Below are positions 1 through 64,000 of a stretch of DNA of 64,000 nucleotides, piece after piece. The first letter of the stretch is position 1. Every line of letters begins with the position of its first letter. Location of the stretch: the NCBI GenBank assembly GCA_030431525.1, contig JAUIJC010000013.1, forward strand, positions 1-64,000. The letters run 5' to 3'. The notes under the pieces are model-generated. The model saw only the letters and a program-made list of their open reading frames with translations. It searched no databases and had not been told where the DNA came from. A program made the translations under genes and the position numbers. The DNA is from Bacteroidia bacterium. Its GTDB lineage: Bacteria > Bacteroidota > Bacteroidia > Cytophagales > JAAEPT01.

Positions 1-151
1 CAAGGACTTGCGTTACATTAGTGTAGTTTGCCATTTTCTTGCTCTTTATGTGCTTCTTTATATAACGAGCGGGGAAATGGCTTTCTTTTTTAAGTTTTGA
101 ACAGGACTACTTTCAAAGCGTCGCTACGCAGTACGCAATTCACATTCGCGC

Positions 152-592
152 ATGGATGATTCGAAAAACCCATTGTTGTTGGGGAATCAGGTCTGTTTCC
201 CGATTTACGCCACCTCTCGGTTGATTAATCGCCTTTACCAGCCCTTGTTGGATGAACTGGACATCACTTATACCCAATACTTGGTGATGTTGGTGCTCTG
301 GGAGCAGTCGCCATTAAAGGTGGGGGAGATTGGCCAAAAGTTGTTTCTCAACTCCAATACGCTGACGCCATTGCTGAACAAACTTCAGCAAAAGGGTTTG
401 GTGGAAAAGGAGCGTTCCCAAGATGATGAGCGCACCGTGTTTATCCGCTTGACGGAAACGGGCGAAGCCATGAAGAATAGGGCCGAATGCATTCCTGAGG
501 CGGTAGTGAAGGAAATGGGGATTCCCTTGGAGGAATTGTTGAAGATGCGGTCCCTGATGTGGAAGTTTTTGGATAAGGTTTCGGATGTGTAG
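152..592 (+). CDS. ohrR: OhrR-type MarR-family organic peroxide sensor/repressor
   Basis: A 146-residue winged-helix repressor of the MarR family. The N-terminus carries the OhrR signature: the reactive cysteine is Cys15 (context NQVCFPIYA), and the two tyrosines that contact it in Bacillus OhrR fall at the same positions here, Tyr29 and Tyr40 (ITYTQYLVMLVLWE). The wing and recognition helix follow (NSNTLTPLLNKLQQKGLVEK, then DDERTVFIRLT). In the family, oxidation of the cysteine by organic hydroperoxides releases the repressor from the promoter of ohr, a peroxide reductase gene. With a single N-terminal cysteine it would be a one-Cys OhrR. No ohr gene lies in this window; it could lie to the left. 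The stop codon is the first base triplet of a palindromic element. Confidence 0.88.
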   Translation: MDDSKNPLLLGNQVCFPIYATSRLINRLYQPLLDELDITYTQYLVMLVLWEQSPLKVGEIGQKLFLNSNTLTPLLNKLQQKGLVEKERSQDDERTVFIRLTETGEAMKNRAECIPEAVVKEMGIPLEELLKMRSLMWKFLDKVSDV

Positions 593-654
593 AGACAAGG
601 CAGTGCCTTGTCTAAAAAAATGATGGGCGGAGACAGGGCAGTGCCCTGTCTCTA
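590..654. repeat. Double-palindrome intergenic element abutting ohrR stop
   Basis: Two consecutive near-perfect palindromes, at 593-613 (core GGCAGTGCC flanked by AGACAA/TTGTCT) and 631-651 (core GGGCAGTGCCC flanked by AGACA/TGTCT). They are enclosed by terminal inverted repeats TAGAGACA and TGTCTCTA. The first TAG of the element is also the stop codon of the upstream gene. There is no T-run on either side, so it does not look like a simple terminator. It resembles the REP/MITE-like hairpin elements common between genes of Bacteroidota. Confidence 0.8.
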
Positions 655-720
655 CGAAGCCATTGATGAATGAATTTCGTACACCATACGAAACACTCAT
701 TCACCAGTGGCTTTTTTTCG

Positions 721-2610
721 ATGTTGAAAAAGCATCTCCTTTCCTTCATTTTCCTTGGATGGCTGACATTTCTGGTCATGCCAATGCCAACCTATGGGCA
801 AAGCCAAACAAGGGATTCTCTTCAGCGCCTGCTGGATGAGGCTAAGGTGGCACTCAAAAAAAGCGACTCTGTAAGCCGTTCAGAAAAACAGTTGCGGGAA
901 GGACTGCTTTTGGAGGTGGATTCCCTTAGGCAAAAGGACAAGGAGCGGGCGACCAAACTGGAACAGGTCATCAAGGAAATCCGAGAGAAGCTTTTATTGA
1001 CCATCAAAAGCGATTCGGGTCATGTCAAGGGAGCCTCACCTGTTGTAGTCTTGCAGGATACACTGTTTTGGATAGAGGGGGCATTCGGGCCTTATTCACC
1101 ACAGGAGCGAGCAGAGCGCATTGAGAATAGGCTGGGGAATCTTGAGCGGGTGTTTCTTCGAAAGGATATCATGGATTCCTTACAGCTGGTGCACCGTCAT
1201 TATGGGGTGGATATCCAGATTAATGAGAAGACCATTCATACGGTAACCGCCGATGATGCCCGTGTAGAGGGTATGGAACGGGAGGCTTTGGCCGAGAAGC
1301 AAATGGCGATTATTGCTGAGCATTTGCGCCAAAACAAGGGTGGAATGCTTCTAAAGGAACTGCCACGTCAGTTGGGGCTTTCTCTGTTGGTCATTTTTGT
1401 GCAGGTGATTTTGATTGTATTGCTCAATCGCCTTTTTAGGAAGAGGATTGACCCCAAACTTTTGAGTTTGGAAGGAGGGCTGTTCAAGGGCTTTAAGTTC
1501 AAGAATTTTGAGTTGCTCACGCCAGAGAAGGAAACCCGTTTGGCACTTTTGTTTTCCAAAGCCGTACGATACCTGATTATTGGTGTGATGCTGTTCATCA
1601 CCTTGCCCGTGATTTTCAGTCTTTATCCCCCGACAAAAGACCTCGCTCATCAGTTGTTTGGTTATATCGCTAACCCCTTCAAAGCAGTTGTAAGTGCTTT
1701 TGTGGGATATATTCCCAATCTGATTACCATTTTGGTGATTCTTTATGTGGTTAGGCAATTGCTGAAATTTTTGAAGTTTTTCGCCCGTGAGATTGAGTTG
1801 GGGCGGTTGAAGCTTTCATGGTTTTATCCCGATTGGGCCAAGCCCACCTTCAACATCCTCAGGGCCTTTATTTATATCATCACCTTTGTGATGATTTTCC
1901 CTTATTTGCCTGCCAGCGAAAGCCCCATTTTCAAAGGCGTTTCCGTGTTTTTGGGCGTGGTGTTCTCCATTGGTTCCAGCTCAGTTATTGGCAATATTGT
2001 TTCGGGGTTGATCATTACCTACATGCGTTCCTTTCAGTTGGGCGACCGCATTCGCATTGGGGAAATTTTTGGGGATGTGGTGGAGAAAACTGCCTTTGTG
2101 ACACGCATTCGCACCACAAAGAATGAATATATCTCGGTGCCGAATTCCAATATCACCTCCAGCCATGTGGTAAACTACAGCACCAAAAAGTATAAGAGTG
2201 AGAATATTATCCTACACACTAAAGTCACGATTGGCTATGATGTGCCATGGAAAACCGTGCACGAGTTGCTGATTCAGGCGGCCATACAAACCAAGACGAT
2301 TCGTAAGGAGCCTACGCCATTTGTGCTACAAACCAGTCTGGATGATTTTTATGTGACCTATGAGTTGAACGCTCATAGTGATGCGCCACATTTACAGACC
2401 GAAATCTATTCCGAGCTCCATCAGAATATTCAGGATATTTTTAATGAGCATGAAGTGGAGATTATGTCACCACATTACCGTGCGGCAAGGGATGGCAACC
2501 AGACCACCATTCCCAAAAAGTATTTGCCTGAGGATTATCGTCCGCCTTCATTCCGATTTAGAAAGGATGAGGGTGGAGAGGAAGACGAGGATAAAAATGG
2601 GGAGGGGTAG
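721..2610 (+). CDS. MscS-family mechanosensitive channel with periplasmic N-terminal domain
   Basis: About 629 residues from the ATG at 721, chosen because it opens a clean signal peptide (MLKKHLLSFIFLGWLTF ... YGQ). An in-frame upstream ATG at 670 would add 17 non-signal residues. After the signal peptide come a predicted coiled-coil periplasmic segment (to about residue 85) and a mixed region. Several membrane helices follow, and then the MscS core: a glycine/serine-rich pore helix (GSSSVIGNIVSGLI) and the beta domain with FQLGDRIRIGEIFGDVVE and ISVPNSN. The charged tail is rich in Glu/Asp. The large N-terminal extension resembles MscK/MscM-like or small-ion-channel variants in Bacteroidota. 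Such channels release solutes during osmotic downshock; which solute or gating signal applies here cannot be read from the sequence. Confidence 0.86.
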   Translation: MLKKHLLSFIFLGWLTFLVMPMPTYGQSQTRDSLQRLLDEAKVALKKSDSVSRSEKQLREGLLLEVDSLRQKDKERATKLEQVIKEIREKLLLTIKSDSGHVKGASPVVVLQDTLFWIEGAFGPYSPQERAERIENRLGNLERVFLRKDIMDSLQLVHRHYGVDIQINEKTIHTVTADDARVEGMEREALAEKQMAIIAEHLRQNKGGMLLKELPRQLGLSLLVIFVQVILIVLLNRLFRKRIDPKLLSLEGGLFKGFKFKNFELLTPEKETRLALLFSKAVRYLIIGVMLFITLPVIFSLYPPTKDLAHQLFGYIANPFKAVVSAFVGYIPNLITILVILYVVRQLLKFLKFFAREIELGRLKLSWFYPDWAKPTFNILRAFIYIITFVMIFPYLPASESPIFKGVSVFLGVVFSIGSSSVIGNIVSGLIITYMRSFQLGDRIRIGEIFGDVVEKTAFVTRIRTTKNEYISVPNSNITSSHVVNYSTKKYKSENIILHTKVTIGYDVPWKTVHELLIQAAIQTKTIRKEPTPFVLQTSLDDFYVTYELNAHSDAPHLQTEIYSELHQNIQDIFNEHEVEIMSPHYRAARDGNQTTIPKKYLPEDYRPPSFRFRKDEGGEEDEDKNGEG

Positions 2611-2627
2611 ATGGATTCAAAAGAGTA

Positions 2628-2727
2628 GGGCTATACGCCCCACTCTGATATATTTCGCCCTTACAGGGCTCTCACTTCACAGCCCTGAAAGGGCGAAATA
2701 TGTTAGCAAAGGACATCGTCCTTTGCT
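2628..2727. repeat. Modular three-hairpin intergenic element, copy A
   Basis: Three consecutive hairpins: a small GGGC(5-nt loop)GCCC at 2628-2640; a 21-bp stem with one mismatch at 2650-2670/2681-2701, containing CGCCCTTACAGGGCT; and AGCAAAGGAC/GTCCTTTGCT at 2705-2727. Hairpins 2 and 3 recur, nearly identical, at 18461-18563, 39370-39471 and 41311-41413. It sits between converging genes. Confidence 0.85.
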
Positions 2728-2737
2728 TTTTCGCAAT

Positions 2738-2780
2738 AAAAAATCCCGCAACAGAGCCTTCTCTATTGCGGGATTTTATG
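2738..2780 (-). terminator. Rho-independent terminator of the AsmA-like gene
   Basis: Stem AAAATCCCGCAA / TTGCGGGATTTT with a 14-nt loop, just downstream of the leftward AsmA-like gene. Read on the minus strand it is followed by T residues, and it may also work in the other direction. Confidence 0.75.
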
Positions 2781-2793
2781 GTTTCAACTGGTA

Positions 2794-5700
2794 TTACCAA
2801 GGTTTTTTCAACTTGTCCTTAAGAAGCTTGTCAGCTTCCTTCTTAGCTTTTGCTTCGGCTTCTTTCTTGGCTTTGTCAGCCTCAGCTTTCGCTTTTGCTT
2901 CAGCCTCTTTTTGTGCCTTTTCAGCTTCGGCTTTTACTCTCGCCTCGGCTTCCTTCTGCGCCTTTTCAGCTTCAGCGCGAGCCTTGGCTTCGGCTTCTTT
3001 CTTAGCGGCGTCTAATTCTGACTTGGCGCGTTCTTTTGCTTCCTCTTCAATGGATTGACCAGAATCGCCAGCCATGGTCGTTTTCTTCAGGCTAAGTTTC
3101 GGGTCTGTGGCCGTTCCTCCAATGCCGAAGGTCATTTGAACCTTATCGCCAACGGCGGCATTTTTTAGTCCAAGGCTTCCGAGTGCATTGTTTACGGATT
3201 GACCAGCGCTTCCCACAGGGAGTTCGGTTTCCAAATCGTATTGCAACGAGCCATCGAAGTTGCCCTTACCCGTAAGTACAAACGGCGTGCTACCAGCGTT
3301 GAAGGTGATTGGCTCTTCGAGCAATACGCCTCCGTCAACGAATTTGAACTTGACGGTTTGGTCTTTAATGGTAAAGGATTTAGTGCCAGGATCGAAGTTG
3401 CTGAATTTGGAGAAGCCCTTGACTTGGTTCATCACGTTCATCTCCTTGATCACGGCATTGGCGATTTTCATGGCACCACCTCCAGTCATAGTGTTATAGA
3501 GTGGGAGCATATCCTTGCCCAACTCGCCGCTCATTTTCATTACGCCAGACATGCTTCCATCCGTGTTTTTGGCGATTGGTGCCAACATCTGTACGGTATT
3601 GAATGCCTCGAAGGATTTGCCGATGCCGAGGTTAGCGATATCCATGTCCATGGCAAACTTCGGGTGGGCGAGGTCTTGGGTGTTGTATTCGCCATTCATC
3701 ACAAAGCCACCGCCAAGCATGTTGAAGCGGAGGTTTTTCATTCTTGCAATGCCGCCTTTGACGATAACGTCACCAGTCATATTCTGCAAAACAAGGTTGT
3801 CATAAAGGACCTTGTCCAGCTTGGCGTGGAGAATGAAGTCGATGTTTTTAGGCACCTCAGCCACTTCTTCTTCAATGGCTTCTGGGCTTGGCGCTGCTTC
3901 GGTGGCAGTGCTGTCTTCCATCATCCATTCGTTCACATCGAAGCTCATGGAGTAGAAGTCCATTTCACCTTTCACGGTTTCGTCGCGGAAGGTGTAGGCC
4001 ATATAATCGCGAATGAATCCGCTGGCGGTGTAATCACTTTTGCCCACATAACCTTTGGCCTTGCTGATGTTGATTTGCTCTGGGGTGAAGCTCATTTCAC
4101 CAGTGCTCATCTTGAAGCCTTGTGGCAACAACTCGTCCTCTTTGTAGAAGAAGTTTTTGAGGGTGATGGAACCGCTGGTTGGGAGGTTTTCGTAGTTCTC
4201 AGATTCGATGTCAGCCATCGTGCCCTTGGTGTTGAACTCGTGGACTTCCATGATACCCTCGATGGTGGTTCCCTCTATTGGGAACATTTCCATCAGTTTG
4301 GTAATGTTTAGCGTGCCGTTGGCGTCCAGTTCGTAGGTTGGGCTATCGAAGTTGCTGGCCATCAAGTTTGTGGTGAACTTATCGCCGTTCAGTTTTACTA
4401 CGAAGTCCGTGATTTTGGCGATACCCGCCTGCATATTGCCCTCAGGTACCGAAACAAAGGCGCCAAAGTGAAGGTCTTCCAAGGCGCTCGGCAAATCAGC
4501 CGTTTTCACGTAACCGTCTTTGAGGCCCATGTTCAAGTCCACGCTTGGTAGGCTGTTGGCGGCCTCGTCATAAATGCCGTTCACGTCAGCAGCCAAGTTG
4601 AAGTTTCCTTTCAGGGTGGTTCCTTCGATGGGGTAGATGCTGTTGAGGTCCTCCAAATTGAGGTGAGCCTTCATGTCCGCCACGATGTTGTTGCGGTCGC
4701 CGATGCCTTTGATGATGGCTTTGGCGTCCACAGGGTTGGTGCCCATGTCGAGGTGGAATTTGTTGAGCTCAATAATGGTATTGTCCAAAATGCCGTCCTC
4801 GTTTTTCACGTGGCTCTCAATGTTCACATTGGAAACGGAAGTTGGCAGGTCAGGGTATTGGAACATGCCGTCCTTAACCAAAAGGTTGATTCCAAAAGTT
4901 GGAACCGTGGTTTCAGTGACTTGTCCTTTTGCAAAGCCATCGAAGGCTAATTCTCCATTCGTTTTTAAGCCCTTGAAGTCTTCGGTGAAGACGCCTGGCA
5001 CCAAGGAAAGGAGGTTTTTAAACTCGGTTTGCTTGGCAGCAAAGCTCAGGTCCATGTCCGTGGTGAGGCTGTCTGGCATGGATACCCAACCGTCGAATCC
5101 GAAGGCAAATTCGTTGAGGTCAATCTCATTCTCCTTGAAGGTGAACTTCATGGCTTCCAAATCAATCAACAATTCGATCTCAGAGTTGAGCGTCCATTTA
5201 TCCACATAGGAAATATGGTCCATCACGAAGTTGATTTCCTCGATTTCAGTGGAGGTTTTGGTATCGTACTCGTTGCCGTCAATGCTAATGGCGCCCGACT
5301 GGTTGAGGTTTTTAATTTCGGCGAACATCCCTCCAGGGACATCCTTATAGCGAAGGTTGATGTCCGAAAACTTAAACTCTTCGAGGTTCAGAGCGAGTGG
5401 CGCACCTTCTTCCTCAGGTTTTTCTTCCTCCTCGGTTGGGAGCAAAATATGCTCGTAGTTGGCGATGGTATCCTGGTTGATGATGGCGTTCATCGTCAGT
5501 CCGTCCACATAAACACCGTTGATTTCCATGCGGTCACCGAAAAGACTGAATAGGTTCAACGAAACTTCCGAGGAGCGGAGATCCATGAGGGTGTCTTGGG
5601 CGAATGGCCCCTTGCCGATGACCCGAATGTCTTGGAGGGCAACGCCCACATTAGGGAAATGGCGGAAAATGGAAATGTCCAGTTTGTCCAAATCGTACTC

Positions 5701-5850
5701 GATGCGAGCGTTAACCGATTGGTCGATTTGTTTGTCGATGGCTTTCTGGATGTCTTCCTTGAATAGGGTTGGAATCAAACCACCGGCAACAACCAGAAGG
5801 ACAACAAGAATCAAAAAACCGAATAAAATGACTTTGAGGAATTTTTTCAT
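2794..5850 (-). CDS. AsmA-family protein with Ala/Lys/Glu-rich C-terminal coiled coil
   Basis: A protein of about 1018 residues. The ATG at 5850 starts a membrane anchor (MKKFLKVILFGFLILVVLLVV), so I prefer it over the ATG at 5898. After the anchor comes the AsmA N-terminal pattern, and the body is a long beta-rich repeat, as in AsmA/TamB/YhdP-like proteins thought to bridge inner and outer membranes for phospholipid transport. The AsmA C-terminal domain lies near residues 790-930. The last 85 or so residues are an almost uninterrupted helix of repeating KAQKEAEAKAKAEADK-type units, which is unusual for the family and suggests a coiled-coil or envelope-spanning tail. It stands alone, converging with the MscS gene. 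Confidence 0.85.
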   Translation of the reverse strand: MKKFLKVILFGFLILVVLLVVAGGLIPTLFKEDIQKAIDKQIDQSVNARIEYDLDKLDISIFRHFPNVGVALQDIRVIGKGPFAQDTLMDLRSSEVSLNLFSLFGDRMEINGVYVDGLTMNAIINQDTIANYEHILLPTEEEEKPEEEGAPLALNLEEFKFSDINLRYKDVPGGMFAEIKNLNQSGAISIDGNEYDTKTSTEIEEINFVMDHISYVDKWTLNSEIELLIDLEAMKFTFKENEIDLNEFAFGFDGWVSMPDSLTTDMDLSFAAKQTEFKNLLSLVPGVFTEDFKGLKTNGELAFDGFAKGQVTETTVPTFGINLLVKDGMFQYPDLPTSVSNVNIESHVKNEDGILDNTIIELNKFHLDMGTNPVDAKAIIKGIGDRNNIVADMKAHLNLEDLNSIYPIEGTTLKGNFNLAADVNGIYDEAANSLPSVDLNMGLKDGYVKTADLPSALEDLHFGAFVSVPEGNMQAGIAKITDFVVKLNGDKFTTNLMASNFDSPTYELDANGTLNITKLMEMFPIEGTTIEGIMEVHEFNTKGTMADIESENYENLPTSGSITLKNFFYKEDELLPQGFKMSTGEMSFTPEQINISKAKGYVGKSDYTASGFIRDYMAYTFRDETVKGEMDFYSMSFDVNEWMMEDSTATEAAPSPEAIEEEVAEVPKNIDFILHAKLDKVLYDNLVLQNMTGDVIVKGGIARMKNLRFNMLGGGFVMNGEYNTQDLAHPKFAMDMDIANLGIGKSFEAFNTVQMLAPIAKNTDGSMSGVMKMSGELGKDMLPLYNTMTGGGAMKIANAVIKEMNVMNQVKGFSKFSNFDPGTKSFTIKDQTVKFKFVDGGVLLEEPITFNAGSTPFVLTGKGNFDGSLQYDLETELPVGSAGQSVNNALGSLGLKNAAVGDKVQMTFGIGGTATDPKLSLKKTTMAGDSGQSIEEEAKERAKSELDAAKKEAEAKARAEAEKAQKEAEARVKAEAEKAQKEAEAKAKAEADKAKKEAEAKAKKEADKLLKDKLKKPW

Positions 5851-6091
5851 GCAGGTGTTTAACTGATGTAAAACATCGGGAATATGAAGGATGACCAAGG
5901 AATGGTTAGGCGCTTAGAGGGTTAAGCTTGTCTAAAGTTTAACGTCCTACGGATAAATCGTTGGGGGTTTTTGGTGTTGCTCCAAAAGAATTCCCAAAGT
6001 GGTCCATCCGCGCTCCAACTAAGTCCTTAGTAAAGGAGTACCAAAATATTAGGAAAACTCCACTCAGTAAAGCGCATTGGCGAAAAAGCTT

Positions 6092-6790
6092 ATGAAAAGA
6101 ATAATTACACTTCTAGTATTGACCTGTTTGTCTCTTCCTCTTTGTGCGCAGGATGCAGGTGAGGTGCGTGTGGGCGTGGAAGTTGGGCCGAGTTTGACTT
6201 GGGCTCGCACCCAAGTAAAGGATAGGAATAGCAATCTGGACTTGGAGTCTGGAAAAACCCGCGTGAATTTCACTGGCGGGCTGATGATGGATTTCTTTTT
6301 TACGGATAATGTAGCCTTCAGTACTGGGGGATATTTTGTTACCAGAGGGGCCGATTTCATCGTGCGCTCTAAGACGGGGCCAACAAACTTTAGGGTGACC
6401 AATAGCCTTCAGTATATACAGGTTCCATTTGGGCTGAAGATGTACACCAATGAGCTTGGAAGTTCAGACATGCGGGCATTCTTGCATGTGGCAGGAGCGG
6501 CAGACTTCCGGATTCAGGACCGTTATGAGATTGAGGGGACGGCGGTAGGAACGTTTGATGATCCCATGACCATCTTCATTGATTGCAGTATGATTCTGGG
6601 ACTGGGAGTTGAGATTCCTGTGTTGGACAATAACATCTTGTGTATTTCCAGCCACTATAACAGAGGGTTTATCAATATCCTTAAGGGAAGCTCGTTCTAC
6701 GAATCCAATTTTGACAACATTCAGGTGAATAATGATACCGCTGAGGTGCGTCTCCATCAGGTGGATTTCAGATTGGGATTCAAGTTTTAA
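6092..6790 (+). CDS. Outer-membrane beta-barrel protein (PorT/OmpA-barrel-like)
   Basis: 232 residues from the ATG at 6092, which opens the signal peptide MKRIITLLVLTCLSLPLCAQ. The mature part alternates hydrophobic and polar residues in strands such as VRVGVEVGPSLTWART and VAFSTGGYFVTRGADF, and it ends in an aromatic C-terminus (DFRLGFKF), as expected for a small outer-membrane barrel of the PF13568 type. No specific function can be assigned. The gene is followed after 12 bp by a GNAT gene on the same strand, so the two probably share a transcript. Confidence 0.75.
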   Translation: MKRIITLLVLTCLSLPLCAQDAGEVRVGVEVGPSLTWARTQVKDRNSNLDLESGKTRVNFTGGLMMDFFFTDNVAFSTGGYFVTRGADFIVRSKTGPTNFRVTNSLQYIQVPFGLKMYTNELGSSDMRAFLHVAGAADFRIQDRYEIEGTAVGTFDDPMTIFIDCSMILGLGVEIPVLDNNILCISSHYNRGFINILKGSSFYESNFDNIQVNNDTAEVRLHQVDFRLGFKF

Positions 6791-6802
6791 ACAGTTTCGA
6801 TT

Positions 6803-7279
6803 ATGGAATTTAACATCCGAAAGGCGGAGCCAAATGATTTGAATAGTCTTCAGGATTTGGCCCGTCATACCATCGATCTGAATTACCGGTCGTTTCTTGG
6901 GAATGCCGGAGTAGACTGGTTTATCTCAGGCCCCTCAGATGAATATATGCTTGAGAATCTCCGCGATTGTGTGGTGATGGAGATTGAGGGCCAATTGGTT
7001 GCCTTTTCTGTATGCTCAGGAAATGTGATCGACATGATGATGGTGCGTTCAGAACATCACCGCAAAGGCATTGGAAGCTATATGCTACGGGTGGTTGAAA
7101 CGGCCTTGTTTCAATATTTTGACGCCTTGGAGTTGGAGAGTTTTGAGGGGAACAGGAAGGCCAATGCCTTTTACCGCAAAAATGGTTGGAAGAAGGAAAA
7201 GATGCTGGAGGAGGTGGAGGGGCTTCGAAAATTCAGGTTCATAAAACATCAGTCTGAGAAAGGTAAAATGAGCGCTTAA
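6803..7279 (+). CDS. GNAT-family N-acetyltransferase
   Basis: 158 residues with the GNAT fold: an N-terminal strand-helix (FNIRKAEPNDLNSLQDLAR), the acetyl-CoA-binding loop in motif A (MVRSEHHRKGIGSYMLR, matching Q/RxxGxG/A as HRKGIG), and the C-terminal motif FYRKNGWKKEK. Family members acetylate small molecules or protein N-termini; the substrate here is unknown. It lies 12 bp after the barrel gene and is followed by a hairpin. Confidence 0.85.
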   Translation: MEFNIRKAEPNDLNSLQDLARHTIDLNYRSFLGNAGVDWFISGPSDEYMLENLRDCVVMEIEGQLVAFSVCSGNVIDMMMVRSEHHRKGIGSYMLRVVETALFQYFDALELESFEGNRKANAFYRKNGWKKEKMLEEVEGLRKFRFIKHQSEKGKMSA

Positions 7280-7285
7280 AAAATG

Positions 7286-7317
7286 ATGGCCATGGGTACT
7301 CGATTATCCATGGCCAT
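7286..7317 (+). terminator. Hairpin after the GNAT gene
   Basis: A 10-bp perfect stem ATGGCCATGG / CCATGGCCAT seven bases after the stop codon, with only a weak T-rich tail. It is probably the transcript end of the barrel-GNAT pair. Confidence 0.5.
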
Positions 7318-7395
7318 TCAGCCTTTCTGGATTCCACTGTGAATGCCCAAGGCTTTCTTGCTATCTTTGGAGCGTCTTTTCTATCCCTCGTTTCC

Positions 7396-10227
7396 ATGAG
7401 TAAGAAACCCCTCGGTCATCAGCATATTGAGGTTTACGGTGCGCGTGAACACAACCTCAAAAATATCGACGTCAAAATCCCTCGAAACAAGCTTGTTGTC
7501 ATTACTGGCGTAAGCGGTAGTGGCAAGTCTTCCTTGGCTTTTGACACGATTTACGCTGAGGGGCAGAGGCGTTACATGGAGAGTTTTTCGGCCTATGCCC
7601 GATCTTTCATCGGAAGCATGGAGCGTCCTGACGTGGATAAGATTGAGGGCTTAAGTCCTGTAATCTCCATCGAGCAAAAGACTACTTCCAGAAATCCACG
7701 CTCCACAGTGGGTACGGTCACCGAGATTTACGATTTCCTTCGATTGCTTTATGCCCGTGCGGGCGAGGCGTTTTCTTACCGGACAGGTGAGAAAATGGTG
7801 CGCCAAAGCGAGGACCAAATCATTGATACCATCCTAAAGGACTATACTGGGGAGTTGGCGGTGCTTTTGGCACCTGTGGTGAAGGGTAGGAAAGGACATT
7901 ACCGCGAGTTGTTCACGCAGATTCGCAAGTCGGGTTTCGCTAAGGTTCGAGTGGATGGCGAGATTAGCGACATCACCCCAAAAATGCAGGTGGATCGCTA
8001 CAAGACTCATGATATTGAGGTGGTGGTGGACCGCATTATCGTAGAGCAAGAAGACCGTTTCCGATTGGCTCAAGCCATTAAGACGGCCATGAAGCAGGGC
8101 AAGGGTGTGATTCAGGTATTGGATAAGGAGGGCAAGGTCCGCAATTTCTCCAAGTACCTGATGTGTCCGTCAACAGGTATTTCCTATGATGAGCCTGCCC
8201 CGAACACCTTTTCTTTTAACTCCCCTTATGGTGCTTGCCAGACGTGTAACGGCTTGGGATCCATCGAAGAGTTTACCAAAGATTCGGTGATTCCCGATGA
8301 CCAACTGAGTATCAAAAAAGGAGGCATTGCACCCCTTGGCGAGAATAAGGACACCCATTTTTTGAAGGAGTTGGAAAAGGCGCTCAATAGCCGTGAGGCT
8401 AACTTGACGACGCCTATAAAAGATTATTCGGAAGAAATTATTGACCTGCTTTTGAATGGAGGGGAATACTCTGGTATTTCCTCTGTCGGGGGAACTCGCG
8501 TTCCATACTCAGGGCATTTTGAGGGAGTGATTCCCTATTTCACCAGACATTTTGAAGGCTCGGAATCGGAGCGCTGGCGCTGGATGTTGCGCCAATATAT
8601 GCAGGTGCGGACCTGTCCGAGTTGTCATGGGGCAAGGCTGAAAAAGGAGTCATTACACTTCTTAATTGATGATAAAAACATCGCCCAGTTGGCTCAATTG
8701 GATATTGCCAAATTGGGCGAATGGTTTGTGGGCTTGGAGGACCGCTTGACTGAAAAGCAACGGTTGATTGCCACCGAGGTTCTCAAGGAATTGCGCAAGC
8801 GGACGGGTTTTTTGATTGACGTAGGTTTGGAATACCTAACGCTTAATCGTCCATTGCGAACTTTGTCTGGTGGAGAGTCACAGCGGATTCGATTGGCCAG
8901 CCAGATTGGTACCCAGTTGGTTGGGGTGACTTACATCTTGGATGAGCCGAGCATTGGTCTGCATCAGCGGGATAATGTGAAGCTGATTGAAGCCCTGAAA
9001 AACCTTCGTGATTTGGGGAACACCGTTCTTGTGGTGGAGCATGACAAGGATATGATGCTGGAAAGCGATCATATTTTGGATATTGGTCCGGGCGCAGGAA
9101 AGCGGGGCGGTCGCGTCATTGCGGAAGGTACCCCGGAGTCCTTTGTAAAGCAGGATAGTACGACTGCTCATTATTTGTTGGGTAGCACTGAGATTGAAAT
9201 TCCAGAGGAGAGACGAAAAGGAAATGGTAATGTCCTGAGCTTAAAAGGCGCGAAAGGAAACAACTTGCATGATGTTACCTTGAACATTCCTTTGGGAACA
9301 ATGCTGACCGTTACAGGGGTGTCAGGAAGTGGAAAGTCCACGCTTATTCATGAAACGCTGCATGCGGCCTTGTCAAAGCATTTTTTCCGTTCCAACAAGG
9401 AGCCATTGGCTTATGACAGCATCGAGGGCTTAGAGCATATCGACAAGGTTATCGAGGTGGATCAGGCGCCAATCGGGCGTACGCCTCGTTCCAACCCTGC
9501 CACTTACACAGGCGTTTTCTCTGATATTCGCGCCTTGTTCGTTCAGGTGCCAGAGGCTAAGATTCGTGGTTACAAGCCGGGCCGTTTTTCCTTTAACGTG
9601 AAAGGTGGTCGCTGTGAAACCTGTCAGGGTGGGGGCATGAAAGTCATCGAGATGGACTTCCTTCCTGATGTGTTGGTGCCGTGCGAGACTTGCAAGGGCA
9701 AGCGCTATAACCGTGAGACGCTGGAGATTCGTTGGAAAGGAAAATCTATTTCCGATGTATTGGAGATGAACGTCAACCAAGCCGTTGAGTTTTTCGAGAG
9801 TCAGCCCAAGATTTTGAGAAAAATCAAAACGCTCCAAGATGTTGGCTTGGGATACATCACGCTTGGCCAACATGCCACAACCCTTTCGGGAGGTGAGGCT
9901 CAGCGGGTGAAATTGGCCACAGAGCTATCCAAAAGGGATACAGGAAAAACCCTTTACATCTTGGATGAGCCAACGACAGGGCTCCATTTCAATGACATCA
10001 AACAATTGCTTTCTGTCTTGAACCGATTGGTTGAAAAGGGTAATACGGTGTTGGTGATTGAGCATAACCTCGATGTTATTAAGGCCAGTGATTGGCTGGT
10101 GGATATTGGTCCAGAAGGTGGTGTTGGTGGTGGTTATGTGATTGCCGAAGGCACACCAGAGGATCTTGCCAAGCTAAAAGTTGGGCACACGGCAAGGTTT
10201 GTAAAGGAAGAGTTAGAACGATCGTGA
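7396..10227 (+). CDS. uvrA: UvrA, excinuclease ABC subunit A
   Basis: 943 residues from the ATG at 7396 ([20 protein letters not shown]), where similarity to UvrA begins; the frame remains open further upstream. It has two ABC ATPase modules with Walker A motifs [13 protein letters not shown] (near residue 39) and GVSGSGKST (near 640). Both carry LSGGE signatures ([17 protein letters not shown] and [15 protein letters not shown]) and Walker B ILDEPS/ILDEPT. UvrA recognises DNA damage with UvrB in nucleotide excision repair. The C-terminal zinc finger is intact (CETC...CETC). In the first zinc-finger region the usual CxxC start reads CPSTG, so one of the four cysteines is absent; from memory this variant occurs in Bacteroidota UvrA. 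Confidence 0.96.
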
Positions 10228-10232
10228 CGATG

Positions 10233-10271
10233 CATTACCCTGTTTCTTTCTAATGTTGAAACAGGGTAATG
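10233..10271 (+). terminator. Hairpin downstream of uvrA
   Basis: A perfect 14-bp stem, CATTACCCTGTTTC with its exact complement GAAACAGGGTAATG, and an 11-nt loop, starting 5 bases after the uvrA stop. The T-run after it is weak. Confidence 0.6.
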
Positions 10272-10452
10272 GTCTTCTCCTCACTTAGAATAAAAAACAC
10301 TACGTAATATTTTTCTTGTTGTGTGAATAAAATATATTAGGAATTGTAGAGGTTATGATTTGTTGATGCGAATTTAATCTTAGCATCAGTTTACATGATT
10401 TGTTTTTGAAAAGACACCTTATAAATGCCCATTTAGTTTTTTCACGTTTTTT

Positions 10453-10905
10453 ATGGAAAAGGTTGTTGTAACAGGTAGTGAGCATTGGTTAGGGTCAGAA
10501 AACTTTGTTTACACAAGGGTTTTGCCTGACGCAGCTATTGATGTGAATGAGGCAGAAGAGAGTATTAAGGCACGGTATGAACTTCATCCAAAAGTTTGTA
10601 CTGGATTTTTATTAGATCTCAGAGAAATAAAAAGCGCATCTAAGGAGGCTCGAATGCTTTTTAAGGAAGACTTGGGTCATGGAGGCCGTTATTTCGGAAT
10701 GGCTATCGTGGTCGGAAATACCCTTAGTCGTCTGATTGGCAGCTCTTATTTAGGCTTTAATCGCCCTGAAGGATTGCAAATCCAACTATTTGAATCTGTT
10801 GAGGAGGCCCACCAATGGCTGTGCGAGGTGAAGCGCCACCATAAAGGGAATTGTGGGGGTTCCATCGAAAATAATCACCCACAAAGTGGTGCGATGCGTA
10901 TTTAG
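10453..10905 (+). CDS. Small STAS/SpoIIAA-like protein (DUF7793-type)
   Basis: 150 residues, no signal peptide, cytoplasmic. The pattern LLDLREIKSASKEARMLF, followed by IVVGNTLSRLIGSSYLGFNRPEG and SVEEAHQWL, parallels the protein encoded at 13085-13477 (FSDSRGVNYADKPAKDYL, NFYLKISKPIVP, EKALQWLEKF). The two therefore appear to belong to the same small STAS-like family, which I recognise as DUF7793. Its biochemical role is unknown; related folds often bind partner proteins or nucleotides. It precedes the peptidase-fusion gene on the same strand by about 100 bp. The last 25 or so residues (HHKGNCGGSIENNHPQSG) look unstructured. Confidence 0.6.
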   Translation: MEKVVVTGSEHWLGSENFVYTRVLPDAAIDVNEAEESIKARYELHPKVCTGFLLDLREIKSASKEARMLFKEDLGHGGRYFGMAIVVGNTLSRLIGSSYLGFNRPEGLQIQLFESVEEAHQWLCEVKRHHKGNCGGSIENNHPQSGAMRI

Positions 10906-11002
10906 AGGTAACAGGGGGGCAACAGCATCCCCAAGATGTTTCCTTCTCTAAACGAACGTCCCTAATGAGCTTGGCGGCCACAATGGGGCGATCCGCTTGC
11001 GC

Positions 11003-13003
11003 ATGATTAGCCTTTCCATTGATGAAATGCTTTCCCGAATCAAGAAGGGGAAGACTTTTGAGGCCATGGCTGAGGACGGCTCCTTCAGCCTTAAGGTGAG
11101 TGACTATGTACCCTATATTGGTGCTGCCATCCATGCTGGGCACAGGTTTCGAGAGGAATTAAAGTCTGAATGCCTTCTCACTGAGCAAGATCGCTGGTAT
11201 GAGGAGGATCCCGCCACAGAGCAATTTATTGCTGCCCTTCCCATTGTCATAGAGGGACATGATTCCCGTTTTGAATACGATTTGAACCGTTCTCCCGAGG
11301 AGGCCATTCATGAGGTGGCTTGGGGGAAAATGGTTTGGACTAAGCCCCTGTCCAAACGGCAGAAGATTGCCAGCCTCTTAAAGCATCACAATTTTTATAA
11401 GGTGGTGGATGCCCTTGTTGAGGCTGTTGAGCAGCGATTTGGAGGCTGCGTGGTTTATGACATTCATTCCTATAATTATAAGCGTTGGGACCGAGAGGTG
11501 CCTGTCTTTAATATTGGGACAGAGCAGGTGGATACTGACAGGTATCGTAAGCTGATTGACCATTGGAAGCAGAGTTTGGATCCCAAGCGACTGCCTAATT
11601 TAGAAGGGGCTGAGTTTGCAGAAAATGATGTGTTTTTTGGAAGGGGTTATTTCCTAAGCCATATCACCAAGGGATTTCAGAACACCTTGGTGCTTGCCAC
11701 CGAAGTCAAGAAAATTTACTGTGATGAGGAAACGGGTGAGGTATTCCCGCAGGTTGTTGATGGCCTGAGGGAAAGTTTCAAGCGGGCGGTGATTGCGAAT
11801 GCCTCCTATTTTGTCCGCCATTTCTTGGGGCAAAAATCCTTAGAAGGCTTTCACTTACTTTCCTCACGACTGGATCCTGCCGTTTTGCGAGTGGACCGAG
11901 AGCTCTTTCACTTGGCTAAGGATTTTGAGGTGTTGGGGTTTGTAAATCCAGTGAATGTGGAAACTGAGAAAAAGCGGTTTTTCCAGTCCAATTTCAAAAA
12001 CAATCCAGTCTTCCGATATAAACATTTGAATGTTGATCCCTTCCAATTCAAACGGGCCCTTTTCCGATTGCCCGTCGAAGGAATAAGGGACATTGGAATG
12101 CAACGGCTTTATAAGGATGTCATCAATGCTTATGCCGACAAGGCGGATTTGCTGGCAACCTTGGGCACGGAAAAATTCCTGTACAATTCCCTCCGTTATT
12201 TTGGTGAGCCCACGGAAACAGAGGTTGCCAATGCCCGTTTTCTGCTCTATTTGAATGATGATATGCCAAAAGGCGCTCCCGATGTCATGGTGGGAGATGA
12301 GGAGGTCAAGGCGATGTTCGAGGAATCAGCACGCCAATATGGCTTCTCGTGCAGGGTTGAAGTGGCGCCCCGTCAGGTAGCCAAGGCGTTGGTATTGAAT
12401 GCCAAAAAGTTGGTGAAGATTAAGAAAGGAGCGGAATTCACCATGACCGAGGCGAGGGGCTTGGTGCACCATGAAATAGGGGTGCATATGGTCACGACCA
12501 TCAATGCGAGGCAGCAACCCTTGAAAATTTTCCGCTTAGGAATGCCGATTTACACCATGACCCAAGAAGGGTTGGCGGTGTTGGCGGAATACCTGTCAGG
12601 CAGTTTGAATGTGAAGCGCCTGAGAGAGTTGGCCCTTCGGGTGATGGCGATTCGGTTAATGTTGGATGGCTATGATTTCCCAAAAGTGTTTGCCTATCTT
12701 ATGGAGGAGGGAGGGTTGGACCAAGAAGAGGCCTTTTATTTTACGACCCGAATCTTCCGAGGAGGCGGTTTCACCAAGGATTTCCTTTATCTCAAGGGCT
12801 TCCATGATATCCTTTCCTACTATCGAAAGGGCAATCCTTTGGATAACCTGTTGATTGGGAAAATCTCCCTTTCTCATCTTGATATTGTGGATGAGATGGT
12901 TAGTCGAGGACTCATTCTCCCTCCAAGTTATAAGACGATGGCCTTCCGTACGCCAGAGAATAGTGCCTCGCTATTGAGTTATTTGGTGGGAGGGATTAAG
13001 TAG
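11003..13003 (+). CDS. N-formylglutamate amidohydrolase-like domain fused to QEGLA-motif (DUF1704) peptidase
   Basis: 666 residues from the ATG at 11003. The N-terminal third resembles N-formylglutamate amidohydrolases (YVPYIGAAIHAGHRF, VVYDIHSYN). The C-terminal half is the DUF1704 family annotated as flavohemoglobin expression-modulating QEGLA motif protein, related to eukaryotic tubulin tyrosine carboxypeptidases (MATCAP). It has the metal-binding HExxxH (HEIGVH, near residue 490) and the downstream TQEGLAVLAEY (near residue 522) that supplies the glutamate. Both sites look intact, so a zinc carboxypeptidase activity is plausible, but bacterial substrates are not established. A STAS-like gene lies on each side. 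Confidence 0.85.
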   Translation: MISLSIDEMLSRIKKGKTFEAMAEDGSFSLKVSDYVPYIGAAIHAGHRFREELKSECLLTEQDRWYEEDPATEQFIAALPIVIEGHDSRFEYDLNRSPEEAIHEVAWGKMVWTKPLSKRQKIASLLKHHNFYKVVDALVEAVEQRFGGCVVYDIHSYNYKRWDREVPVFNIGTEQVDTDRYRKLIDHWKQSLDPKRLPNLEGAEFAENDVFFGRGYFLSHITKGFQNTLVLATEVKKIYCDEETGEVFPQVVDGLRESFKRAVIANASYFVRHFLGQKSLEGFHLLSSRLDPAVLRVDRELFHLAKDFEVLGFVNPVNVETEKKRFFQSNFKNNPVFRYKHLNVDPFQFKRALFRLPVEGIRDIGMQRLYKDVINAYADKADLLATLGTEKFLYNSLRYFGEPTETEVANARFLLYLNDDMPKGAPDVMVGDEEVKAMFEESARQYGFSCRVEVAPRQVAKALVLNAKKLVKIKKGAEFTMTEARGLVHHEIGVHMVTTINARQQPLKIFRLGMPIYTMTQEGLAVLAEYLSGSLNVKRLRELALRVMAIRLMLDGYDFPKVFAYLMEEGGLDQEEAFYFTTRIFRGGGFTKDFLYLKGFHDILSYYRKGNPLDNLLIGKISLSHLDIVDEMVSRGLILPPSYKTMAFRTPENSASLLSYLVGGIK

Positions 13004-13012
13004 GTAGTTTTG

Positions 13013-13080
13013 GACACAAGACACAAGACACAAGACACAAGACACAAGACACAGGTAGAGATTATGATACTTGTGTCCAA
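13013..13080. repeat. Heptanucleotide tandem array GACACAA x6 with inverted partner
   Basis: Six head-to-tail 7-bp units (five GACACAA, one GACACAG) at 13013-13054, starting 10 bp after the stop codon of the peptidase-fusion gene. The outer sequence TTGGACACAA at 13010-13019 is exactly inverted at 13071-13080 (TTGTGTCCAA), so the element is a hairpin with one amplified arm. It belongs to the same structural class as the arrays at 26713, 54727 and 60438 although the unit sequences differ. Confidence 0.9.
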
Positions 13081-13084
13081 TCGA

Positions 13085-13477
13085 TTATTTGAACTTCTCT
13101 AACCATTGCAAGGCCTTTTCCTTCTTGAGGAAAAGCTTTGTGGGAACAATTGGCTTGCTGATTTTCAGGTAAAAATTTACTGAGGCGATTAACATCGGGC
13201 TATCTACCCAAAGCGCTACGGCCGAGAGTTTTTCACTGCCTTCGTTGGCAAGGTAGTCCTTGGCGGGTTTGTCTGCGTAGTTCACTCCCCGTGAATCAGA
13301 AAAGAGGGGCAAGGTCTTTTTTTGCCATGCAATTCGGTTGTTGACAACGGTTTTGGCAACCTCCAAGGTAATCGTCAAGTTAGGCTTATAGGTGGCGTGG
13401 ATAATGCCATCTTTTAATTCACAGATAGAGAATTCATCCTCTAATCTGCTATCGAATGTGTCGTCGTGCAATGACAT
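13085..13477 (-). CDS. Small STAS/SpoIIAA-like protein (DUF7793-type)
   Basis: 130 residues if translation begins at the ATG at 13477 (MSLHDDTFDSRLEDEFSICELKDG). The frame is open to an ATG at 13573, but those extra residues are encoded by a strong hairpin and look non-native. Characteristic stretches are ICELKDGIIHATYKPNLTI, LFSDSRGVNYADKPAKDYL, WVDSPMLIASVNFYLKI and ALQWLEKF. I assign it to the DUF7793/STAS-like family of small cytoplasmic proteins of unknown role. It converges with the peptidase-fusion gene, so only the location links them. Confidence 0.72.
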   Translation of the reverse strand: MSLHDDTFDSRLEDEFSICELKDGIIHATYKPNLTITLEVAKTVVNNRIAWQKKTLPLFSDSRGVNYADKPAKDYLANEGSEKLSAVALWVDSPMLIASVNFYLKISKPIVPTKLFLKKEKALQWLEKFK

Positions 13478-13495
13478 TCGCTTCTTCTTAAAAGG

Positions 13496-13546
13496 ACTGA
13501 GGTTCAAAGGAAGCATCCATTTGGGATGTTTCCTTTGAACCTCAGT
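13496..13546. repeat. 23-bp-stem hairpin immediately upstream of the STAS-like gene
   Basis: Left arm 13496-13518 and right arm 13524-13546 pair over 23 bases with a single G-T-type mismatch, around a 5-nt loop. The arms contain ACTGAGGTTCAAAGGAA and its complement. It ends 18 bp before the ATG at 13477, inside the expected leader of that gene. It could be an attenuating 5-prime UTR structure or a small inserted palindrome. Confidence 0.8.
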
Positions 13547-13594
13547 GAACTTTGAAAAGTTTGATTTGAGCACTTAAAATCTGAAGTTATGCTG

Positions 13595-13692
13595 TCACCT
13601 GCCAACAGCCGGAGGCTTTGGCAGTGTGAGTATTCTTCGCAGAGCTGTTTTTCATACCACGCTGCCAAAGCTTGCAGCTGTTGGCAGGTGAT
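13595..13692. repeat. Long imperfect inverted repeat between hemE and the STAS-like gene
   Basis: Arms of about 34 bp: one begins TCACCTGCCAACAGC at 13595, and its inverse ends CTGTTGGCAGGTGA at 13692. Mismatches cluster at the centre of the arms, and the loop is about 30 bp. It lies directly after the hemE stop codon and may contribute to its termination, but the length and structure suggest an inserted element. Confidence 0.75.
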
Positions 13693-13706
13693 ATGAAAAA
13701 CTTCAC

Positions 13707-14744
13707 TTAAAACTTCATTGTGTGCTCTTTTACCGTTTGGATAAAGACTTTTACTTTCTCAGGGTCCGTGTCTGGGTAAACGCCATGGCCAAGGTTTGCG
13801 ATATGGCGTGATCCACGGAATTTGTCCAACATCTCGATGGTTTTTTCCTGAATGGTTTCAGGGCTGCCATAGAGGACACAAGGGTCAAGGTTTCCTTGGA
13901 GCGTTTTGGCTGGGCCGATGATGCGGCGCGATTCCAAAATATCCATGTTCCAGTCCAAACCGATGGTCTGACAGTTCAACTGCGACAAGGCTTGGCGGGC
14001 GAAGAATGCGCCTTTGGCAAACAAAGTAACAGGAACGTCTTCAGGGAGGGCGTGGCAAATCTGTGCGAGATAGCGCACTGAGAATTCCTGATATTGGTCA
14101 GGAGGGAGAATGCCCGCCCATGAGTCGAAGATTTGAACCATGTCAGCGCCAGCCTTAATTTGCGCCTTGAGGTACTCGATGGTGGAATCAGTGATTTTTT
14201 GCAACAATGCCTCGGAGGTCATCGGATCTGTGTAGAGCATCCGACGTGCCTTGGAGAAGGTCTTAGAGCCACTTCCTTCCACCATGTAGGCGAAAATGGT
14301 CCATGGAGCACCTGCAAATCCAATCAATGGAACCCTTCCGTTCAAGCCTTTTTTGGTGAGGCGGATGGCCTCCATCACATAGCCCAACTCCGTTTCAGGG
14401 TCTGGGATAATCAACTTTTCTACGTCGGCTACGGTCTCAATCGTGTTTTCGAAGATTGGTCCACGTTTTTCCACCATTTCATACGGAAGCCCCATAGCTT
14501 GTGGGATTTCCAAAATGTCGGAGAAAACGATAGCCGCATCCACACCCAGAATGTCAACAGGCTGGATGGTCACCTCGGCGGCAAGCTCAGGGGTTTGCAC
14601 CAAATTCTTGAAACTTCCTACACTCGCACGTACTTCACGATATTCCTTGAGGATACGACCGGCTTGGCGCATGAGCCATACTGGTGTGCGTTCAACAAAT
14701 TCTCCACGGGCGGTACGTAAGATGAGGTCGTTTTGCAAAGGCAT
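13707..14744 (-). CDS. hemE: HemE, uroporphyrinogen decarboxylase
   Basis: 345 residues, full length. Converts uroporphyrinogen III to coproporphyrinogen III in haem synthesis by four decarboxylations. Signature regions are [18 protein letters not shown] near the N-terminus ([10 protein letters not shown] binds substrate carboxylates) and [16 protein letters not shown] in the middle (UROD signature 2). The catalytic Asp lies in the [14 protein letters not shown] region. The C-terminal [15 protein letters not shown] completes the family pattern. It is transcribed leftward, alone, and shares a 184-bp divergent promoter region with argB. Confidence 0.97.
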
Positions 14745-14928
14745 AAATGCTGATTTAAGGTGCTTTTGACGTGCTAAATTGTTGTGGCGATTGTTACGGG
14801 TTGAGCAAGAGCTCGTTAGAATTTTTTCAGCGCCTATTTTGTTGAATGAGTATTCAAAATCTTCTAAGGCTGAAAAAGCACTGCTTCTTACATCTGCCTA
14901 ATTTAATGCTTTTTACGATTTTTGCAGA

Positions 14929-15717
14929 ATGGAGCAGCTGACAGTTATTAAGATAGGCGGAAACATCGTGGACAACGAGACCGCTTTAGATCAATTCTTA
15001 TCCGATTTTTCTTCAATTCCAGGCCGTAAGGTACTTGTGCATGGCGGTGGGAAAATTGCTACCCGCATTGGACAAAAAATGGGAGTAGAGGCCAACATGG
15101 TGAACGGTCGCCGAGTGACCGATGCCCAAACCATTGAGTTGGTGACCATGGTGTATGGCGGCTTGGTGAATAAAAATATTGTGGCCAAACTTCAGGCCTT
15201 GGACTGTGATGCGATTGGATTTACTGGTGCCGATGGCAATGTTATCCGTTCGGTAAAGCGTCCCGTGAAGGATGTGGATTATGGATTTGTAGGTGATGTG
15301 GAAGAGGTAGATGCGGAATTCTTGTCCACCATTTTGGAAAGTGGTCGTCAGCCGGTGATGGCGCCTTTGACCCATAATAAACAGGGTCAGATGTTGAACA
15401 CCAATGCCGACACCATCGCTTCAACATTGGCGGTAGGCCTGTCCTCGAAGTATGAAACTCAGCTCATTTATTGTTTTGAGCTTCCGGGAGTGATGCGCGA
15501 CATCAATGACGAGGGTTCTGTGATTACGCAGATTAACCCTGAGTCTTATGCCCAACTTCGTGAGGAAGGTGTGATTGTGGCGGGCATGATTCCAAAAATG
15601 GATAACTGCTTTGACGCCATTGGCCAAGGAGTGAGCAAAGTGCGCATCGCCCAAGCCTCTGATTTGAAAAGCATTTTGGTGGATGGGGAACAAAAAGGAA
15701 CAACCTTGCAGGCATGA
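14929..15717 (+). CDS. argB: ArgB, N-acetylglutamate (or N-succinylglutamate) kinase
   Basis: 262 residues of the amino-acid kinase fold: the N-terminal KIGGNIVD phosphate loop, VHGGGKIA, the substrate loop NGRRVTDAQTIELV, NTNADTIAS, and the C-terminal lysine region AGMIPKMDNC. It phosphorylates the gamma-carboxylate of N-acylglutamate in arginine synthesis. Some Bacteroidota use succinylated rather than acetylated intermediates, and the sequence alone does not show me which applies here. Its stop codon overlaps the ATG of the next gene (ATGA), so the two are translationally coupled. Confidence 0.93.
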   Translation: MEQLTVIKIGGNIVDNETALDQFLSDFSSIPGRKVLVHGGGKIATRIGQKMGVEANMVNGRRVTDAQTIELVTMVYGGLVNKNIVAKLQALDCDAIGFTGADGNVIRSVKRPVKDVDYGFVGDVEEVDAEFLSTILESGRQPVMAPLTHNKQGQMLNTNADTIASTLAVGLSSKYETQLIYCFELPGVMRDINDEGSVITQINPESYAQLREEGVIVAGMIPKMDNCFDAIGQGVSKVRIAQASDLKSILVDGEQKGTTLQA

Positions 15718-16772
15718 TTACCCAATTACAAGAGGAAGCGATTGAGCTGTTGAAAAAAATGATTGCCACCCCTTCACTTAGTCGTGAGGAGGAGGGAACG
15801 GCGGCATTGATCGACAGTTTTTTGCAGGAGCGTGGCGTCCAAACGCACCGCAAGCAGAACAATGTATATGCGTTCAACAAGCATTTTGATGCTGCAAAGC
15901 CGACTGTGTTGTTGAATTCCCATCATGACACCGTCAAGCCGAATGCCGGCTATACGAAGGATCCGTTCGCTCCAATTGTGGAGGATGGAAAACTCTTTGG
16001 TTTGGGCAGTAATGACGCAGGTGGTTGTTTGGTGTCTTTGATTGCGACATTCCTGTATTTCCATGAAAGGGAAGGGCTCAACTACAATTTTGTGCTTGCA
16101 GCCACTGCCGAGGAAGAGATTTCTGGAAGGAATGGTCTGGAGCTGACCTTGCCGGAATTGCCAAAGATTGATTTTGCCATCGTAGGGGAACCGACTCAAA
16201 TGGATGCTGCTGTGGCTGAAAAAGGGTTGATGGTATTGGATTGTGAGGCGAAGGGCAAAGCTGGGCACGCCGCTCGAGAGGAAGGAGAAAACGCAATTTA
16301 TAAGGCGTTGCAGGACATTGAATGGTTCAGAACGTTTGAATTTCCTAAGGTTTCCGAGACGCTTGGGAAAATGAAGATGTCTGTAACGGTGATTGAGGCT
16401 GGCAGCCAGCACAATGTCGTGCCTGACACCTGTAAGTTTGTGGTGGATGTGCGTGTGACCGATTCATATTCCCACGAGGAGGTGTTGGAGACTATTGGGG
16501 AGAACGTACGATCCTCTGTGACGCCACGTTCCGCGCGTCTGCGTTCATCAGGAATCCGGATGGATCACCCTTTTGTTCAAGCCAGTTTGGAAGATGGTGC
16601 TGAGCCTTATGGTTCGCCGACCATGTCTGACCAAGCGTTATTCTCAGGAGAGTCCATCAAAATGGGGCCTGGCAAGTCTGAGCGTTCCCATACGGCAGAT
16701 GAGTTTATTTTCTTACATGAGATTGAGGAAGGAATTGCTACTTACATCCGAAGGTTGGAGAAAATCGTGTGA
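15714..16772 (+). CDS. argE: M20-family N-acyl-ornithine deacylase (ArgE-like)
   Basis: 352 residues with the di-zinc M20 peptidase layout: HHDTVKP (first metal His and catalytic Asp), GLGSNDAGG (bridging Asp), AEEEISGRNG (catalytic Glu-Glu), GEPTQMDAA, and a C-terminal RSHTADEFI that supplies the last metal His. The 4-bp overlap with argB indicates that it removes the acyl group from N-acetyl- or N-succinyl-ornithine in arginine synthesis. Family members also include DapE, but the argB coupling makes the arginine role much more likely. Confidence 0.9.
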   Translation: MITQLQEEAIELLKKMIATPSLSREEEGTAALIDSFLQERGVQTHRKQNNVYAFNKHFDAAKPTVLLNSHHDTVKPNAGYTKDPFAPIVEDGKLFGLGSNDAGGCLVSLIATFLYFHEREGLNYNFVLAATAEEEISGRNGLELTLPELPKIDFAIVGEPTQMDAAVAEKGLMVLDCEAKGKAGHAAREEGENAIYKALQDIEWFRTFEFPKVSETLGKMKMSVTVIEAGSQHNVVPDTCKFVVDVRVTDSYSHEEVLETIGENVRSSVTPRSARLRSSGIRMDHPFVQASLEDGAEPYGSPTMSDQALFSGESIKMGPGKSERSHTADEFIFLHEIEEGIATYIRRLEKIV

Positions 16773-16788
16773 TCTCATTTTCTATCTT

Positions 16789-16832
16789 GAAAAGCCCTGT
16801 ATGCTTCATTGGAGCATGCAGGGCTTTTTTTG
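16789..16832 (+). terminator. Rho-independent terminator of argB-argE
   Basis: Stem AAAGCCCTGTATGCTTC / GGAGCATGCAGGGCTTT with an internal mismatch near the loop, followed by seven T residues; it begins about 17 bp after the argE stop. Confidence 0.85.
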
Positions 16833-16941
16833 TGCTTCATTTTGGAATAAATGGCCCATGAGGGCTAACCTAAGAAGGGAAATGTTCGTTTGACAAGGGT
16901 GCAAAAGTTCTTTTTAGCATTTCTTTAAACTTTCACTTCTT

Positions 16942-18381
16942 ATGAGAAAAGTTACTTTGTCGTTCTTGGCGTTTTTCTTTTCGCTGGCAGCATGGGCGCA
17001 GATGCCCAACATGAGTTTCGAAGACTGGGACATGGGAGATTCGCTCTATCTTCAGCCCGCAGTGGATGGTGATTTTTATTGTTCAGCCTACTTGTCTAAT
17101 CTATATGGGGGGACACCCAATATGACACGTGTTGATGGCAAGTCAGGCCATGCAATTCGTGTAGAAACGGCTTCGAACTCCATGCTTGGTTATTTTGTGT
17201 TTGGGCGGACACGTAGTGAGGATTTGGCTCAAGACGATGATTTGTATGGTGGTTTCCCATTCTACAATCAAAATGTAGCCAAGCTGACCTGTGACATGCG
17301 GTATGATGTGTCATTGAACGATTCCGCAACAGTGATGGTCAGCTTTCTTTACAAGGACTCAGTTATTGCCCACACCACTCACAAGTTTGCGGGAACTCAG
17401 GAGACGTTTATGCCAATGAGTATCTGGTTACAGCGTCCGGAAATGATGCCGGACAAATGTATCATTGCGGTAACCTCTGAGGATACGAAGAATTTTGGGT
17501 CTGCTCCAGGAAATTATGTAGAGGTGGATAATATGATTTTAGAGGGGGAGAATGGTGAACAATATTATGTGCCGGACGGTGATTTTGAGGTCTGGGAAAC
17601 CGCCCGAAATATGAAATGTGATGGCTGGGAGGGATACAACCATTTACCGCACGACGAATCTTTTTCTCCGGTAGAGGATGATGTTGTTGATGGGGGTTAT
17701 GCCATAAAAATTAAAACGGTGCAGTTGCCTGGTGAGGAGCCGATGGGACATATGGAAATCGGTTCTTTCACTTACAATGACATCATTCCAGGTATGGGGC
17801 TGAATGGGCAAGTGCTTGATACTTTCTCATTTTACTATAAATACATTCCAGCCGAAGGAAAAAGTGATACGGCGTTGTGTGTATTGGGAATGACCCAGTA
17901 TGCAGACAGTCAGCGTACCATTGTTGGGTTTAACCAATCGCAGTTGATTCCACAATCAGAGTGGACAAAAGTGAGTATTCCTATGGAATACCATGAAGGG
18001 ACTATGGCAGATTCCATGGCAATTCTTTTTGTGGCAAGCCATGAAGAAGAAGGAGTGACCACTAACAAAGCACAGATTGGTAGCACGCTGTATTTGGATA
18101 ATATTGAAATGAAAATGGCCACGCCTTTGGCTGATAAAAATACCACTTTGAAGTCGAGTTTGGCGGTGTCTCCAAACCCTTCCACAGGCATGGTGAACTT
18201 GAATCCTATAGAGGGAGAAACTGGTTTCCGTCTTTATGATATTACCGGGAATGAGGTTTACCAAACCAAGGTGAGTAAAGCTCAAAAAGTGAATTTGGCT
18301 GAAAAGCCAGGCATGTATTTCTACATGTTCATGGATAAAGAGGGTAATGTCAGCCGCTCAGGGAAGTTGCTGTTGAAGTAA
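16942..18381 (+). CDS. T9SS cargo protein with PCMD-type domains and C-terminal sorting domain
   Basis: 479 residues: signal peptide (MRKVTLSFLAFFFSLAAWAQ), then two similar halves, each opening with a FEDWD/FEVWE motif (residues 25-30 and about 215-220). This is the pattern of the PCMD putative carbohydrate-metabolism domain of Bacteroidota surface proteins. The last 75 or so residues form a type A T9SS sorting domain: SLAVSPNPSTGMVNLNP, FRLYDITGNEVYQ, and the terminal SGKLLLK. It is therefore expected to be secreted through the type IX system and anchored or released at the surface. It lies next to the porV/porU genes of that system, though on the opposite strand. Confidence 0.85.
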   Translation: MRKVTLSFLAFFFSLAAWAQMPNMSFEDWDMGDSLYLQPAVDGDFYCSAYLSNLYGGTPNMTRVDGKSGHAIRVETASNSMLGYFVFGRTRSEDLAQDDDLYGGFPFYNQNVAKLTCDMRYDVSLNDSATVMVSFLYKDSVIAHTTHKFAGTQETFMPMSIWLQRPEMMPDKCIIAVTSEDTKNFGSAPGNYVEVDNMILEGENGEQYYVPDGDFEVWETARNMKCDGWEGYNHLPHDESFSPVEDDVVDGGYAIKIKTVQLPGEEPMGHMEIGSFTYNDIIPGMGLNGQVLDTFSFYYKYIPAEGKSDTALCVLGMTQYADSQRTIVGFNQSQLIPQSEWTKVSIPMEYHEGTMADSMAILFVASHEEEGVTTNKAQIGSTLYLDNIEMKMATPLADKNTTLKSSLAVSPNPSTGMVNLNPIEGETGFRLYDITGNEVYQTKVSKAQKVNLAEKPGMYFYMFMDKEGNVSRSGKLLLK

Positions 18382-18402
18382 TCTCTTGTGATTTTAAATG
18401 GA

Positions 18403-18441
18403 GGAACCTCCCTTGCCAGCGTTTTGGCACGGGAGGTTTTT
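18403..18441 (+). terminator. Rho-independent terminator after the PCMD cargo gene
   Basis: Stem AACCTCCC / GGGAGGTT with an inner TTGCCA/TGGCA-like extension and a T-run; it starts about 20 bp after the stop codon. Confidence 0.8.
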
Positions 18442-18460
18442 GTTGTTAGATGTTTTTGGG

Positions 18461-18563
18461 CCGATGGATTGAAATCCATCGCTATGGAGAACCGCCCTTA
18501 CAGGGCTCAATAATGATAGCCCTGTAAGGGCGGTTCTCCATAGCAAAGGACTTTAGTCCTTTG
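18461..18563. repeat. Modular three-hairpin intergenic element, copy B
   Basis: The clearest copy. Hairpin 1: CGATGGATT-GA-AATCCATCG (18462-18481). Hairpin 2: a perfect 25-bp stem containing TATGGAGAACCGCCCTTACA (18483-18507 with 18518-18542). Hairpin 3: the perfect palindrome CAAAGGACTTTAGTCCTTTG (18544-18563). The joins between hairpins are GCTATGGA and CCATAGC. Confidence 0.92.
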
Positions 18564-18597
18564 AATTTTAGCCAAGTGGGCGATGAAAAATTGACCA

Positions 18598-18637
18598 ATA
18601 AAAAAGCGTCGAGAAGAATATCTCCTCGACGCTTAAT
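18598..18637 (-). terminator. Rho-independent terminator of porV
   Basis: Read on the minus strand: AAGCGTCGAGGAGATA with its complement TCTCCTCGACGCTT-like arm, followed by TTTTTT. It begins 20 bp after the porV stop codon. Confidence 0.85.
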
Positions 18638-18656
18638 AGAAAGAATTTGTAAGCTC

Positions 18657-19859
18657 TTAGTTGATCACTGGTGAGGAACCACCGCCGGAGCTTCCGCCAG
18701 ATGGCTTTTTGTCCTCTTCCTTGCCAAAGTCAAACAACAATGAGAAACGAACAGTGTCTTGTAATGGGTGGTTACGAGCAGTTGGAATCAAATAGGCGAA
18801 GTCAACACCAAAGGCGTTATAACGAATGCCTGCACCCAATGAGATGAACTGGCGGTTGCCTTTATTTTTGCTCTCGTAGAAGTAACCTGCACGAGCAGCG
18901 AACAAGTCAGCGTACCAATATTCCAGACCAGTGCTGATGGTGATTTCCTGCATCTCCTCGCTAAATCCACCAGGTGCATCTGTAAAGGAGGAAACAACCC
19001 CACCCAATGGGCTTTTCTCTGAGTCAGTTCCAGTAGTAGGAACCATCAACTTGTTGAAGTCCAACAAGAAAGTAACACGGTTGTATTGGTCAATTTCAGT
19101 ACCCAAAGATCCACCGATTCGGAGGTTTGCTGGGATATACTCCCCGTCAGAGTCATCTGTGTATTTCAACGTTCCACCGATGTTTGAAAGGTTAATACCC
19201 AAGGCAGGGGTGAACTGACGACCGAACCAAATGACTTTGTCCTTTTTCCAGAAGGCAGAAATGTCTGCCGCCACGGTACGACCAGGTTGGGTCTGTACTC
19301 CAGTGTTTGGAAGGGCTACACCTTGCGTCAAGTTGGAGTTGATAAATCTCAATCCAACGCCCAAGCTAAATGATTTGCTAAGTTGCTGTGCGAAATAGGC
19401 AGAAAGAGCGTATTCACGTGGGTTTTTTACCCCTAAGCTGTTACCACTTTCATCACGGAAATCAATTTCTCCAAGGTTAAAGTAGTACATCGATACAGCG
19501 ACCGTCTGCTTATCATTAAGCTGATAATAGCCTGTCAAGTACGAAAGCCACATGTCTTTTACCAATTGGTGTAACCAAGGGGTGTAGGACAGGGATGCAC
19601 TGATTTTCTTTTCGGCAAAGGCCAAACGAGCAGCGTTCCAATAAGTGGCATTTGCATCTGCGTCCGGAAGGGCAACTCCGGCGTCACCCAAGGCGCCACT
19701 GCGTGAATCAGGGGCGATATTCAGGAAGGGTACAGATGTGACAATGATATTATTACCGGTTTGTCCGGCAATTGAGGAGTCTAACTGAATTTGAGCCCAA
19801 CTCGAAAAAGGGATGAAAAACGTCAGGCAAAACAAGACGTGTTGAAATCTCAGGTTCAT
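18657..19859 (-). CDS. porV: PorV, T9SS outer-membrane shuttle protein (LptO)
   Basis: 400 residues from the ATG at 19859, the start of the signal peptide MNLRFQHVLFCLTFFIPFSS. It has the PorV/FadL-like barrel pattern: the N-terminal VPFLNIAPDSRSGALGDAGV, ATYWNAARLAF, and repeated amphipathic strands. In the T9SS, PorV carries cargo from the translocon to the attachment complex and works with the sortase PorU. It lies 86 bp downstream of porU on the same strand, matching the known porU-porV order. The very C-terminus is Gly/Ser-rich (KKPSGGSSGGGSSPVIN), an unusual but harmless tail. Confidence 0.93.
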   Translation of the reverse strand: MNLRFQHVLFCLTFFIPFSSWAQIQLDSSIAGQTGNNIIVTSVPFLNIAPDSRSGALGDAGVALPDADANATYWNAARLAFAEKKISASLSYTPWLHQLVKDMWLSYLTGYYQLNDKQTVAVSMYYFNLGEIDFRDESGNSLGVKNPREYALSAYFAQQLSKSFSLGVGLRFINSNLTQGVALPNTGVQTQPGRTVAADISAFWKKDKVIWFGRQFTPALGINLSNIGGTLKYTDDSDGEYIPANLRIGGSLGTEIDQYNRVTFLLDFNKLMVPTTGTDSEKSPLGGVVSSFTDAPGGFSEEMQEITISTGLEYWYADLFAARAGYFYESKNKGNRQFISLGAGIRYNAFGVDFAYLIPTARNHPLQDTVRFSLLFDFGKEEDKKPSGGSSGGGSSPVIN

Positions 19860-19945
19860 ATAGCTAATTGTTCTACAGTGCAAGTTAAGAAAGTCTTGGT
19901 TTATGGTGCGCCTAAAAAGCTGATTCATGGAGTGATGAGTGCTTT

Positions 19946-22900
19946 TTAGTCTCTGGCTTTTACCACTCGAATTGTCTTTTGAGTTTCATAGCCAGTTTCG
20001 GTATTCCACAAGAGAATGGTACAAAGGTAAATGCCACTCGGTAAGGTGTTGCCTTGAAGATCTTCACCGTTCCATTCAAAGGCTAAGACAGAATTTGATT
20101 CTTCGATGGCTGTTGTTCCCGAGAATATCAATTGGCCAGTATTGCTGTAAATGCTCATGGAGCTATTAACATCCTGTCCGCCCATTGGGTGGTCAACATA
20201 AATTGTAGTCGTTTCCACAAATGGGTTCGGACTTCCATAGACCTGTAGTGCCTCACCAATCACAAAGGTGATTTCTTCCTCTGTCGAATTGTTGTGGGTA
20301 TCCCATACTTTCAGACGAAGCGTATGGACGCCATCGGCCAACTCAGGGAGTTGATAACGAATCGTACCTCGCTTATAACTGTCCTGCTCGGCTTGGTAGA
20401 AATCATTCAACACAAAGAGCAGGGCTGGATCGTCATCAATCATGACGGTGATTTCATGACCAATGCCCGTTGTGGCAATGTTGATACCACTGGAATCAGA
20501 CAGTCGTGCTAACAGCAATGGGGCAGAATTGACGATTCCGCCGTTCTGGAAACTGTAATCATCCAAAAATAATTCGGCGCTTGGAGGGTCATTATCTGGA
20601 GTGGCAGTATATGAACCGCCAATTGTGATCTCATTGGCATGTCCACTGGCATCTCTTAGGCCATCGTCTTCTTTGGCATAGAGACTAATTTTTCCGTTAC
20701 CAAACTGGTAGTTGATGTCTTTGGGTACCACAAAGGAAAAGGTGAATTTTCCGTTGTTGACAGTTGCCTGTCCCCCATAGATCATGTTCTCACGAGCGTT
20801 GAAGGCGAAAGGCTTGTCCACGCTACCAAAGCTGGACAGTCTGCTTACCTTTTCGAAGATGGTCGCCTCTAAGATCCCATTGAAGTCTGAAATAATGCTG
20901 TTGTCCCATCCCTGAATTTCCCCTGAAATAGTCACTTCCTGCAAGGCACGTAGGGTATCAGTGGTCGCAAGACTGTCTGCTCTTCCGTTTACCTCCGTGA
21001 TAACTGCTTGAAGCTTTGGATAGGCCAAGGCCAAGGAAGGATCACCTAAAAGGGAGAAGTTGCGGTTGAATACGCTGTCAAAACTATTGTTTTTGGTGCC
21101 ACGTATCACATCGCCTAAGCGAGGCCATTCTCCATCGGTGTCCTGTTTGAAGATTTGTTCGTAGAAGGCCTTATTCAATTTGAAGTTTGAAGAGGAGTAA
21201 ACTGGACGGGTTGTGGTTAAGAGTGCAATGGCACCTCCATCAGGTTTTAAGAAGGAAATTTCAGCGCCCGATGAACGCTCTGGGTCGTCATAACGTCCAA
21301 ATTCGCAAGTAGCCGTTACGAATAGGGGCATGGTGTTCTTGTTGGACCAAGATTCGATTTGGTTGATTGTAAGCCCACGTTCTTGCATCCAGCCCGTTTC
21401 CCCACCATGGCCAGTGTAATTTATCAAAAGGGCACCTTTGGCCACTTGGTCATCCAAGGCCTGAACAAAGGTGGGTGAGCTTTCGCCGGAGGCGCTTGAG
21501 ATCTGCTCAAAGGCATCCAAGTAAAGTTTTCTTGGGTTGAAGCTTTTGTAGTTAGTATCCACAAAAATGGCTTGCTGGTCAGCTTGGGAGATGTGGCTAT
21601 TCCCGTCGCCATCATCCGCCACAAAGCAGACGTCATTGCGCCAAGCACCAAATGTGCTGCTATTGGTAACGTATCGTTTGATCTTGTCAACAGCATCTTG
21701 TGCCTCCTGCGTTGTTTTTACAGGGAAGCGGCCTACGCCGATGTCTGAAGTTTGGTTGCCAGAAGAAGATTCCACCCAATGACCTTCGCCATCTTCCAAG
21801 AAACTATAGTAGTCATCGGAAGAGTAGGTCAGCACATTGTTCAAGGATTGTCTTGACTCGTAAACAGGGATGAAGTTGGTGTTGTTGGTGGAGCGATTTT
21901 TATAATCATAAGAAGCATCTCCAAACAATAATAGGTAACGCAGCCTTTGGTTGGCATCGCCACGGTCATAGAGCATTTTGGCAAAATCTCGGATGGCGCT
22001 GATGTCTTGGGCACCTGAGGAGAACTCGTTGTAAATGGTATATACATCGACAACTTCAACGGTGAATCCATCCACAGAACGTTTGAATGCCGCCAATTCC
22101 TCGGCTTGGGCACTGAAGTTAGGATGAGTGACAATCAGCAAGTCCGGAGAGCTGCTCATGCCATGCAGGTTTTGGTTAGCAACCCTTCCCAATGGCGTTG
22201 GTAATGGCAATCCTGAAACACTGAAGGCGATATAGCGATTCAGAGAAGAAGTGCTGTCTGAGAAGCTTACTACCCCGCTTTTTGTAAAGGGAAGTGCTTG
22301 CGGATACAAGGAATGGCTGATGTCCCAAACCCCTGTAATGGCCGCTCCATTGTCAATACTGAATCGGGAAACACTATTGTTAGTGCTGTTGACCGAGGAG
22401 AAAATGGTTTGGCTGCCATAGAGTTTCAGTTCCCGCTCAAAGTTTAAACCGATGGAATTGAGGTAGCCAGCCGCTTTCGTGTTTCCGCCATTGTCATAGG
22501 AGATTTGAAGGCTTAATGCGTTTCCTATTTGGCTGGCGTCAATTTGGAAAATGTTGTTTCGCTCAACGCCTTTGTTGCCGTATTGTGCGCCAGTACTACC
22601 GCTAAGGGTAACTGTTCCCAAACTATTGTTGTTGGCTTTGAGGGTGAAGGTATTTTTTGATCCCTCGTTCAAGGCCATCAAAATGGTCTGAATACTCAAT
22701 TGGCTGGAGGAGACAATACCGGTCAAGTCAAAATTGAAGTTGCGGTTTGTTGTGAATTTGAACTCCTCGCCATACCATTCCCGACCTGAGATCAAGACAT
22801 TGACAAGGTCTTTTTCATAAGGAATGTAATCGTTGAAGGTGGTAATGGTTTCCGTGGCTCCGCTGACCGTAGGTTTTGTGTCAATGCGCAATCCTGCAGA

Positions 22901-23356
22901 TTGTCCAACTGTCAGGAAATAGTAAGTCGTGTCTGAATAGAGGTTCGTTTCATGCGAGAACCAAGCGCCACTGGCAGCGTCCTTGTTGTAGGAAACAGGA
23001 TGCGGTGCGCTGCCATAAAACAGAATGTAATCTCCGTTGTCAAAGCTGCCATCATTTTCTCCCTCCACATAAATGGCATTTTCCTCAAGGTCATCGTAGC
23101 GGAAAGCGCTTGAGTTTTGAGGCAGCATGCCACTGCCATTCCCATAGAGCTTGATGTTCTTTGGGTTGATGGAAGCTGCGTTTACTCCAAGGCTTTGCAA
23201 AAAGTTGCGGTCAATTTTGAAAACACCTTCGCTGGTGATTCCGATTTTGTACCAATCGCCCTCGCTCAACACAGACTTAGTCGTCTGCCCCAAGGTGATG
23301 GAGAGCGTCCCTAAAAAAAGTCCAAAAGAAAATAATGCCTTCATTAGTTTTCGCAT
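19946..23356 (-). CDS. porU: PorU, T9SS sortase (C25 gingipain-like cysteine peptidase)
   Basis: About 1136 residues from the ATG at 23356 (MRKLMKALFSFGLFLG signal peptide). The C25 peptidase domain holds the catalytic His in NYTGHGGETGW (about residue 650) and the catalytic Cys in TATCEFGRYDDP (about residue 684). The C-terminus has its own sorting-domain-like sequence (YGSPNPFVETTTIYVDH ... RVVKARD). PorU cleaves the sorting domain of T9SS cargo and attaches the cargo to anionic lipopolysaccharide. It is followed by porV, and probably belongs to the leftward run that starts at 25571. Confidence 0.94.
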   Translation of the reverse strand: MRKLMKALFSFGLFLGTLSITLGQTTKSVLSEGDWYKIGITSEGVFKIDRNFLQSLGVNAASINPKNIKLYGNGSGMLPQNSSAFRYDDLEENAIYVEGENDGSFDNGDYILFYGSAPHPVSYNKDAASGAWFSHETNLYSDTTYYFLTVGQSAGLRIDTKPTVSGATETITTFNDYIPYEKDLVNVLISGREWYGEEFKFTTNRNFNFDLTGIVSSSQLSIQTILMALNEGSKNTFTLKANNNSLGTVTLSGSTGAQYGNKGVERNNIFQIDASQIGNALSLQISYDNGGNTKAAGYLNSIGLNFERELKLYGSQTIFSSVNSTNNSVSRFSIDNGAAITGVWDISHSLYPQALPFTKSGVVSFSDSTSSLNRYIAFSVSGLPLPTPLGRVANQNLHGMSSSPDLLIVTHPNFSAQAEELAAFKRSVDGFTVEVVDVYTIYNEFSSGAQDISAIRDFAKMLYDRGDANQRLRYLLLFGDASYDYKNRSTNNTNFIPVYESRQSLNNVLTYSSDDYYSFLEDGEGHWVESSSGNQTSDIGVGRFPVKTTQEAQDAVDKIKRYVTNSSTFGAWRNDVCFVADDGDGNSHISQADQQAIFVDTNYKSFNPRKLYLDAFEQISSASGESSPTFVQALDDQVAKGALLINYTGHGGETGWMQERGLTINQIESWSNKNTMPLFVTATCEFGRYDDPERSSGAEISFLKPDGGAIALLTTTRPVYSSSNFKLNKAFYEQIFKQDTDGEWPRLGDVIRGTKNNSFDSVFNRNFSLLGDPSLALAYPKLQAVITEVNGRADSLATTDTLRALQEVTISGEIQGWDNSIISDFNGILEATIFEKVSRLSSFGSVDKPFAFNARENMIYGGQATVNNGKFTFSFVVPKDINYQFGNGKISLYAKEDDGLRDASGHANEITIGGSYTATPDNDPPSAELFLDDYSFQNGGIVNSAPLLLARLSDSSGINIATTGIGHEITVMIDDDPALLFVLNDFYQAEQDSYKRGTIRYQLPELADGVHTLRLKVWDTHNNSTEEEITFVIGEALQVYGSPNPFVETTTIYVDHPMGGQDVNSSMSIYSNTGQLIFSGTTAIEESNSVLAFEWNGEDLQGNTLPSGIYLCTILLWNTETGYETQKTIRVVKARD

Positions 23357-23473
23357 AATGCAAAGGTTGGGGATGGAAAACCTCAATCGAAACAAGGTGT
23401 CGGCGCCATTGGTTCCATACCAAGGCCGCTAACGGGGGCAGCTTTGGTTTATTGTATGGAGCCGGATATTTTT

Positions 23474-24193
23474 TTAGCTGTTTGCTGTCCTTTTGGTATT
23501 GAGGACCGAAAGAAGGACGTAAAACAGGATGATAAATGGCACGGCGGCGAATTTTAGTCCAATGAGTAATGCCAAGGAGCCGACAATAAGAGCGTATCTG
23601 GCCTTGTTATTTGCCAAGGAGAAATCCTTGAATTTTAGGGCGAGTAATGGCAGCTCGGCTACCAATAGATACGACATTACGGTTGTTACGATGCCCAAAA
23701 CTTTTGGGTTAGCCAGCCAAGTTGCCGCCAATTCCTGATTGTCCATGATGATGGGCAGGGAAGCGATGAAGATGGCGTTGGCAGGAGTAGGAAGCCCGAT
23801 GAAGCTGTCAGACTGACGAGTGTCCACATTGAACTTGGCCAGTCGCAATCCGGAGAATACGGGAATCAAGAAGGCCAAGTAGGGGAAGTAATTGTTGCTC
23901 AATAATCCGGTGCAAACCCCTGGAGCGCAGGCTGCTGCCTTCATCATCTGGAACATAATAATCCCCGGAAGAACGCCAAAGGTAACCATATCGGCCAGTG
24001 AGTCGAGCTCCTTGCCAATTGGTGAGCTTACCTTCAGTATACGGGCGGCAAACCCGTCGAAGAAATCAAGAACCAAGGAGGCAATGGTAAAGTAGGCAGC
24101 CATATAGAAATCACCTTCAAAGGCGAAGACGATGCCCACTACGCCGCAGAAAAGGTTGCAGCAGGTAATGAAATTTGGGATGTGTTTTTTCAT
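23474..24193 (-). CDS. pssA: PssA, CDP-diacylglycerol-serine O-phosphatidyltransferase
   Basis: 239 residues, a polytopic inner-membrane CDP-alcohol phosphatidyltransferase. The signature DG(x2)AR(x8)G(x3)D(x3)D is complete in DFFDGFAARILKVS...GKELDSLAD. The N-terminus, PNFITCCNLFCGVVGIVFA, is typical of type II PssA. It makes phosphatidylserine, the precursor of phosphatidylethanolamine. It is flanked at short distance by same-strand genes: 34 bp downstream of the membrane protein gene and 117 bp upstream of porU. Confidence 0.93.
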   Translation of the reverse strand: MKKHIPNFITCCNLFCGVVGIVFAFEGDFYMAAYFTIASLVLDFFDGFAARILKVSSPIGKELDSLADMVTFGVLPGIIMFQMMKAAACAPGVCTGLLSNNYFPYLAFLIPVFSGLRLAKFNVDTRQSDSFIGLPTPANAIFIASLPIIMDNQELAATWLANPKVLGIVTTVMSYLLVAELPLLALKFKDFSLANNKARYALIVGSLALLIGLKFAAVPFIILFYVLLSVLNTKRTANS

Positions 24194-24227
24194 TTGATAA
24201 GATGTGGGGGATGTCCCTATTTATTTT

Positions 24228-24905
24228 TTAAATGAGGTCGAGAAGATAAAGGACGTTCATATTGTAAGCATAGGATATGAAAAATATCACAATGCCAACT
24301 ATGGTAATGGCTTTGGCGTGGGCTCGTGAGTAATCATCATAATAGGGGACTAAATCCCCATTGGGCAGGGTAGTTTTCTTGGTTAAAATGTAAAGGCCAA
24401 TAACGACGCTGATGAGGCCATGAGCCAAAAGGGCTAGATAGGCAACAATGAGCCACGTTTTGCCTACAGGCTGTTCTGTTTTTAACTTTTCTACCCGCTC
24501 TTCCTGAAGTTCCTGGATGTCTTTCTGTCTAAGCTCGATGCCCCGCTCTTTTAGGATGAGAGTGGCCAACTCTACGTCAAACGCGTTCCATTCGTCTTGC
24601 TTCTGGATGACCTCCAATAATTCATCATCATTAAAGCTCAACAAATAGTGGTCGCTGTCTATTTCCGCGTGTTTAAGTTCTTCTTTGGCTGTTTGGTGAA
24701 GAATTTTTTGAGCTTTTTCCCAATTCGTTTTTTCAATGAGTAATGCCCATTGTTGAAGGTGCTTCCCTCCAAAAATACCTTCGTCGAAAATGGTGGATTT
24801 CACCTCGTTGACGATACAAGGCACTTTGTGTTGCCTCAACAGGTCGGCCTGTTGTTCCGCTTCCTCCTCCGAATAGAAGTTTAGAAATGGGGTGAATTTT
24901 TCCAT
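24228..24905 (-). CDS. DUF2007-like membrane protein of unknown function
   Basis: 225 residues. The N-terminal 75 residues (FLNFYSEEEAEQQADLLRQHKVPCIV ... GGKHLQQWALLIEKTNWEKAQKIL) resemble the DUF2007 putative signal-transducing domain. A charged helical middle part follows (to about residue 140), then two or three membrane helices (WLIVAYLALLAHGLISVVIG, ITIVGIVIFFISYAY). The topology suggests a cytoplasmic domain tethered to the inner membrane. It lies 24 bp after the metallo-hydrolase gene and 34 bp before pssA, so co-transcription is likely. Confidence 0.65.
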   Translation of the reverse strand: MEKFTPFLNFYSEEEAEQQADLLRQHKVPCIVNEVKSTIFDEGIFGGKHLQQWALLIEKTNWEKAQKILHQTAKEELKHAEIDSDHYLLSFNDDELLEVIQKQDEWNAFDVELATLILKERGIELRQKDIQELQEERVEKLKTEQPVGKTWLIVAYLALLAHGLISVVIGLYILTKKTTLPNGDLVPYYDDYSRAHAKAITIVGIVIFFISYAYNMNVLYLLDLI

Positions 24906-24929
24906 ATCAAAAAAAAGTCTGCGTGGCTT

Positions 24930-25571
24930 TTAACCTCGAACAAACATGTTGTTCTCCTTTTCAAAGCCGATGGTGGTTTCGGGTCCATGGCCAGGATAGA
25001 CCACTGTTTCGTCCGGAAGGGTATAGCATTGTTCTCTAATGCTTTTCACTAAGGTGTCCATATCGCCGCCAGGCAGGTCTGTACGGCCAATGCTTTGGCG
25101 GAACAAAACGTCCCCACCAATCAAGAAACCTTGGTCTTTGTGATAAAAGGCAACGTGTCCAGGAGCGTGCCCTGGCACGAACAGGATATCCAATTCGGTG
25201 TCCCCAAATGTGATTTTTTGTCCCTCTTCCAAAAAGCCGTCAGCCTCCGCAGGGGTGTAACCCACGAATCCGTAGCTTGGCCCATAGGCCTGCACGGAGC
25301 GTAGGGTCGCTTCATCCTCTTTGTGGATAAATAGCTTCACTCCAAAGGTGTCCTTCACAAAGGCATTGCCCAATACGTGGTCCACATGGCAGTGGGTGTT
25401 GATAAGCTGGACAACCTTTAGGCCATTGCTCTGTACGAAATTTTTGAGCTCCTCCTGCTCGGAAAGCTCATAGCAACCCGGATCGATGATGACACATTCC
25501 TTAGTGTCGTCATACAACAGGTAGGTGTTTTCGCTGAAGGCATTAAAGGTGAAGGACTGTATATGGACCAT
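24930..25571 (-). CDS. MBL-fold metallo-hydrolase (glyoxalase II-like)
   Basis: 213 residues from the ATG at 25571 (MVHIQSFTFNAFSENTYLLY), where family similarity begins; an upstream open frame is not credible. It has the metal-binding set of the metallo-beta-lactamase fold: THCHVDH, FVPGHAPGH, GGDVLF and YPGHGPET. The short length and the ENTYLLYD start are typical of the glyoxalase II/YcbL-like thioesterase group. The substrate cannot be fixed from sequence. It is the first gene of a leftward run ending in porU-porV, divergent from the FAD oxidoreductase gene. Confidence 0.88.
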   Translation of the reverse strand: MVHIQSFTFNAFSENTYLLYDDTKECVIIDPGCYELSEQEELKNFVQSNGLKVVQLINTHCHVDHVLGNAFVKDTFGVKLFIHKEDEATLRSVQAYGPSYGFVGYTPAEADGFLEEGQKITFGDTELDILFVPGHAPGHVAFYHKDQGFLIGGDVLFRQSIGRTDLPGGDMDTLVKSIREQCYTLPDETVVYPGHGPETTIGFEKENNMFVRG

Positions 25572-25673
25572 AGAGAAATCGTATTTTTGAGGGAATACCC
25601 TCCCAAAGATACAAAAAGGTGGTGCTGGCTGCCATAATTCTTGCCTTAGCTCCCTTTCCAAAAGGAATCCTTT

Positions 25674-26726
25674 ATGTCCTCCTTTCTTATTGCCGGACAA
25701 GGCATTGCCGGCACCGTCCTCGCCCAAACGCTTTTGAACAATGGTCATGAAGTCCTCGTTGTAGACCAACCTGAGGAGTTTTCCTCCTCCAAGGTGGCTG
25801 CAGGCTTGATGAATCCCATTACGGGCAGGCGTGTGGTGAAAACTTGGCGGGCTGATGAATTGTTCCCATTCGCCAAGGATTTTTACCGTGAAATGGAGCA
25901 AGGTTTGGGGCTATCATTCCTGAATGAAATGCCGATTTACAAGCCGTTTTTGGACATTGAGCAGCAAAATGATTTGTTGGGAAAGGCGGCCGATGAGCGC
26001 TTCAAAGTTTACCTTGACACGGCTCCTGAGGATAAAGCTTATGAATCCTTTCTCCATAATGAGTTTGGAGGTGTGGAGATTCTGCAAGGCGGATTCATCA
26101 ACACAAAGACTTTTCTTGGGGGATTTCGGTCTTGGTTGATGGAAAGAGGCGCCTTCGAAGAAGGTCGTGTTGATTTCAATGAGTTACGACAAGAGGGAGA
26201 GCAGGTCTTTTGGAAAGAAAGGGCCTTTGACTACGTCTTTTGTTGCGAAGGTCATCATGCCACTGAAAATCCATATTTTGGTGAACTACCGTTGGTTCCC
26301 AACAAAGGAGAGACCTTGGTGGTAAAGATTCAGGGCCTTCCACAGAACAAAATTCTCAATCGTGGGTTTTATATGGTGCCTTGTGGGGATGAATGTTTCA
26401 TCGTGGGAGCCACGCACCAGAATATTGCAGACACCACGCCCACGGAAGAGGGCCGAAAGCGGCTTTGTGAAAAGCTCGATGGTCTATTGAAGGTTCCCTA
26501 TACTATAATTGAACAAAAAGCGGCGGTTCGGCCAACCGTCAAGGACCGCAGACCGTTAATAGGTATGCACCCTCGGCATTCCCGTGTGGGCATCTTCAAC
26601 GGTTTGGGGACTAAAGGCATTACACTTGGTCCTTTCTTCGCCAAACAGTTGCATGATTGTCTGATTTTTGGCGGAAAGCTGGATGCTGAGGTCGATGTCC
26701 AACGCTTTTTTTCAGTGATCAGTTAA
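25674..26726 (+). CDS. FAD-dependent oxidoreductase of the DAO family
   Basis: 350 residues. N-terminal dinucleotide-binding motif FLIAGQGIAGTVLAQTLL (GxGxxG), then VVDQPEEFSSSKVAAGLMNPITGRR, a pattern of glycine/D-amino-acid oxidase (DAO) relatives; C-terminal FNGLGTKGITLGPFFAKQL closes the FAD site. Substrate unknown. The last codons (FSVIS and the TAA stop) are encoded by heptamer units of the adjoining repeat array, which implies that the 3-prime end of the gene was overwritten or extended by it. Confidence 0.85.
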   Translation: MSSFLIAGQGIAGTVLAQTLLNNGHEVLVVDQPEEFSSSKVAAGLMNPITGRRVVKTWRADELFPFAKDFYREMEQGLGLSFLNEMPIYKPFLDIEQQNDLLGKAADERFKVYLDTAPEDKAYESFLHNEFGGVEILQGGFINTKTFLGGFRSWLMERGAFEEGRVDFNELRQEGEQVFWKERAFDYVFCCEGHHATENPYFGELPLVPNKGETLVVKIQGLPQNKILNRGFYMVPCGDECFIVGATHQNIADTTPTEEGRKRLCEKLDGLLKVPYTIIEQKAAVRPTVKDRRPLIGMHPRHSRVGIFNGLGTKGITLGPFFAKQLHDCLIFGGKLDAEVDVQRFFSVIS

Positions 26727-26860
26727 CAATTATCAGTTATCGGTTAACAGTGATCAGTTATCACAAGCATGTTGTGGAATTCATTCCTCCTTTGCCATCA
26801 TGGATAACTGTTAACTGCTACCTGCTAACCGTTAACTGCTAGCTGCTAACTGTTAACTGA
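26713..26860. repeat. Inverted pair of degenerate heptamer arrays
   Basis: Left arm 26713-26761: seven contiguous 7-bp units of the type CAGTTAT/CAGTTAA/CAGTGAT. Right arm 26804-26859: eight units of the type TTAACTG/CTAACTG/CTACCTG, which is the reverse complement of the left unit. The arms are separated by about 42 bp of unrelated sequence and could fold into a long imperfect hairpin. The left arm includes the last codons and stop of the upstream gene; the right arm ends 8 bp before the next ATG. Confidence 0.92.
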
Positions 26861-26867
26861 CAACGCT

Positions 26868-29800
26868 ATGAGGTTTTTTTCCCTGATTCTCTTCTTGCTA
26901 TTATCTCTTAATGGAGTGGTGGGCTTTGCCCAGCAATCGCAGAAGACCTTTGGCAAGAACCGTGTTCAGCACCACGATTTTGAGTGGAAGTTCATTAGCA
27001 CCAAGAATTTTTACGTCTACTACTATTTAGGGGGAACGGAGCTTGCGCACAATACGGCTCGCTATGCCGAGGAGGACTTTGGCAGAATCACCGATTTGCT
27101 GGGCTATGTGCCTTATGCCAAGACGACCATTATCCTCTATAATTCCAAGTCCGATATGCAGCAGAGTAACATCGGCTTGCAGAATAAGAATTATGTGGGC
27201 GGTGAGACGGACCTGTTAAAATCGAAAATCGAGATTGCTTTTGAGGGAAGCCAAGTGGAATTGCAGCGTCAGGTGAGCTATAAGATTTCGGAAATGCTCG
27301 TCAATCTGATGATGTATGGTGGCTCGCTCAAGGACATGGTCCAGAACTCCTATTTGATGCATGTTCCGGATTGGTTTACCAAAGGTGCAGCGTCCTATAT
27401 AGCTTACGGCTGGGAGCCAGAGATGAATGACTACGTCAAGGATTTGGTGCTTAAGCAGGGCAAGGAACCGTCCCGATTGGTCGGGGAGGAGGCGATTATT
27501 GTAGGGCAGTCCATGTGGAATTTTATTGCCGATCGGTATGGCCCCGAAAATGTCTCCAACATTTTAAACCTCTGTCGGATAGTGCGGAATGCGCAAATGA
27601 GTGTGTCCAGTTCGCTGGGCGTGCCCTATGACCAGTTTTTGGAGGAATGGAAGGTGTACTACCGTGAGAAATTGCTCATTGAGGGAGGGCTCCGCGAGTT
27701 TTCTGACAAGGATTTGCGCCTGAGAAGATTTAATAAAAGGGGCTATCGCTATAATAGTATTGCGTTCAGTCCGGATTCCGCTTTGATGGCTTATACCGAA
27801 AACCGAAACGGTCGCTATCAGGTGGTGGTCTATGACTTTGCGAAGGACAAGAAAAAGGTTGTTTACCGAAGGGAACACCGCCGTCCAGAGGGCGAGGCCG
27901 ACCTAAAAATTCCTTTGGTGGCTTGGGCGTCTAACAATGAGTTGGGCATCATCGCGACCAAAAAGGGAAAGCCTTATTACATCCTTAAAAATCTCAAAAC
28001 GGGAAAAAAGGAGAAAAAGGAGTTTGTCACTTTTGATGACATTCTTGCCTTTGATTTCAATGGTAAGGCTGGGCGTGACCGCATGATGGTGCTGAGTGCT
28101 ACTCAGAATGGCTGGAGTGACATTTATGTTTATCAGCCAGAAACGAACAAGGCTGAGCGTCTGACCAAGGACTTGTATGATGATTTTGATCCACGGTATT
28201 TGCCTTCAGGCAAACTGGTGTTTAGCTCCAATCGTCCTGCTGATACCTTAGGTTTTTATGGAACCTATGATGAAATCGTGGATCAATACGACTTGTTCGT
28301 GTATGACCTGAAGGCCCCAAATGGCAAGGAGCTCGAGCGTTTGACGCGTACTCCATACAATGAGCGTTATCCAACACCTTTGGATGATAAATCGATTGTT
28401 TTCTTGGCAGATCGCTTACACAATCGTCAGGTATATAAGTTGGAGTTTGGTGGACAAAAGGCCGAACAAATCACCAATTTCCATCAGAATGTACGCAGGG
28501 TCGGAGTCACTTCATCAGGGCAATTTGCCTATGTTCTTCGAAAGGATGGCCGTCAGTTTATTTTCTGTGAGGAGCAGTTCAACTTCGAGAAGACTTACGG
28601 AAGTTATCCATTGACTTTTGTGGAGGAGACTCAGAAGCAAAAGGGCATTGATGAAAAGTCGAAGGAGGAGGCTTTGCAAGAATTGGAAGGGCTGGATCTC
28701 GGGCTTTTCCGTTTTGAATCGGATACCGCCCGTAAGATTTCACCAGCAGATTCTGCTGCCATGGCCAAGGCTCAGCAGGAGAAAAAGTTGAAAATCAGTA
28801 TGCCTCGGGATTACCAAGGCATGTTTGGAATCGACTATGTGGTGTCTTCCTTGTTGGTGGACCAGCTTCGTGGCGTGGGTGTCCTTTTTGAGTCGAGGAT
28901 GTCAGACATGTTTGGCAACCATACACTGAGTCCTACCGTCTTCATGTTGACGGATTTGCGAAGCAGCAGCTTCCAAATGGAGTACTGGTATCTGAAACGC
29001 CGGAATGATTTTGCGGTGCGTTATGACCGCTATAATGTATTTGCCTTTGAGGATGTTTCGGTAAAAAACTATGTGCGAACTACCGTAGAGGTGGAAGCTT
29101 CCAAGCCTTTGTCCGATGTTGCACGGGTTTCCTTGATTCCAAATCTTCAGCTCGGCAGGGCTGCTGAGTTGCATCCGCAGTTATCCCAGCAGGTCGTCAA
29201 GCAAAACTATTTTGGTCTGCGTGGGGAGTTTGTCTATGACAACACCTTGGAGCACGGCCGAAACATGTTGGAGGGTACCCGCATCCGTTTAATGGCCCAA
29301 CAGAATTTTGCTTCCAGCCAAGAGAGTTTTGGCCGATTTGATGTGGATATCCGCCGTTATCAGCGGATTTACAAGGAAATGGTGTTGGCCGTGCGAGGCA
29401 GCTATGGACAGTTTTTTGGTCCAAGCCCAAAGAATTTCCTTTTGGGAGGCATGGACAACTGGCTTTTCGCCAATACTAATTATGAAGGCGAGAACAATCC
29501 ACTGAACACGAACAATGAGGTAGCCGTCTCAAATCTGGATTTGATTTACAACCAGTATGTGACCAACCTGAGGGGCTTCCGTTACAACGAGCGTTGGGGC
29601 ACCAAGTATTTGCTCTTTAACGCTGAGGTTCGGGCACCCGTGGCACGCCTTCTTTATCGTGGTCCTATCAAGTCAACCTTCTTCAGGAACTTGCAATTGG
29701 TTGGCTTCTACGACATCGGAAGTGTGTGGGATGGCGTAAACCCATTCAACCAAGAGAATTCCTTCAATACCTCGGTGGAGAGCGAACCTGGTTTTGAATA

Positions 29801-29960
29801 CAAGGTGGTCAACTACCGGAACCCTTTCCTATCGAGTTACGGGGTTGGCTTCCGCTCAATGATTTTGGGCTATTACATCAAGCTCGATGCAGCTTGGGGC
29901 ATAGAGGATTATGTGGTGAATAAGCCACGACTACACTTTACGTTTGGATACGATTTTTAA
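26868..29960 (+). CDS. Peptidase-MA-like / TolB-type propeller / outer-membrane barrel fusion protein
   Basis: 1030 residues with a signal peptide (MRFFSLILFLLLSLNGVVGFAQ). Residues about 30-265 resemble the peptidase MA-like domain, but where active members have HExxH the sequence reads VPDWFTKGAASYIAYG, so it is probably non-catalytic. Residues about 290-590 contain TolB/PD40-type repeats (YNSIAFSPDSALMAYTE, FDPRYLPSGKLVFSSNRP, ERYPTPLDDKSIVFLADR). From about 640 to the end there is a beta-barrel-like region ending LHFTFGYDF, resembling Omp85/surface-antigen barrels (FLLGGMDNWLF, NLRGFRYNERWGTKYLLFN). It is probably an outer-membrane protein with a periplasmic propeller. The function is unknown. 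Confidence 0.75.
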   Translation: MRFFSLILFLLLSLNGVVGFAQQSQKTFGKNRVQHHDFEWKFISTKNFYVYYYLGGTELAHNTARYAEEDFGRITDLLGYVPYAKTTIILYNSKSDMQQSNIGLQNKNYVGGETDLLKSKIEIAFEGSQVELQRQVSYKISEMLVNLMMYGGSLKDMVQNSYLMHVPDWFTKGAASYIAYGWEPEMNDYVKDLVLKQGKEPSRLVGEEAIIVGQSMWNFIADRYGPENVSNILNLCRIVRNAQMSVSSSLGVPYDQFLEEWKVYYREKLLIEGGLREFSDKDLRLRRFNKRGYRYNSIAFSPDSALMAYTENRNGRYQVVVYDFAKDKKKVVYRREHRRPEGEADLKIPLVAWASNNELGIIATKKGKPYYILKNLKTGKKEKKEFVTFDDILAFDFNGKAGRDRMMVLSATQNGWSDIYVYQPETNKAERLTKDLYDDFDPRYLPSGKLVFSSNRPADTLGFYGTYDEIVDQYDLFVYDLKAPNGKELERLTRTPYNERYPTPLDDKSIVFLADRLHNRQVYKLEFGGQKAEQITNFHQNVRRVGVTSSGQFAYVLRKDGRQFIFCEEQFNFEKTYGSYPLTFVEETQKQKGIDEKSKEEALQELEGLDLGLFRFESDTARKISPADSAAMAKAQQEKKLKISMPRDYQGMFGIDYVVSSLLVDQLRGVGVLFESRMSDMFGNHTLSPTVFMLTDLRSSSFQMEYWYLKRRNDFAVRYDRYNVFAFEDVSVKNYVRTTVEVEASKPLSDVARVSLIPNLQLGRAAELHPQLSQQVVKQNYFGLRGEFVYDNTLEHGRNMLEGTRIRLMAQQNFASSQESFGRFDVDIRRYQRIYKEMVLAVRGSYGQFFGPSPKNFLLGGMDNWLFANTNYEGENNPLNTNNEVAVSNLDLIYNQYVTNLRGFRYNERWGTKYLLFNAEVRAPVARLLYRGPIKSTFFRNLQLVGFYDIGSVWDGVNPFNQENSFNTSVESEPGFEYKVVNYRNPFLSSYGVGFRSMILGYYIKLDAAWGIEDYVVNKPRLHFTFGYDF

Positions 29961-29992
29961 GTTTTGAGTATGGAATATTGAGTAGAGTCTAC

Positions 29993-30154
29993 TCAATATT
30001 CCTTCGTATCCTCAATCACGTATCTTTCCCTTTCAGGAGCTTCCATTCGATATTTCGTGCTTTTTTTCTTGCTGGTGCTGCCACAAGGTTTGCATGAGGT
30101 GGCTACTAGGGAGCTTGCAGCTACAAAGGCGAGGCTAATGGCGAGTTTTTTCAT
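29993..30154 (-). CDS. Tiny lipoprotein (53 aa)
   Basis: Translated directly from the minus strand: MKKLAISLAFVAASSLVATSC, then KPCGSTSKKKSTKYRMEAPE and a short acidic tail. The N-terminus is a lipoprotein signal peptide with Cys21 as the acylation site. A second cysteine follows three residues later. The mature part is only 33 residues and strongly basic at first. It resembles the small lipoproteins at 30758-30880 and 37780-37962. Function unknown. Confidence 0.6.
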   Translation of the reverse strand: MKKLAISLAFVAASSLVATSCKPCGSTSKKKSTKYRMEAPERERYVIEDTKEY

Positions 30155-30310
30155 TGCGTAATAAACGACTGGTTTTTAGATAGTTTAACGGGGAAGCTGA
30201 TGTAATGTTTTCGCGGTTTGTTCAAACTATTCAGTTTACGAAAAGTTAACATTGGCTTGGCGGTAGGGTTACAGAGGGGCTGCAACTTGCAGTAAACCCT
30301 TAGGAATAAG

Positions 30311-30673
30311 ATGAAACCTGTTACGGATGGAAGGGCGCCTTTCTGGCAAGTAGAAGGACTTCTGCTGATTTTGCTCTTGGTGGGTGGTCTTTTGGTGTTG
30401 TTTTCCTCTTGCATGATGAAGGAGAAAGTTGAGTGTGCTCCTGAAATGGAAGAGGTGCAAGAACAAAAGGCCGAATTGGAGAAAGCCAGAGCACTTTATC
30501 AAAAGAGCCCAGTGCGGATATATCGTTACAATTATTACCAGAAGGTAAAAATGGCTGCATCCACTTTGGACCAGTACACTGGTTGCATCGGAGAGGAGGA
30601 GGTAGCCCAAGAACACTATCGCATTTGGGCGAATTATTATGAAGATTTAGGGGCGGCAGCTTTATTGCCCTAA
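30311..30673 (+). CDS. Short membrane-anchored hypothetical protein
   Basis: 120 residues. Residues 15-33 form one hydrophobic segment (VEGLLLILLLVGGLLVLFSSC), possibly a membrane anchor or lipoprotein signal; then comes a charged helical part (EMEEVQEQKAELEKARALYQ). No family recognised. The start at 30311 is the only ATG before the hydrophobic segment. It is followed by a terminator. Confidence 0.5.
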   Translation: MKPVTDGRAPFWQVEGLLLILLLVGGLLVLFSSCMMKEKVECAPEMEEVQEQKAELEKARALYQKSPVRIYRYNYYQKVKMAASTLDQYTGCIGEEEVAQEHYRIWANYYEDLGAAALLP

Positions 30674-30692
30674 CTTTTTTTGGTTGGAAAAA

Positions 30693-30728
30693 TGAAAAGG
30701 TCATGGTTTAAAACCCATGACCTTTTGT
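30693..30728 (+). terminator. Rho-independent terminator
   Basis: Stem AAAAGGTCATGG / CCATGACCTTTT with a short AT-rich loop, 20 bp after the stop codon of the preceding small gene. Confidence 0.8.
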
Positions 30729-30757
30729 TGTTTTTAGTGGTTTGAGACAGATAAAAA

Positions 30758-30880
30758 TCACTTCCATTTTTTGTACGGACAACTCTGTTTGCTTTTGGAT
30801 ATAGAGGTTTTTTTGCTGCAAGAAGCAAGGGTGAAACTTAGAGTTCCGGCAATCAGCATAAGAGTAACGAATTGACGCAT
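30758..30880 (-). CDS. Tiny lipoprotein (40 aa) with C-P-Y motif
   Basis: Using the ATG at 30880: MRQFVTLMLIAGTLSFTLAS, then Cys21 and SKKTSISKSKQSCPYKKWK. A canonical lipobox (TLASC) is followed by a basic 19-residue mature peptide with a second Cys in SCPYK. The open frame continues upstream but without signal-peptide character. It resembles the product of 37780-37962 (SACPAYN). Confidence 0.6.
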   Translation of the reverse strand: MRQFVTLMLIAGTLSFTLASCSKKTSISKSKQSCPYKKWK

Positions 30881-31127
30881 AAGGAATAATGTTTTTTTCA
30901 GAATGTCGCTATGGAAGCAAAAATCGATGCGAAATAGTTTCCTGCTGAAGCATTTCGTTGGGATGTGATTTTTTCTGGATGAAAGAATAGTGCCTTCAGA
31001 CGGGCTGAGGGGAGATTTTGTTAAAAACTTCAATTTTTTTCAGAAGGGACTAGGGGTGTTTTCGGTTTGGTGCGTCTTGGTTGTGTAAGCGCTACAGAAA
31101 ATCGATGAAGACTTAGATTCCCTTGTG

Positions 31128-32342
31128 ATGAAGATGATTTCCTCCTTACGATTCATGCTTTCCCTGCTTTTGGCAGGAAGCTCGATGATGGCATTTGCCC
31201 AAAACGATTCAGATTCTACCAAAAAGTCTGACAACCTTCAGTTGTTCGGGCTCTACAACCAAACTGGCGGGGATATCCGCTATCCTCAACTTGGTGCCTT
31301 GGGCAACCGCGTTGATGGCGAGTTCAGCTCAGTACAAATTGGCGGTGTGTTTAACCAAGTCGGCAAAGATGTCGATGGTTTTCAGCTTGCTGGTTTTGTG
31401 AACCAAAATGGCGGGGCTTTTTACGGAGCTCAGTTTTCAGGACTCTATAACCAAGTGGCTGATTCCGTAAATGGCTTCCAAGCCACAGGATTGGTAAACA
31501 ATGTCGGTGGAAGGCTGGACGGTTTCCAAGGAGCTGGACTTGCAAACCTTGCCTTGGATTCGGCCAGAGGGGTTCAGGCATCTGGAATTTTCAACTTTAA
31601 CAAAGGTTTGAACGGTGCCCAAATGGCCGGAGTGTTCAACCAATCGGAAGCTGTCAGGGGCATCCAAATGGCTGGGGTATTCAATCACGCCACAGACTTG
31701 GATGGCGCCCAAATCTCAGGCGTATGCAACCTTTCGCGGGGAACGGTGGACGGATTCCAATTGGCCGGTGTGCTGAACATTGCCAAAAAGTTGAAAGGTG
31801 TGCAGTTGGGTGTCATCAATGTGGTGGACACCGTGGAGAGTGGTGCGCCGATTGGCATCGTCAATATTGTACGCCGAGGTGGTCTTCATTCCTTTGGCCT
31901 TTCGGCCAATGAGGTGACCCAAATCAACGCGCATTTCCGATTAGGAACAAAGGCCTTTTTCACTTCCGTGTTGGCGGGAACAGGCTATGCCAACGACCGC
32001 ATGGTGACTACAGCTGGACTTGGCTTGGGTCACATCTTCACCTTGAGCGAACGTTCTGGGCTGATGCTGGAGGGAAGTTGCAGTTACCTGTTTGACGATG
32101 GCTGGCCATTTGGTCAGGAGAATGGCACCACCAATTTGCTCAATAAATTGGCCCTCAGCTACAACTATAACCTTGGTGGAAACACGACCCTCTATCTCGG
32201 TCCTGTGGTGAATGTCCATGTGTGGGATGCCACCAATGAGGGTTATACGCCAGTTGCTCCTTACACGTTTTTTGATGAGACCTCAAGCCAAGGCCTTCGG
32301 GTGCAAGGCTGGGTTGGAGGCACCGCCGGAATCATGTTCTAA
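31128..32342 (+). CDS. LA_2272-type surface repeat protein
   Basis: 404 residues from the ATG at 31128 (a second ATG lies one codon before, at 31125), with signal peptide MKMISSLRFMLSLLLAGSSM ... AFAQ. Residues about 38-240 consist of roughly twelve 15-16-residue repeats of pattern [AS]-G-[VL]-x-N-x(7-9)-G-x-Q-[LMA], for example AGVFNQSEAVRGIQM and SGVCNLSRGTVDGFQL. The remaining 150 residues look like an outer-membrane barrel (LGLGHIFTLSERSGLMLEG ... GGTAGIMF). I place it in the LA_2272/LA_2273 surface-repeat family named from Leptospira. It shares its repeat with the STN protein at 35422-36939. Confidence 0.72.
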   Translation: MKMISSLRFMLSLLLAGSSMMAFAQNDSDSTKKSDNLQLFGLYNQTGGDIRYPQLGALGNRVDGEFSSVQIGGVFNQVGKDVDGFQLAGFVNQNGGAFYGAQFSGLYNQVADSVNGFQATGLVNNVGGRLDGFQGAGLANLALDSARGVQASGIFNFNKGLNGAQMAGVFNQSEAVRGIQMAGVFNHATDLDGAQISGVCNLSRGTVDGFQLAGVLNIAKKLKGVQLGVINVVDTVESGAPIGIVNIVRRGGLHSFGLSANEVTQINAHFRLGTKAFFTSVLAGTGYANDRMVTTAGLGLGHIFTLSERSGLMLEGSCSYLFDDGWPFGQENGTTNLLNKLALSYNYNLGGNTTLYLGPVVNVHVWDATNEGYTPVAPYTFFDETSSQGLRVQGWVGGTAGIMF

Positions 32343-32386
32343 TTAACGAGGATAGAAATCACCTCAATTAACACATCAATTGATTT

Positions 32387-32543
32387 TTAACCACGGAGAA
32401 TGGGAGGAAAGGAGCAGATGATGGTTTCGAGGAGGAGAGGCAAAGCCTCAAGAGGATTGGGAGATACTTATAGCTCCTCCACATGATAAACCTCTCCTTT
32501 TTGAACAATATGAGCCTCCTTTCCTCCTTCTCTCCGTGGTTAA
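32387..32543. repeat. CCACGGAG-type intergenic inverted repeat, copy 1
   Basis: The left arm begins TTAACCACGGAGAATGGGAG, and the right arm ends with its inverse, CTCTCCGTGGTTAA. Arms are about 28 bp, rich in GGAGGAAAGG / CCTTTCCTCC. The centre is about 100 bp and itself purine/pyrimidine-skewed. It fills the gap between the repeat-protein gene and the DUF2807 gene. Confidence 0.88.
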
Positions 32544-32591
32544 AAAAACGACTTTCTTACTTCTCAAATCTTACTTCTAAATTTCAAATCC

Positions 32592-33395
32592 ATGAAAAAG
32601 TTTTCAAACAACCTCAGTGCCCTCGTGGTCGCATCATTTTTCACCTTTTTGTTTAGTTCTTGCGGAGATAACGGTCTTTGCAAACGAGGTAAAGGCGGTG
32701 AAGTCGTTCGGGAAATCGACCTCGAATCCGTTACTGCCATTGAGGCAAATGGTTCCTTTGATGTCGTGGTCATGTACGGTGACGAGCAAAAAATCGAGGC
32801 CATTGGCAATGATAACATCATTCAGGAGCTCAATACTTCGGTGTCCAACGGCCTCTGGAAAGTGGAGCTGAATGGTGGATGCTATCGCAAATTTGACCTT
32901 GAGGTGCGCATTACTTCCCCAAGGATAAATTCATTGGCGAGCCGTGGTTCGGGCGATTTAAAAGTGAAATCTTTGTCGAGCGACTTGGAAAGCCTGAAGT
33001 TGAAATCTACTGGAAGCGGTGAGCTTACTGGCGATGTTGATGTAATGGTGAATGGAAATGCGGAAATCATTTCCACCGGTAGCGGAGGCATTGAGTGGGA
33101 TGGATTGTCTGCCGACGAGCTTGAAGTGGAAGTTACCGGTAGCGGTGATGTGGAAATCAACCGAGGTGCTGTGGCTGACCAAGATGTAGTGGTGACGGGC
33201 TCAGGAAATTACGAGGCCTATGGCCTAAACAGCGAGGAGGCCAAAGTGAAAGTGACGGGTTCAGGCAATGCCTTGGTGAATGTGGATACGGAATTGAAAG
33301 CAACTATCCGAGGTAGTGGCGATATTCGTTACAAAGGAAATCCGGCCCTTTACATTGAGGAGGATTCAGGCTCTGGCCAAGTGCAGAAAAAGTAA
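32592..33395 (+). CDS. DUF2807 (head-GIN) lipoprotein
   Basis: 267 residues, with lipoprotein signal MKKFSNNLSALVVASFFTFL followed by FSSC (acylation at about Cys24). The mature region is a right-handed beta-structure of about twelve short repeats ending in GSG or TGSG (ASRGSGDLKVKS, KSTGSGELTGD, VTGSGDVEINR). This is typical of the DUF2807 putative auto-transporter adhesin/head-GIN family. Presumably surface- or periplasm-exposed; the role is unknown. It sits just upstream of the ECF sigma gene, within the surface-protein cluster. Confidence 0.86.
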   Translation: MKKFSNNLSALVVASFFTFLFSSCGDNGLCKRGKGGEVVREIDLESVTAIEANGSFDVVVMYGDEQKIEAIGNDNIIQELNTSVSNGLWKVELNGGCYRKFDLEVRITSPRINSLASRGSGDLKVKSLSSDLESLKLKSTGSGELTGDVDVMVNGNAEIISTGSGGIEWDGLSADELEVEVTGSGDVEINRGAVADQDVVVTGSGNYEAYGLNSEEAKVKVTGSGNALVNVDTELKATIRGSGDIRYKGNPALYIEEDSGSGQVQKK

Positions 33396-33423
33396 TAGGC
33401 GAAATTTGAGTCTCATTCGGTTC

Positions 33424-33450
33424 CGTAGCGTCGGGTTTTATACCCGACGT
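33424..33450. repeat. Solitary hairpin related to the modular element (CGTCGGGT type)
   Basis: Inverted repeat CGTCGGGT-TTTAT-ACCCGACG preceded by GTAG, directly downstream of the DUF2807 gene. The same module, as CGTCAGGT-TTCAT-ACCTGACG, is hairpin 3 of the element at 49285. Confidence 0.75.
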
Positions 33451-33547
33451 TTTCAAAATGCCCGATTTCAATCCATCGCATCCAAATATGGAACACCGCA
33501 ATGCCTTCCATGAACCATCATCCATCAACTAATAACCTCCACCTCCC

Positions 33548-34159
33548 ATGCTAAACGAGCAACCACAGACCAAAGAGCACCTGCGATGGTGGCGGGCCAT
33601 GCAAGGGGGCGACCAACAAGCCATGAAACGCTTGTTTGAGGCCTATTACCAAGCGCTTTGTGCTTATGCCTTTCGGTGGATGAACAGCCATTCGGCCGTG
33701 GAGGAATTGGTTCAAGACCTGTTTTGCGACCTTTGGGAAAAGCGGGGAAGAAATACCGAGATTCAATCCGTAAAGGCTTATCTGTATCGGTCGGTGCAGA
33801 ATCGTTGCCTTTCGGCCTTGCGTCATCAATCGGTGCGCGAGGTGTATGCCCAGTCCGAAATCAAACGCCATTTGGATGCTGATTTAGCCTCTGATATGAG
33901 GGATTTCGAATTGGAGGATACCATCCAAGAAACGCTTACCAATTTGCCTGACCAATGTCGGATAGTTTTCGAGATGAGTCGGTTTGAGGGGAAGAAATAC
34001 CGAGAGATTGCCGAGGCCTTGGACATCTCCGTGAAGACGGTGGAAAACCACATGGGCAAAGCGTTGAGCCGGTTTCGAACGGTGTTGCAGGATTACCTTC
34101 CGCTCTTCATTCTCTTTTCGGGCTTATTGCCTTTCCTGTTCAAGTCTCTAACTGTATAA
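33548..34159 (+). CDS. ECF-family RNA polymerase sigma factor with hydrophobic C-terminal tail
   Basis: 203 residues. Sigma region 2 spans about residues 25-95 (AYAFRWMNSHSAVEELVQDLFCDLWEKR) and region 4 about 125-180 (IQETLTNLPDQCRIVFEMSRFEGKKYREIAEALDISVKTVENHM). It belongs to the Bacteroidota ECF group that pairs with FecR-type anti-sigma factors. The last 20 residues are strongly hydrophobic (LPLFILFSGLLPFLFKSL), a possible membrane tether. The fecR gene starts 12 bp later on the same strand. Confidence 0.92.
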   Translation: MLNEQPQTKEHLRWWRAMQGGDQQAMKRLFEAYYQALCAYAFRWMNSHSAVEELVQDLFCDLWEKRGRNTEIQSVKAYLYRSVQNRCLSALRHQSVREVYAQSEIKRHLDADLASDMRDFELEDTIQETLTNLPDQCRIVFEMSRFEGKKYREIAEALDISVKTVENHMGKALSRFRTVLQDYLPLFILFSGLLPFLFKSLTV

Positions 34160-34171
34160 CGTGTCGCAATC

Positions 34172-35278
34172 ATGAATCAAACAACCCAAATTGAACAGCT
34201 GGCTCGTTATTTTTCCGGAGAGGCGTCTGCGACCGAACGTGAGCAGGTGGAAGCTTGGCGGGCCGAATCAACCGAGAACCAGCAAATGTTTGACAGCCAT
34301 TTTCTTGCTTGGCAGTTGACGAAACGTGCGGGTGCCAAGAACATCGCTTCACCTTCTTCCTTTAATACCGAAAAGGCGTGGTCCAACATGGAAAAACGCC
34401 TTGGCTTTGAGCCTGAAACCTCGGAAAGCATCGACGAAAAAAAGACCAAAGTCCGAGAAATTGGAGGAGCTTGGAGGGCCTTACGTATGCTTCCCTATGT
34501 CGCAATTTTGGTGGTGGGAATGGGCGGTGGCTTTTGGTTGATAAAGACCATTAATTCCAAAATCGGAGAATTCGATAAGCCTGATATCGTTGAGAACAAG
34601 CAACCCGAAACGGCTCCTGTATTTTCCACCATGAAAATGGGCGAGGACGTTGGTGAGTTGCATTTGGCCGACAATTCAGTGGTGTCATTGCGCCAAGGGG
34701 GAGAGCTTCGTTTCCCACAGAGTTTTGACGGAGAAATCCGAAAAGTGTATTTGACAGGGAGCGCCTTCTTCGAGGTGGAACGCGATACCAACCATCCATT
34801 TGTGGTGGAAACTCCACGAGGTATGGTGCAGGTGTTGGGCACTTCGTTTTATGTCAATGCCGAGAGCTCTGAGCAGTTGGAAGTGACTGTGAAGTCTGGA
34901 AAGGTGGCCGTGTATGCGAACAAAGCCCATTTAGGTCAGCTTAAATCAGCCATTCCAATCGAGGCAGGCCAGCGCGTGGTGGTCAATAAGGAAGGCGTGA
35001 AGTTGGAGACCAACAACGACCCGAATATGCTGGCGTGGAAAAGCAAGGTGTTGCGCTTCCGCAACACGCCATTGCCAGAGGTCATCGGGACGCTTTCAGA
35101 TTATTACCAACGTCCGATTGTGCTGAGCAAGAAGTCTGGTTTGCAGGCTTGCAAGTTCACCGGAAAGTACCGCGATAAACCGCTCCATGTTGTTTTGGAG
35201 AGCTTGGAAACCATTTATGGGGCCAAAATTAAAGAGGAGAAAGGCGTGGTTTACGTGGAGGAAGGGCGTTGTCCTTGA
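34172..35278 (+). CDS. FecR-family anti-sigma factor
   Basis: 368 residues. A cytoplasmic N-terminal domain (about 1-105, QLARYFSGEASATEREQVEAWR) binds the sigma factor in related systems; one membrane helix lies near 108-125 (MLPYVAILVVGMGGGFWLI). The periplasmic FecR domain is at about 150-265 (LADNSVVSLRQGGELRFPQ, GSAFFEVERDTNHPFVVET, VQVLGTSFYV), and the DUF4974-type C-terminus at about 295-365 (FRNTPLPEVIGTLSDYY). It should hold the preceding ECF sigma factor inactive until an envelope signal arrives, normally through the STN domain of an outer-membrane protein. The next gene encodes such an STN domain. Confidence 0.93.
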   Translation: MNQTTQIEQLARYFSGEASATEREQVEAWRAESTENQQMFDSHFLAWQLTKRAGAKNIASPSSFNTEKAWSNMEKRLGFEPETSESIDEKKTKVREIGGAWRALRMLPYVAILVVGMGGGFWLIKTINSKIGEFDKPDIVENKQPETAPVFSTMKMGEDVGELHLADNSVVSLRQGGELRFPQSFDGEIRKVYLTGSAFFEVERDTNHPFVVETPRGMVQVLGTSFYVNAESSEQLEVTVKSGKVAVYANKAHLGQLKSAIPIEAGQRVVVNKEGVKLETNNDPNMLAWKSKVLRFRNTPLPEVIGTLSDYYQRPIVLSKKSGLQACKFTGKYRDKPLHVVLESLETIYGAKIKEEKGVVYVEEGRCP

Positions 35279-35297
35279 TGAAGAAAAAGAGTTATAG

Positions 35298-35411
35298 AAC
35301 CACAGAGGTCACAGAGGAAGGGAGATTAGGAGGCCTCTTATTCTCAAACAATATAGTTGCTGAAGAATGGGGAGTCTCCTAGACCTCCTTTCCTCTGTGA
35401 CCTCTGTGGTT
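35298..35411. repeat. CCACGGAG-type intergenic inverted repeat, copy 2 (divergent)
   Basis: AACCACAGAGGTCACAGAGG at the left and its inverse CCTCTGTGACCTCTGTGGTT at the right, a 20-bp perfect inverted repeat. The inner arms are GGAGATTAGGAGGCCTC-like. It lies between fecR and the STN gene, inside a likely operon. Confidence 0.88.
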
Positions 35412-35421
35412 AATATCCTTA

Positions 35422-36939
35422 ATGGTTTTAAGCTCCGATTTGAAAGACAGTGAAGTGCATTTAAAAAAACGACTTTTTATCCTCCTCTTTTGGGGGATGG
35501 CGCAGTGGGCCGTGGGGCAAAACCTCCTCGAAAAGCATGTCAGTTATTCGGCATCCAACCAACCGCTTTCTCTGGTGATTGACGACCTGAGCGAGCAACT
35601 TGGTTTCGACTATTCCTACAACCCAAGTCTTGAGGGCATGGCGGACAATATGACGGTTCGCTATGCCCATTTGCCGTTGAAATCCGTGCTGGATGACCTG
35701 TTCAAAGGAAAGCCTATTACCTATCAGGTGAAGGGCCAGCAATTGATTTTGAAGGAAAGGAAAGCTCCCAAAAAACCTGTTTCAGCCAGCCAAACCATTT
35801 ATGGAAACATCATGGTGGCCGACAGTACAGATAGCCCTGTGGCGGGCGTGACCGTGAAGGAATTGAACCTCGGTATATCCACCGTTTCCGATGCCAAGGG
35901 CAATTTTTTGATGGTGATTCCTAACCCTGATTACGAGGTGAAACTTCGTTTTTCAGCTCCCGATTACCTTACAAAGTCTCTCAATTTTAATGTGAAAAGC
36001 ACCAAGCGGGTCGTGGTTCGTTTGGAAAAGGAAGCTGTCCCTGAGCCAATTTCTCCACCACAGGAAAAGGATACGGTGGTCATTCAAACGCCAAGTCCTC
36101 CAGCCGAAAAACTCGAAGAGGCGTCCGCTCCTTGGGAAGATTCCTTGGCGGAAGCCTACCGTGACAAACGAATTGAGGAAGAAGGATTGTTGCGTCCTGT
36201 TTATGAATCCAAGCTGGTGCAAAGCGTACTTTCTTTGGATTTCCTGCGTCGCCACACCCGCGACGATAGCCTGTTTTATTCTCGTGCTCAGTTAACGCTT
36301 TTACCACCAACGGGCACGAATGGTAGGGAATCGGGGAGGTCTATCAACCATTTGTCACTCAACTTGCTCGGTGGTTACTCGGCAGGGGTGCAAGGCTTGG
36401 AGCTGAGCGGATTGCTGGCGATTAACCGTTTTAACGTGTTGGGTGTGCAAGGCTCTGGTTTGGCCAGTTTGACGGGTGGAAAAATGCACGGACTTAGTGC
36501 CAGCGGACTTTTGAATACTGTGAAATTGGATGTTCAGGGCGCACAGCTTTCAGGCTTGTTCAACTCCGCAGGTATTGATTTGCGTGGTGTTCAAATCTCT
36601 GGATTGGCCAACAATGTGGTAGCGTCTTTTCACGGCGTGCAAATCACGGGCGTGTATAACCGCGCCTCTGGGCAGGGAAAAGGCTTGCAGATTGCTGGCG
36701 TGTGCAACCACATTCGGGGAAATATGCAAGGCTGGCAACTTTCTACCCTCAACATTGTGGAAGGAAACACTTCTGGTTTTCAGATTGGCGTGTTCAACTT
36801 CAGCCGTGGAAAAATCAAGGGGCTTCAATTTGGCCTTATCAACTATGCCGATGATTCTGATGGTTACCAAATTGGGCTCATTAACATCAATAGGAAAGCG
36901 AAGGTGCCAGTGATGCTGTTGTTGTTGAAAGGGGGCTGA
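35422..36939 (+). CDS. STN + carboxypeptidase-regulatory-like domain + surface-repeat protein
   Basis: 505 residues from the ATG at 35422; a GTG at 35455 would start nearer the signal peptide (LKKRLFILLFWGMAQWAVGQ). The STN (secretin/TonB short N-terminal) domain covers about residues 38-112 (YSASNQPLSLVIDDLSEQLGFDYSYNPSL). A CarboxypepD_reg-like beta-sandwich follows (about 128-200), then a Pro/Glu-rich linker. From about 300 to 490 there are about eleven 15-16-residue repeats (SGLFNSAGIDLRGVQI, AGVCNHIRGNMQGWQL). No TonB-receptor plug or 22-strand barrel is present. In Fec-like systems the STN domain signals to FecR, so this is the likely sensor of the cluster. Confidence 0.8.
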   Translation: MVLSSDLKDSEVHLKKRLFILLFWGMAQWAVGQNLLEKHVSYSASNQPLSLVIDDLSEQLGFDYSYNPSLEGMADNMTVRYAHLPLKSVLDDLFKGKPITYQVKGQQLILKERKAPKKPVSASQTIYGNIMVADSTDSPVAGVTVKELNLGISTVSDAKGNFLMVIPNPDYEVKLRFSAPDYLTKSLNFNVKSTKRVVVRLEKEAVPEPISPPQEKDTVVIQTPSPPAEKLEEASAPWEDSLAEAYRDKRIEEEGLLRPVYESKLVQSVLSLDFLRRHTRDDSLFYSRAQLTLLPPTGTNGRESGRSINHLSLNLLGGYSAGVQGLELSGLLAINRFNVLGVQGSGLASLTGGKMHGLSASGLLNTVKLDVQGAQLSGLFNSAGIDLRGVQISGLANNVVASFHGVQITGVYNRASGQGKGLQIAGVCNHIRGNMQGWQLSTLNIVEGNTSGFQIGVFNFSRGKIKGLQFGLINYADDSDGYQIGLININRKAKVPVMLLLLKGG

Positions 36940-37045
36940 ACCTTGATGGGAGGATTATTGGATGGATAGGATTCGTGCGCTGTTTTGAAAGGGGACTGTC
37001 CTGAAAATCCTTAAATCAGGAGAATCATGGTTTAGGTTTTTACAG

Positions 37046-37720
37046 TTATAGTTCTGTCCAAGGAAAGGGAGCTAAGATTTCATTCTCCTTTTTTCGCATC
37101 TCCTCATAATCTTGTCCCTCATATTCATTCCTGAGAAATGTTAATTGACGATTTCGAGCGATAATTTTTTTGAGCTTGTAGAGCATAGGATCAAGCTCTC
37201 CTTGGTATTTGGACACGTCAATTGTTTCGCTTTGAGTTTCAATAAGAAGGAGAGTGTATTCCATGTAGCCCTCATCATCGTGAACAATTCTTTTGTCCCA
37301 ATGGTAATCCTTCACATGTTCCAAGACAATGTGGAAATTTTCTGACTGGTCTGGGTTGAGAAAGGTGATGTGGTTACGACTTAATTCCACGGTTTTGTTG
37401 GGGCCAATCAGGTTAATGGTTAAGAAGTATAGAAATACCGCAGATGTGATAGAAAGTCTCCATTTTCTAGGGACATCATTTTTGGAACTCACTATGATGA
37501 TTATGGGCACAGAGACCATTAGAAAAAGTAAGGCTGGAATAAGAATCCAACCTTTAGCCCACTTCATGCTGTATAGGCTAATGATTCCTTGAGCGAGGTC
37601 AGTTTCTGGCTCTTTCAAAAAGATAAAGGGATGAGCAGCCAGATAGAAGGCGCCAATGATTAAGGAAAACAGTATTGTTTTTCTTACGATTCGCTGGGTG
37701 GGGCTGATTTCGTTGCTCAT
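37046..37720 (-). CDS. Hypothetical membrane protein
   Basis: 224 residues. Three hydrophobic helices occupy the N-terminal half (ILFSLIIGAFYLAAHPFIFL, ILIPALLFLMVSVPIIIIV, ITSAVFLYFLTINLIG). They are followed by a soluble domain of about 115 residues with alternating strands (FHIVLEHVKDYHW, YMEYTLLLIETQSETIDVS) and a charged helix. No family recognised. It is a single gene, converging with the STN-repeat gene. Confidence 0.55.
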   Translation of the reverse strand: MSNEISPTQRIVRKTILFSLIIGAFYLAAHPFIFLKEPETDLAQGIISLYSMKWAKGWILIPALLFLMVSVPIIIIVSSKNDVPRKWRLSITSAVFLYFLTINLIGPNKTVELSRNHITFLNPDQSENFHIVLEHVKDYHWDKRIVHDDEGYMEYTLLLIETQSETIDVSKYQGELDPMLYKLKKIIARNRQLTFLRNEYEGQDYEEMRKKENEILAPFPWTEL

Positions 37721-37779
37721 ATGTATGACAAAGTAGAATAAAAGTGATTTTGGCTATTCGATGGTTAGGAGAGAGGAAT

Positions 37780-37962
37780 TTATCTCAACTCCCCGCCACT
37801 ATTCTTCGGCATTTTTCTCTCAGCATTTTTCTCTTTTTTGATGTGCTTCATCTGGCTTGGTTTGCCCTTGGTTGGGTTGTTATAGGCAGGGCAGGCGCTT
37901 TTGTGGGCGCAGGAAGAAAGGCTCAGGGAAGCGATGACGAAGAGGGGTAAAATATATTTCAT
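37780..37962 (-). CDS. Small lipoprotein (60 aa) with SACPAYN motif
   Basis: ATG at 37962: MKYILPLFVIASLSLSSC, then AHKSACPAYNNPTKGKPSQM and a Lys-rich tail. The lipobox is LSSC. The SACPAYN segment with a second Cys, followed by a basic, low-complexity tail, recalls the small lipoproteins at 29993 and 30758. I am not aware of an assigned function. Confidence 0.6.
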   Translation of the reverse strand: MKYILPLFVIASLSLSSCAHKSACPAYNNPTKGKPSQMKHIKKEKNAERKMPKNSGGELR

Positions 37963-38291
37963 AGGGGTAGATTTATAGGAGGAACAGCGCAATGGACAAA
38001 GGCGTTCTCCCAAAAGATAGAAAAAGCTCACGCCTTTTGCCCCATTATTTTTCGCTCTAACTTGCCAAAAAAGCACATTTCGATTTCTGGAGAGAACACA
38101 GAGGAAGACAGGAAAGGAGGGCTGGCCGAAGTAAAATATTTAACCACGGAGGGAAGGAGAAAGGGAGACGTACATGGTGTAAAAACCTAAGTCAAGGGTT
38201 TAAGACCACAGTTTTTTGGACATTGATTGTCTCCTTTCCTCCCTTTCTCCGTGGTTAACTTCCGAATTGTTCTCATGCTAACATAACTCAT
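37963..38291. other. Gene-free interval filled by repeat sequence
   Basis: A 329-bp gap between the small lipoprotein and dinB. Its left part (37963-38090) shows no structure I recognise. A half-copy of the CCACGGAG-type arm lies at 38095-38125 (ACAGAGGAAGACAGGAAAGG), and a full copy fills 38140-38258. No RNA gene is evident. Confidence 0.7.
38140..38258. repeat. CCACGGAG-type intergenic inverted repeat, copy 3
   Basis: TTAACCACGGAGGGAAGGAG at the left, and CCCTTTCTCCGTGGTTAA at the right. The interior, including GGGAGACGTACATGGTG and CACAGTTTTTTGGACA, is nearly identical to copy 4 at 42637, so these two descend from the same element. Confidence 0.92.
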
Positions 38292-39350
38292 ATGGCCAAG
38301 CGGAAAATCCTACATATCGACATGGATGCCTTCTATGCATCGGTGGAGCAACGCGACAACCCTGCTCTAAAGGGAAGGCCTGTGATTGTGGGAAGCAAGC
38401 ATAAGCGCGGGGTGGTGGCTACGGCCAGCTATGAGGCTCGAAAGTACGGGGTTTTTTCCTCAATGCCTTGCGAGATTGCCCGAAGGAAATGTGTGGGCGC
38501 CGTGTTTGTGGAGCCTCGATTTGAGGTGTATAAGGAGGTGTCGGCGCAGATTCGGAAAATCTTTTTTGAGTACACAGACTTGGTGGAGCCATGGGCCTTG
38601 GATGAGGCTTATCTGGATGTGACGGAGAACAAAAAGGGGGAGGCTTCAGCGACGGTGCTGGCCAAGGAAATTTTGGAGCGCATTGAAAAGGAAACTCAAT
38701 TGACGGCTTCGGCGGGCGTTTCCGTGAATAAGTTTTTGGCCAAGGTGGCCTCAGGGCTAAAGAAACCCAATGGCGTAGTGGTGATTCCGCCCCATCAGGT
38801 GCAGGAGTTTATCGACAAGTTGCCGATTGAGTATTTCCACGGCATCGGCAAGGTAACGACTGGAAAAATGCATGCCTTGGGCATCAAGAATGGCGCTGAC
38901 CTCAAGGCCAAGGACAAGGCGTTTTTGGTGCAACAGTTCGGCAAGGCAGGTGTCTTTTTTTATGAAGTTGCCCATGGGCAGGATGATCGGCCAGTGGTGC
39001 CCGACCGTGAACGGAAATCGCTGAGTGTGGAGATGACCTTTGAGCAGGACATCAGCGACCGTGAGGTATTGATTGAAAAAATTATTGCGCTTTCAGAACG
39101 CTTGGAAACAAGAATGGAAAAAACGGGTTTGTGGGGCAAACAAATCATCCTGAAAGTGAAGTTTTCTGATTTTGAGCAAATCACCCGCGCCAAGAAATTG
39201 GTGTCCAATGTGGAAACTAAAGACCATATCCAGCGGTTTGCTGTAGAGTTGCTGGACCAGTTGAAGGAGCCCTACGAAGTGCGCTTGCTTGGGATTGGCT
39301 TGGGCGATTTGAATCGAGGGGAGGACCAAGGGCAAATGGGCATTTTCTAA
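38292..39350 (+). CDS. dinB: DinB, DNA polymerase IV (Y family)
   Basis: 352 residues, full length. Motifs: ILHIDMDAFYASVEQRDNP (catalytic Asp and steric-gate Tyr/Phe region), VATASYEARKYGV, PWALDEAYLDVTE (catalytic Asp-Glu), KFLAKVASGLKKPNGV, helix-hairpin-helix FHGIGKVTTGKM, and a C-terminal little-finger domain. Error-prone translesion synthesis polymerase. No LexA-like operator was recognised upstream, where a repeat element ends 33 bp before the ATG. Confidence 0.96.
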   Translation: MAKRKILHIDMDAFYASVEQRDNPALKGRPVIVGSKHKRGVVATASYEARKYGVFSSMPCEIARRKCVGAVFVEPRFEVYKEVSAQIRKIFFEYTDLVEPWALDEAYLDVTENKKGEASATVLAKEILERIEKETQLTASAGVSVNKFLAKVASGLKKPNGVVVIPPHQVQEFIDKLPIEYFHGIGKVTTGKMHALGIKNGADLKAKDKAFLVQQFGKAGVFFYEVAHGQDDRPVVPDRERKSLSVEMTFEQDISDREVLIEKIIALSERLETRMEKTGLWGKQIILKVKFSDFEQITRAKKLVSNVETKDHIQRFAVELLDQLKEPYEVRLLGIGLGDLNRGEDQGQMGIF

Positions 39351-39369
39351 ATTGTGATAGATTTGTATT

Positions 39370-39471
39370 CGATGGATTGAAATCCATAGCTAAGGAAAGT
39401 CGCCCTTTCAGGGCTGTTCAGTATTAGCCCTGTAAGGGCGTTTCTCCACAGCAAAGGACTTTAGTCCTTTG
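39370..39471. repeat. Modular three-hairpin intergenic element, copy C
   Basis: CGATGGATTGAAATCCAT (hairpin 1), a stem around CGCCCTTTCAGGGCT and AGCCCTGTAAGGGCG with imperfect outer pairing (hairpin 2), and CAAAGGACTTTAGTCCTTTG (hairpin 3). This copy is additionally enclosed by TGTATTCG / CGAATACA inverted ends. It lies between dinB and the histidine kinase gene. Confidence 0.9.
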
Positions 39472-39538
39472 TCATTGCGAATACATTGTTTCACGAGTTT
39501 ATTTTTAATGGCTTTTTGTGCAACTCAAAATAGGTTTT

Positions 39539-40585
39539 ATGGTGGTTGACAAACCCTACCATTATAATGTCCGCATTGGCTGGATGACCCTTGTGGGGGC
39601 TTTGTCCTTCGGGATATTGGTGCCCTCGTTTTTCATCCCGCTGGAGTTGGGTTCCAAGGAGCACTTGCTGGCGATTGTGGTGGCCACGCTCACCAGTTTT
39701 GTGATTTGGGAGGGTAGTAAGTTCATCCAAAGCACCATCGCCCACTACCTTCCTTGGGAGCGGAGCATTGTCCGCCGATTGGTGTTCGAGATTCTCAGCA
39801 TTTTCGTCTTTTCCTCGGTGGTGCTCATTATTGGCTTGTTGAGTTATAGCCAATTGGCCTCTACGATTTCTGTGGGCATCGGGGTGGTATTGCGAAATGC
39901 CTTTGTCTCGTTTTTGTTGGCCTTGCTGTTTACGGCGATCAAGGAGGGCGCCTTTCTTTTTGACAAATGGAAGCAGTCGTTGGTGGAGCAGGAGCATTTG
40001 AAAAAGGAGGCTTTGGAGGGAAAATTACAGAGCCTCACCAAGCAGTTGGATCCTCATTTTTTGTTCAATTCCTTAAGCGTTTTGAGCGGAGTAGTGCACC
40101 GCGATCCCGAATTGGCGGATACATTTATCACCAAATTATCACAGGTTTACCGCTATGTGCTTGAGCATAATGCCGAGCAAAAAGTGAAGCTGACCACTGA
40201 GCTGAACGTGGTGGAATCCTATTTCTTTTTGTTGGATGTGCGCTTTCAAGGGAAGGCCAGCTTGGAGATTGATCCTGCGTTGTATGAATCCAAAGGCATG
40301 GTATTGCCCTTGTCCTTGCAGTTGTTGGTTGAAAATGTGTTCAAGCATAACCAACTGTCGAAGCCACTTCGGATGAGGCTGTTTGCCAAGGACGGAAAAG
40401 TGTGGTTGGAGAATTCGGTGAACAGGAGGGATAATCAAAAAAACTCGGTGGGCATTGGTCTTACCAACCTCGACAAACGCTACCAGTTGATTACGGGCAA
40501 GCATATTACGGTGGAGGAATCCGCCGAGGAGTTCCGCGTTGGGGTACCGTTAATCGGCATTTACGATGAAAGTATTAATCATTGA
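39539..40585 (+). CDS. LytS/YehU-type sensor histidine kinase
   Basis: 348 residues from the ATG at 39539 (a GTG 21 bp upstream is possible). Four membrane helices fill the first 135 residues, without a large extracellular sensor. The cytoplasmic part opens with a coiled coil (KQSLVEQEHLKKEALEGKLQ), then the His_kinase motif LDPHFLFNSL (near residue 171) with the phospho-acceptor His, and an ATPase domain with N-box LLVENVFKHN and G-box GIGLTNLDKRYQ. It overlaps the response-regulator gene by 20 bp, so the two form a signalling pair. Confidence 0.92.
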   Translation: MVVDKPYHYNVRIGWMTLVGALSFGILVPSFFIPLELGSKEHLLAIVVATLTSFVIWEGSKFIQSTIAHYLPWERSIVRRLVFEILSIFVFSSVVLIIGLLSYSQLASTISVGIGVVLRNAFVSFLLALLFTAIKEGAFLFDKWKQSLVEQEHLKKEALEGKLQSLTKQLDPHFLFNSLSVLSGVVHRDPELADTFITKLSQVYRYVLEHNAEQKVKLTTELNVVESYFFLLDVRFQGKASLEIDPALYESKGMVLPLSLQLLVENVFKHNQLSKPLRMRLFAKDGKVWLENSVNRRDNQKNSVGIGLTNLDKRYQLITGKHITVEESAEEFRVGVPLIGIYDESINH

Positions 40586-41288
40586 GGACGAATTGTTCTC
40601 CGCCGAAAGGCTTCAAAACCAGTTGAACCGCATTGATTCTGACATCAAGGTGCTGGGGATTTTGCCCTCAGTGGCGGAATGCTTGGCGTGGTTCAAGGAA
40701 AACCCAGAGCCCGATTTGCTGTTTTTGGATATCCATTTGGAAGATGCCAACAGCTTTGAGTTGTTCGAGAAAATGAATCTCGGTGTGCCGATTATTTACA
40801 CTACTGCTTACGCCGATTATGCGTTGCAGGCTTTCAAGCAAAACAGTGTGGATTATCTGTTGAAGCCTATTGTGTTGGAGGAATTGCAGTCGGCGATTGA
40901 AAAATACAGGCAACATTTCTCTCCGAGTGAGCCCGAGGAAGCACCTACCATCAAAGAGCGTTTTTTGGTGAAACAGGGAAGCCAATATGTGTCGGTTGCG
41001 GTGTCTTCCATCGCCTATTTCAAAAGCGAGCAGAAGGTGAACTTCATCGTCACGGCTGAGAATGAGAAGTATATCATCGACCAGTCCCTTGACCAAGTCG
41101 CCCAAGTGGTGGACCCCCAAGTATTTTTTAGAATTAGCCGTAGCCGATTGATTACCATCGATAGCATTAAATCCATTCACAGCCATTTCAATGGTCGCCT
41201 AAAATTGGAGCTGAATCCACCTGAAGAGGAGGAGGTGTTTGTGAGTAGAGAGCGGGTGTTGGGCTTTAAGGCGTGGTTGGATCGTTAA
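40566..41288 (+). CDS. LytTR-family response regulator
   Basis: 240 residues. The receiver domain has acidic pocket EDE (residues 7-9), phospho-acceptor Asp55 (LLFLDIHLED), Thr in YTTAYADYA, and Lys in YLLKPI. The C-terminal LytTR DNA-binding domain spans about 133-238 (FLVKQGSQYVSVAVSSIAYFKSEQKVNFIVT, RISRSRLITIDSI). It is the partner of the overlapping histidine kinase. The target promoters are unknown. Confidence 0.94.
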   Translation: MKVLIIEDELFSAERLQNQLNRIDSDIKVLGILPSVAECLAWFKENPEPDLLFLDIHLEDANSFELFEKMNLGVPIIYTTAYADYALQAFKQNSVDYLLKPIVLEELQSAIEKYRQHFSPSEPEEAPTIKERFLVKQGSQYVSVAVSSIAYFKSEQKVNFIVTAENEKYIIDQSLDQVAQVVDPQVFFRISRSRLITIDSIKSIHSHFNGRLKLELNPPEEEEVFVSRERVLGFKAWLDR

Positions 41289-41310
41289 CTATTTGTGGGT
41301 GCATACCGTT

Positions 41311-41413
41311 CGATGGATTTTCATCCATCGCTGAGGAGAATCGCCCTTACAGGGCTATACAATGTGAAGCCCTGTAAGGGCGATTCTCCACAGCAAAGGA
41401 CTTTAGTCCTTTG
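41311..41413. repeat. Modular three-hairpin intergenic element, copy D
   Basis: CGATGGATTTTCATCCATCG (hairpin 1), a perfect 22-bp stem containing GGAGAATCGCCCTTACAGGG (hairpin 2), and CAAAGGACTTTAGTCCTTTG (hairpin 3, identical to copies B and C). It begins 23 bp after the response-regulator stop. Confidence 0.92.
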
Positions 41414-41587
41414 TTCCATTGGGTAATCATTGGGAACTACGCCATCCCCCCAAAAAAACCTCATTTTCCCTGAAACCATTCGGTACAAAATTTTGTCGGT
41501 TAGGTAGGTGAAATCTACCGTTCGTCTTTATTTGCTGGCGCAATGAGGAGATAAGCGCCATTTTGCAAAAAAAGAATAGAACTCACT

Positions 41588-42547
41588 ATGGGAGAAAAAC
41601 TGGAATTTAGGAACGGGCCACGGATGAAAAGTATCATCGAGTTCGTGGTGATTCATGCCATTCCGCTCTTCGCGCTTTGGACGGGAGCCACGGCTTTTGA
41701 CTGGACGATTTGTATTCTGGGGTATTTCGGCCGAATGTTCTTTATTACGGGCGTTTACCACCGCTACTTTTCCCATAAATCATATAAAACTTCGCGCTGG
41801 TTCCAGTTCATCTTGGCTTGGATGGCGCAGACTTCTGCCCAGAAGGGCGTGCTTTGGTGGGGAGCTCACCACCGTGTGCACCACCGCACCAGTGATACCG
41901 TGCAGGATCCACACTCCATGAAGCACTACGGTTTCTGGTATTCTCACTTGGGTTGGATTTTGGGCCCAGACTATAAGGAAACCCACTTCAATCTGATTCA
42001 GGACTACGCCAAATTCAAGGAGCTATTGTGGTTGAACACTTGGCACGCCATTCCGCCAGTAGTTTATGCACTCTCGTTGTTTGCCATCGGTGGATTCGTG
42101 AACACTGAGCCAGCTGTGTTGCAGGATATGGTTTACGGTTCTTGGCACTTGGGTGGCGCATTGTCCACCTTGCTGATTGGCTTCTTCTTGAGCACAGCCT
42201 TGTTGTACCACGGAACATTCTCCATCAACTCCATCATGCACAAGTTCGGTCGCCCACGTTACAAGACTGGCGATGAGTCCCGCAACAGCATTTGGTTGGC
42301 GCTTTTGACCATGGGCGAAGGCTGGCACAACAACCACCACTACTACATGGTGTCCGCTCGTCAGGGCTTCTTCTGGTGGGAAATTGACATGACGTTCTAC
42401 ATCCTGAAAATGATGTCTTGGTTTGGATTGGTTTGGGACCTCAAAGGTGTTCCAGATAAGGTGAGGTACTCCAATTTGGTGGAGGGCTCCACTGTAGCCA
42501 AGCATGACAGGGCTCAGGAGTTTGTGAAGGAAAAAACAGTGGCTTAA
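41588..42547 (+). CDS. Acyl-CoA/acyl-lipid delta-9-type fatty acid desaturase
   Basis: 319 residues, membrane-embedded. All three histidine boxes are present: HRYFSH (near residue 58), HRVHH (near residue 95), and HNNHH (in GEGWHNNHHYY, near residue 248). Between them lie hydrophobic segments. This is the stearoyl-CoA desaturase-like family, which introduces a cis double bond into acyl chains and helps keep membranes fluid. It is a single gene followed by a terminator. The upstream 174 bp after element D contains no operator that I recognise. Confidence 0.93.
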   Translation: MGEKLEFRNGPRMKSIIEFVVIHAIPLFALWTGATAFDWTICILGYFGRMFFITGVYHRYFSHKSYKTSRWFQFILAWMAQTSAQKGVLWWGAHHRVHHRTSDTVQDPHSMKHYGFWYSHLGWILGPDYKETHFNLIQDYAKFKELLWLNTWHAIPPVVYALSLFAIGGFVNTEPAVLQDMVYGSWHLGGALSTLLIGFFLSTALLYHGTFSINSIMHKFGRPRYKTGDESRNSIWLALLTMGEGWHNNHHYYMVSARQGFFWWEIDMTFYILKMMSWFGLVWDLKGVPDKVRYSNLVEGSTVAKHDRAQEFVKEKTVA

Positions 42548-42578
42548 ATTATTAAGCCATGAAATAATAGAAAATAGA

Positions 42579-42606
42579 AAAGGGAGCCATGCGCTCCCTT
42601 TTTTTG
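42579..42606 (+). terminator. Rho-independent terminator of the desaturase gene
   Basis: AAGGGAGC-CATGC-GCTCCCTT followed by a T-run. Confidence 0.88.
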
Positions 42607-42636
42607 TGCCTTTTTGAAAGGGGAGAGGTCTTTTTT

Positions 42637-42748
42637 TAACCACGGAGAGAAGGAGAAAGGGAGACGTACATGGTGGAAAAACCTAAAGGGGTTAAGCCCA
42701 CAGTTTTTTGGACAATGATTGTCTCCTTTCCTCCCTTTCTCTGTGGTT
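42637..42748. repeat. CCACGGAG-type intergenic inverted repeat, copy 4
   Basis: TTAACCACGGAGAGAAGGAG at the left, TTTCTCTGTGGTT at the right; the interior matches copy 3 almost base for base. It lies between the desaturase terminator and the haemoglobin gene stop. Confidence 0.92.
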
Positions 42749-42769
42749 GAAATAAACCTCTAAAGTCTC

Positions 42770-43147
42770 TCAGCCTCCAATTTTTATCTGAATCACCGTA
42801 GCAATGGACAAGGCTCGTTGTTTTGCCAACTCCGCCTTATTCCCAGAAAAATGCTCATCTACGGTTTCAAGAAAAAGCTTGGTCCAACGTTCGAAGTGCT
42901 CGGGTTTCAGGGCCTTTTTTTGATTCAGTTGTTGATGCACAGCCATGGCGTTTCCCTTGTAGGCGTTCCCTTGCAAAAGCACAGATTCCCAAAAGTCACA
43001 CAGTGTTGGAATATGCTCCTCCCAGTTCACTTTGGCCACCTCATTGAAGAAAGGGCCAATCAACAAGTCTTTTTGGACCTTTGCATAAAAGCGGTCAACC
43101 AACAATTCAATGTGTTGGCGGGTGGTGATGTCTGGTTTTGGAGGCAT
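42770..43147 (-). CDS. Group III truncated haemoglobin
   Basis: 125 residues. The pattern DITTRQHIELLVDRFYAKVQKD, IGPFFNEVAKVNWEEHIPTLCDFWESVLL and HFERWTKLFLETVDEHF matches group III truncated globins (TrHbIII/CtrHb). Haem binding involves the conserved His in the F helix near HQQL/EHFERW; I cannot decide the exact residue by eye. Such globins bind oxygen, NO or sulfide, and the physiological role here is unknown. Confidence 0.88.
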   Translation of the reverse strand: MPPKPDITTRQHIELLVDRFYAKVQKDLLIGPFFNEVAKVNWEEHIPTLCDFWESVLLQGNAYKGNAMAVHQQLNQKKALKPEHFERWTKLFLETVDEHFSGNKAELAKQRALSIATVIQIKIGG

Positions 43148-43363
43148 GGAAATATTGATGGAGGAGAACCTATTTTGGAATGAATGTGCCTTCTTGTAAA
43201 GGTAATTTTTTTACTTTCGTTCAGCTTTTGATTCACCAGATGCTTTTTGAAACTTTTTAACCCATTGATAACAAGATGGTTTTCTTAGGCTTGTTCTGGA
43301 ATGGTTTTTAAACCTTTTGATAGCATCGGTGTCAGGTTTATATACCTAAACTCATAAAATGTG

Positions 43364-43933
43364 ATGAATAGAATTCTACTCAGCTTTTTGACGTTGATTT
43401 CCTTACTCTTTTTGGGTGGTTGCAAGGACAGGAGCGAACTTCCCGAAGCAACCCATGTTAGGATTGTGATGCCTTATGGCGAGAGCCAGAGTTATGTGGA
43501 GGAGGTTTTTCTGATTGAATTGACTTCCCGTTTGGAGGCTACCTCCAACCTTTTTGTGGTTGAAAATGATTCGGACTACGTGGATTACACCCTGAAGGTG
43601 ACCAAGTTTTATGGGGAGTATTTCACCAAGTCCGAGACGCATAGCACCTGCTATTCCTACCCAGAGACCTATAATTTGGATAGAACCCGCCTTGAGGTGA
43701 AGGCTACGCTTTATAATTGGAAAGGTTCGTCCATCAAGTCATTTACTGAATCGGATGAGGATGGTGAGCGTGTGGTGGAAAAGAATGAGTCCACAACAAA
43801 TTCCAATTCCTTCTATTGTGAAAATCCTTATGTAATCGGTGATGCTCCATCCTTAAGCGTGCTTGCAGAAGAAGTGGCTAGAAGGATGAAAAGCTCAGTG
43901 AATACGAAGATTCATAAGTTGGAGACGAAATAA
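43364..43933 (+). CDS. Lipoprotein of unknown function
   Basis: 189 residues from the ATG at 43364, with lipoprotein signal MNRILLSFLTLISLLFLGGC. Mature part: alternating beta strands (THVRIVMPYGESQSYVEEVFLIEL, VDYTLKVTKFYGEYF) and a C-terminal helix (LSVLAEEVARRMKSSVNTKI). The size and layout recall LptE-like or CsgG-like envelope lipoproteins, but I see no diagnostic motif. A terminator follows. Confidence 0.65.
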   Translation: MNRILLSFLTLISLLFLGGCKDRSELPEATHVRIVMPYGESQSYVEEVFLIELTSRLEATSNLFVVENDSDYVDYTLKVTKFYGEYFTKSETHSTCYSYPETYNLDRTRLEVKATLYNWKGSSIKSFTESDEDGERVVEKNESTTNSNSFYCENPYVIGDAPSLSVLAEEVARRMKSSVNTKIHKLETK

Positions 43934-43946
43934 AATCGTCTTGACA

Positions 43947-43985
43947 CAAAAAAGGGTTGCCCAGTTATGAGCAACCCTTTTTTGA
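43947..43985. terminator. Bidirectional rho-independent terminator
   Basis: AAAAAAGGGTTGC-loop-GCAACCCTTTTTT between converging genes, with A- and T-runs on both sides. Confidence 0.9.
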
Positions 43986-43988
43986 TTA

Positions 43989-45047
43989 TTACTGATTCAC
44001 AAAGGACAAGATTTCTTGTTGAAATTTCTCAGGAGCGCTGATGTAGGGCTCATGGCTGGATGCTGGAAAAATGGATAGGGTTTTATCAGAAGCGCCGAGG
44101 TTATCAAACACATCTTGGGTTTCCTCTGGAACGATAAGGTCGTCGTATTTTCCAGTGATAAACAGACAAGGAATGCTAATGTCCTTCACCGCCTGAATCA
44201 GATTTACACCTTCGGCATCCTCGTTCAACGCATCGTTGACCAGTTCAAGATTGTTTGAGGCATAAGAAGGGAAAGGGTTGTAGGAAGAGGCGAAGCCAAT
44301 GCCCAAGTATTGACGCACGGAAAGCGTTGCCAATTCCTCTGGAATGATGAATTCTCCGGGCCAACCGATATAGGAGCGCAATTCGTTTTTCTGGTCACGA
44401 TTTTCAATCACGGGATTGGCTTGTACCCATGCCAAGGCCTCTTGCCAGTGCGTATTGTCTTGGTCTTTGGCCAATTCCTCTTCAGCAATGTTTTTCAGGA
44501 AAGTACGACGGTATTGCCAGCTCAAATCGTAGTCAAAATTATAGGCGCCATCCACCGAAATCCAGCCAGCAATTTTGTTCTGAAGGCCATCTGTCAACAG
44601 ATAGTTGGCTCCGATAAACCCACCAAAACTGTGTCCCATAAGGTAGATTTCAGGCTCATTATACTTGGCTTTCAGCACTGAAATAATGGCATCTAAATCA
44701 CGCACGTATTGTGCAAGGGTTAATGTTTTTGGATCCAAATTTCCTTGGGCATTGCCACAGCCTCGCTGGTCGTAGTAGATCATGGCGACTTCCTTTTCGA
44801 GCTGTTCGCTCCAGCCAAACATATCCGCTCTCGCCACGTCAATGCTGGTCAGACCAGGTCCTCCGTTGATGTAGATGACCATTTTTTTGGAGGCGGTATT
44901 TCCCTTCACCCACACGGGTAATTGTGTGCCTTCGATATCCACATGAAAGAAGGTGTCCGTGTTTTCCTCTAACTCAAATTTCTCGCAAGAAGTGATGCCC
45001 AACAGACTAAGCAGAATAAGTGAAAATAGGGTGAAGTGCTTTTTCAT
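43989..45047 (-). CDS. Lipoprotein alpha/beta hydrolase (S33-like)
   Basis: 352 residues, with lipoprotein signal MKKHFTLFSLILLSLLGITSC (Cys21). Alpha/beta-hydrolase fold with the oxyanion loop NGGPGLTSID, IYYDQRGCGNAQG, nucleophile elbow GHSFGG, the acid in TGKYDDLIVPE, and the His in SSHEPYISAPE. The GGPG and DQRGCG features are those of proline-iminopeptidase-like S33 enzymes, so a peptidase or esterase facing the periplasm or surface is likely. Seven bases upstream ends the barrel gene on the same strand, so they are co-transcribed. Confidence 0.87.
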   Translation of the reverse strand: MKKHFTLFSLILLSLLGITSCEKFELEENTDTFFHVDIEGTQLPVWVKGNTASKKMVIYINGGPGLTSIDVARADMFGWSEQLEKEVAMIYYDQRGCGNAQGNLDPKTLTLAQYVRDLDAIISVLKAKYNEPEIYLMGHSFGGFIGANYLLTDGLQNKIAGWISVDGAYNFDYDLSWQYRRTFLKNIAEEELAKDQDNTHWQEALAWVQANPVIENRDQKNELRSYIGWPGEFIIPEELATLSVRQYLGIGFASSYNPFPSYASNNLELVNDALNEDAEGVNLIQAVKDISIPCLFITGKYDDLIVPEETQDVFDNLGASDKTLSIFPASSHEPYISAPEKFQQEILSFVNQ

Positions 45048-45054
45048 GAGAGGC

Positions 45055-45630
45055 TCAGTTTAAGCGGTAATTCAAACCAAGTTCGAGGGCGAAATAGCTC
45101 ACGCTATTCGGGAAATTTGGAACGGCGTACATCCATTGAGGCTTTAGGAAAACATCCATTGGGAGCTTGGTGAGGGGCTCCAAATTTTTTCCGAAAGTCA
45201 GGAACAGGTTGCCTGAAAAATAATTGTGACCTGCTGAGGTCTTACTCACCTCGCCAGAGGCGCTCACCTGATACGTATTGGGGACAAAGGTGCGTAGGTA
45301 GCCGAATCCCGCCCCCACCTCGAAATAATGTCCTTTGGCGTTACGCCGCGTATAGGCAATTTCGGGCATCACAAACAGACCCGTTTGGTAACGGCGGTGA
45401 TAGAAAAAACCAATGGTTGGACTGACTTGTATGCCCTTGTTAACAGTCACCCCGTTTTTCCTTGTTTTCTCCCAAGAACTCAACGAATAATGGGCGCCGA
45501 GTTTAAGCCCTGGGTGGGTAATCATTTCCCCAAAATAGGATGCGCTGATAGACTGCGGTCGCAATCCCTGTCCATGGGCAACGGTCAGGGACATAAAAAG
45601 GAATAGTAATGCAATGAGGTTCCTCATCAT
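45055..45630 (-). CDS. Outer-membrane beta-barrel hypothetical protein
   Basis: 191 residues from ATG 45630 (MMRNLIALLFLFMSLTVAHGQ signal peptide); the open frame reaches back to 45654. Beta-rich sequence with aromatic girdles (GLFVMPEIAYTRRNAKGHYFEVGAGFGYL) and C-terminal strand ALELGLNYRLN typical of outer-membrane barrels. It lies directly upstream of the lipoprotein hydrolase and is probably its operon partner. Function unknown. Confidence 0.65.
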   Translation of the reverse strand: MMRNLIALLFLFMSLTVAHGQGLRPQSISASYFGEMITHPGLKLGAHYSLSSWEKTRKNGVTVNKGIQVSPTIGFFYHRRYQTGLFVMPEIAYTRRNAKGHYFEVGAGFGYLRTFVPNTYQVSASGEVSKTSAGHNYFSGNLFLTFGKNLEPLTKLPMDVFLKPQWMYAVPNFPNSVSYFALELGLNYRLN

Positions 45631-45733
45631 GTTGGTTTGGCATGTGGAAAACACAAGCTACAACATTTATGGGAGGGGGAGGGTTCACGTAATGGGATTC
45701 AAGTAACTGGATTGGGTTATGGCTAGTCATTAA

Positions 45734-46411
45734 TTATGCTTGCCAATATATATTGCTCTTTATGAGTGTTTGTTTGTTGCTTGCAGAAATAGCGTTATTC
45801 TCGTTAATGTCTTTGGAAACAGTTGTGTTTGCTGCAATGATGTTTCCATCATTGATGGTTGTTCCCTTTAGAATCATTGAATGACATCCAACCCACACTT
45901 TGCTTCCAATTTTTATAGGGCTTGGTATGTTTATATGTCGATCATCATGTGAGTTAAAAATTTTATGGAAATCGGTGTCCATAATTGTGATGTTCCATGA
46001 TAGAAGGCAATCGTCTCCAAATTCAATTTTCTTCCTGCAAAGGAGTTTTGTATTACTCCCTGAACTAAAGTTTTTCCCAATTGTAAGTTCTCCGTTGTTA
46101 AGGATAGAAATGGTTGATCCATTGCCAAATGAGGTATTTCCTTTTAGCCTAAGTGTCCCTTCAATTTGCAAGATGGTTGGGAGGTTTTTGTAGTCAAATG
46201 CGGCTCCTCCATAGCCTATTTTAATCATCCCTGTTTTGAGCTTTTTAGGTAGTTCAATCCTTCCTTTTAGGGAAAGGAATTTTGTTTTTTTATGGACTAA
46301 AATCGGAAGCCTAATGGCTTCTTTGAATTTCAGGTATTTGAAGTTTATCCAAAGGGATTTTAAGGTAATCCTTTTGATGAAGGTGAAAGTGGAATAAATT
46401 TTATGTTTCAT
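45734..46411 (-). CDS. Left-handed beta-helix acyltransferase (WcaF/NodL-like)
   Basis: 225 residues. Hexapeptide-repeat acyltransferase: LQIEGTLRLKGNTSFGNGSTISILNNGELTIGKN (coils), the catalytic His region ITIMDTDFHKIF, and the C-terminal PIKIGSKVWVGCHSMILKGTTINDGNIIAANTTVSKDI. Likely O-acetylates a surface polysaccharide or lipopolysaccharide sugar. It is visibly AT-rich compared with neighbouring genes and stands without other glycan genes, so acquisition by transfer is plausible. Confidence 0.85.
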   Translation of the reverse strand: MKHKIYSTFTFIKRITLKSLWINFKYLKFKEAIRLPILVHKKTKFLSLKGRIELPKKLKTGMIKIGYGGAAFDYKNLPTILQIEGTLRLKGNTSFGNGSTISILNNGELTIGKNFSSGSNTKLLCRKKIEFGDDCLLSWNITIMDTDFHKIFNSHDDRHINIPSPIKIGSKVWVGCHSMILKGTTINDGNIIAANTTVSKDINENNAISASNKQTLIKSNIYWQA

Positions 46412-46444
46412 ATTTAATCAGGATTGTAAATAACACCGTAGTCA

Positions 46445-49264
46445 TCAATGCGCCTCCAACCAGTTACTCCCCGTGCCCATCCCCACTTCCAATGGCACTT
46501 CCAACTCAATCGCTTCTTTCATAAACTGAGCGACCTTTTCTTGAAGCAGTTCCAGCTCATCCTTGTGTGCCTCGAAGACCAATTCATCGTGTACTTGTAG
46601 GATCATGCGCGACTTCAGGTTTTCGGTCTTCATCCATTGGTGGATGTTGATCATGGCGATTTTGATGAGGTCGGCGGCGGAGCCTTGGATGGGGGCGTTG
46701 ATGGCATTGCGCTCTGCGAATCCACGGACGGTGGCGTTGCGCGAATTGATGTCGCGGAGGTAACGACGTCTGCCCAAAATGGTTTCCACGTATCCGTTGT
46801 CTTGGGCATCGTGGACGGCGGTGTCCATATAATCCTTGATGGCAGGAAATTCACGGAAGTAGGCTTCGATGATTTCGGCGGCCTCTTTGCGAGGGATGTT
46901 GATGCGCTGGGAAAGACCGAATGCCGAGATGCCGTAGATGATGCCGAAGTTGACGGTTTTGGCCTTGCGGCGCTGGTCGTCGGTCACTTCCTCCAATGGG
47001 ACGCCCCAGACTTTGGCGGCGGTGGTGGCGTGAATGTCGCGGCCGTTTTTAAAGGCGTCAATCATGGCCTCGTCCTTGGCGAAGGCGGCCATGATGCGTA
47101 GTTCAATTTGGGAGTAGTCGGCGGAAAGGAGGGTGTAGTCCTCGCCTTCGGGCACGAATGCCTTACGGATGCTCCGTCCGCGTTCGGTGCGGATTGGAAT
47201 GTTTTGCAGGTTCGGGTTGGTGGAGCTCAATCGGCCAGTGGCGGCCACGGCTTGGTTGTAAGAGGTGTGGATGCGTCCGTCCTTCTGGCTGACCAATTTG
47301 GGGAGGGCGTCCACGTAGGTGTTGCGGAGTTTTTGCGCCTCACGCCACGAGAGGATATGGTCGATGATTTCGTGGTCCTTGGCGAGCTTGGACAGCGTTT
47401 CCTCGCTGGTGGAGTACTGTCCTGTTTTGGTCTTTTTGGCCTTCGGGTCGAGTTGCATCTTCCCGAAGAGGATTTCACCCATTTGTTTTGGGGAGGCGAT
47501 GTTGAACTCTTCGCCAGCCAACTCAAAGATTTTAGTTTGGAGGTTATTGGCCTCGGTTTCCAGCTCCTTGGAAATTTCCGCCAAGGCGTCTTCGTTGATT
47601 TTCACCCCATTGGTTTCCATCTCGGCGAGCACCTCCACCAAGGGCATTTCCACTTCGTTGAACAGCTTTTTGAGGCCGTTTTTCTCGATTTGTGGGGCAA
47701 AGGCCTGTTTGAGTTGGAGCGTGATGTCGGCATCCTCAGCGGCGTAATCGACAATTTGCTCAGGCTCCAAGTCAGCCATGGACTTCTGGTTTTTTCCCTT
47801 TTTGCCGATAAGCGTTTCGATGGAGATTGGCGCGTAATGCAAATAATGTTCGGCCAAATAATCCATATTGTGTTTGCCGTCTGGGCTGATGAGGTAGTGC
47901 GCCAGCATGGTGTCGAAGGACTGTCCGCCCAGCTCCACGCCATAGTTGCGCATTACTGTGAGGTCGTATTTGAGGTTCTGACCAATTTTTGAAATGTTCG
48001 GGTTCTCCAAGACCCCACGGAATTCCTCAACGATTTTTTGGGCTTCCTCCTGATACTTCGGGCATGGCACATAATAGGCCTCGCCTTTAACGTAGGAAAA
48101 ACACATGCCCACCAGTTCAGCCTCGTTGGCTTGTAGGCTTGAAGTTTCGGTATCGAAAGCGAATTCGTCCTGCTTTTCCAGATAGCCCACCAAGCTTTTG
48201 CGAAGCTCGGGAGTGTCAATCAGGTGGTAGTGGTGTAGGGAATTGTCTGCCGTTTTGAGGACGATGTTTTCATTGATGGCTGGCTCTGGCTCCTCAATTT
48301 CAGCCTTGGCTTTAGCTGGTGCTGGCGTCGCCACGGGATTTCCGAACAAATCCATTTGTCCGCCTGCTGGCGCTTTTTTGGCCACAGGTTTCGGCTTTTC
48401 GCCGAGCAGTCGTTGGGAAAGGGTGCGGAATTCCATTTCCTGAAAAATTGCCGACACTTTTTCCTTGTCGAAGCCCGTGTATTCCATTTCCTCCTCGGTC
48501 CATTCCACGGGAACGTCGGTGTGGATGGTGGCCAAATGCTTGGAAAGGATGCCCTGTTGGCCGAACTCGATGACCTTCTCTTTTTGTTTTCCTTTTAGTT
48601 GGTCAGCGTTTTCCACGAGGCCTTCCACCGAGCCGTATTGGGCAATCAGCTTTTGGGCGGTTTTCTCCCCGATTCCTGGAATGCCAGGGATGTTGTCGGA
48701 GGCATCACCCCAAAGGCCCAAGATATCGGCCACTTGGTCAACGCGTTCCACCTTCCATTTATCGAGGACTTTCTGCACATCGTAAACTTCCACGCCCTTG
48801 CCCATATAATTGGGCTTGTAGAGAAAGACGTTATCACGAACAAGCTGGCAATAGTCCTTATCGGGGGTCATCATGTAAACCTCAAATCCCTTGTCAGAGG
48901 CTTGCCATGCCACGGTTCCCACAACGTCATCAGCCTCGAAGCCTGGCTTCTCCAAAATTGGAATGTTGAAGGCGGAAATGAGATCGCGGATGATCGGAAG
49001 GGAAAGGGTGATGTCCTCGGGTTGCGCTTCGCGATGCGCCTTGTACTCGGCGTATTCCTCATGCCTAAAGGTTGGCTCCTTGGTGTCGAAGCAAACAGCG
49101 ATATGCGACGGCCCTTCGTTCTTGATGATGTCCAACAAGGTGTTGGTGAAACCGAGTACACAGCCTGTGTTGAATCCCTTGGAATTGATCCGTGGGTTCT
49201 TGCTGAAGGCGAAATGTGCGCGGTAAATCAGGGCGAAGGCGTCGAGGAGGAAAAGCTTTTTCAT
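46445..49264 (-). CDS. polA: PolA, DNA polymerase I
   Basis: 939 residues from the ATG at 49264 (MKKLFLLDAFALIYRAHFAF). The 5-prime exonuclease domain comes first (DAFALIYRAHFAF, FEADDVVGT, GDASDNIPGIPGIGEKTA). The central 3-prime exonuclease domain keeps its metal ligands (EFAFDTETSS, LKYDLTVMRN, DYAAEDADITLQL), so proofreading is likely. The polymerase domain has motif A DYSQIELRIMAAF, motif B RRKAKTVNFGIIYGISAFGL, and motif C QVHDELVFE. It repairs gaps and processes Okazaki fragments. Part of its start region seems duplicated upstream, near 49412-49437. Confidence 0.97.
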   Translation of the reverse strand: MKKLFLLDAFALIYRAHFAFSKNPRINSKGFNTGCVLGFTNTLLDIIKNEGPSHIAVCFDTKEPTFRHEEYAEYKAHREAQPEDITLSLPIIRDLISAFNIPILEKPGFEADDVVGTVAWQASDKGFEVYMMTPDKDYCQLVRDNVFLYKPNYMGKGVEVYDVQKVLDKWKVERVDQVADILGLWGDASDNIPGIPGIGEKTAQKLIAQYGSVEGLVENADQLKGKQKEKVIEFGQQGILSKHLATIHTDVPVEWTEEEMEYTGFDKEKVSAIFQEMEFRTLSQRLLGEKPKPVAKKAPAGGQMDLFGNPVATPAPAKAKAEIEEPEPAINENIVLKTADNSLHHYHLIDTPELRKSLVGYLEKQDEFAFDTETSSLQANEAELVGMCFSYVKGEAYYVPCPKYQEEAQKIVEEFRGVLENPNISKIGQNLKYDLTVMRNYGVELGGQSFDTMLAHYLISPDGKHNMDYLAEHYLHYAPISIETLIGKKGKNQKSMADLEPEQIVDYAAEDADITLQLKQAFAPQIEKNGLKKLFNEVEMPLVEVLAEMETNGVKINEDALAEISKELETEANNLQTKIFELAGEEFNIASPKQMGEILFGKMQLDPKAKKTKTGQYSTSEETLSKLAKDHEIIDHILSWREAQKLRNTYVDALPKLVSQKDGRIHTSYNQAVAATGRLSSTNPNLQNIPIRTERGRSIRKAFVPEGEDYTLLSADYSQIELRIMAAFAKDEAMIDAFKNGRDIHATTAAKVWGVPLEEVTDDQRRKAKTVNFGIIYGISAFGLSQRINIPRKEAAEIIEAYFREFPAIKDYMDTAVHDAQDNGYVETILGRRRYLRDINSRNATVRGFAERNAINAPIQGSAADLIKIAMINIHQWMKTENLKSRMILQVHDELVFEAHKDELELLQEKVAQFMKEAIELEVPLEVGMGTGSNWLEAH

Positions 49265-49284
49265 AGACGGGGATTGGGGCATTT

Positions 49285-49375
49285 CTCATCGGTAGGTATA
49301 AAACCTACCGCTAAGGACAGCGCATGGCAACCGCTGGCTGTCTCTATAGCGTCAGGTTTCATACCTGACGTACTT
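49285..49375. repeat. Modular three-hairpin element, copy E (variant modules)
   Basis: Hairpin 1 CGGTAGGT-ATAAA-ACCTACCG at 49290-49310; the connector GCTAAGGA as in copies B and C; a longer central stem (ACAGCG ... CGCTGGCTGT); the connector TATAGC; hairpin 3 CGTCAGGT-TTCAT-ACCTGACG at 49350-49370. The layout is that of copies A-D with different hairpin sequences. Confidence 0.75.
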
Positions 49376-49428
49376 AAGAGGTTTCCCAAATATCCGTGAA
49401 AAAAAGGGCTTTTGCATAGGTGGGGATT

Positions 49429-49473
49429 GGGACATTAGATAAGGTAGGTTTTTACCTGACGATTCAATGTCCC
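49429..49473. repeat. Short inverted repeat upstream of polA
   Basis: Outer arms GGGACATT (49429-49436) and AATGTCCC (49466-49473) around AGGTAGGTTTTTACCTGACG, which joins half-modules of hairpins 1 and 3 of element E. Confidence 0.65.
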
Positions 49474-49628
49474 CCGAGATGTACCATTATTGGCCAAAAA
49501 CCCTTATATTGGAAAAAGCGCCAAACTCAAAATTTGGCTAAAAAAGCGATTTTGATTCGCTTTCAATTGGATTGATGACGTGCGCAACGGTCCCCTAAAC
49601 CGTTGTATGTACATATATTGCTACTGCG

Positions 49629-52574
49629 ATGAAGGTTTCCACGACCCAGCCTTTCAAGTTGATTTACTCCATTTTCGCCCATGAGTTTTTGGGGTATCTG
49701 TTTGAGTCCTTTGTGATTCAGGTGAACACCAAGGGGGAGTTGACTTTTGTGCATCAGAATATTTCCCACCTGAACATGGAGGAGTTTGCCGACGGCTTGG
49801 ATGCAACCGATTACCGGTTGATTGAGCTGATGGATTCCATCCAACAAGACGTGGTGGTGCATAAGTTCCACAAGAAGAAGATGAATGCCACGGAATTCTT
49901 CTTGAAGGTGTATGACAAGGAGAAGGGCAACAAGGATTTGCAGAAGGAGATTGAGCAGTACATCGACGAGAAGAAGGCGAAGATTCTTCCGCTGTTGAAG
50001 GATAAGTCGGTGTATGTGATGGGAGAGGACGGTGAACCAGCAGGTCGCCCGATTGAAATGTGTCAAGATCCCGCTTCCATTTGGTTCCATTTTCACCGCA
50101 ACGAGGACAGCACCCATTATTACCCGACCATCAAACATGGCGAGGGAAAGGTGCAGTTCCAGTACAACAAGTCACAGGTGTTGTGTAATGACCCAGGCTG
50201 GTTGCTGATTGGTGAGCAGAAAATCATGACGTTTGAGCCCCAAGTTTTGGGCACGAAATTGAAGCCTTTCCTCAACAAAAATCACATCGTCATTCCACGT
50301 AAGGTGGAGGAAACTTATTTCCAAAAATTTGTGACGCCTCTGGTTGCCTCGCACAAGGTGATTCCGCATGGCGAGGGCTTGGAAATCATCGAGGACCGCA
50401 TGGAGGCCAAGCCTATTTTGCGTTTCCGTGATTTGTCAGAGGAGGAAGCCAAAGACATGGCGCCTGTGGAGCGCAAGCGTGGAAAGGTGGTGGACTGGTC
50501 CAATTGGATGCTTTTCGAGCTTTATTTCCAATATGGTGCACATATTTTTCCTGCCCGTCAGGAAGGCCAAAGCAGTGTGAAGTTGGAGCGCACACCCAAA
50601 GGGTTCTTGTTCCATAAAATCCATCGTTCCCTAAACTGGGAGCACAAGCAGGAGGATTGGTTGAATGCTTTGGGTTTGGAGCTTGATCATGGACGTTCGG
50701 TGATGGAAAAGTCACAGGCTTTTGATTGGTTAAAAGTCAATCAGGTTGATTTGGCCAATGAGCAAGTGAAAGTGGAGCAGGAGCAGGTGGATGGCCCAGT
50801 TTATTTCCTTGGTCGCCCAACGATAAGCGTGGAAGTACGCGAGAAACGCGACTGGTTTGATATTCACGCTGTGGTCAAGTTCGGAGAGTTTGAGATTCCA
50901 TTCTTGAAACTCCGCGACCTTGTCCTCAAGAAGAAATATGAATTTTTGTTGCCTGATGGCCGAATGGCTGTTATTCCTGAGTCTTGGCTTAAGGAGTATT
51001 CAGAGTTGCTTCAGTTGAGTGAGCTGAGTGGTGATGACGAGGACATGCTTCGTTTGCACAAGCACCACATGGCGCTTGTCAAGGAATTGGAGCGAGGAAA
51101 GCTCGCCAAGGTTGAATTTGACAAAAAGCTGGAAGGCCTTCGAGATTTCCAATCCATCGAGGATTATGCCTTGCCAAAAGGCTTTAAGGGAACGCTTCGG
51201 CCTTACCAGAAAGCAGGTTATAACTGGCTTCGTTTCCTGAGCACCTATGGCTTTGGAGGCTGTTTGGCTGATGATATGGGTCTGGGTAAAACTGTTCAGA
51301 CCTTGGCGCTGTTGCAACATCACAAAGAGGAGGGAGGTAAGAATGCCTCGCTGTTGGTGATGCCCACTTCCTTGGTGTATAACTGGGAAAAGGAGGCCCA
51401 AAAGTTTGCTCCAGATTTGAAAGTGCTGGTATATACGGGCACTTATCGGGATAAAAATGTAGAGCAATTCGAGGGCTATGATGTGGTGCTCACCTCTTAT
51501 GGCATTGTCCGTTTGGATGTGGATTTGCTCAAAACCTATGAGTTTAACTACATCATTCTCGATGAGTCGCAGGCCATCAAAAATCCAACTTCGCATATTG
51601 CCAAGGCGGTGAAAGAGCTGGATTCCAGCCACCGAATGGTCCTCACGGGTACGCCGGTGGAGAACAGCACCATGGATTTGTGGTCGCAGATGAACTTCGT
51701 CAATCCAGGACTCTTGGGCTCCAAGAAGTTCTTCAAGGACAGCTTCCAGACGGCCATTGAGAAAAAGAACGACGAGGAGAAACGTCAGCGACTTCACGCC
51801 ATCATCAAGCCATTTATTCTCCGTCGCCAAAAAAGTCAGGTATTGACCGAACTTCCGAAAAAGGTCGAGCAGATTTGGTACAGTTCCATGACCAAGGCGC
51901 AGTCCAAGGAATATGAGCGCACCAAATCGTACTACCGCAACAAGATTTTGGAGGAAATGGAGGAGAAGGGTGTTAGCGGTAGCCAGATTACCATTTTGCA
52001 GGGTTTGACCAAGTTGCGTCAGTTGGCCAACCACCCACGTTTGGCAGATCAGGAATCCGAAATCGATTCAGGCAAGTTGGACGATGTGATGGAGCGTATG
52101 GAGGAGGCGATTGTGGGTGAGCACAAGATTTTGGTGTTCAGCCAATTCGTGAAGCACCTTGGCTTGGTCCGTGAGCATTTAGATGAAAAGGGAATCAAAT
52201 ACGCCTACCTCGATGGTTCTACCAAGGACCGCCAAAAAGAGGTGGAGCGTTTCCAAGCCGATGAATCCATTCGGGTATTCCTCATTTCTTTGAAGGCTGG
52301 TGGATTAGGCTTGAATCTCACCGCAGCGGATTATGTGTTTATCCTCGATCCGTGGTGGAACCCTGCCATCGAGAACCAAGCAGTTGACCGTGCCCACCGC
52401 ATGGGCCAAAAGAATACGGTGCACACCTATAAGTTTATCACGAAGGATACCGTAGAGGAGAAAATCCTTCGTCTTCAGGCTTCCAAAAAGGCTTTGGCCA
52501 ATGATTTGATTACCGCCGAGGAAAGCTTTGTGAAGAGTTTAAGTCGAGAGGATATTGCGGATATATTGGCTTAG
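49629..52574 (+). CDS. SNF2-family DEAD/DEAH-type helicase
   Basis: 981 residues. The N-terminal 500 residues are a non-catalytic extension found in bacterial Snf2/HepA-like proteins. The ATPase core starts near residue 515: RPYQKAGYNWLRFLSTYGFGGCL, Walker A ADDMGLGKTVQTLA (near 550), LLVMPTSLVYNWEKEA, DESQ box IILDESQAIKNP (near 641), LTGTPVENSTMDLWSQ, and the C-terminal helicase motifs KILVFSQFVKHLG, YLDGSTKDRQ, ISLKAGGLGLNLTAADYV and NQAVDRAHRMGQ. It remodels protein-DNA or RNA-polymerase complexes using ATP; the exact target is unknown. Confidence 0.94.
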   Translation: MKVSTTQPFKLIYSIFAHEFLGYLFESFVIQVNTKGELTFVHQNISHLNMEEFADGLDATDYRLIELMDSIQQDVVVHKFHKKKMNATEFFLKVYDKEKGNKDLQKEIEQYIDEKKAKILPLLKDKSVYVMGEDGEPAGRPIEMCQDPASIWFHFHRNEDSTHYYPTIKHGEGKVQFQYNKSQVLCNDPGWLLIGEQKIMTFEPQVLGTKLKPFLNKNHIVIPRKVEETYFQKFVTPLVASHKVIPHGEGLEIIEDRMEAKPILRFRDLSEEEAKDMAPVERKRGKVVDWSNWMLFELYFQYGAHIFPARQEGQSSVKLERTPKGFLFHKIHRSLNWEHKQEDWLNALGLELDHGRSVMEKSQAFDWLKVNQVDLANEQVKVEQEQVDGPVYFLGRPTISVEVREKRDWFDIHAVVKFGEFEIPFLKLRDLVLKKKYEFLLPDGRMAVIPESWLKEYSELLQLSELSGDDEDMLRLHKHHMALVKELERGKLAKVEFDKKLEGLRDFQSIEDYALPKGFKGTLRPYQKAGYNWLRFLSTYGFGGCLADDMGLGKTVQTLALLQHHKEEGGKNASLLVMPTSLVYNWEKEAQKFAPDLKVLVYTGTYRDKNVEQFEGYDVVLTSYGIVRLDVDLLKTYEFNYIILDESQAIKNPTSHIAKAVKELDSSHRMVLTGTPVENSTMDLWSQMNFVNPGLLGSKKFFKDSFQTAIEKKNDEEKRQRLHAIIKPFILRRQKSQVLTELPKKVEQIWYSSMTKAQSKEYERTKSYYRNKILEEMEEKGVSGSQITILQGLTKLRQLANHPRLADQESEIDSGKLDDVMERMEEAIVGEHKILVFSQFVKHLGLVREHLDEKGIKYAYLDGSTKDRQKEVERFQADESIRVFLISLKAGGLGLNLTAADYVFILDPWWNPAIENQAVDRAHRMGQKNTVHTYKFITKDTVEEKILRLQASKKALANDLITAEESFVKSLSREDIADILA

Positions 52575-52596
52575 AGATTATTTATGTTTCCAGCTT

Positions 52597-52634
52597 TAGG
52601 GGCGATGCTTGTTTGAGAGCATTGCCCCTTTTAC
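52597..52634 (+). terminator. Rho-independent terminator of the SNF2 gene
   Basis: AGGGGCAATGCTCTC-type stem (AGGGGCGATGCTTG ... GAGAGCATTGCCCCTTTT) 23 bp after the stop. Confidence 0.8.
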
Positions 52635-52639
52635 TTTTG
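52612..52639 (+). promoter_or_regulatory. Possible Bacteroidota-type promoter for the LRR protein gene
   Basis: TACTTTTG at 52632-52639 fits the -7 consensus TAnnTTTG, and TTTG lies at 52612-52615. The spacing is a little short, and the box overlaps a terminator hairpin, so this is a weak assignment. Confidence 0.3.
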
Positions 52640-52673
52640 CGCTGTTTTTAAACCGTTTTAACCTTTTTCAAAA

Positions 52674-53804
52674 ATGAAGAGACTTTTGACAATTGTTTGT
52701 GTATTTGGTTTTGTCTTGGCTGGGGTGGCACAGGATATTGTGGATATTCCAGATGCGAATTTCAAGACACTTCTTCTGGCAGAAGCTGATGCGAATAATG
52801 ATGGTGAACTTCAACAGTCTGAGGCAAACACAATCAGGGAGGTTGCTTATTATAGTGGGGCTACTATCTCTGATTTAACCGGAATAAAGTCATTGACCTT
52901 CCTGAAGGAAATCTTTGTTAGTACTGTTGTTTCCTCTTCAATAGATCTTGGAGGATTAGAGTATCTAACCAAGGTTGTAATAAACAACGAGAAACTTGTT
53001 GCCCTTAATGTTCAGGGTTGTGTAAGCCTTCAATATCTGTCTTGTGAACAAGCTTCATTGCAAGAATTAGATTTATCTGAACTTTCTGCATTGAAGAATG
53101 TCTATGTGTCTGACAACTTTCTTACTTCAGTTGATTTTTCTGGTTGTGAATCTTTGAATACAGTCCATTTAATGGATAATTATCTCACCTCTTTAGATTT
53201 TACTTCTGTTAAATCCACCGTGCTTAGCTTGCAAGCAAAGGGAAATACGAATTTAAAAGAGGTTTGCGCTCCGAGTAAGTCAACATATTTTTCTACTTCC
53301 TTAGAGTCAAATACTGAAATTAATGAACATTGTATTTGTGAGAATACAAGTTCTTCAATTTCAGAGATTAGTTGTGATTCATATTTGGCTCCAAGTGGAG
53401 CCGTCTATTATGAGACTGGAGTTTATGAGGATATTATTCCAAATGCCTTGGGTTGTGATAGCATAATCACAATTGACTTAACTGTTAATGAATCAACTGC
53501 CCGTGGTTTATCCAAGACAGTTTGTGATAGTTATTCTGCTCCAGATGGAAAAGTCTATACAGAAAGTGGTTTCTATGAGGTGGTGATCGAGAACGCAGTT
53601 GGCTGCGACAGTACTATCTATCTTGATTTGACTGTAGATTGTAGTAAGGTTACAGCAACACAAGAGGCTCACTCATCCTCTAAGCAAATTCTTCGTGCCT
53701 ATACGCCTATGGGGACTGAGGTTCCAAAGGCAACTAAAGGTCAATTGTTGATCTTGGAATATTCGGATGGAAGTCGTGAGAAAATCTTTGTAAAGGAGGA
53801 TTAA
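52674..53804 (+). CDS. Leucine-rich-repeat secreted protein with GCDS repeats and T9SS-like tail
   Basis: 376 residues, with signal peptide MKRLLTIVCVFGFVLAGVAQ. An EF-hand-like/dockerin-like loop (EADANNDGELQQSEA) precedes an LRR region (LTFLKEIF, LEYLTKVVI, LNVQGCVSLQYLSC, LDLSELSALKNVYVSDN). Then come two 55-residue units of the type CDSYxAPxGxxYxExGxY ... GCDSIITIDLTV (about 240-285 and 295-340), as found in Bacteroidota adhesins. The tail (ILRAYTPMGTEVPKATKGQL ... EKIFVKED) looks like a short, divergent sorting domain. It is AT-rich compared with neighbours. Presumably a surface or secreted adhesin. Confidence 0.72.
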   Translation: MKRLLTIVCVFGFVLAGVAQDIVDIPDANFKTLLLAEADANNDGELQQSEANTIREVAYYSGATISDLTGIKSLTFLKEIFVSTVVSSSIDLGGLEYLTKVVINNEKLVALNVQGCVSLQYLSCEQASLQELDLSELSALKNVYVSDNFLTSVDFSGCESLNTVHLMDNYLTSLDFTSVKSTVLSLQAKGNTNLKEVCAPSKSTYFSTSLESNTEINEHCICENTSSSISEISCDSYLAPSGAVYYETGVYEDIIPNALGCDSIITIDLTVNESTARGLSKTVCDSYSAPDGKVYTESGFYEVVIENAVGCDSTIYLDLTVDCSKVTATQEAHSSSKQILRAYTPMGTEVPKATKGQLLILEYSDGSREKIFVKED

Positions 53805-53826
53805 GTAACTTTTTTCACTGAATTGA

Positions 53827-53868
53827 ATGGGAGTATGTTCTAAACTTGGACATGCTCCCTTTTTTTGT
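53827..53868 (+). terminator. Rho-independent terminator
   Basis: GGGAGTATGTTC-loop-GACATGCTCCC followed by seven T residues. Confidence 0.88.
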
Positions 53869-53920
53869 GAATAATGAGCCTTTTCCAGCGTTATCCATAA
53901 AACGATTCAACAATGAAGCT

Positions 53921-54415
53921 ATGGATACCAAAAAAGGCCTGAAATGGGGAGGCGTGGTGCTTAGTGTCCTTTTGGCGATGGGGAGCTGTAAAAAGGATGA
54001 TGACCAAAAGATGGATGACACGTCGTCGAAGTCCTCAACAGAAAAACTCACAGAAACCAGTTGGCTGATTTCTGAGCATGAGATGAGCATGGGAGATTCT
54101 TCTTATAACAAGTTGGATAGTGCCAATGCCTGTGACAAGAGCCAAGTCCTGATGTTTGACCCGACAGGGTGGATGGTTAATTACAAGGAGGATGTTTCCT
54201 GTGATGCCTCCGAGCTGGAGGTCGATACCAGTTATTGGAAATTCAGCGAGGACGAGTCCATGCTCTATCTCTATGAGGACATGGAAATGACAGGCGATGG
54301 ACAGGAGGTAGAAATTAATGAGCTGACTGAGGGAAAGCTGAAAATTACGATGGCAGAGAAGGATTCTGTGGGGAATGTGGAAGGGTCTTCTACCTTGACT
54401 TTTATGTCGAAATAA
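53921..54415 (+). CDS. Lipocalin-like lipoprotein
   Basis: 164 residues from the ATG at 53921: a signal MDTKKGLKWGGVVLSVLLAM, then GSC and KKDDDQKMDDTSSKSS, a typical surface-exported acidic lipoprotein start. The body has a lipocalin-like/META-like pattern: LTETSWLISEHEMSMGD, SQVLMFDPTGWMVNYKED, DTSYWKFSEDESMLYLYEDM, LKITMAEKDSVGNVEG. This resembles the lipocalin_4/5 families of Bacteroidota. Role unknown. Confidence 0.68.
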   Translation: MDTKKGLKWGGVVLSVLLAMGSCKKDDDQKMDDTSSKSSTEKLTETSWLISEHEMSMGDSSYNKLDSANACDKSQVLMFDPTGWMVNYKEDVSCDASELEVDTSYWKFSEDESMLYLYEDMEMTGDGQEVEINELTEGKLKITMAEKDSVGNVEGSSTLTFMSK

Positions 54416-54434
54416 GTGGGAATGTTAAAAATGA

Positions 54435-54479
54435 GAATCCCCGTTTTGCTGTTTTGTGCAGGACGGGGATTTTTTTTCA
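54435..54479 (+). terminator. Rho-independent terminator
   Basis: AATCCCCGT ... ACGGGGATT with eight T residues, about 20 bp after the lipocalin-like gene. Confidence 0.88.
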
Positions 54480-54587
54480 AATTAGAGTGCTGTGTTGATT
54501 AAATACTATGCTGGTGATTTTGGCGTATATTTTTGAATGGAGGAGTTGCATCATTGAAGGCATTTATGCTGGACAAAAGATAGGCAA

Positions 54588-54773
54588 ATGAAAAGAAAGG
54601 AGTTTCTGAAAAAGGCGATGGCCGCGGGCGCTTTAAGTGCCGTGTGGCCTAACTTGGGAAAGGCTGACCCCAGTCCACATGCTCCTTTTAGCGAGGAGTT
54701 CGAACGGGTTGGGTTTAATCATCTACCGAATAACGAACAACGAACAACGAACCATGAACAGCGTTCTTCATAA
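54588..54773 (+). pseudogene. Export-leader reading frame out of frame with pirin
   Basis: 61 codons: MKRKEFLKKAMAAGALSAVW, then PNLGKADPSPHAPFSEEFER and VGFNHLPNNEQRTTNHEQRS. The start resembles a Tat leader (RKxFLK instead of RRxFLK, then a moderately hydrophobic segment). The VGFNHLPN segment is what I recall preceding the catalytic domain in exported pirins of Bacteroidota. The frame then crosses a 7-bp tandem array and ends at TAA 20 bases into the pirin gene. Deleting one 7-bp unit would join it in frame to pirin. It could be a decayed leader or a switch. Confidence 0.6.
54727..54761. repeat. Heptamer array CGAACAA between leader and pirin start
   Basis: Five contiguous 7-bp units: CGAATAA, CGAACAA, CGAACAA, CGAACCA, TGAACAG. 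The pirin ATG at 54754 lies across the fourth and fifth units. There is no evident inverted arm, unlike the arrays at 26713 and 60438. Confidence 0.88.
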
Positions 54774-55467
54774 GGCCAATACGAGAGGCCATGCAAACCA
54801 CGGCTGGTTGAACAGTCATCATACTTTTAGCTTTGCGAATTATCATAATCCAGATCGGATGAACTTTGGTGTGCTAAGGGTTTTGAATGATGACCGTGTA
54901 GCCGGAGGACAGGGATTTGGTCGTCACCCACACCAGAATATGGAAATCATTTCCATTCCATTGGAAGGTGATTTGGAGCACAAGGACAGTATGGGGAATA
55001 CGACAGTTATTCGTTCCGGAGATGTTCAGGTGATGAGTGCCGGCAAGGGCATATTCCACAGCGAATACAATAAAAATGAGCAGCAAGAAGTCAAGTTCCT
55101 TCAGATTTGGGTGATTCCAAACAAGAAGGATGTGGAGCCTCGTTATGATCAGATTTCAATCAAAGAGGTAGCCACCCCAAATTCCTTTTACCAAATCCTT
55201 TCACCCAATGCCGATGATCAGGGTGTGTGGATTCATCAAGATGCTTGGTTTCATCTCGGTAAGTTTGAGGCAGAGAAAGGCGACACCTATAAACTGAAAA
55301 ACACGGCTAACGGCGTGTATGTTTTTGTGCTGGAAGGTGAAGTAGAAGTGGATGGTCAGAAGCTTTCCCAAAGAGATGGCTACGGACTTTGGGGGATTCA
55401 TGAGTTCAGCCTTAAGGCTTCCTCTGATGCTCAGGTTTTGGTGATGGAAGTGCCGATGAGTTTGTAG
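54754..55467 (+). CDS. Pirin-family cupin protein
   Basis: 237 residues from the ATG at 54754 (MNSVLHKANTRGHANHGWLN), which matches the usual start of cytoplasmic pirins. The bicupin metal site is present: FGRHPHQNMEIIS (two His), then HSEYN and the surrounding GDVQVMSAGKGIFHSE. Bacterial pirins include quercetin 2,3-dioxygenases and redox-dependent regulators; I cannot say which applies here. The open frame extends upstream without similarity to pirins. A separate leader frame precedes it in another phase. The stop codon TAG is the start of a palindromic element. Confidence 0.93.
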   Translation: MNSVLHKANTRGHANHGWLNSHHTFSFANYHNPDRMNFGVLRVLNDDRVAGGQGFGRHPHQNMEIISIPLEGDLEHKDSMGNTTVIRSGDVQVMSAGKGIFHSEYNKNEQQEVKFLQIWVIPNKKDVEPRYDQISIKEVATPNSFYQILSPNADDQGVWIHQDAWFHLGKFEAEKGDTYKLKNTANGVYVFVLEGEVEVDGQKLSQRDGYGLWGIHEFSLKASSDAQVLVMEVPMSL

Positions 55468-55525
55468 GGGCAGACCTGTGTGTCTGCCCACGGATATGGA
55501 GGTGGACACACAGGTCCGCCCCTAC
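55464..55525. repeat. GTAGGGGC intergenic palindromic element abutting the pirin stop
   Basis: GTAGGGGCAGACCTGTGTGT at the left with inverse ACACAGGTCCGCCCCTAC at the right, about 25-bp arms. The left end contains the pirin stop codon, as with the element at 590. Structure is like that element; the sequence differs. Confidence 0.82.
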
Positions 55526-55546
55526 GGCAGGTTACTGTTCCCAGTA

Positions 55547-55600
55547 TCAAAAAAGGGGGTACGAAAGCTTAGTGTAGCTTTCGTCCCCCTTTTTTGATAA
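55547..55600. terminator. Bidirectional rho-independent terminator
   Basis: A 20-bp stem (AAAAAAGGGGGTACGAAAGC with its inverse) between the converging pirin and moxR genes. Confidence 0.9.
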
Positions 55601-55610
55601 TTGATGTTTC

Positions 55611-56576
55611 TCAGTAAAGTTTCTGGATGATGTTATCCACATCAATGCCTTCGGCTTCCGCTTTAAAGTTTCGGACAATGCGGTGGCGCAAAATTGGTTT
55701 TGCTACTGCTTGTACATCCTCAATGTCTGGGGAATATTTTCCCTTGAAAAGGGCGTTACATTTCGCTCCCAATACTAAGAACTGCGCAGCACGTGGACCA
55801 GCACCCCATTCCAAGAAATCCTTGGTGGCTTGGGCAGTGCTTCCGTTGTTCGGGCGTGTTCGCTGAACCAAACCAACGGCGTATTCAATCACGTTGTCGG
55901 CGATCGGTACCTCGCGAACCAATTGCTGGAAACGGATGATTTGCTCAGCGTTCAAGATTGGTTTGAGTTCCGCTTTGATGTTCGATGTTGTACGCTTGAT
56001 GATTTCAACTTCGTCCTCATACGATGGGTAGTCAAGAACAATGTTGAACATGAAACGGTCCAATTGGGCTTCTGGAAGCGGGTAAGTTCCTTCCTGCTCA
56101 ATCGGGTTTTGCGTGGCCAGTACGAAAAATGGTTTTGCCAACTGGTGATTGTGGCCAGCTACGGTAACCTGCTTTTCCTGCATAGCCTCAAGCAAAGCAG
56201 CCTGTGTTTTTGGCGGAGTTCGGTTAATCTCATCCGCCAAAATGATGTTGCTGAAGATTGGACCTTTCACAAACTGGAATTTGTGGTTGGCGTCCATCGT
56301 TTCAGATCCAAGAATGTCGGAAGGCATCAAGTCTGGAGTGAACTGGATGCGGTTGAAATCCAAGTCCAACACTTTGGAGATGGTTTGAACCAAGAGGGTT
56401 TTTGCCAATCCAGGAACACCCATTAACAGGCTGTGCGCCTGACAAAATATGGAGGTTAGCACCAAATGAACAGTGTCTTCCTGTCCGATGATGACTTTTC
56501 CAATCTCGTTTTTCAGTTCCCCGTAGGCTTTTTTCAGTGCGTCTGCGGCTTCCTTGTCGTTGGCGTATTGACTCAT
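55611..56576 (-). CDS. MoxR-family AAA+ ATPase
   Basis: 321 residues. Walker A GVPGLAKTLL, Walker B IILADEINRTPP, sensor 1 ATQNPIEQEGTYPLPEAQLDRF, and the C-terminal lid (RPNNGSTAQATKDFLEWGAGPRA) are all intact. MoxR proteins are chaperone-type ATPases that often work with von Willebrand factor A proteins, but no such partner gene is in this window. A periplasmic chaperone gene cluster (surA-like) lies upstream on the same strand; a lipoprotein gene and a terminator lie between. Confidence 0.93.
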   Translation of the reverse strand: MSQYANDKEAADALKKAYGELKNEIGKVIIGQEDTVHLVLTSIFCQAHSLLMGVPGLAKTLLVQTISKVLDLDFNRIQFTPDLMPSDILGSETMDANHKFQFVKGPIFSNIILADEINRTPPKTQAALLEAMQEKQVTVAGHNHQLAKPFFVLATQNPIEQEGTYPLPEAQLDRFMFNIVLDYPSYEDEVEIIKRTTSNIKAELKPILNAEQIIRFQQLVREVPIADNVIEYAVGLVQRTRPNNGSTAQATKDFLEWGAGPRAAQFLVLGAKCNALFKGKYSPDIEDVQAVAKPILRHRIVRNFKAEAEGIDVDNIIQKLY

Positions 56577-56637
56577 AAAAGTGTCTTGGATAAGAATAGG
56601 AGGTCAAGATAAGGGTTTTCTGTCAATCAATGCAGGG

Positions 56638-57891
56638 CTACCGTTTTCGAATCACCCCAGTAGGGGCTTTAATTCTTTTTGCTTCACTGGTTCCTTCAAA
56701 GATGAAAGTGGTGTTGGTGTCTTTGGCAGACAAAATATTTATTTGACAGTTTTTGAAAGTTCCTTGTGCTTTCTTCCCTGGGTTTGCCCCTGTGACCTTG
56801 TTAATTGTAGAATTAATCACTGTGATTTGTCCTCCCAATTGAAGGCTCAAGTGGTCAAGCTGACAGTCTTTGAGGGTTAAAGTGAGCCCTTTTCCGCCCG
56901 AGCCGATTTCACCCTTGCAGGCTATTAACGTTCCAGATACCGCACCATCACCTACATTGTCAAAGTAGCAGTTCTTGGCAATAACTTCTGGAATGTGCTT
57001 ATGCTTGGGGGTGTAAATTCCAAAATGACAGTTTTCTAACTGAATAGGAGTGGATTTAGGGGTAGATAATTCAACGCCTTTATTTGGGGACTGTACATTG
57101 TAAAGCTCCACGTAGCGGTTTTTGCCAGGAACTCCACCACCGCTAAAATGGTGAAGAGCCAGCTTTCCTGGCTTTAGTGTCACATTATTGAATCGGAGGG
57201 AAACATTGGGGTGGCAGTAAAGGGTGTGGGAAACATAGGCTTGTTTCCTCCCTGCCACACGCGCATTGCCAAAGTCATCTCCATTTTGGATGGTCATGTT
57301 TTCCAAGTGAAGGTATTTGGCTGGACCATCCTGCGAAAATATGGTGATGGGTACTCTTCCCACGGAAATCGTACTGTTTTTCCATACCGTTCCACTCCAT
57401 TGCAGTATGGAATCGTTGGCTTCATCCCAAAGGCCACCACGACTGCTGGAGTAGGCCTCTCGTCCGCTGAGAATATTTACTTGGTCAAATTCGTTTTGCC
57501 AAATGATTTTTTCTTGTCGAGCAGTCAAGAAGGCCGTGCTATTAGAGTCTTGTTGGATGTCAAAACCAGAAAAAAAATGCCTTCCCTCATGGAGGTGAAA
57601 AAGTTCATTAAACTTTGAATGAACGTTTGCCGTGATGGTTGGTTGGTTTTCACCTTTAAGGGTGATGTCCCCATGAACATGAACAGGGGAGCTGATCTCA
57701 ACGTCCTTGTCAATGATTGCAGGGGAGTTTTGGCGTTGGGCAGTTTCTATAAAGGAAGTGAAATTCCCTTGGTGGTTACTAAGGCGGTAGCCGTTTTCCT
57801 TCTTAGCTCCCCATGGTAATAGTCTGCAGGACAGTAATGTGAAAAGGATAAGAAGGCTAATGCTGATTGGTTTCCAAGGAATGTTCCTCAT
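56638..57891 (-). CDS. Lipoprotein with parallel beta-helix
   Basis: 417 residues, with lipoprotein signal MRNIPWKPISISLLILFTLL, then SC. The body has pectin-lyase-like rung repeats: HVHGDITLKGENQPTITANV, YLHLENMTIQNGDDFGN, LRFNNVTLKPGKLALHHF, IQLENCHFGIYTPKH, VIAKNCYFDNVGDG, LTLKDCQLDHLSLQLGGQITV, GTFKNCQINIL. No catalytic signature of polysaccharide lyases is evident. Likely a surface or periplasmic beta-helix of unknown binding function. It lies 61 bp upstream of moxR on the same strand. Confidence 0.7.
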   Translation of the reverse strand: MRNIPWKPISISLLILFTLLSCRLLPWGAKKENGYRLSNHQGNFTSFIETAQRQNSPAIIDKDVEISSPVHVHGDITLKGENQPTITANVHSKFNELFHLHEGRHFFSGFDIQQDSNSTAFLTARQEKIIWQNEFDQVNILSGREAYSSSRGGLWDEANDSILQWSGTVWKNSTISVGRVPITIFSQDGPAKYLHLENMTIQNGDDFGNARVAGRKQAYVSHTLYCHPNVSLRFNNVTLKPGKLALHHFSGGGVPGKNRYVELYNVQSPNKGVELSTPKSTPIQLENCHFGIYTPKHKHIPEVIAKNCYFDNVGDGAVSGTLIACKGEIGSGGKGLTLTLKDCQLDHLSLQLGGQITVINSTINKVTGANPGKKAQGTFKNCQINILSAKDTNTTFIFEGTSEAKRIKAPTGVIRKR

Positions 57892-58127
57892 TGAGATATT
57901 CTTTAGGGCTTTTAAGCTTTGAGTATAGTGGCTATACCGAGTTTAACTGCGAGTATCGGTATTTGTTAATAATTAATACACGAAGAATGTTCCTGTGGTT
58001 TAATATGGAAAGTAGAGTATTAATCTTGTATGTTTTTTATCGTTCTGTAAATCAGTAGGAAAGTATTGATCTATTTCACACATATATTTTGGATAGAAAT
58101 TACTCAATAATAAAACCCTGAAAAGCT

Positions 58128-58174
58128 TAAATGACGAAGGCTGTCTCTTTTGAGACAGCCTTCGTCATTATTAG
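58128..58174 (-). terminator. Rho-independent terminator of the surA-like cluster
   Basis: AATGACGAAGGCTGTCTC-TTTT-GAGACAGCCTTCGTCATT, a perfect 18-bp stem ending 20 bp from the stop of the last gene. The region 57892-58127 is AT-rich and otherwise featureless. Confidence 0.85.
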
Positions 58175-58189
58175 GAAAATGGAATTCAA

Positions 58190-59548
58190 TTACTTGAGTA
58201 CTTCGCAGTAATCAAACTCAGGATCCACCTTCACAAATACTTGGTCTTTCACTTCTTCAAACCATTTGTTGATGGCAGTGTTTTTCTTTTCAGCGAGGGC
58301 TGCTGCTTGGAACTTTTGATAGTCGTCCTGCAGGTTGGCCACGTGTGGGGCAATCTTGTCTTTGAGGTAAACGATACGCAATGCTTGTTTGCCGTCAGGC
58401 GTGGTGTATGTCTGTGGCGTGGAAATGTCACCAGGCTGCATTTCATCGACCAAGAAGTAAAGGGAGTAGTCCAGTTTGTCGGCAGCGATGCGTGAGCTAC
58501 CTGTTTCTTGGCTGAGGAACATGCCACCAGTTGATTTGGTCATTGGATCCTCTGAATATTCGCTTACGACTTTGGAGAAGGTGACGTTTCCGTTCACAAT
58601 TTCATTTCTCAGACTGTCCAAGGTGTTTTTCGTGGCTTTTACGTCGAGTTCAGAAGAGGCGATGGTCAACAGGATGTGACGGGAGCGGTACTCGTTTCCA
58701 CGACGCTCCAACAACTCAATAAGGTGCAAACCGAATTGGGATTCTGCGATGCCCAGTTCACCTGGCTTTAGGGAGAGCGCCATTGCCTCATATTCAGGAA
58801 CAAGTTCTCCAGTTTTGAACCAGCCCAATTCTCCGCCCTGTGAACCAGAACCTGGGTCTTTGGAATATTGCTTTGCGAGCTCGCCAAAGTTCTCACCGTT
58901 TTCGATACGGTATTTCAGGTCTTTGAGCAATTCCATGGACTTGCCCTTTTCGGATTGTCCTGGTTTAGGGAAAATCACAATTTGTCCGATTTCCATTTCC
59001 GAGGAGAAAAATGGAAGGCTGTCTTGTGGGATGGATTTGTAGAAGCGCTTGACCTGACCAGGAGTAATTTTTACATCAGCCGTGATTTTCTCCTGCATTT
59101 TTTGGACAATGAGTTGCTCACGAACCTGATCGCGGAGTTCTTCTTTGAGATCGCTACAGGATTTTCCGTATTGCTGGGCCAAGGTTTCACAGTCCATGCC
59201 GTAGGTCTGCATCAGCATGGCCATGCGTCGGTCGAGCTGGGAGGATACCATTTCATCCTCAACAGTGACGGAGTCAATGACAGCTTTGGCGACCAAAAGT
59301 TTGTTGACAATTAGTCCTTCGAGCACCTGACATTTTGGATTCTCAAGACTGAAAAAGTTGGGGCTGTTGGACGCTTGCATGTAAGCAGCTTCCAAATCGG
59401 ATTGTAAAATGATTTCGTCGTCGACCTTGGCCACAATTTTTTCGATGACTTGGCCTACTGCTGGTTGGGCAACGGACTGGTTTGCGCAAAAAAGGCAAAG
59501 TAAAAGGCTCCAAATGGAGAGTAGGAGGTGTTTATGGGAAAGCTTCAT
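58190..59548 (-). CDS. SurA-type periplasmic chaperone/peptidyl-prolyl isomerase
   Basis: 452 residues, with signal peptide MKLSHKHLLLSIWSLLLCLF ... VAQ. N-terminal SurA chaperone domain: VIEKIVAKVDDEIILQSDLEAAY. Two parvulin domains follow: MEIGQIVIFPKPGQ ... YSKDPGSGSQGGELGWFKTGEL (about residues 180-280), and RSRHILLTIASSELD ... YSEDPMTKSTGGMFLSQET (about 290-390). These chaperones escort outer-membrane proteins across the periplasm. Third of three adjacent same-strand genes of this type; the next gene upstream ends only 2 bp before its ATG. Confidence 0.92.
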   Translation of the reverse strand: MKLSHKHLLLSIWSLLLCLFCANQSVAQPAVGQVIEKIVAKVDDEIILQSDLEAAYMQASNSPNFFSLENPKCQVLEGLIVNKLLVAKAVIDSVTVEDEMVSSQLDRRMAMLMQTYGMDCETLAQQYGKSCSDLKEELRDQVREQLIVQKMQEKITADVKITPGQVKRFYKSIPQDSLPFFSSEMEIGQIVIFPKPGQSEKGKSMELLKDLKYRIENGENFGELAKQYSKDPGSGSQGGELGWFKTGELVPEYEAMALSLKPGELGIAESQFGLHLIELLERRGNEYRSRHILLTIASSELDVKATKNTLDSLRNEIVNGNVTFSKVVSEYSEDPMTKSTGGMFLSQETGSSRIAADKLDYSLYFLVDEMQPGDISTPQTYTTPDGKQALRIVYLKDKIAPHVANLQDDYQKFQAAALAEKKNTAINKWFEEVKDQVFVKVDPEFDYCEVLK

Positions 59549-59550
59549 TT

Positions 59551-60402
59551 TCAGCGCAAAATCTCAATGTTGTTGTCCATGAGTGCCTTTTGATAGGCCT
59601 CATTCTCAAAGGTACGGAGGAGTTCCTTCTTTTTGATGTTTAATAGGGCATTTGCGATGCCTTGCCTACAGAAATCCAATGGTGATTGGCTGTTTTTGCG
59701 GGCATATTCAGTGACGTAGAGGTAGTAGGTGTAAGTGGAGTCCTCACGTCGGGAGAGCTCATTGGATTGGAGGACCATTCCTGGGTTTACGCCTTGGAAT
59801 GGAGTGTTTTCTGCGACATCATCCAATTTTACCCAAGCGCTGTCCGAGATAATGGTCTGCTCCGCAAAGCGGGTGGCATAGGAACGCAAATCGCTGACGC
59901 CTTGTTCGCCCTCGCTTTGGATATATTCCTCAGCAAGGTCGGCTTTGGGGGCTTCATTCCTGATTTTGAGGAAACGTCCTTTGAAGATGTCGTCCTTAAG
60001 GATGAATTGAGTTGGATGCTCGTCGTAATAATCAGTGATTTCGTTCTCCGTCAGTTCCTTGCTCAATTCCTGTTCGATGAGGCGTCGTTTAAGCTCAAAG
60101 GTTAAAAGTTGTTCGCGGTGCTCTTCAAGCTGACGGTTGATTTCCTCCTCGTTGATATCCTTATGCTGTTCCGCTTTGTGTAGCATGACTTGGCGGCGAA
60201 GCCAGCGATCCACATACTGTTTGGCCTTGTTGGTGCTGTCCTGTGCTGAGAAGGGATGACCGATTGCCTTTTCCACTTCTTTGGTGCTCAGGGTTTTGTC
60301 ATAGGCACGAGCCACCACATTTTTATTCTTGGTAGCATCACCATCACAAGAGGTAATCGCAAAGGCCAGTAGTAAAAGGTGGATTAGCAAAGAATGCTTC
60401 AT
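59551..60402 (-). CDS. SurA-N-like lipoprotein, no evident isomerase domain
   Basis: 283 residues from the ATG at 60402, with a lipoprotein signal (MKHSLLIHLLLLAFAITSC). The central region (VDRWLRRQVMLHKAEQHKDI ... LTENEITDYYDEHPTQFILKDDIFKG) resembles the chaperone part of SurA/PpiD proteins, but there is no recognisable parvulin fold afterwards. So it is probably a chaperone or adaptor without isomerase activity, or one with a highly divergent parvulin domain. It sits between two parvulin genes. A heptamer-array element separates it from the upstream gene. Confidence 0.7.
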   Translation of the reverse strand: MKHSLLIHLLLLAFAITSCDGDATKNKNVVARAYDKTLSTKEVEKAIGHPFSAQDSTNKAKQYVDRWLRRQVMLHKAEQHKDINEEEINRQLEEHREQLLTFELKRRLIEQELSKELTENEITDYYDEHPTQFILKDDIFKGRFLKIRNEAPKADLAEEYIQSEGEQGVSDLRSYATRFAEQTIISDSAWVKLDDVAENTPFQGVNPGMVLQSNELSRREDSTYTYYLYVTEYARKNSQSPLDFCRQGIANALLNIKKKELLRTFENEAYQKALMDNNIEILR

Positions 60403-60432
60403 AGGGAAAGGCAGCATTAAGGAAAGGGGAAT

Positions 60433-60577
60433 AAGACAAGAAGTAAGGGTTAAGAGCTTTTGTACAATGTATCGTGTATCAAGTATTATGATTGCCCCAT
60501 TATTTGAGGTCATTATACATAATACATGGTACTTGATACAAATATGTATCGTAGCCTGTCTTAACTCTTACTTCTTT
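60433..60577. repeat. Nested inverted heptamer arrays inside the chaperone cluster
   Basis: Four 7-bp units beginning GTA occur at 60462, 60469, 60476 and 60483. Their inverse, with TAC at 60516, 60523, 60530 and 60537, follows a 22-bp centre. Outside these arms is a second 7-bp periodicity: AAG at 60438, 60445 and 60452, with inverse CTT at 60560, 60567 and 60574. The whole folds as one imperfect hairpin between two co-directional genes. Confidence 0.88.
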
Positions 60578-60602
60578 TTAACGCTTATCTCTTCAGTAGA
60601 AA

Positions 60603-62576
60603 TCAGTTCTTGACCAAGCTCTTAAGCTCGCTCTTATTCACCTTGATTTTGTACTTGTTGCGCAATTCAGTGATCCATTGCTCCTCAAGGTGTTTTTGGT
60701 AATCAGAAATCAGGCGGCCTCGCACCTCATTCATTGGTTTTGTGCTTGGCTCCAACACCTCCTCAATGACAACATAGTGCGTGCGTCCTGCTTCGGTGAT
60801 GGTGTGTTCCCCAACCTGCCAAGGAGTTTGGTCAATGACAGAGCTTTCGCCTTTGCTGAATAGACCGTCGTCAATTTTTAGGGCCAAGGCAGATTGCTGG
60901 TTGAACATGATATTGAGTTCGTCAGGAGAAGTACCATTCTCCAACTCAGCTTTCAGTTTTGGGAGCAAGGTCGAATTTGAAAGGCTGTAGTCTGTTGCCT
61001 TTACGCGCTGACCCCACTGATAGTTTGCTTTGTTCTTCTCGTAGTAATCACGAAGTCCAGCAGTGTCCGTAGTGGCTTTCTGCCAAACCTTTTCATTCAT
61101 GAGTTGGAAAAGGAGGATGCCGTCATGGTATTCACGAACGAGCATGTGGTAATCAAAGTATTTGTCCTCCAAGTGATCGATCTCATATTCGTAGAGGGAA
61201 CGGTTCACATACTCATCATACAACAACTCCATAGCGTACTCTGGCGAGATGCCTGGCTTTGGACGTTGGTTTTGAAGGGCGTAGCTGAAGAAGTCTTTCA
61301 AAGAGTAAGACTTGTCTTGGATTTGGAAAAGGGCAGTGCTTTCCAATCCTTCATCTTCAAGGTTTACGGTCCACTGCCCTTTTGGAAGTGTTTCGTTGGT
61401 GTAGGTCAATGCCTTGGCAAAGGCTTCCTCACTTTCTTGGAAGCTGTCTTCACGCTTGAGACGCTTGTAAAGCTCCACCTCGCTGAGGTGTGCCCTTGGC
61501 AGGCGAGAAACTTTCTGTTTTAGCTCCTTGTGCATCTCCTCATAGGAAGGCAAAGGCTTTTTCTCCCCGACAAGCTTGATGATGTGCCAGCCATAGATGC
61601 TTTGGATTGGATCCGTATAGTTTCCTGGCGTTTGTAGGTTGAGCGCTGCTTCTTCAAATACAGAAGGGTAGCGGGAAGTACCACAGTAAAATGGTTTCAG
61701 TGCCCCACCATTTTGACGGCTTGATGGGTCCTCGCTGAATTGGGCGCAGAGCTCGTTCCATGCTTTGCCTTCTTGCAAGGCTTTGTGGATATCTTGGATT
61801 TTCTTGGCGGCGGCCAAGGAATCCTCTGGGCTTACGCCTGGGCGGGAACCGATGTAGATATGAGCAAGCTCCACTTCGCCAGCGCTTTGTACCTTTTTGT
61901 CAACCTTCAGGATGTGGTATCCAAACTGGCTGCGGAATGGCTGAGAAACTTCTCCAACAGGGGTGTCGAAGGCGGCTTTCTCAAAGGAATAGACCATTTT
62001 GAAGGCACCAAAATAGCCCAACTCTCCACCGAATTGGCCAGATGGACCTTCGGAGAATTTACGTGCAGCTTCGTCAAATGGCATTCCATTGACCACACGC
62101 TCACGGATTTCAGAGATTTTTTGGTAGGCGGCAGCCGTATCCTTTGGGTCGGCCAATTCGGAAACCTGTACCAAAATGTGTGAGGCGTTCACTACTTGCT
62201 CCATGTGCTCGTAAGCCTCCTTGGTCAAGTTCTCGATGACGCTGTCCTCAGTGAGGAAGGACTTGGCCAATTGGTAACGGTAGCCGTCCAGTTCTTTTTT
62301 AAAGGAAGTAGCAGTATCGTAGCCCAATGATTCTGCTTCCAAAACTTTGAGCCTGAAATTGGTGTACAATTCCATGTACTGCTCCAAGCTCTGTTGGGAA
62401 TAGGCGTTGGTGTCGCGACTGTTATTCTTTTTATAAATGTGGTCAAACTCCAAGGTTGAAGTTTGGTCCTCACCGACAGTAAGGATGATAGGATCTTTAC
62501 TTGTTTTGGTTTCCTGAGAGGAACGGCATCCAAAAATAAGTGTCGCAGAGGCCAAAAGTGCCAGCGTCTTTTTCAT
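60603..62576 (-). CDS. PpiD/SurA-type lipoprotein peptidyl-prolyl isomerase with two parvulin domains
   Basis: 657 residues from the ATG at 62576, with lipoprotein signal MKKTLALLASATLIFGC. Parvulin domain 1: NASHILVQVSELADPKD ... FSEGPSGQFGGELGYFGAFKMV (about 125-235). Parvulin domain 2: AGEVELAHIYIGSRPGVS ... FSEDPSSRQNGGALKPFYCG (about 245-345). The C-terminal 300 residues are mostly helical and unassigned. Likely a periplasmic folding factor for outer-membrane proteins, first gene of the three-gene cluster. Confidence 0.88.
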   Translation of the reverse strand: MKKTLALLASATLIFGCRSSQETKTSKDPIILTVGEDQTSTLEFDHIYKKNNSRDTNAYSQQSLEQYMELYTNFRLKVLEAESLGYDTATSFKKELDGYRYQLAKSFLTEDSVIENLTKEAYEHMEQVVNASHILVQVSELADPKDTAAAYQKISEIRERVVNGMPFDEAARKFSEGPSGQFGGELGYFGAFKMVYSFEKAAFDTPVGEVSQPFRSQFGYHILKVDKKVQSAGEVELAHIYIGSRPGVSPEDSLAAAKKIQDIHKALQEGKAWNELCAQFSEDPSSRQNGGALKPFYCGTSRYPSVFEEAALNLQTPGNYTDPIQSIYGWHIIKLVGEKKPLPSYEEMHKELKQKVSRLPRAHLSEVELYKRLKREDSFQESEEAFAKALTYTNETLPKGQWTVNLEDEGLESTALFQIQDKSYSLKDFFSYALQNQRPKPGISPEYAMELLYDEYVNRSLYEYEIDHLEDKYFDYHMLVREYHDGILLFQLMNEKVWQKATTDTAGLRDYYEKNKANYQWGQRVKATDYSLSNSTLLPKLKAELENGTSPDELNIMFNQQSALALKIDDGLFSKGESSVIDQTPWQVGEHTITEAGRTHYVVIEEVLEPSTKPMNEVRGRLISDYQKHLEEQWITELRNKYKIKVNKSELKSLVKN

Positions 62577-62751
62577 CGTGGGCGAAAATTGTGTACAATT
62601 CAGTGATGTACAGTGCACCGCATATTACGATAGTTGATTTCCAAAAAATGGAAGTCAAAAGGGGTGCGTTCTACACTGCACTTGATATTGAGCTCTAAAC
62701 AAGTGGAGCAATCACAATTTTAGTGAAAAATCCCCAAAAAAGCGGGAATGC

Positions 62752-63654
62752 TTAGCCAAGCAGGTCGCCGAGTGTGTCTTCTAAGCTGGTGAAGGTGAAG
62801 GTGAATCCACTGTCTTTGATCTTTTGGTTGCTGACTTCTACGCCTTTTGTCACAATGCTTCCCATTTCGCCGAGGGCAATACTCAACACAAACTCGGGAA
62901 CCTTTGGGAGCCAAAGGGGCTTGTTCAAGGCTTTGGCAATCGCTTTGGTGAGGGTTTCATTGGTTACGTTTCCAGTAACAGCATTATAGACACCATGTAC
63001 TTCAGGGTGCTCAATGGAAAAAATCACCATTCGACAAAGGTCTTGGATATGAATCCAAGGGATGTTCTGCTTGCCGCTTCCCAAGGGAGCCCCGACACAA
63101 TATTTGACGGGAGCAGCCATTTGGGTAAGCGCACCGCCTTTATCGCTCAGCACAACTCCAATTCTTAATTGAATCGAGCGTAATCCAAGGGATTCAGCTT
63201 TAGAGGTTTCATGTTCCCACTGTTTGGTGACTTCGGCCAAGAAATCATTTCCAATCGGGGAATTTTCATCGCGAATTTCGGTGGCCTCAGTGCCATAGAT
63301 GCCCACGGCAGAAGCGGCGACAAAGGTTTTTGGTTTGCTTTGGGCCTGCTCGATGGTTTGAATCAATAGGCGAGAGGAATCCACACGGCTGTCAAGGATT
63401 TCCTTTTTCCGCTGATCGGTCCATCGTTTTTCAGCGACACTTGCCCCAGCCAAATGCACAATGTGGTCTGCCTTTTCGATAGCCTCTTGGTCAATCTTTC
63501 CCGAAGCAAGGTCCCAGCCGTATTTGGTGATGTTTCCCTTTTTTCCTGAGCTTCTGCTCAGATAACTGACGGTATAACCTTTTGTTTGAAGCAATTGAGT
63601 GAGCAGGGTGCCTACCAAGCCTGTACCACCGGTGATTAGGACATTTTCTTGCAT
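62752..63654 (-). CDS. TIGR01777-family epimerase-like protein (YfcH type)
   Basis: 300 residues, short-chain dehydrogenase/epimerase fold: N-terminal VLITGGTGLVGTLLTQLL (NAD(P)-binding), HLAGASVAEKRWTDQRKKEI, ASAVGIYG, RIGVVLSDKGGAL, and the C-terminal DUF1731-type segment (NETLTKAIAKALNKPLWLPKVP). The TIGR01777/SulA-like family is widespread; its substrate is unknown. Single gene, divergent from the next. Confidence 0.93.
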   Translation of the reverse strand: MQENVLITGGTGLVGTLLTQLLQTKGYTVSYLSRSSGKKGNITKYGWDLASGKIDQEAIEKADHIVHLAGASVAEKRWTDQRKKEILDSRVDSSRLLIQTIEQAQSKPKTFVAASAVGIYGTEATEIRDENSPIGNDFLAEVTKQWEHETSKAESLGLRSIQLRIGVVLSDKGGALTQMAAPVKYCVGAPLGSGKQNIPWIHIQDLCRMVIFSIEHPEVHGVYNAVTGNVTNETLTKAIAKALNKPLWLPKVPEFVLSIALGEMGSIVTKGVEVSNQKIKDSGFTFTFTSLEDTLGDLLG

Positions 63655-63815
63655 TGCCGTTCAGTTGTAGAGTAATTCGCCTGAAGATTTATCATTCCTA
63701 ATGACTTGAACGATTTACAGCTTTTTGATGTTTGCGTCAAGTCCATGGGGCATTGTCTTTGTTTCAGTACATTCCTTACATTGTAGGACCATTGCATAAG
63801 AAAAGCATTCATTTT

Positions 63816-64000
63816 ATGAAAAAGCACATCATTACCACCTTGTTGGCCGTTTTTGGATTCGGTCTGTTAGGTTTTTCACAGGATATCGCTGTAACGGATC
63901 GCGGTGAGAAGATTGACAAAATTGTTCGTCCAGGACAGGCGACTTTTATCGAGCTCGACAAAAAAGATGTGGAGGGCTTGTGGAAGAAGTATTTGAAGGA
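63816..64000 (+). CDS. Exported protein, N-terminal part only
   Basis: The ATG at 63816 opens MKKHIITTLLAVFGFGLLGF, then SQDIAVTDRGEKIDKIVRPG, a standard signal peptide followed by soluble sequence. The frame is open to the window edge (61 codons visible). No family can be assigned. Confidence 0.65.
   Translation, partial: MKKHIITTLLAVFGFGLLGFSQDIAVTDRGEKIDKIVRPGQATFIELDKKDVEGLWKKYLK

Follow-up and report, generated by a model that had tools for sequence, protein, structure and literature searches.

A conserved, probably FecIRA-type module of the Bacteroidota in which an STN-domain repeat protein is the proposed transducer

Five genes lie in one direction, on the forward strand, at positions 31125–36939 of the window, the 64 000 nt stretch of Bacteroidia DNA investigated here (contig JAUIJC010000013.1). 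These encode SURF, a free repeat-plus-barrel predicted outer-membrane protein (31125..32342); a DUF2807 ('Toastrack') lipoprotein (32592..33395); a FecI-type ECF sigma factor (33548..34159); a FecR-type anti-sigma factor with an STN-like periplasmic C-terminal domain (34172..35278); and STNR, an STN protein with LA_2272-type repeats that is the proposed transducer (35422..36939). An earlier note, made from the sequence alone, had given this gene order, and all five genes do lie where they had been reported, an arrangement well beyond chance. All five reading frames are open and the domains are normal. The DUF2807 gene product matches PF10988 (147.2 bits, cut-off 24.2) and has the lipobox FSSC, read from the sequence, and the sigma factor matches TIGR02985 (170.5 bits, cut-off 126.4). 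The FecR protein, in which one membrane segment can be read from the sequence, matches both PF04773 (52 bits) and the FecR C-terminal domain PF16344 (49 bits) above their cut-offs. Two palindromic intergenic elements are present within the gaps of the operon.

The start codon of SURF is either the GTG at 31125 or the ATG at 31128, and a signal peptide and a C-terminal phenylalanine can be read from its sequence. SURF aligns with residues 322–625 of the 626 in the family model (E 9.3e-81), thereby reaching the C-terminal end of the model and retaining the barrel segment (31875..32339), the part that is missing from the STNR of the window. Against the LA_2272 repeat model NF047436 (cut-off 25 bits), it scores 19.2 bits alone and 29.3 bits with its neighbours. 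As judged from these alignments, SURF is a paralogue of the C-terminal part of the sensor, repeat plus barrel.

STNR is 505 aa in length. Its STN domain (residues ~31–112; 35512..35757) has a weak Pfam match of 14.9 bits, below the cut-off of 28.4; there is support at the level of the family, where among 38 full-length relatives STN (PF07660; best E 8.4e-17) is matched in 32, FecR_C in 14, and CarbopepD_reg in 22. The STNR family profile also touches solved STN domains, those of PilQ and of the ferric-pseudobactin receptor 2a02, and the domain has a beta-alpha-beta form in the homologue model described below. A CarboxypepD_reg-like beta-sandwich follows (residues ~126–205; 35797..36036), with a PF13715 match of 30.7 bits that is just below the cut-off of 32.2. 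The C-terminal part is made of eleven repeat units of 14–16 residues (36394..36936), which match NCBIfam LA_2272_repeat (NF047436) at 62.6 bits (cut-off 25), rather than a TolA/TonB-like domain. The equivalog level of the VC2662 family (NF047437) is not reached (34.4 bits versus 140 required), and no plug or TonB-receptor barrel is matched in this protein by Pfam or NCBIfam profiles.

Relatives of STNR are mostly 550–700 aa long and have ~150 residues beyond the repeats. Single-sequence structure prediction of the STNR of the window was of no use (mean pLDDT 36). A model was made with the Algoriphagus antarcticus homologue as the lead sequence of 94 aligned sequences (mean pLDDT 90.2, pTM 0.64). 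Residues 443–589 of this model resemble eight-stranded outer-membrane barrels, including NspA, OmpA, OmpW, and the OprF N-terminal domain, with which the match is sequential (Z 14.3; rmsd 2.7 for 123 residues), and residues 109–190 resemble a macroglobulin-type (MG1) sandwich (Z 10.9). The repeats form two short strands per unit, giving a solenoid-like arrangement; the structure matches (Foldseek/VIA) mainly cover the barrel and the sandwich, and the solenoid fold was barely probed by them. In barrels of the OmpA type the N-terminus is normally periplasmic, therefore the repeats, the sandwich, and the STN domain of STNR are likely, on this model, to be periplasmic as well and not on the surface, where the repeats had been placed previously. 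The STNR of the window aligns up to model residue 442 and then ends, exactly before the barrel, and no barrel remnant was found behind its stop codon in the three forward frames. The only other short STNR noted (L149 and L150) both run into contig ends. The copy in the window is thus atypical, a sensor without a barrel. The architecture described in the earlier note, an STN domain, a regulatory-like beta-sandwich, and about eleven repeats with no receptor barrel, is correct for the window; it does not extend to the relatives, which have a small C-terminal barrel.

Whole genomes of the order and a number of named genomes served as sources of relatives, whose neighbourhoods were classified with models built for this analysis. 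In this sample, which is biased to strong query matches, fecR is directly upstream of the STNR gene on the same strand in 100 of 115 STNR loci and an ecf-fecR pair is present in 91, so that the pairing of ECF/FecR with an STN domain on a protein other than a TonB receptor, as suggested in the earlier note, is conserved. Five Chitinophaga STNR genes are without neighbouring ecf or fecR. Near STNR there is a TonB receptor in 51 of the 115 loci, a DUF2807 gene in 44, and a free SURF in 32. The TonB receptors have a CarboxypepD_reg domain and a plug, without an STN match; in 44 of the 115 loci, one of the four genes that follow STNR on the same strand encodes such an STN-less receptor, and 39 of the full-length receptors are of one type (42–48 % identical among the rows compared). 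About half of the STNR loci, including those of Algoriphagus and the window, have no TonB receptor. The gene order of the window (SURF, DUF2807, ecf, fecR, STNR) is found unchanged in Flavihumibacter soli (L116) and in a Sphingobacteriaceae metagenome-assembled genome (L130); Pedobacter insulae (L134) has it with one gene added. The module is conserved in Bacteroidota, with copies in Pedobacter, relatives of Chitinophaga, Mucilaginibacter, Algoriphagus, and Cyclobacteriaceae, and the cluster in the window is one such copy. When the barrel segments are placed in a tree, free SURF and STN-bearing proteins do not form two clades; there are nine label changes, at least four of them forced, and although the tree is weak, SURF and the sensor seem to have been interconverted repeatedly. 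Nothing on the LA_2272 family, the promoter described below, or the module was found in the open-access papers covered, and this is apparently an undescribed, widespread bacterial signalling system.

In the relatives, a promoter motif is associated with the module. By gapped-word comparison, TAGGGG-N16-TGTC is enriched before TonB-receptor, SURF, and DUF2807 genes, the top word being present at 48 of 112 versus 3 of 533 other genes. A matrix was made from 47 sites, mostly located 40–60 nt before the start codon, with the consensus caTAGGGGTAAA...GTTGTCttA; the promoter has the form TAGGGGTA-N13-TTGTC. At a threshold of 10 bits or more, the motif precedes 59 of 81 module ecf genes, a class that was outside the training, versus 0 of 9 non-module ecf genes. 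With the same matrix, learnt partly from genomes that were also scored and from related species, it is found before 31 of 51 TonB-receptor genes, 17 of 29 SURF genes, and 15 of 32 DUF2807 genes. Only 2 of 45 STNR genes have the motif, a gene which lies inside the sigma operon and is not supported as the separate target that it had been suggested to be. Other genes have it in 8 of 533 cases, several of these being module neighbours missed by the models, such as Algoriphagus DUF4097/DUF2807-like proteins. Within one genome the variants of the -35 agree: in Mucilaginibacter, TCAGGG is common to TonB receptor, SURF, and STNR, and in Algoriphagus, TAAGGG is at ecf and at an adhesin-like, DUF2807-like neighbour.

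Comparisons between genomes also support the association. Across 25 genomes with the module there are 39 exact-pattern sites (5 for the reversed control), and across 25 that lack it there are 2 (control 2); at least one such site occurs in 18 of 25 genomes with the module versus 2 of 25 without (P 6e-6). Some of these genomes had served to learn the motif, and the species are related. Twenty of the 39 sites are outside the module (P 0.004 versus control). Sites of this exact pattern precede ecf, fecR, DUF2807, TonB-receptor, SURF, and small barrel genes, some of them unlinked to the module, and a family of ~200 aa barrel-like proteins without a Pfam match recurs downstream.

In the window, a candidate site, TAGGGGTGTTTTCGGTTTGGTGCGTC, is located at 31051–31076 on the forward strand, 75 nt ahead of the SURF start, and has the form TAGGGGT-N15-CGTC. 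The -35 is exact and the -10 is GCGTC, as it is in three other cases (L049, L051, and L058). The site scores 4.2 bits, a value equalled or exceeded in 9 of the 533 upstream regions of the background. The loose pattern has six matches genome-wide compared with eight for the reversed pattern, which is chance level, and counting of a regulon by pattern in this genome was therefore dropped; the case for 31051 rests on its position. Three of the other five matches are inside genes and two are only before short ORFs, at 270–398 nt, leaving 31051 as the only one of the six at promoter distance from a gene for a signal-peptide protein, and its position matches that of the promoter before SURF in the relatives. 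From the motif learnt in these, 31051 is probably the sigma-dependent promoter of the operon. The earlier note had proposed SURF as a target of the sigma factor, for which the conserved promoter in the relatives and this near-match now argue. A matrix scan found no sites before the DUF2807, ecf, and STNR genes of the window, therefore read-through from SURF is the likely arrangement.

Within the 4.24 Mb assembly there are only two FecR proteins. The second (C22) is in an ecf-fecR-lipoprotein-TonB receptor locus, where the TonB receptor has an N-terminus that is STN-like in our judgement, Pfam showing the plug only. The plug domain is matched 16 times in the genome, and none of its TonB receptors has an STN domain visible to Pfam. 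The simplest pairing would be one FecR per STN partner, which would make STNR the partner of the FecR in the window. A TonB receptor elsewhere as this partner, which the earlier note had raised as an objection to its own reading, finds no support, since the other FecR adjoins a TonB receptor of its own with an STN-like N-terminus. The main type of module TonB receptor is absent from this genome, the only strong match belonging to another type and adjoining the gene for a surface lipoprotein. The C21 TonB receptor was considered as the missing receptor of the module and rejected, being 22 % identical to the main type and 39–43 % identical to another type.

It is likely that the cluster is a FecIRA-type surface-signalling module with a transducer that is not a TonB receptor, autoregulated and controlling outer-membrane proteins that include a paralogue of the sensor. 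STNR would be periplasmic, anchored in the relatives by its own OmpA-like barrel, and its STN domain would touch the STN-like C-terminal domain of FecR. An altered state of the repeat/barrel part of STNR would then free the sigma factor, which would use TAGGGGTA-N13-TTGTC promoters to drive its own operon and a group of genes for outer-membrane proteins. In the window, transcription would begin from 31051, upstream of SURF, with read-through into DUF2807, ecf, fecR, and STNR. SURF carries the repeat-plus-barrel domain of the sensor; the condition to which the two respond is therefore probably the same, and a feedback loop could be closed through SURF. As to the signal, the state of the envelope or outer membrane is our preferred guess, held tentatively. 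By analogy, the Toastrack class of the DUF2807 protein, which is tied to envelope stress, may lean the same way.

Parts of this arrangement have precedents in known systems. One is FoxA/FoxR, in which the TonB-dependent transducer uses its STN domain to bind the anti-sigma factor at the STN-like end of the latter (PMC11637429). The module shares with FecIRA systems (FecA-FecR-FecI, FpvA, FoxA) a FecI-type ECF sigma factor, a FecR with an STN-like C-terminal domain, and an adjacent STN partner; it differs in that the partner has no plug or 22-stranded barrel, but LA_2272 repeats and, in the relatives, an eight-stranded OmpA-like barrel, and in that the module ecf of most relatives carries the target promoter itself. 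It is probably a variant of FecIRA-type signalling and not a new category. Like the module, PUMA3 of Pseudomonas aeruginosa (VreA-VreI-VreR) places its STN domain on a small protein that has no TonB-receptor barrel, together with ECF sigma and FecR-type genes, and VreA takes part in signalling without a barrel (PMC2729926). The barrel-less state is common to VreA and the STNR of the window, whereas the relatives of STNR have a barrel; the second domain of the 23 kDa VreA resembles TolA/TonB C-termini, where STNR has a beta-sandwich and repeat solenoid, and the lineage and target set differ. The LA_2272 family (NF047436, with the VC2662 family NF047437) has the same repeat, for which STNR is above the NF047436 cut-off, but in the module this repeat comes fused to STN and CarboxypepD_reg domains and, in the relatives and SURF, to a C-terminal barrel. 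The DUF2807 gene is in the same domain class as the Toastrack proteins (DUF2807/DUF4097/DUF2154), which have been linked to envelope-stress systems (PMC11237479), although in the module it encodes a lipoprotein in an ECF/FecR locus and not part of a PspC/Lia system.

Of the other explanations, the one closest in probability, possible although clearly less so than signalling through STNR as proposed, is that the module in the window is decaying or altered, with a barrel-less STNR that signals poorly, is a soluble periplasmic transducer, or anchors via SURF. The end of STNR at the very boundary of the barrel without a remnant, the confinement of other short STNR to contig ends, the degenerate -10, and the ecf gene without a site of its own would fit this, but five open frames with normal domains, the barrel kept in SURF, and the working PUMA3 system with its barrel-less VreA (PMC2729926) argue against it. 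Alternatively, signalling might be split, such that uptake of the substrate is left to a separate TonB receptor without an STN domain, which STNR contacts and whose occupancy it reports to FecR. The downstream receptors, so often of one type, and the sigma-type promoter before most of the TonB-receptor genes are consistent with this; however, about half of the loci are without a receptor, the genome of the window does not have that type, and the promoter is also on SURF and DUF2807 genes, making split uptake unlikely.

Least likely of all, and improbable, is surface exposure of the repeats, which would then report on the state of surface proteins or on cell contact. The name of the NCBI repeat family is 'surface repeat-containing' and a solenoid before a C-terminal barrel recalls autotransporters, but a barrel matching OprF/OmpA in sequential order would have its N-terminus in the periplasm, eight strands make a barrel too narrow for a folded solenoid to pass, and STN needs the periplasm to reach FecR. 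No evidence was found for cell contact as the signal, which the earlier note had offered as an example. The interpretation in that note is therefore supported in part; it had missed the barrel of the relatives, the promoter, and the TonB receptor that is frequent in the module (about a third to a half of loci).

Signalling through a periplasmic STNR is thus the preferred reading. Bacteroidota have many FecI/FecR pairs, which are usually assumed to serve TonB-linked uptake, and the module is a repeated exception to this assumption. It may, tentatively, represent a separate class of surface signalling found across the phylum, with a sensor that is an STN-tagged paralogue of one of the outer-membrane proteins governed by its own sigma factor. 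Instead of nutrient uptake, such a sensor would gauge the condition of the outer membrane or of the periplasm, its repeats acting as a rigid arm in the periplasm, and a small outer-membrane regulon would be adjusted by way of a dedicated promoter. The promoter is sharp enough for target prediction, so that the purpose of the module can be tested by simple gene knock-outs in soil and marine strains that are in culture, and the poorly understood LA_2272-repeat and DUF2807 proteins would gain a shared regulator.

The genome that holds the window (G000) has one other ecf-fecR pair, at the locus C22 (L080:1731-6953), where the pair is accompanied by a TonB receptor. Judged by its sequence, the N-terminus of this receptor looks like an STN domain that is undetected by Pfam. 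Among the compared genomes, one TonB receptor type is linked with the ecf-fecR-STNR module in 39 loci, for example at L169:7858-10203; this type is approximately 785 aa long, has no STN domain, and shows 42-48 % identity between the compared rows.

The window contains four palindromic elements between genes, at 32384-32546, 35298-35411, 38142-38256, and 42638-42748, which share AACCACRGAG ends and are probably a dispersed repeat. Two of these sit within the SURF-to-STNR operon, with arms of 27-31 nt that are 90-96 % complementary.

The module's putative promoter is also found upstream of each gene for a recurring family of secreted, barrel-like proteins of approximately 200 aa (L210, L222, L223, L233; minus strand), which have no Pfam match; in two genomes, these genes are distant from the module. 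A typical Bacteroidota module was seen in L149, on a contig named Azovibrio restrictus, by name a betaproteobacterium, a label that is probably due to a binning error in that MAG.

In Mucilaginibacter (L155, L156, and L157), the module is rearranged, with STNR oriented opposite to fecR-ecf, and in L156 and L157 STNR has a variant-type promoter of its own. In Chitinophaga (L121, L125, L126, L127, and L133), STNR is present with neither ecf nor fecR adjoining, and would either be an orphan sensor or be served by a distant pair.
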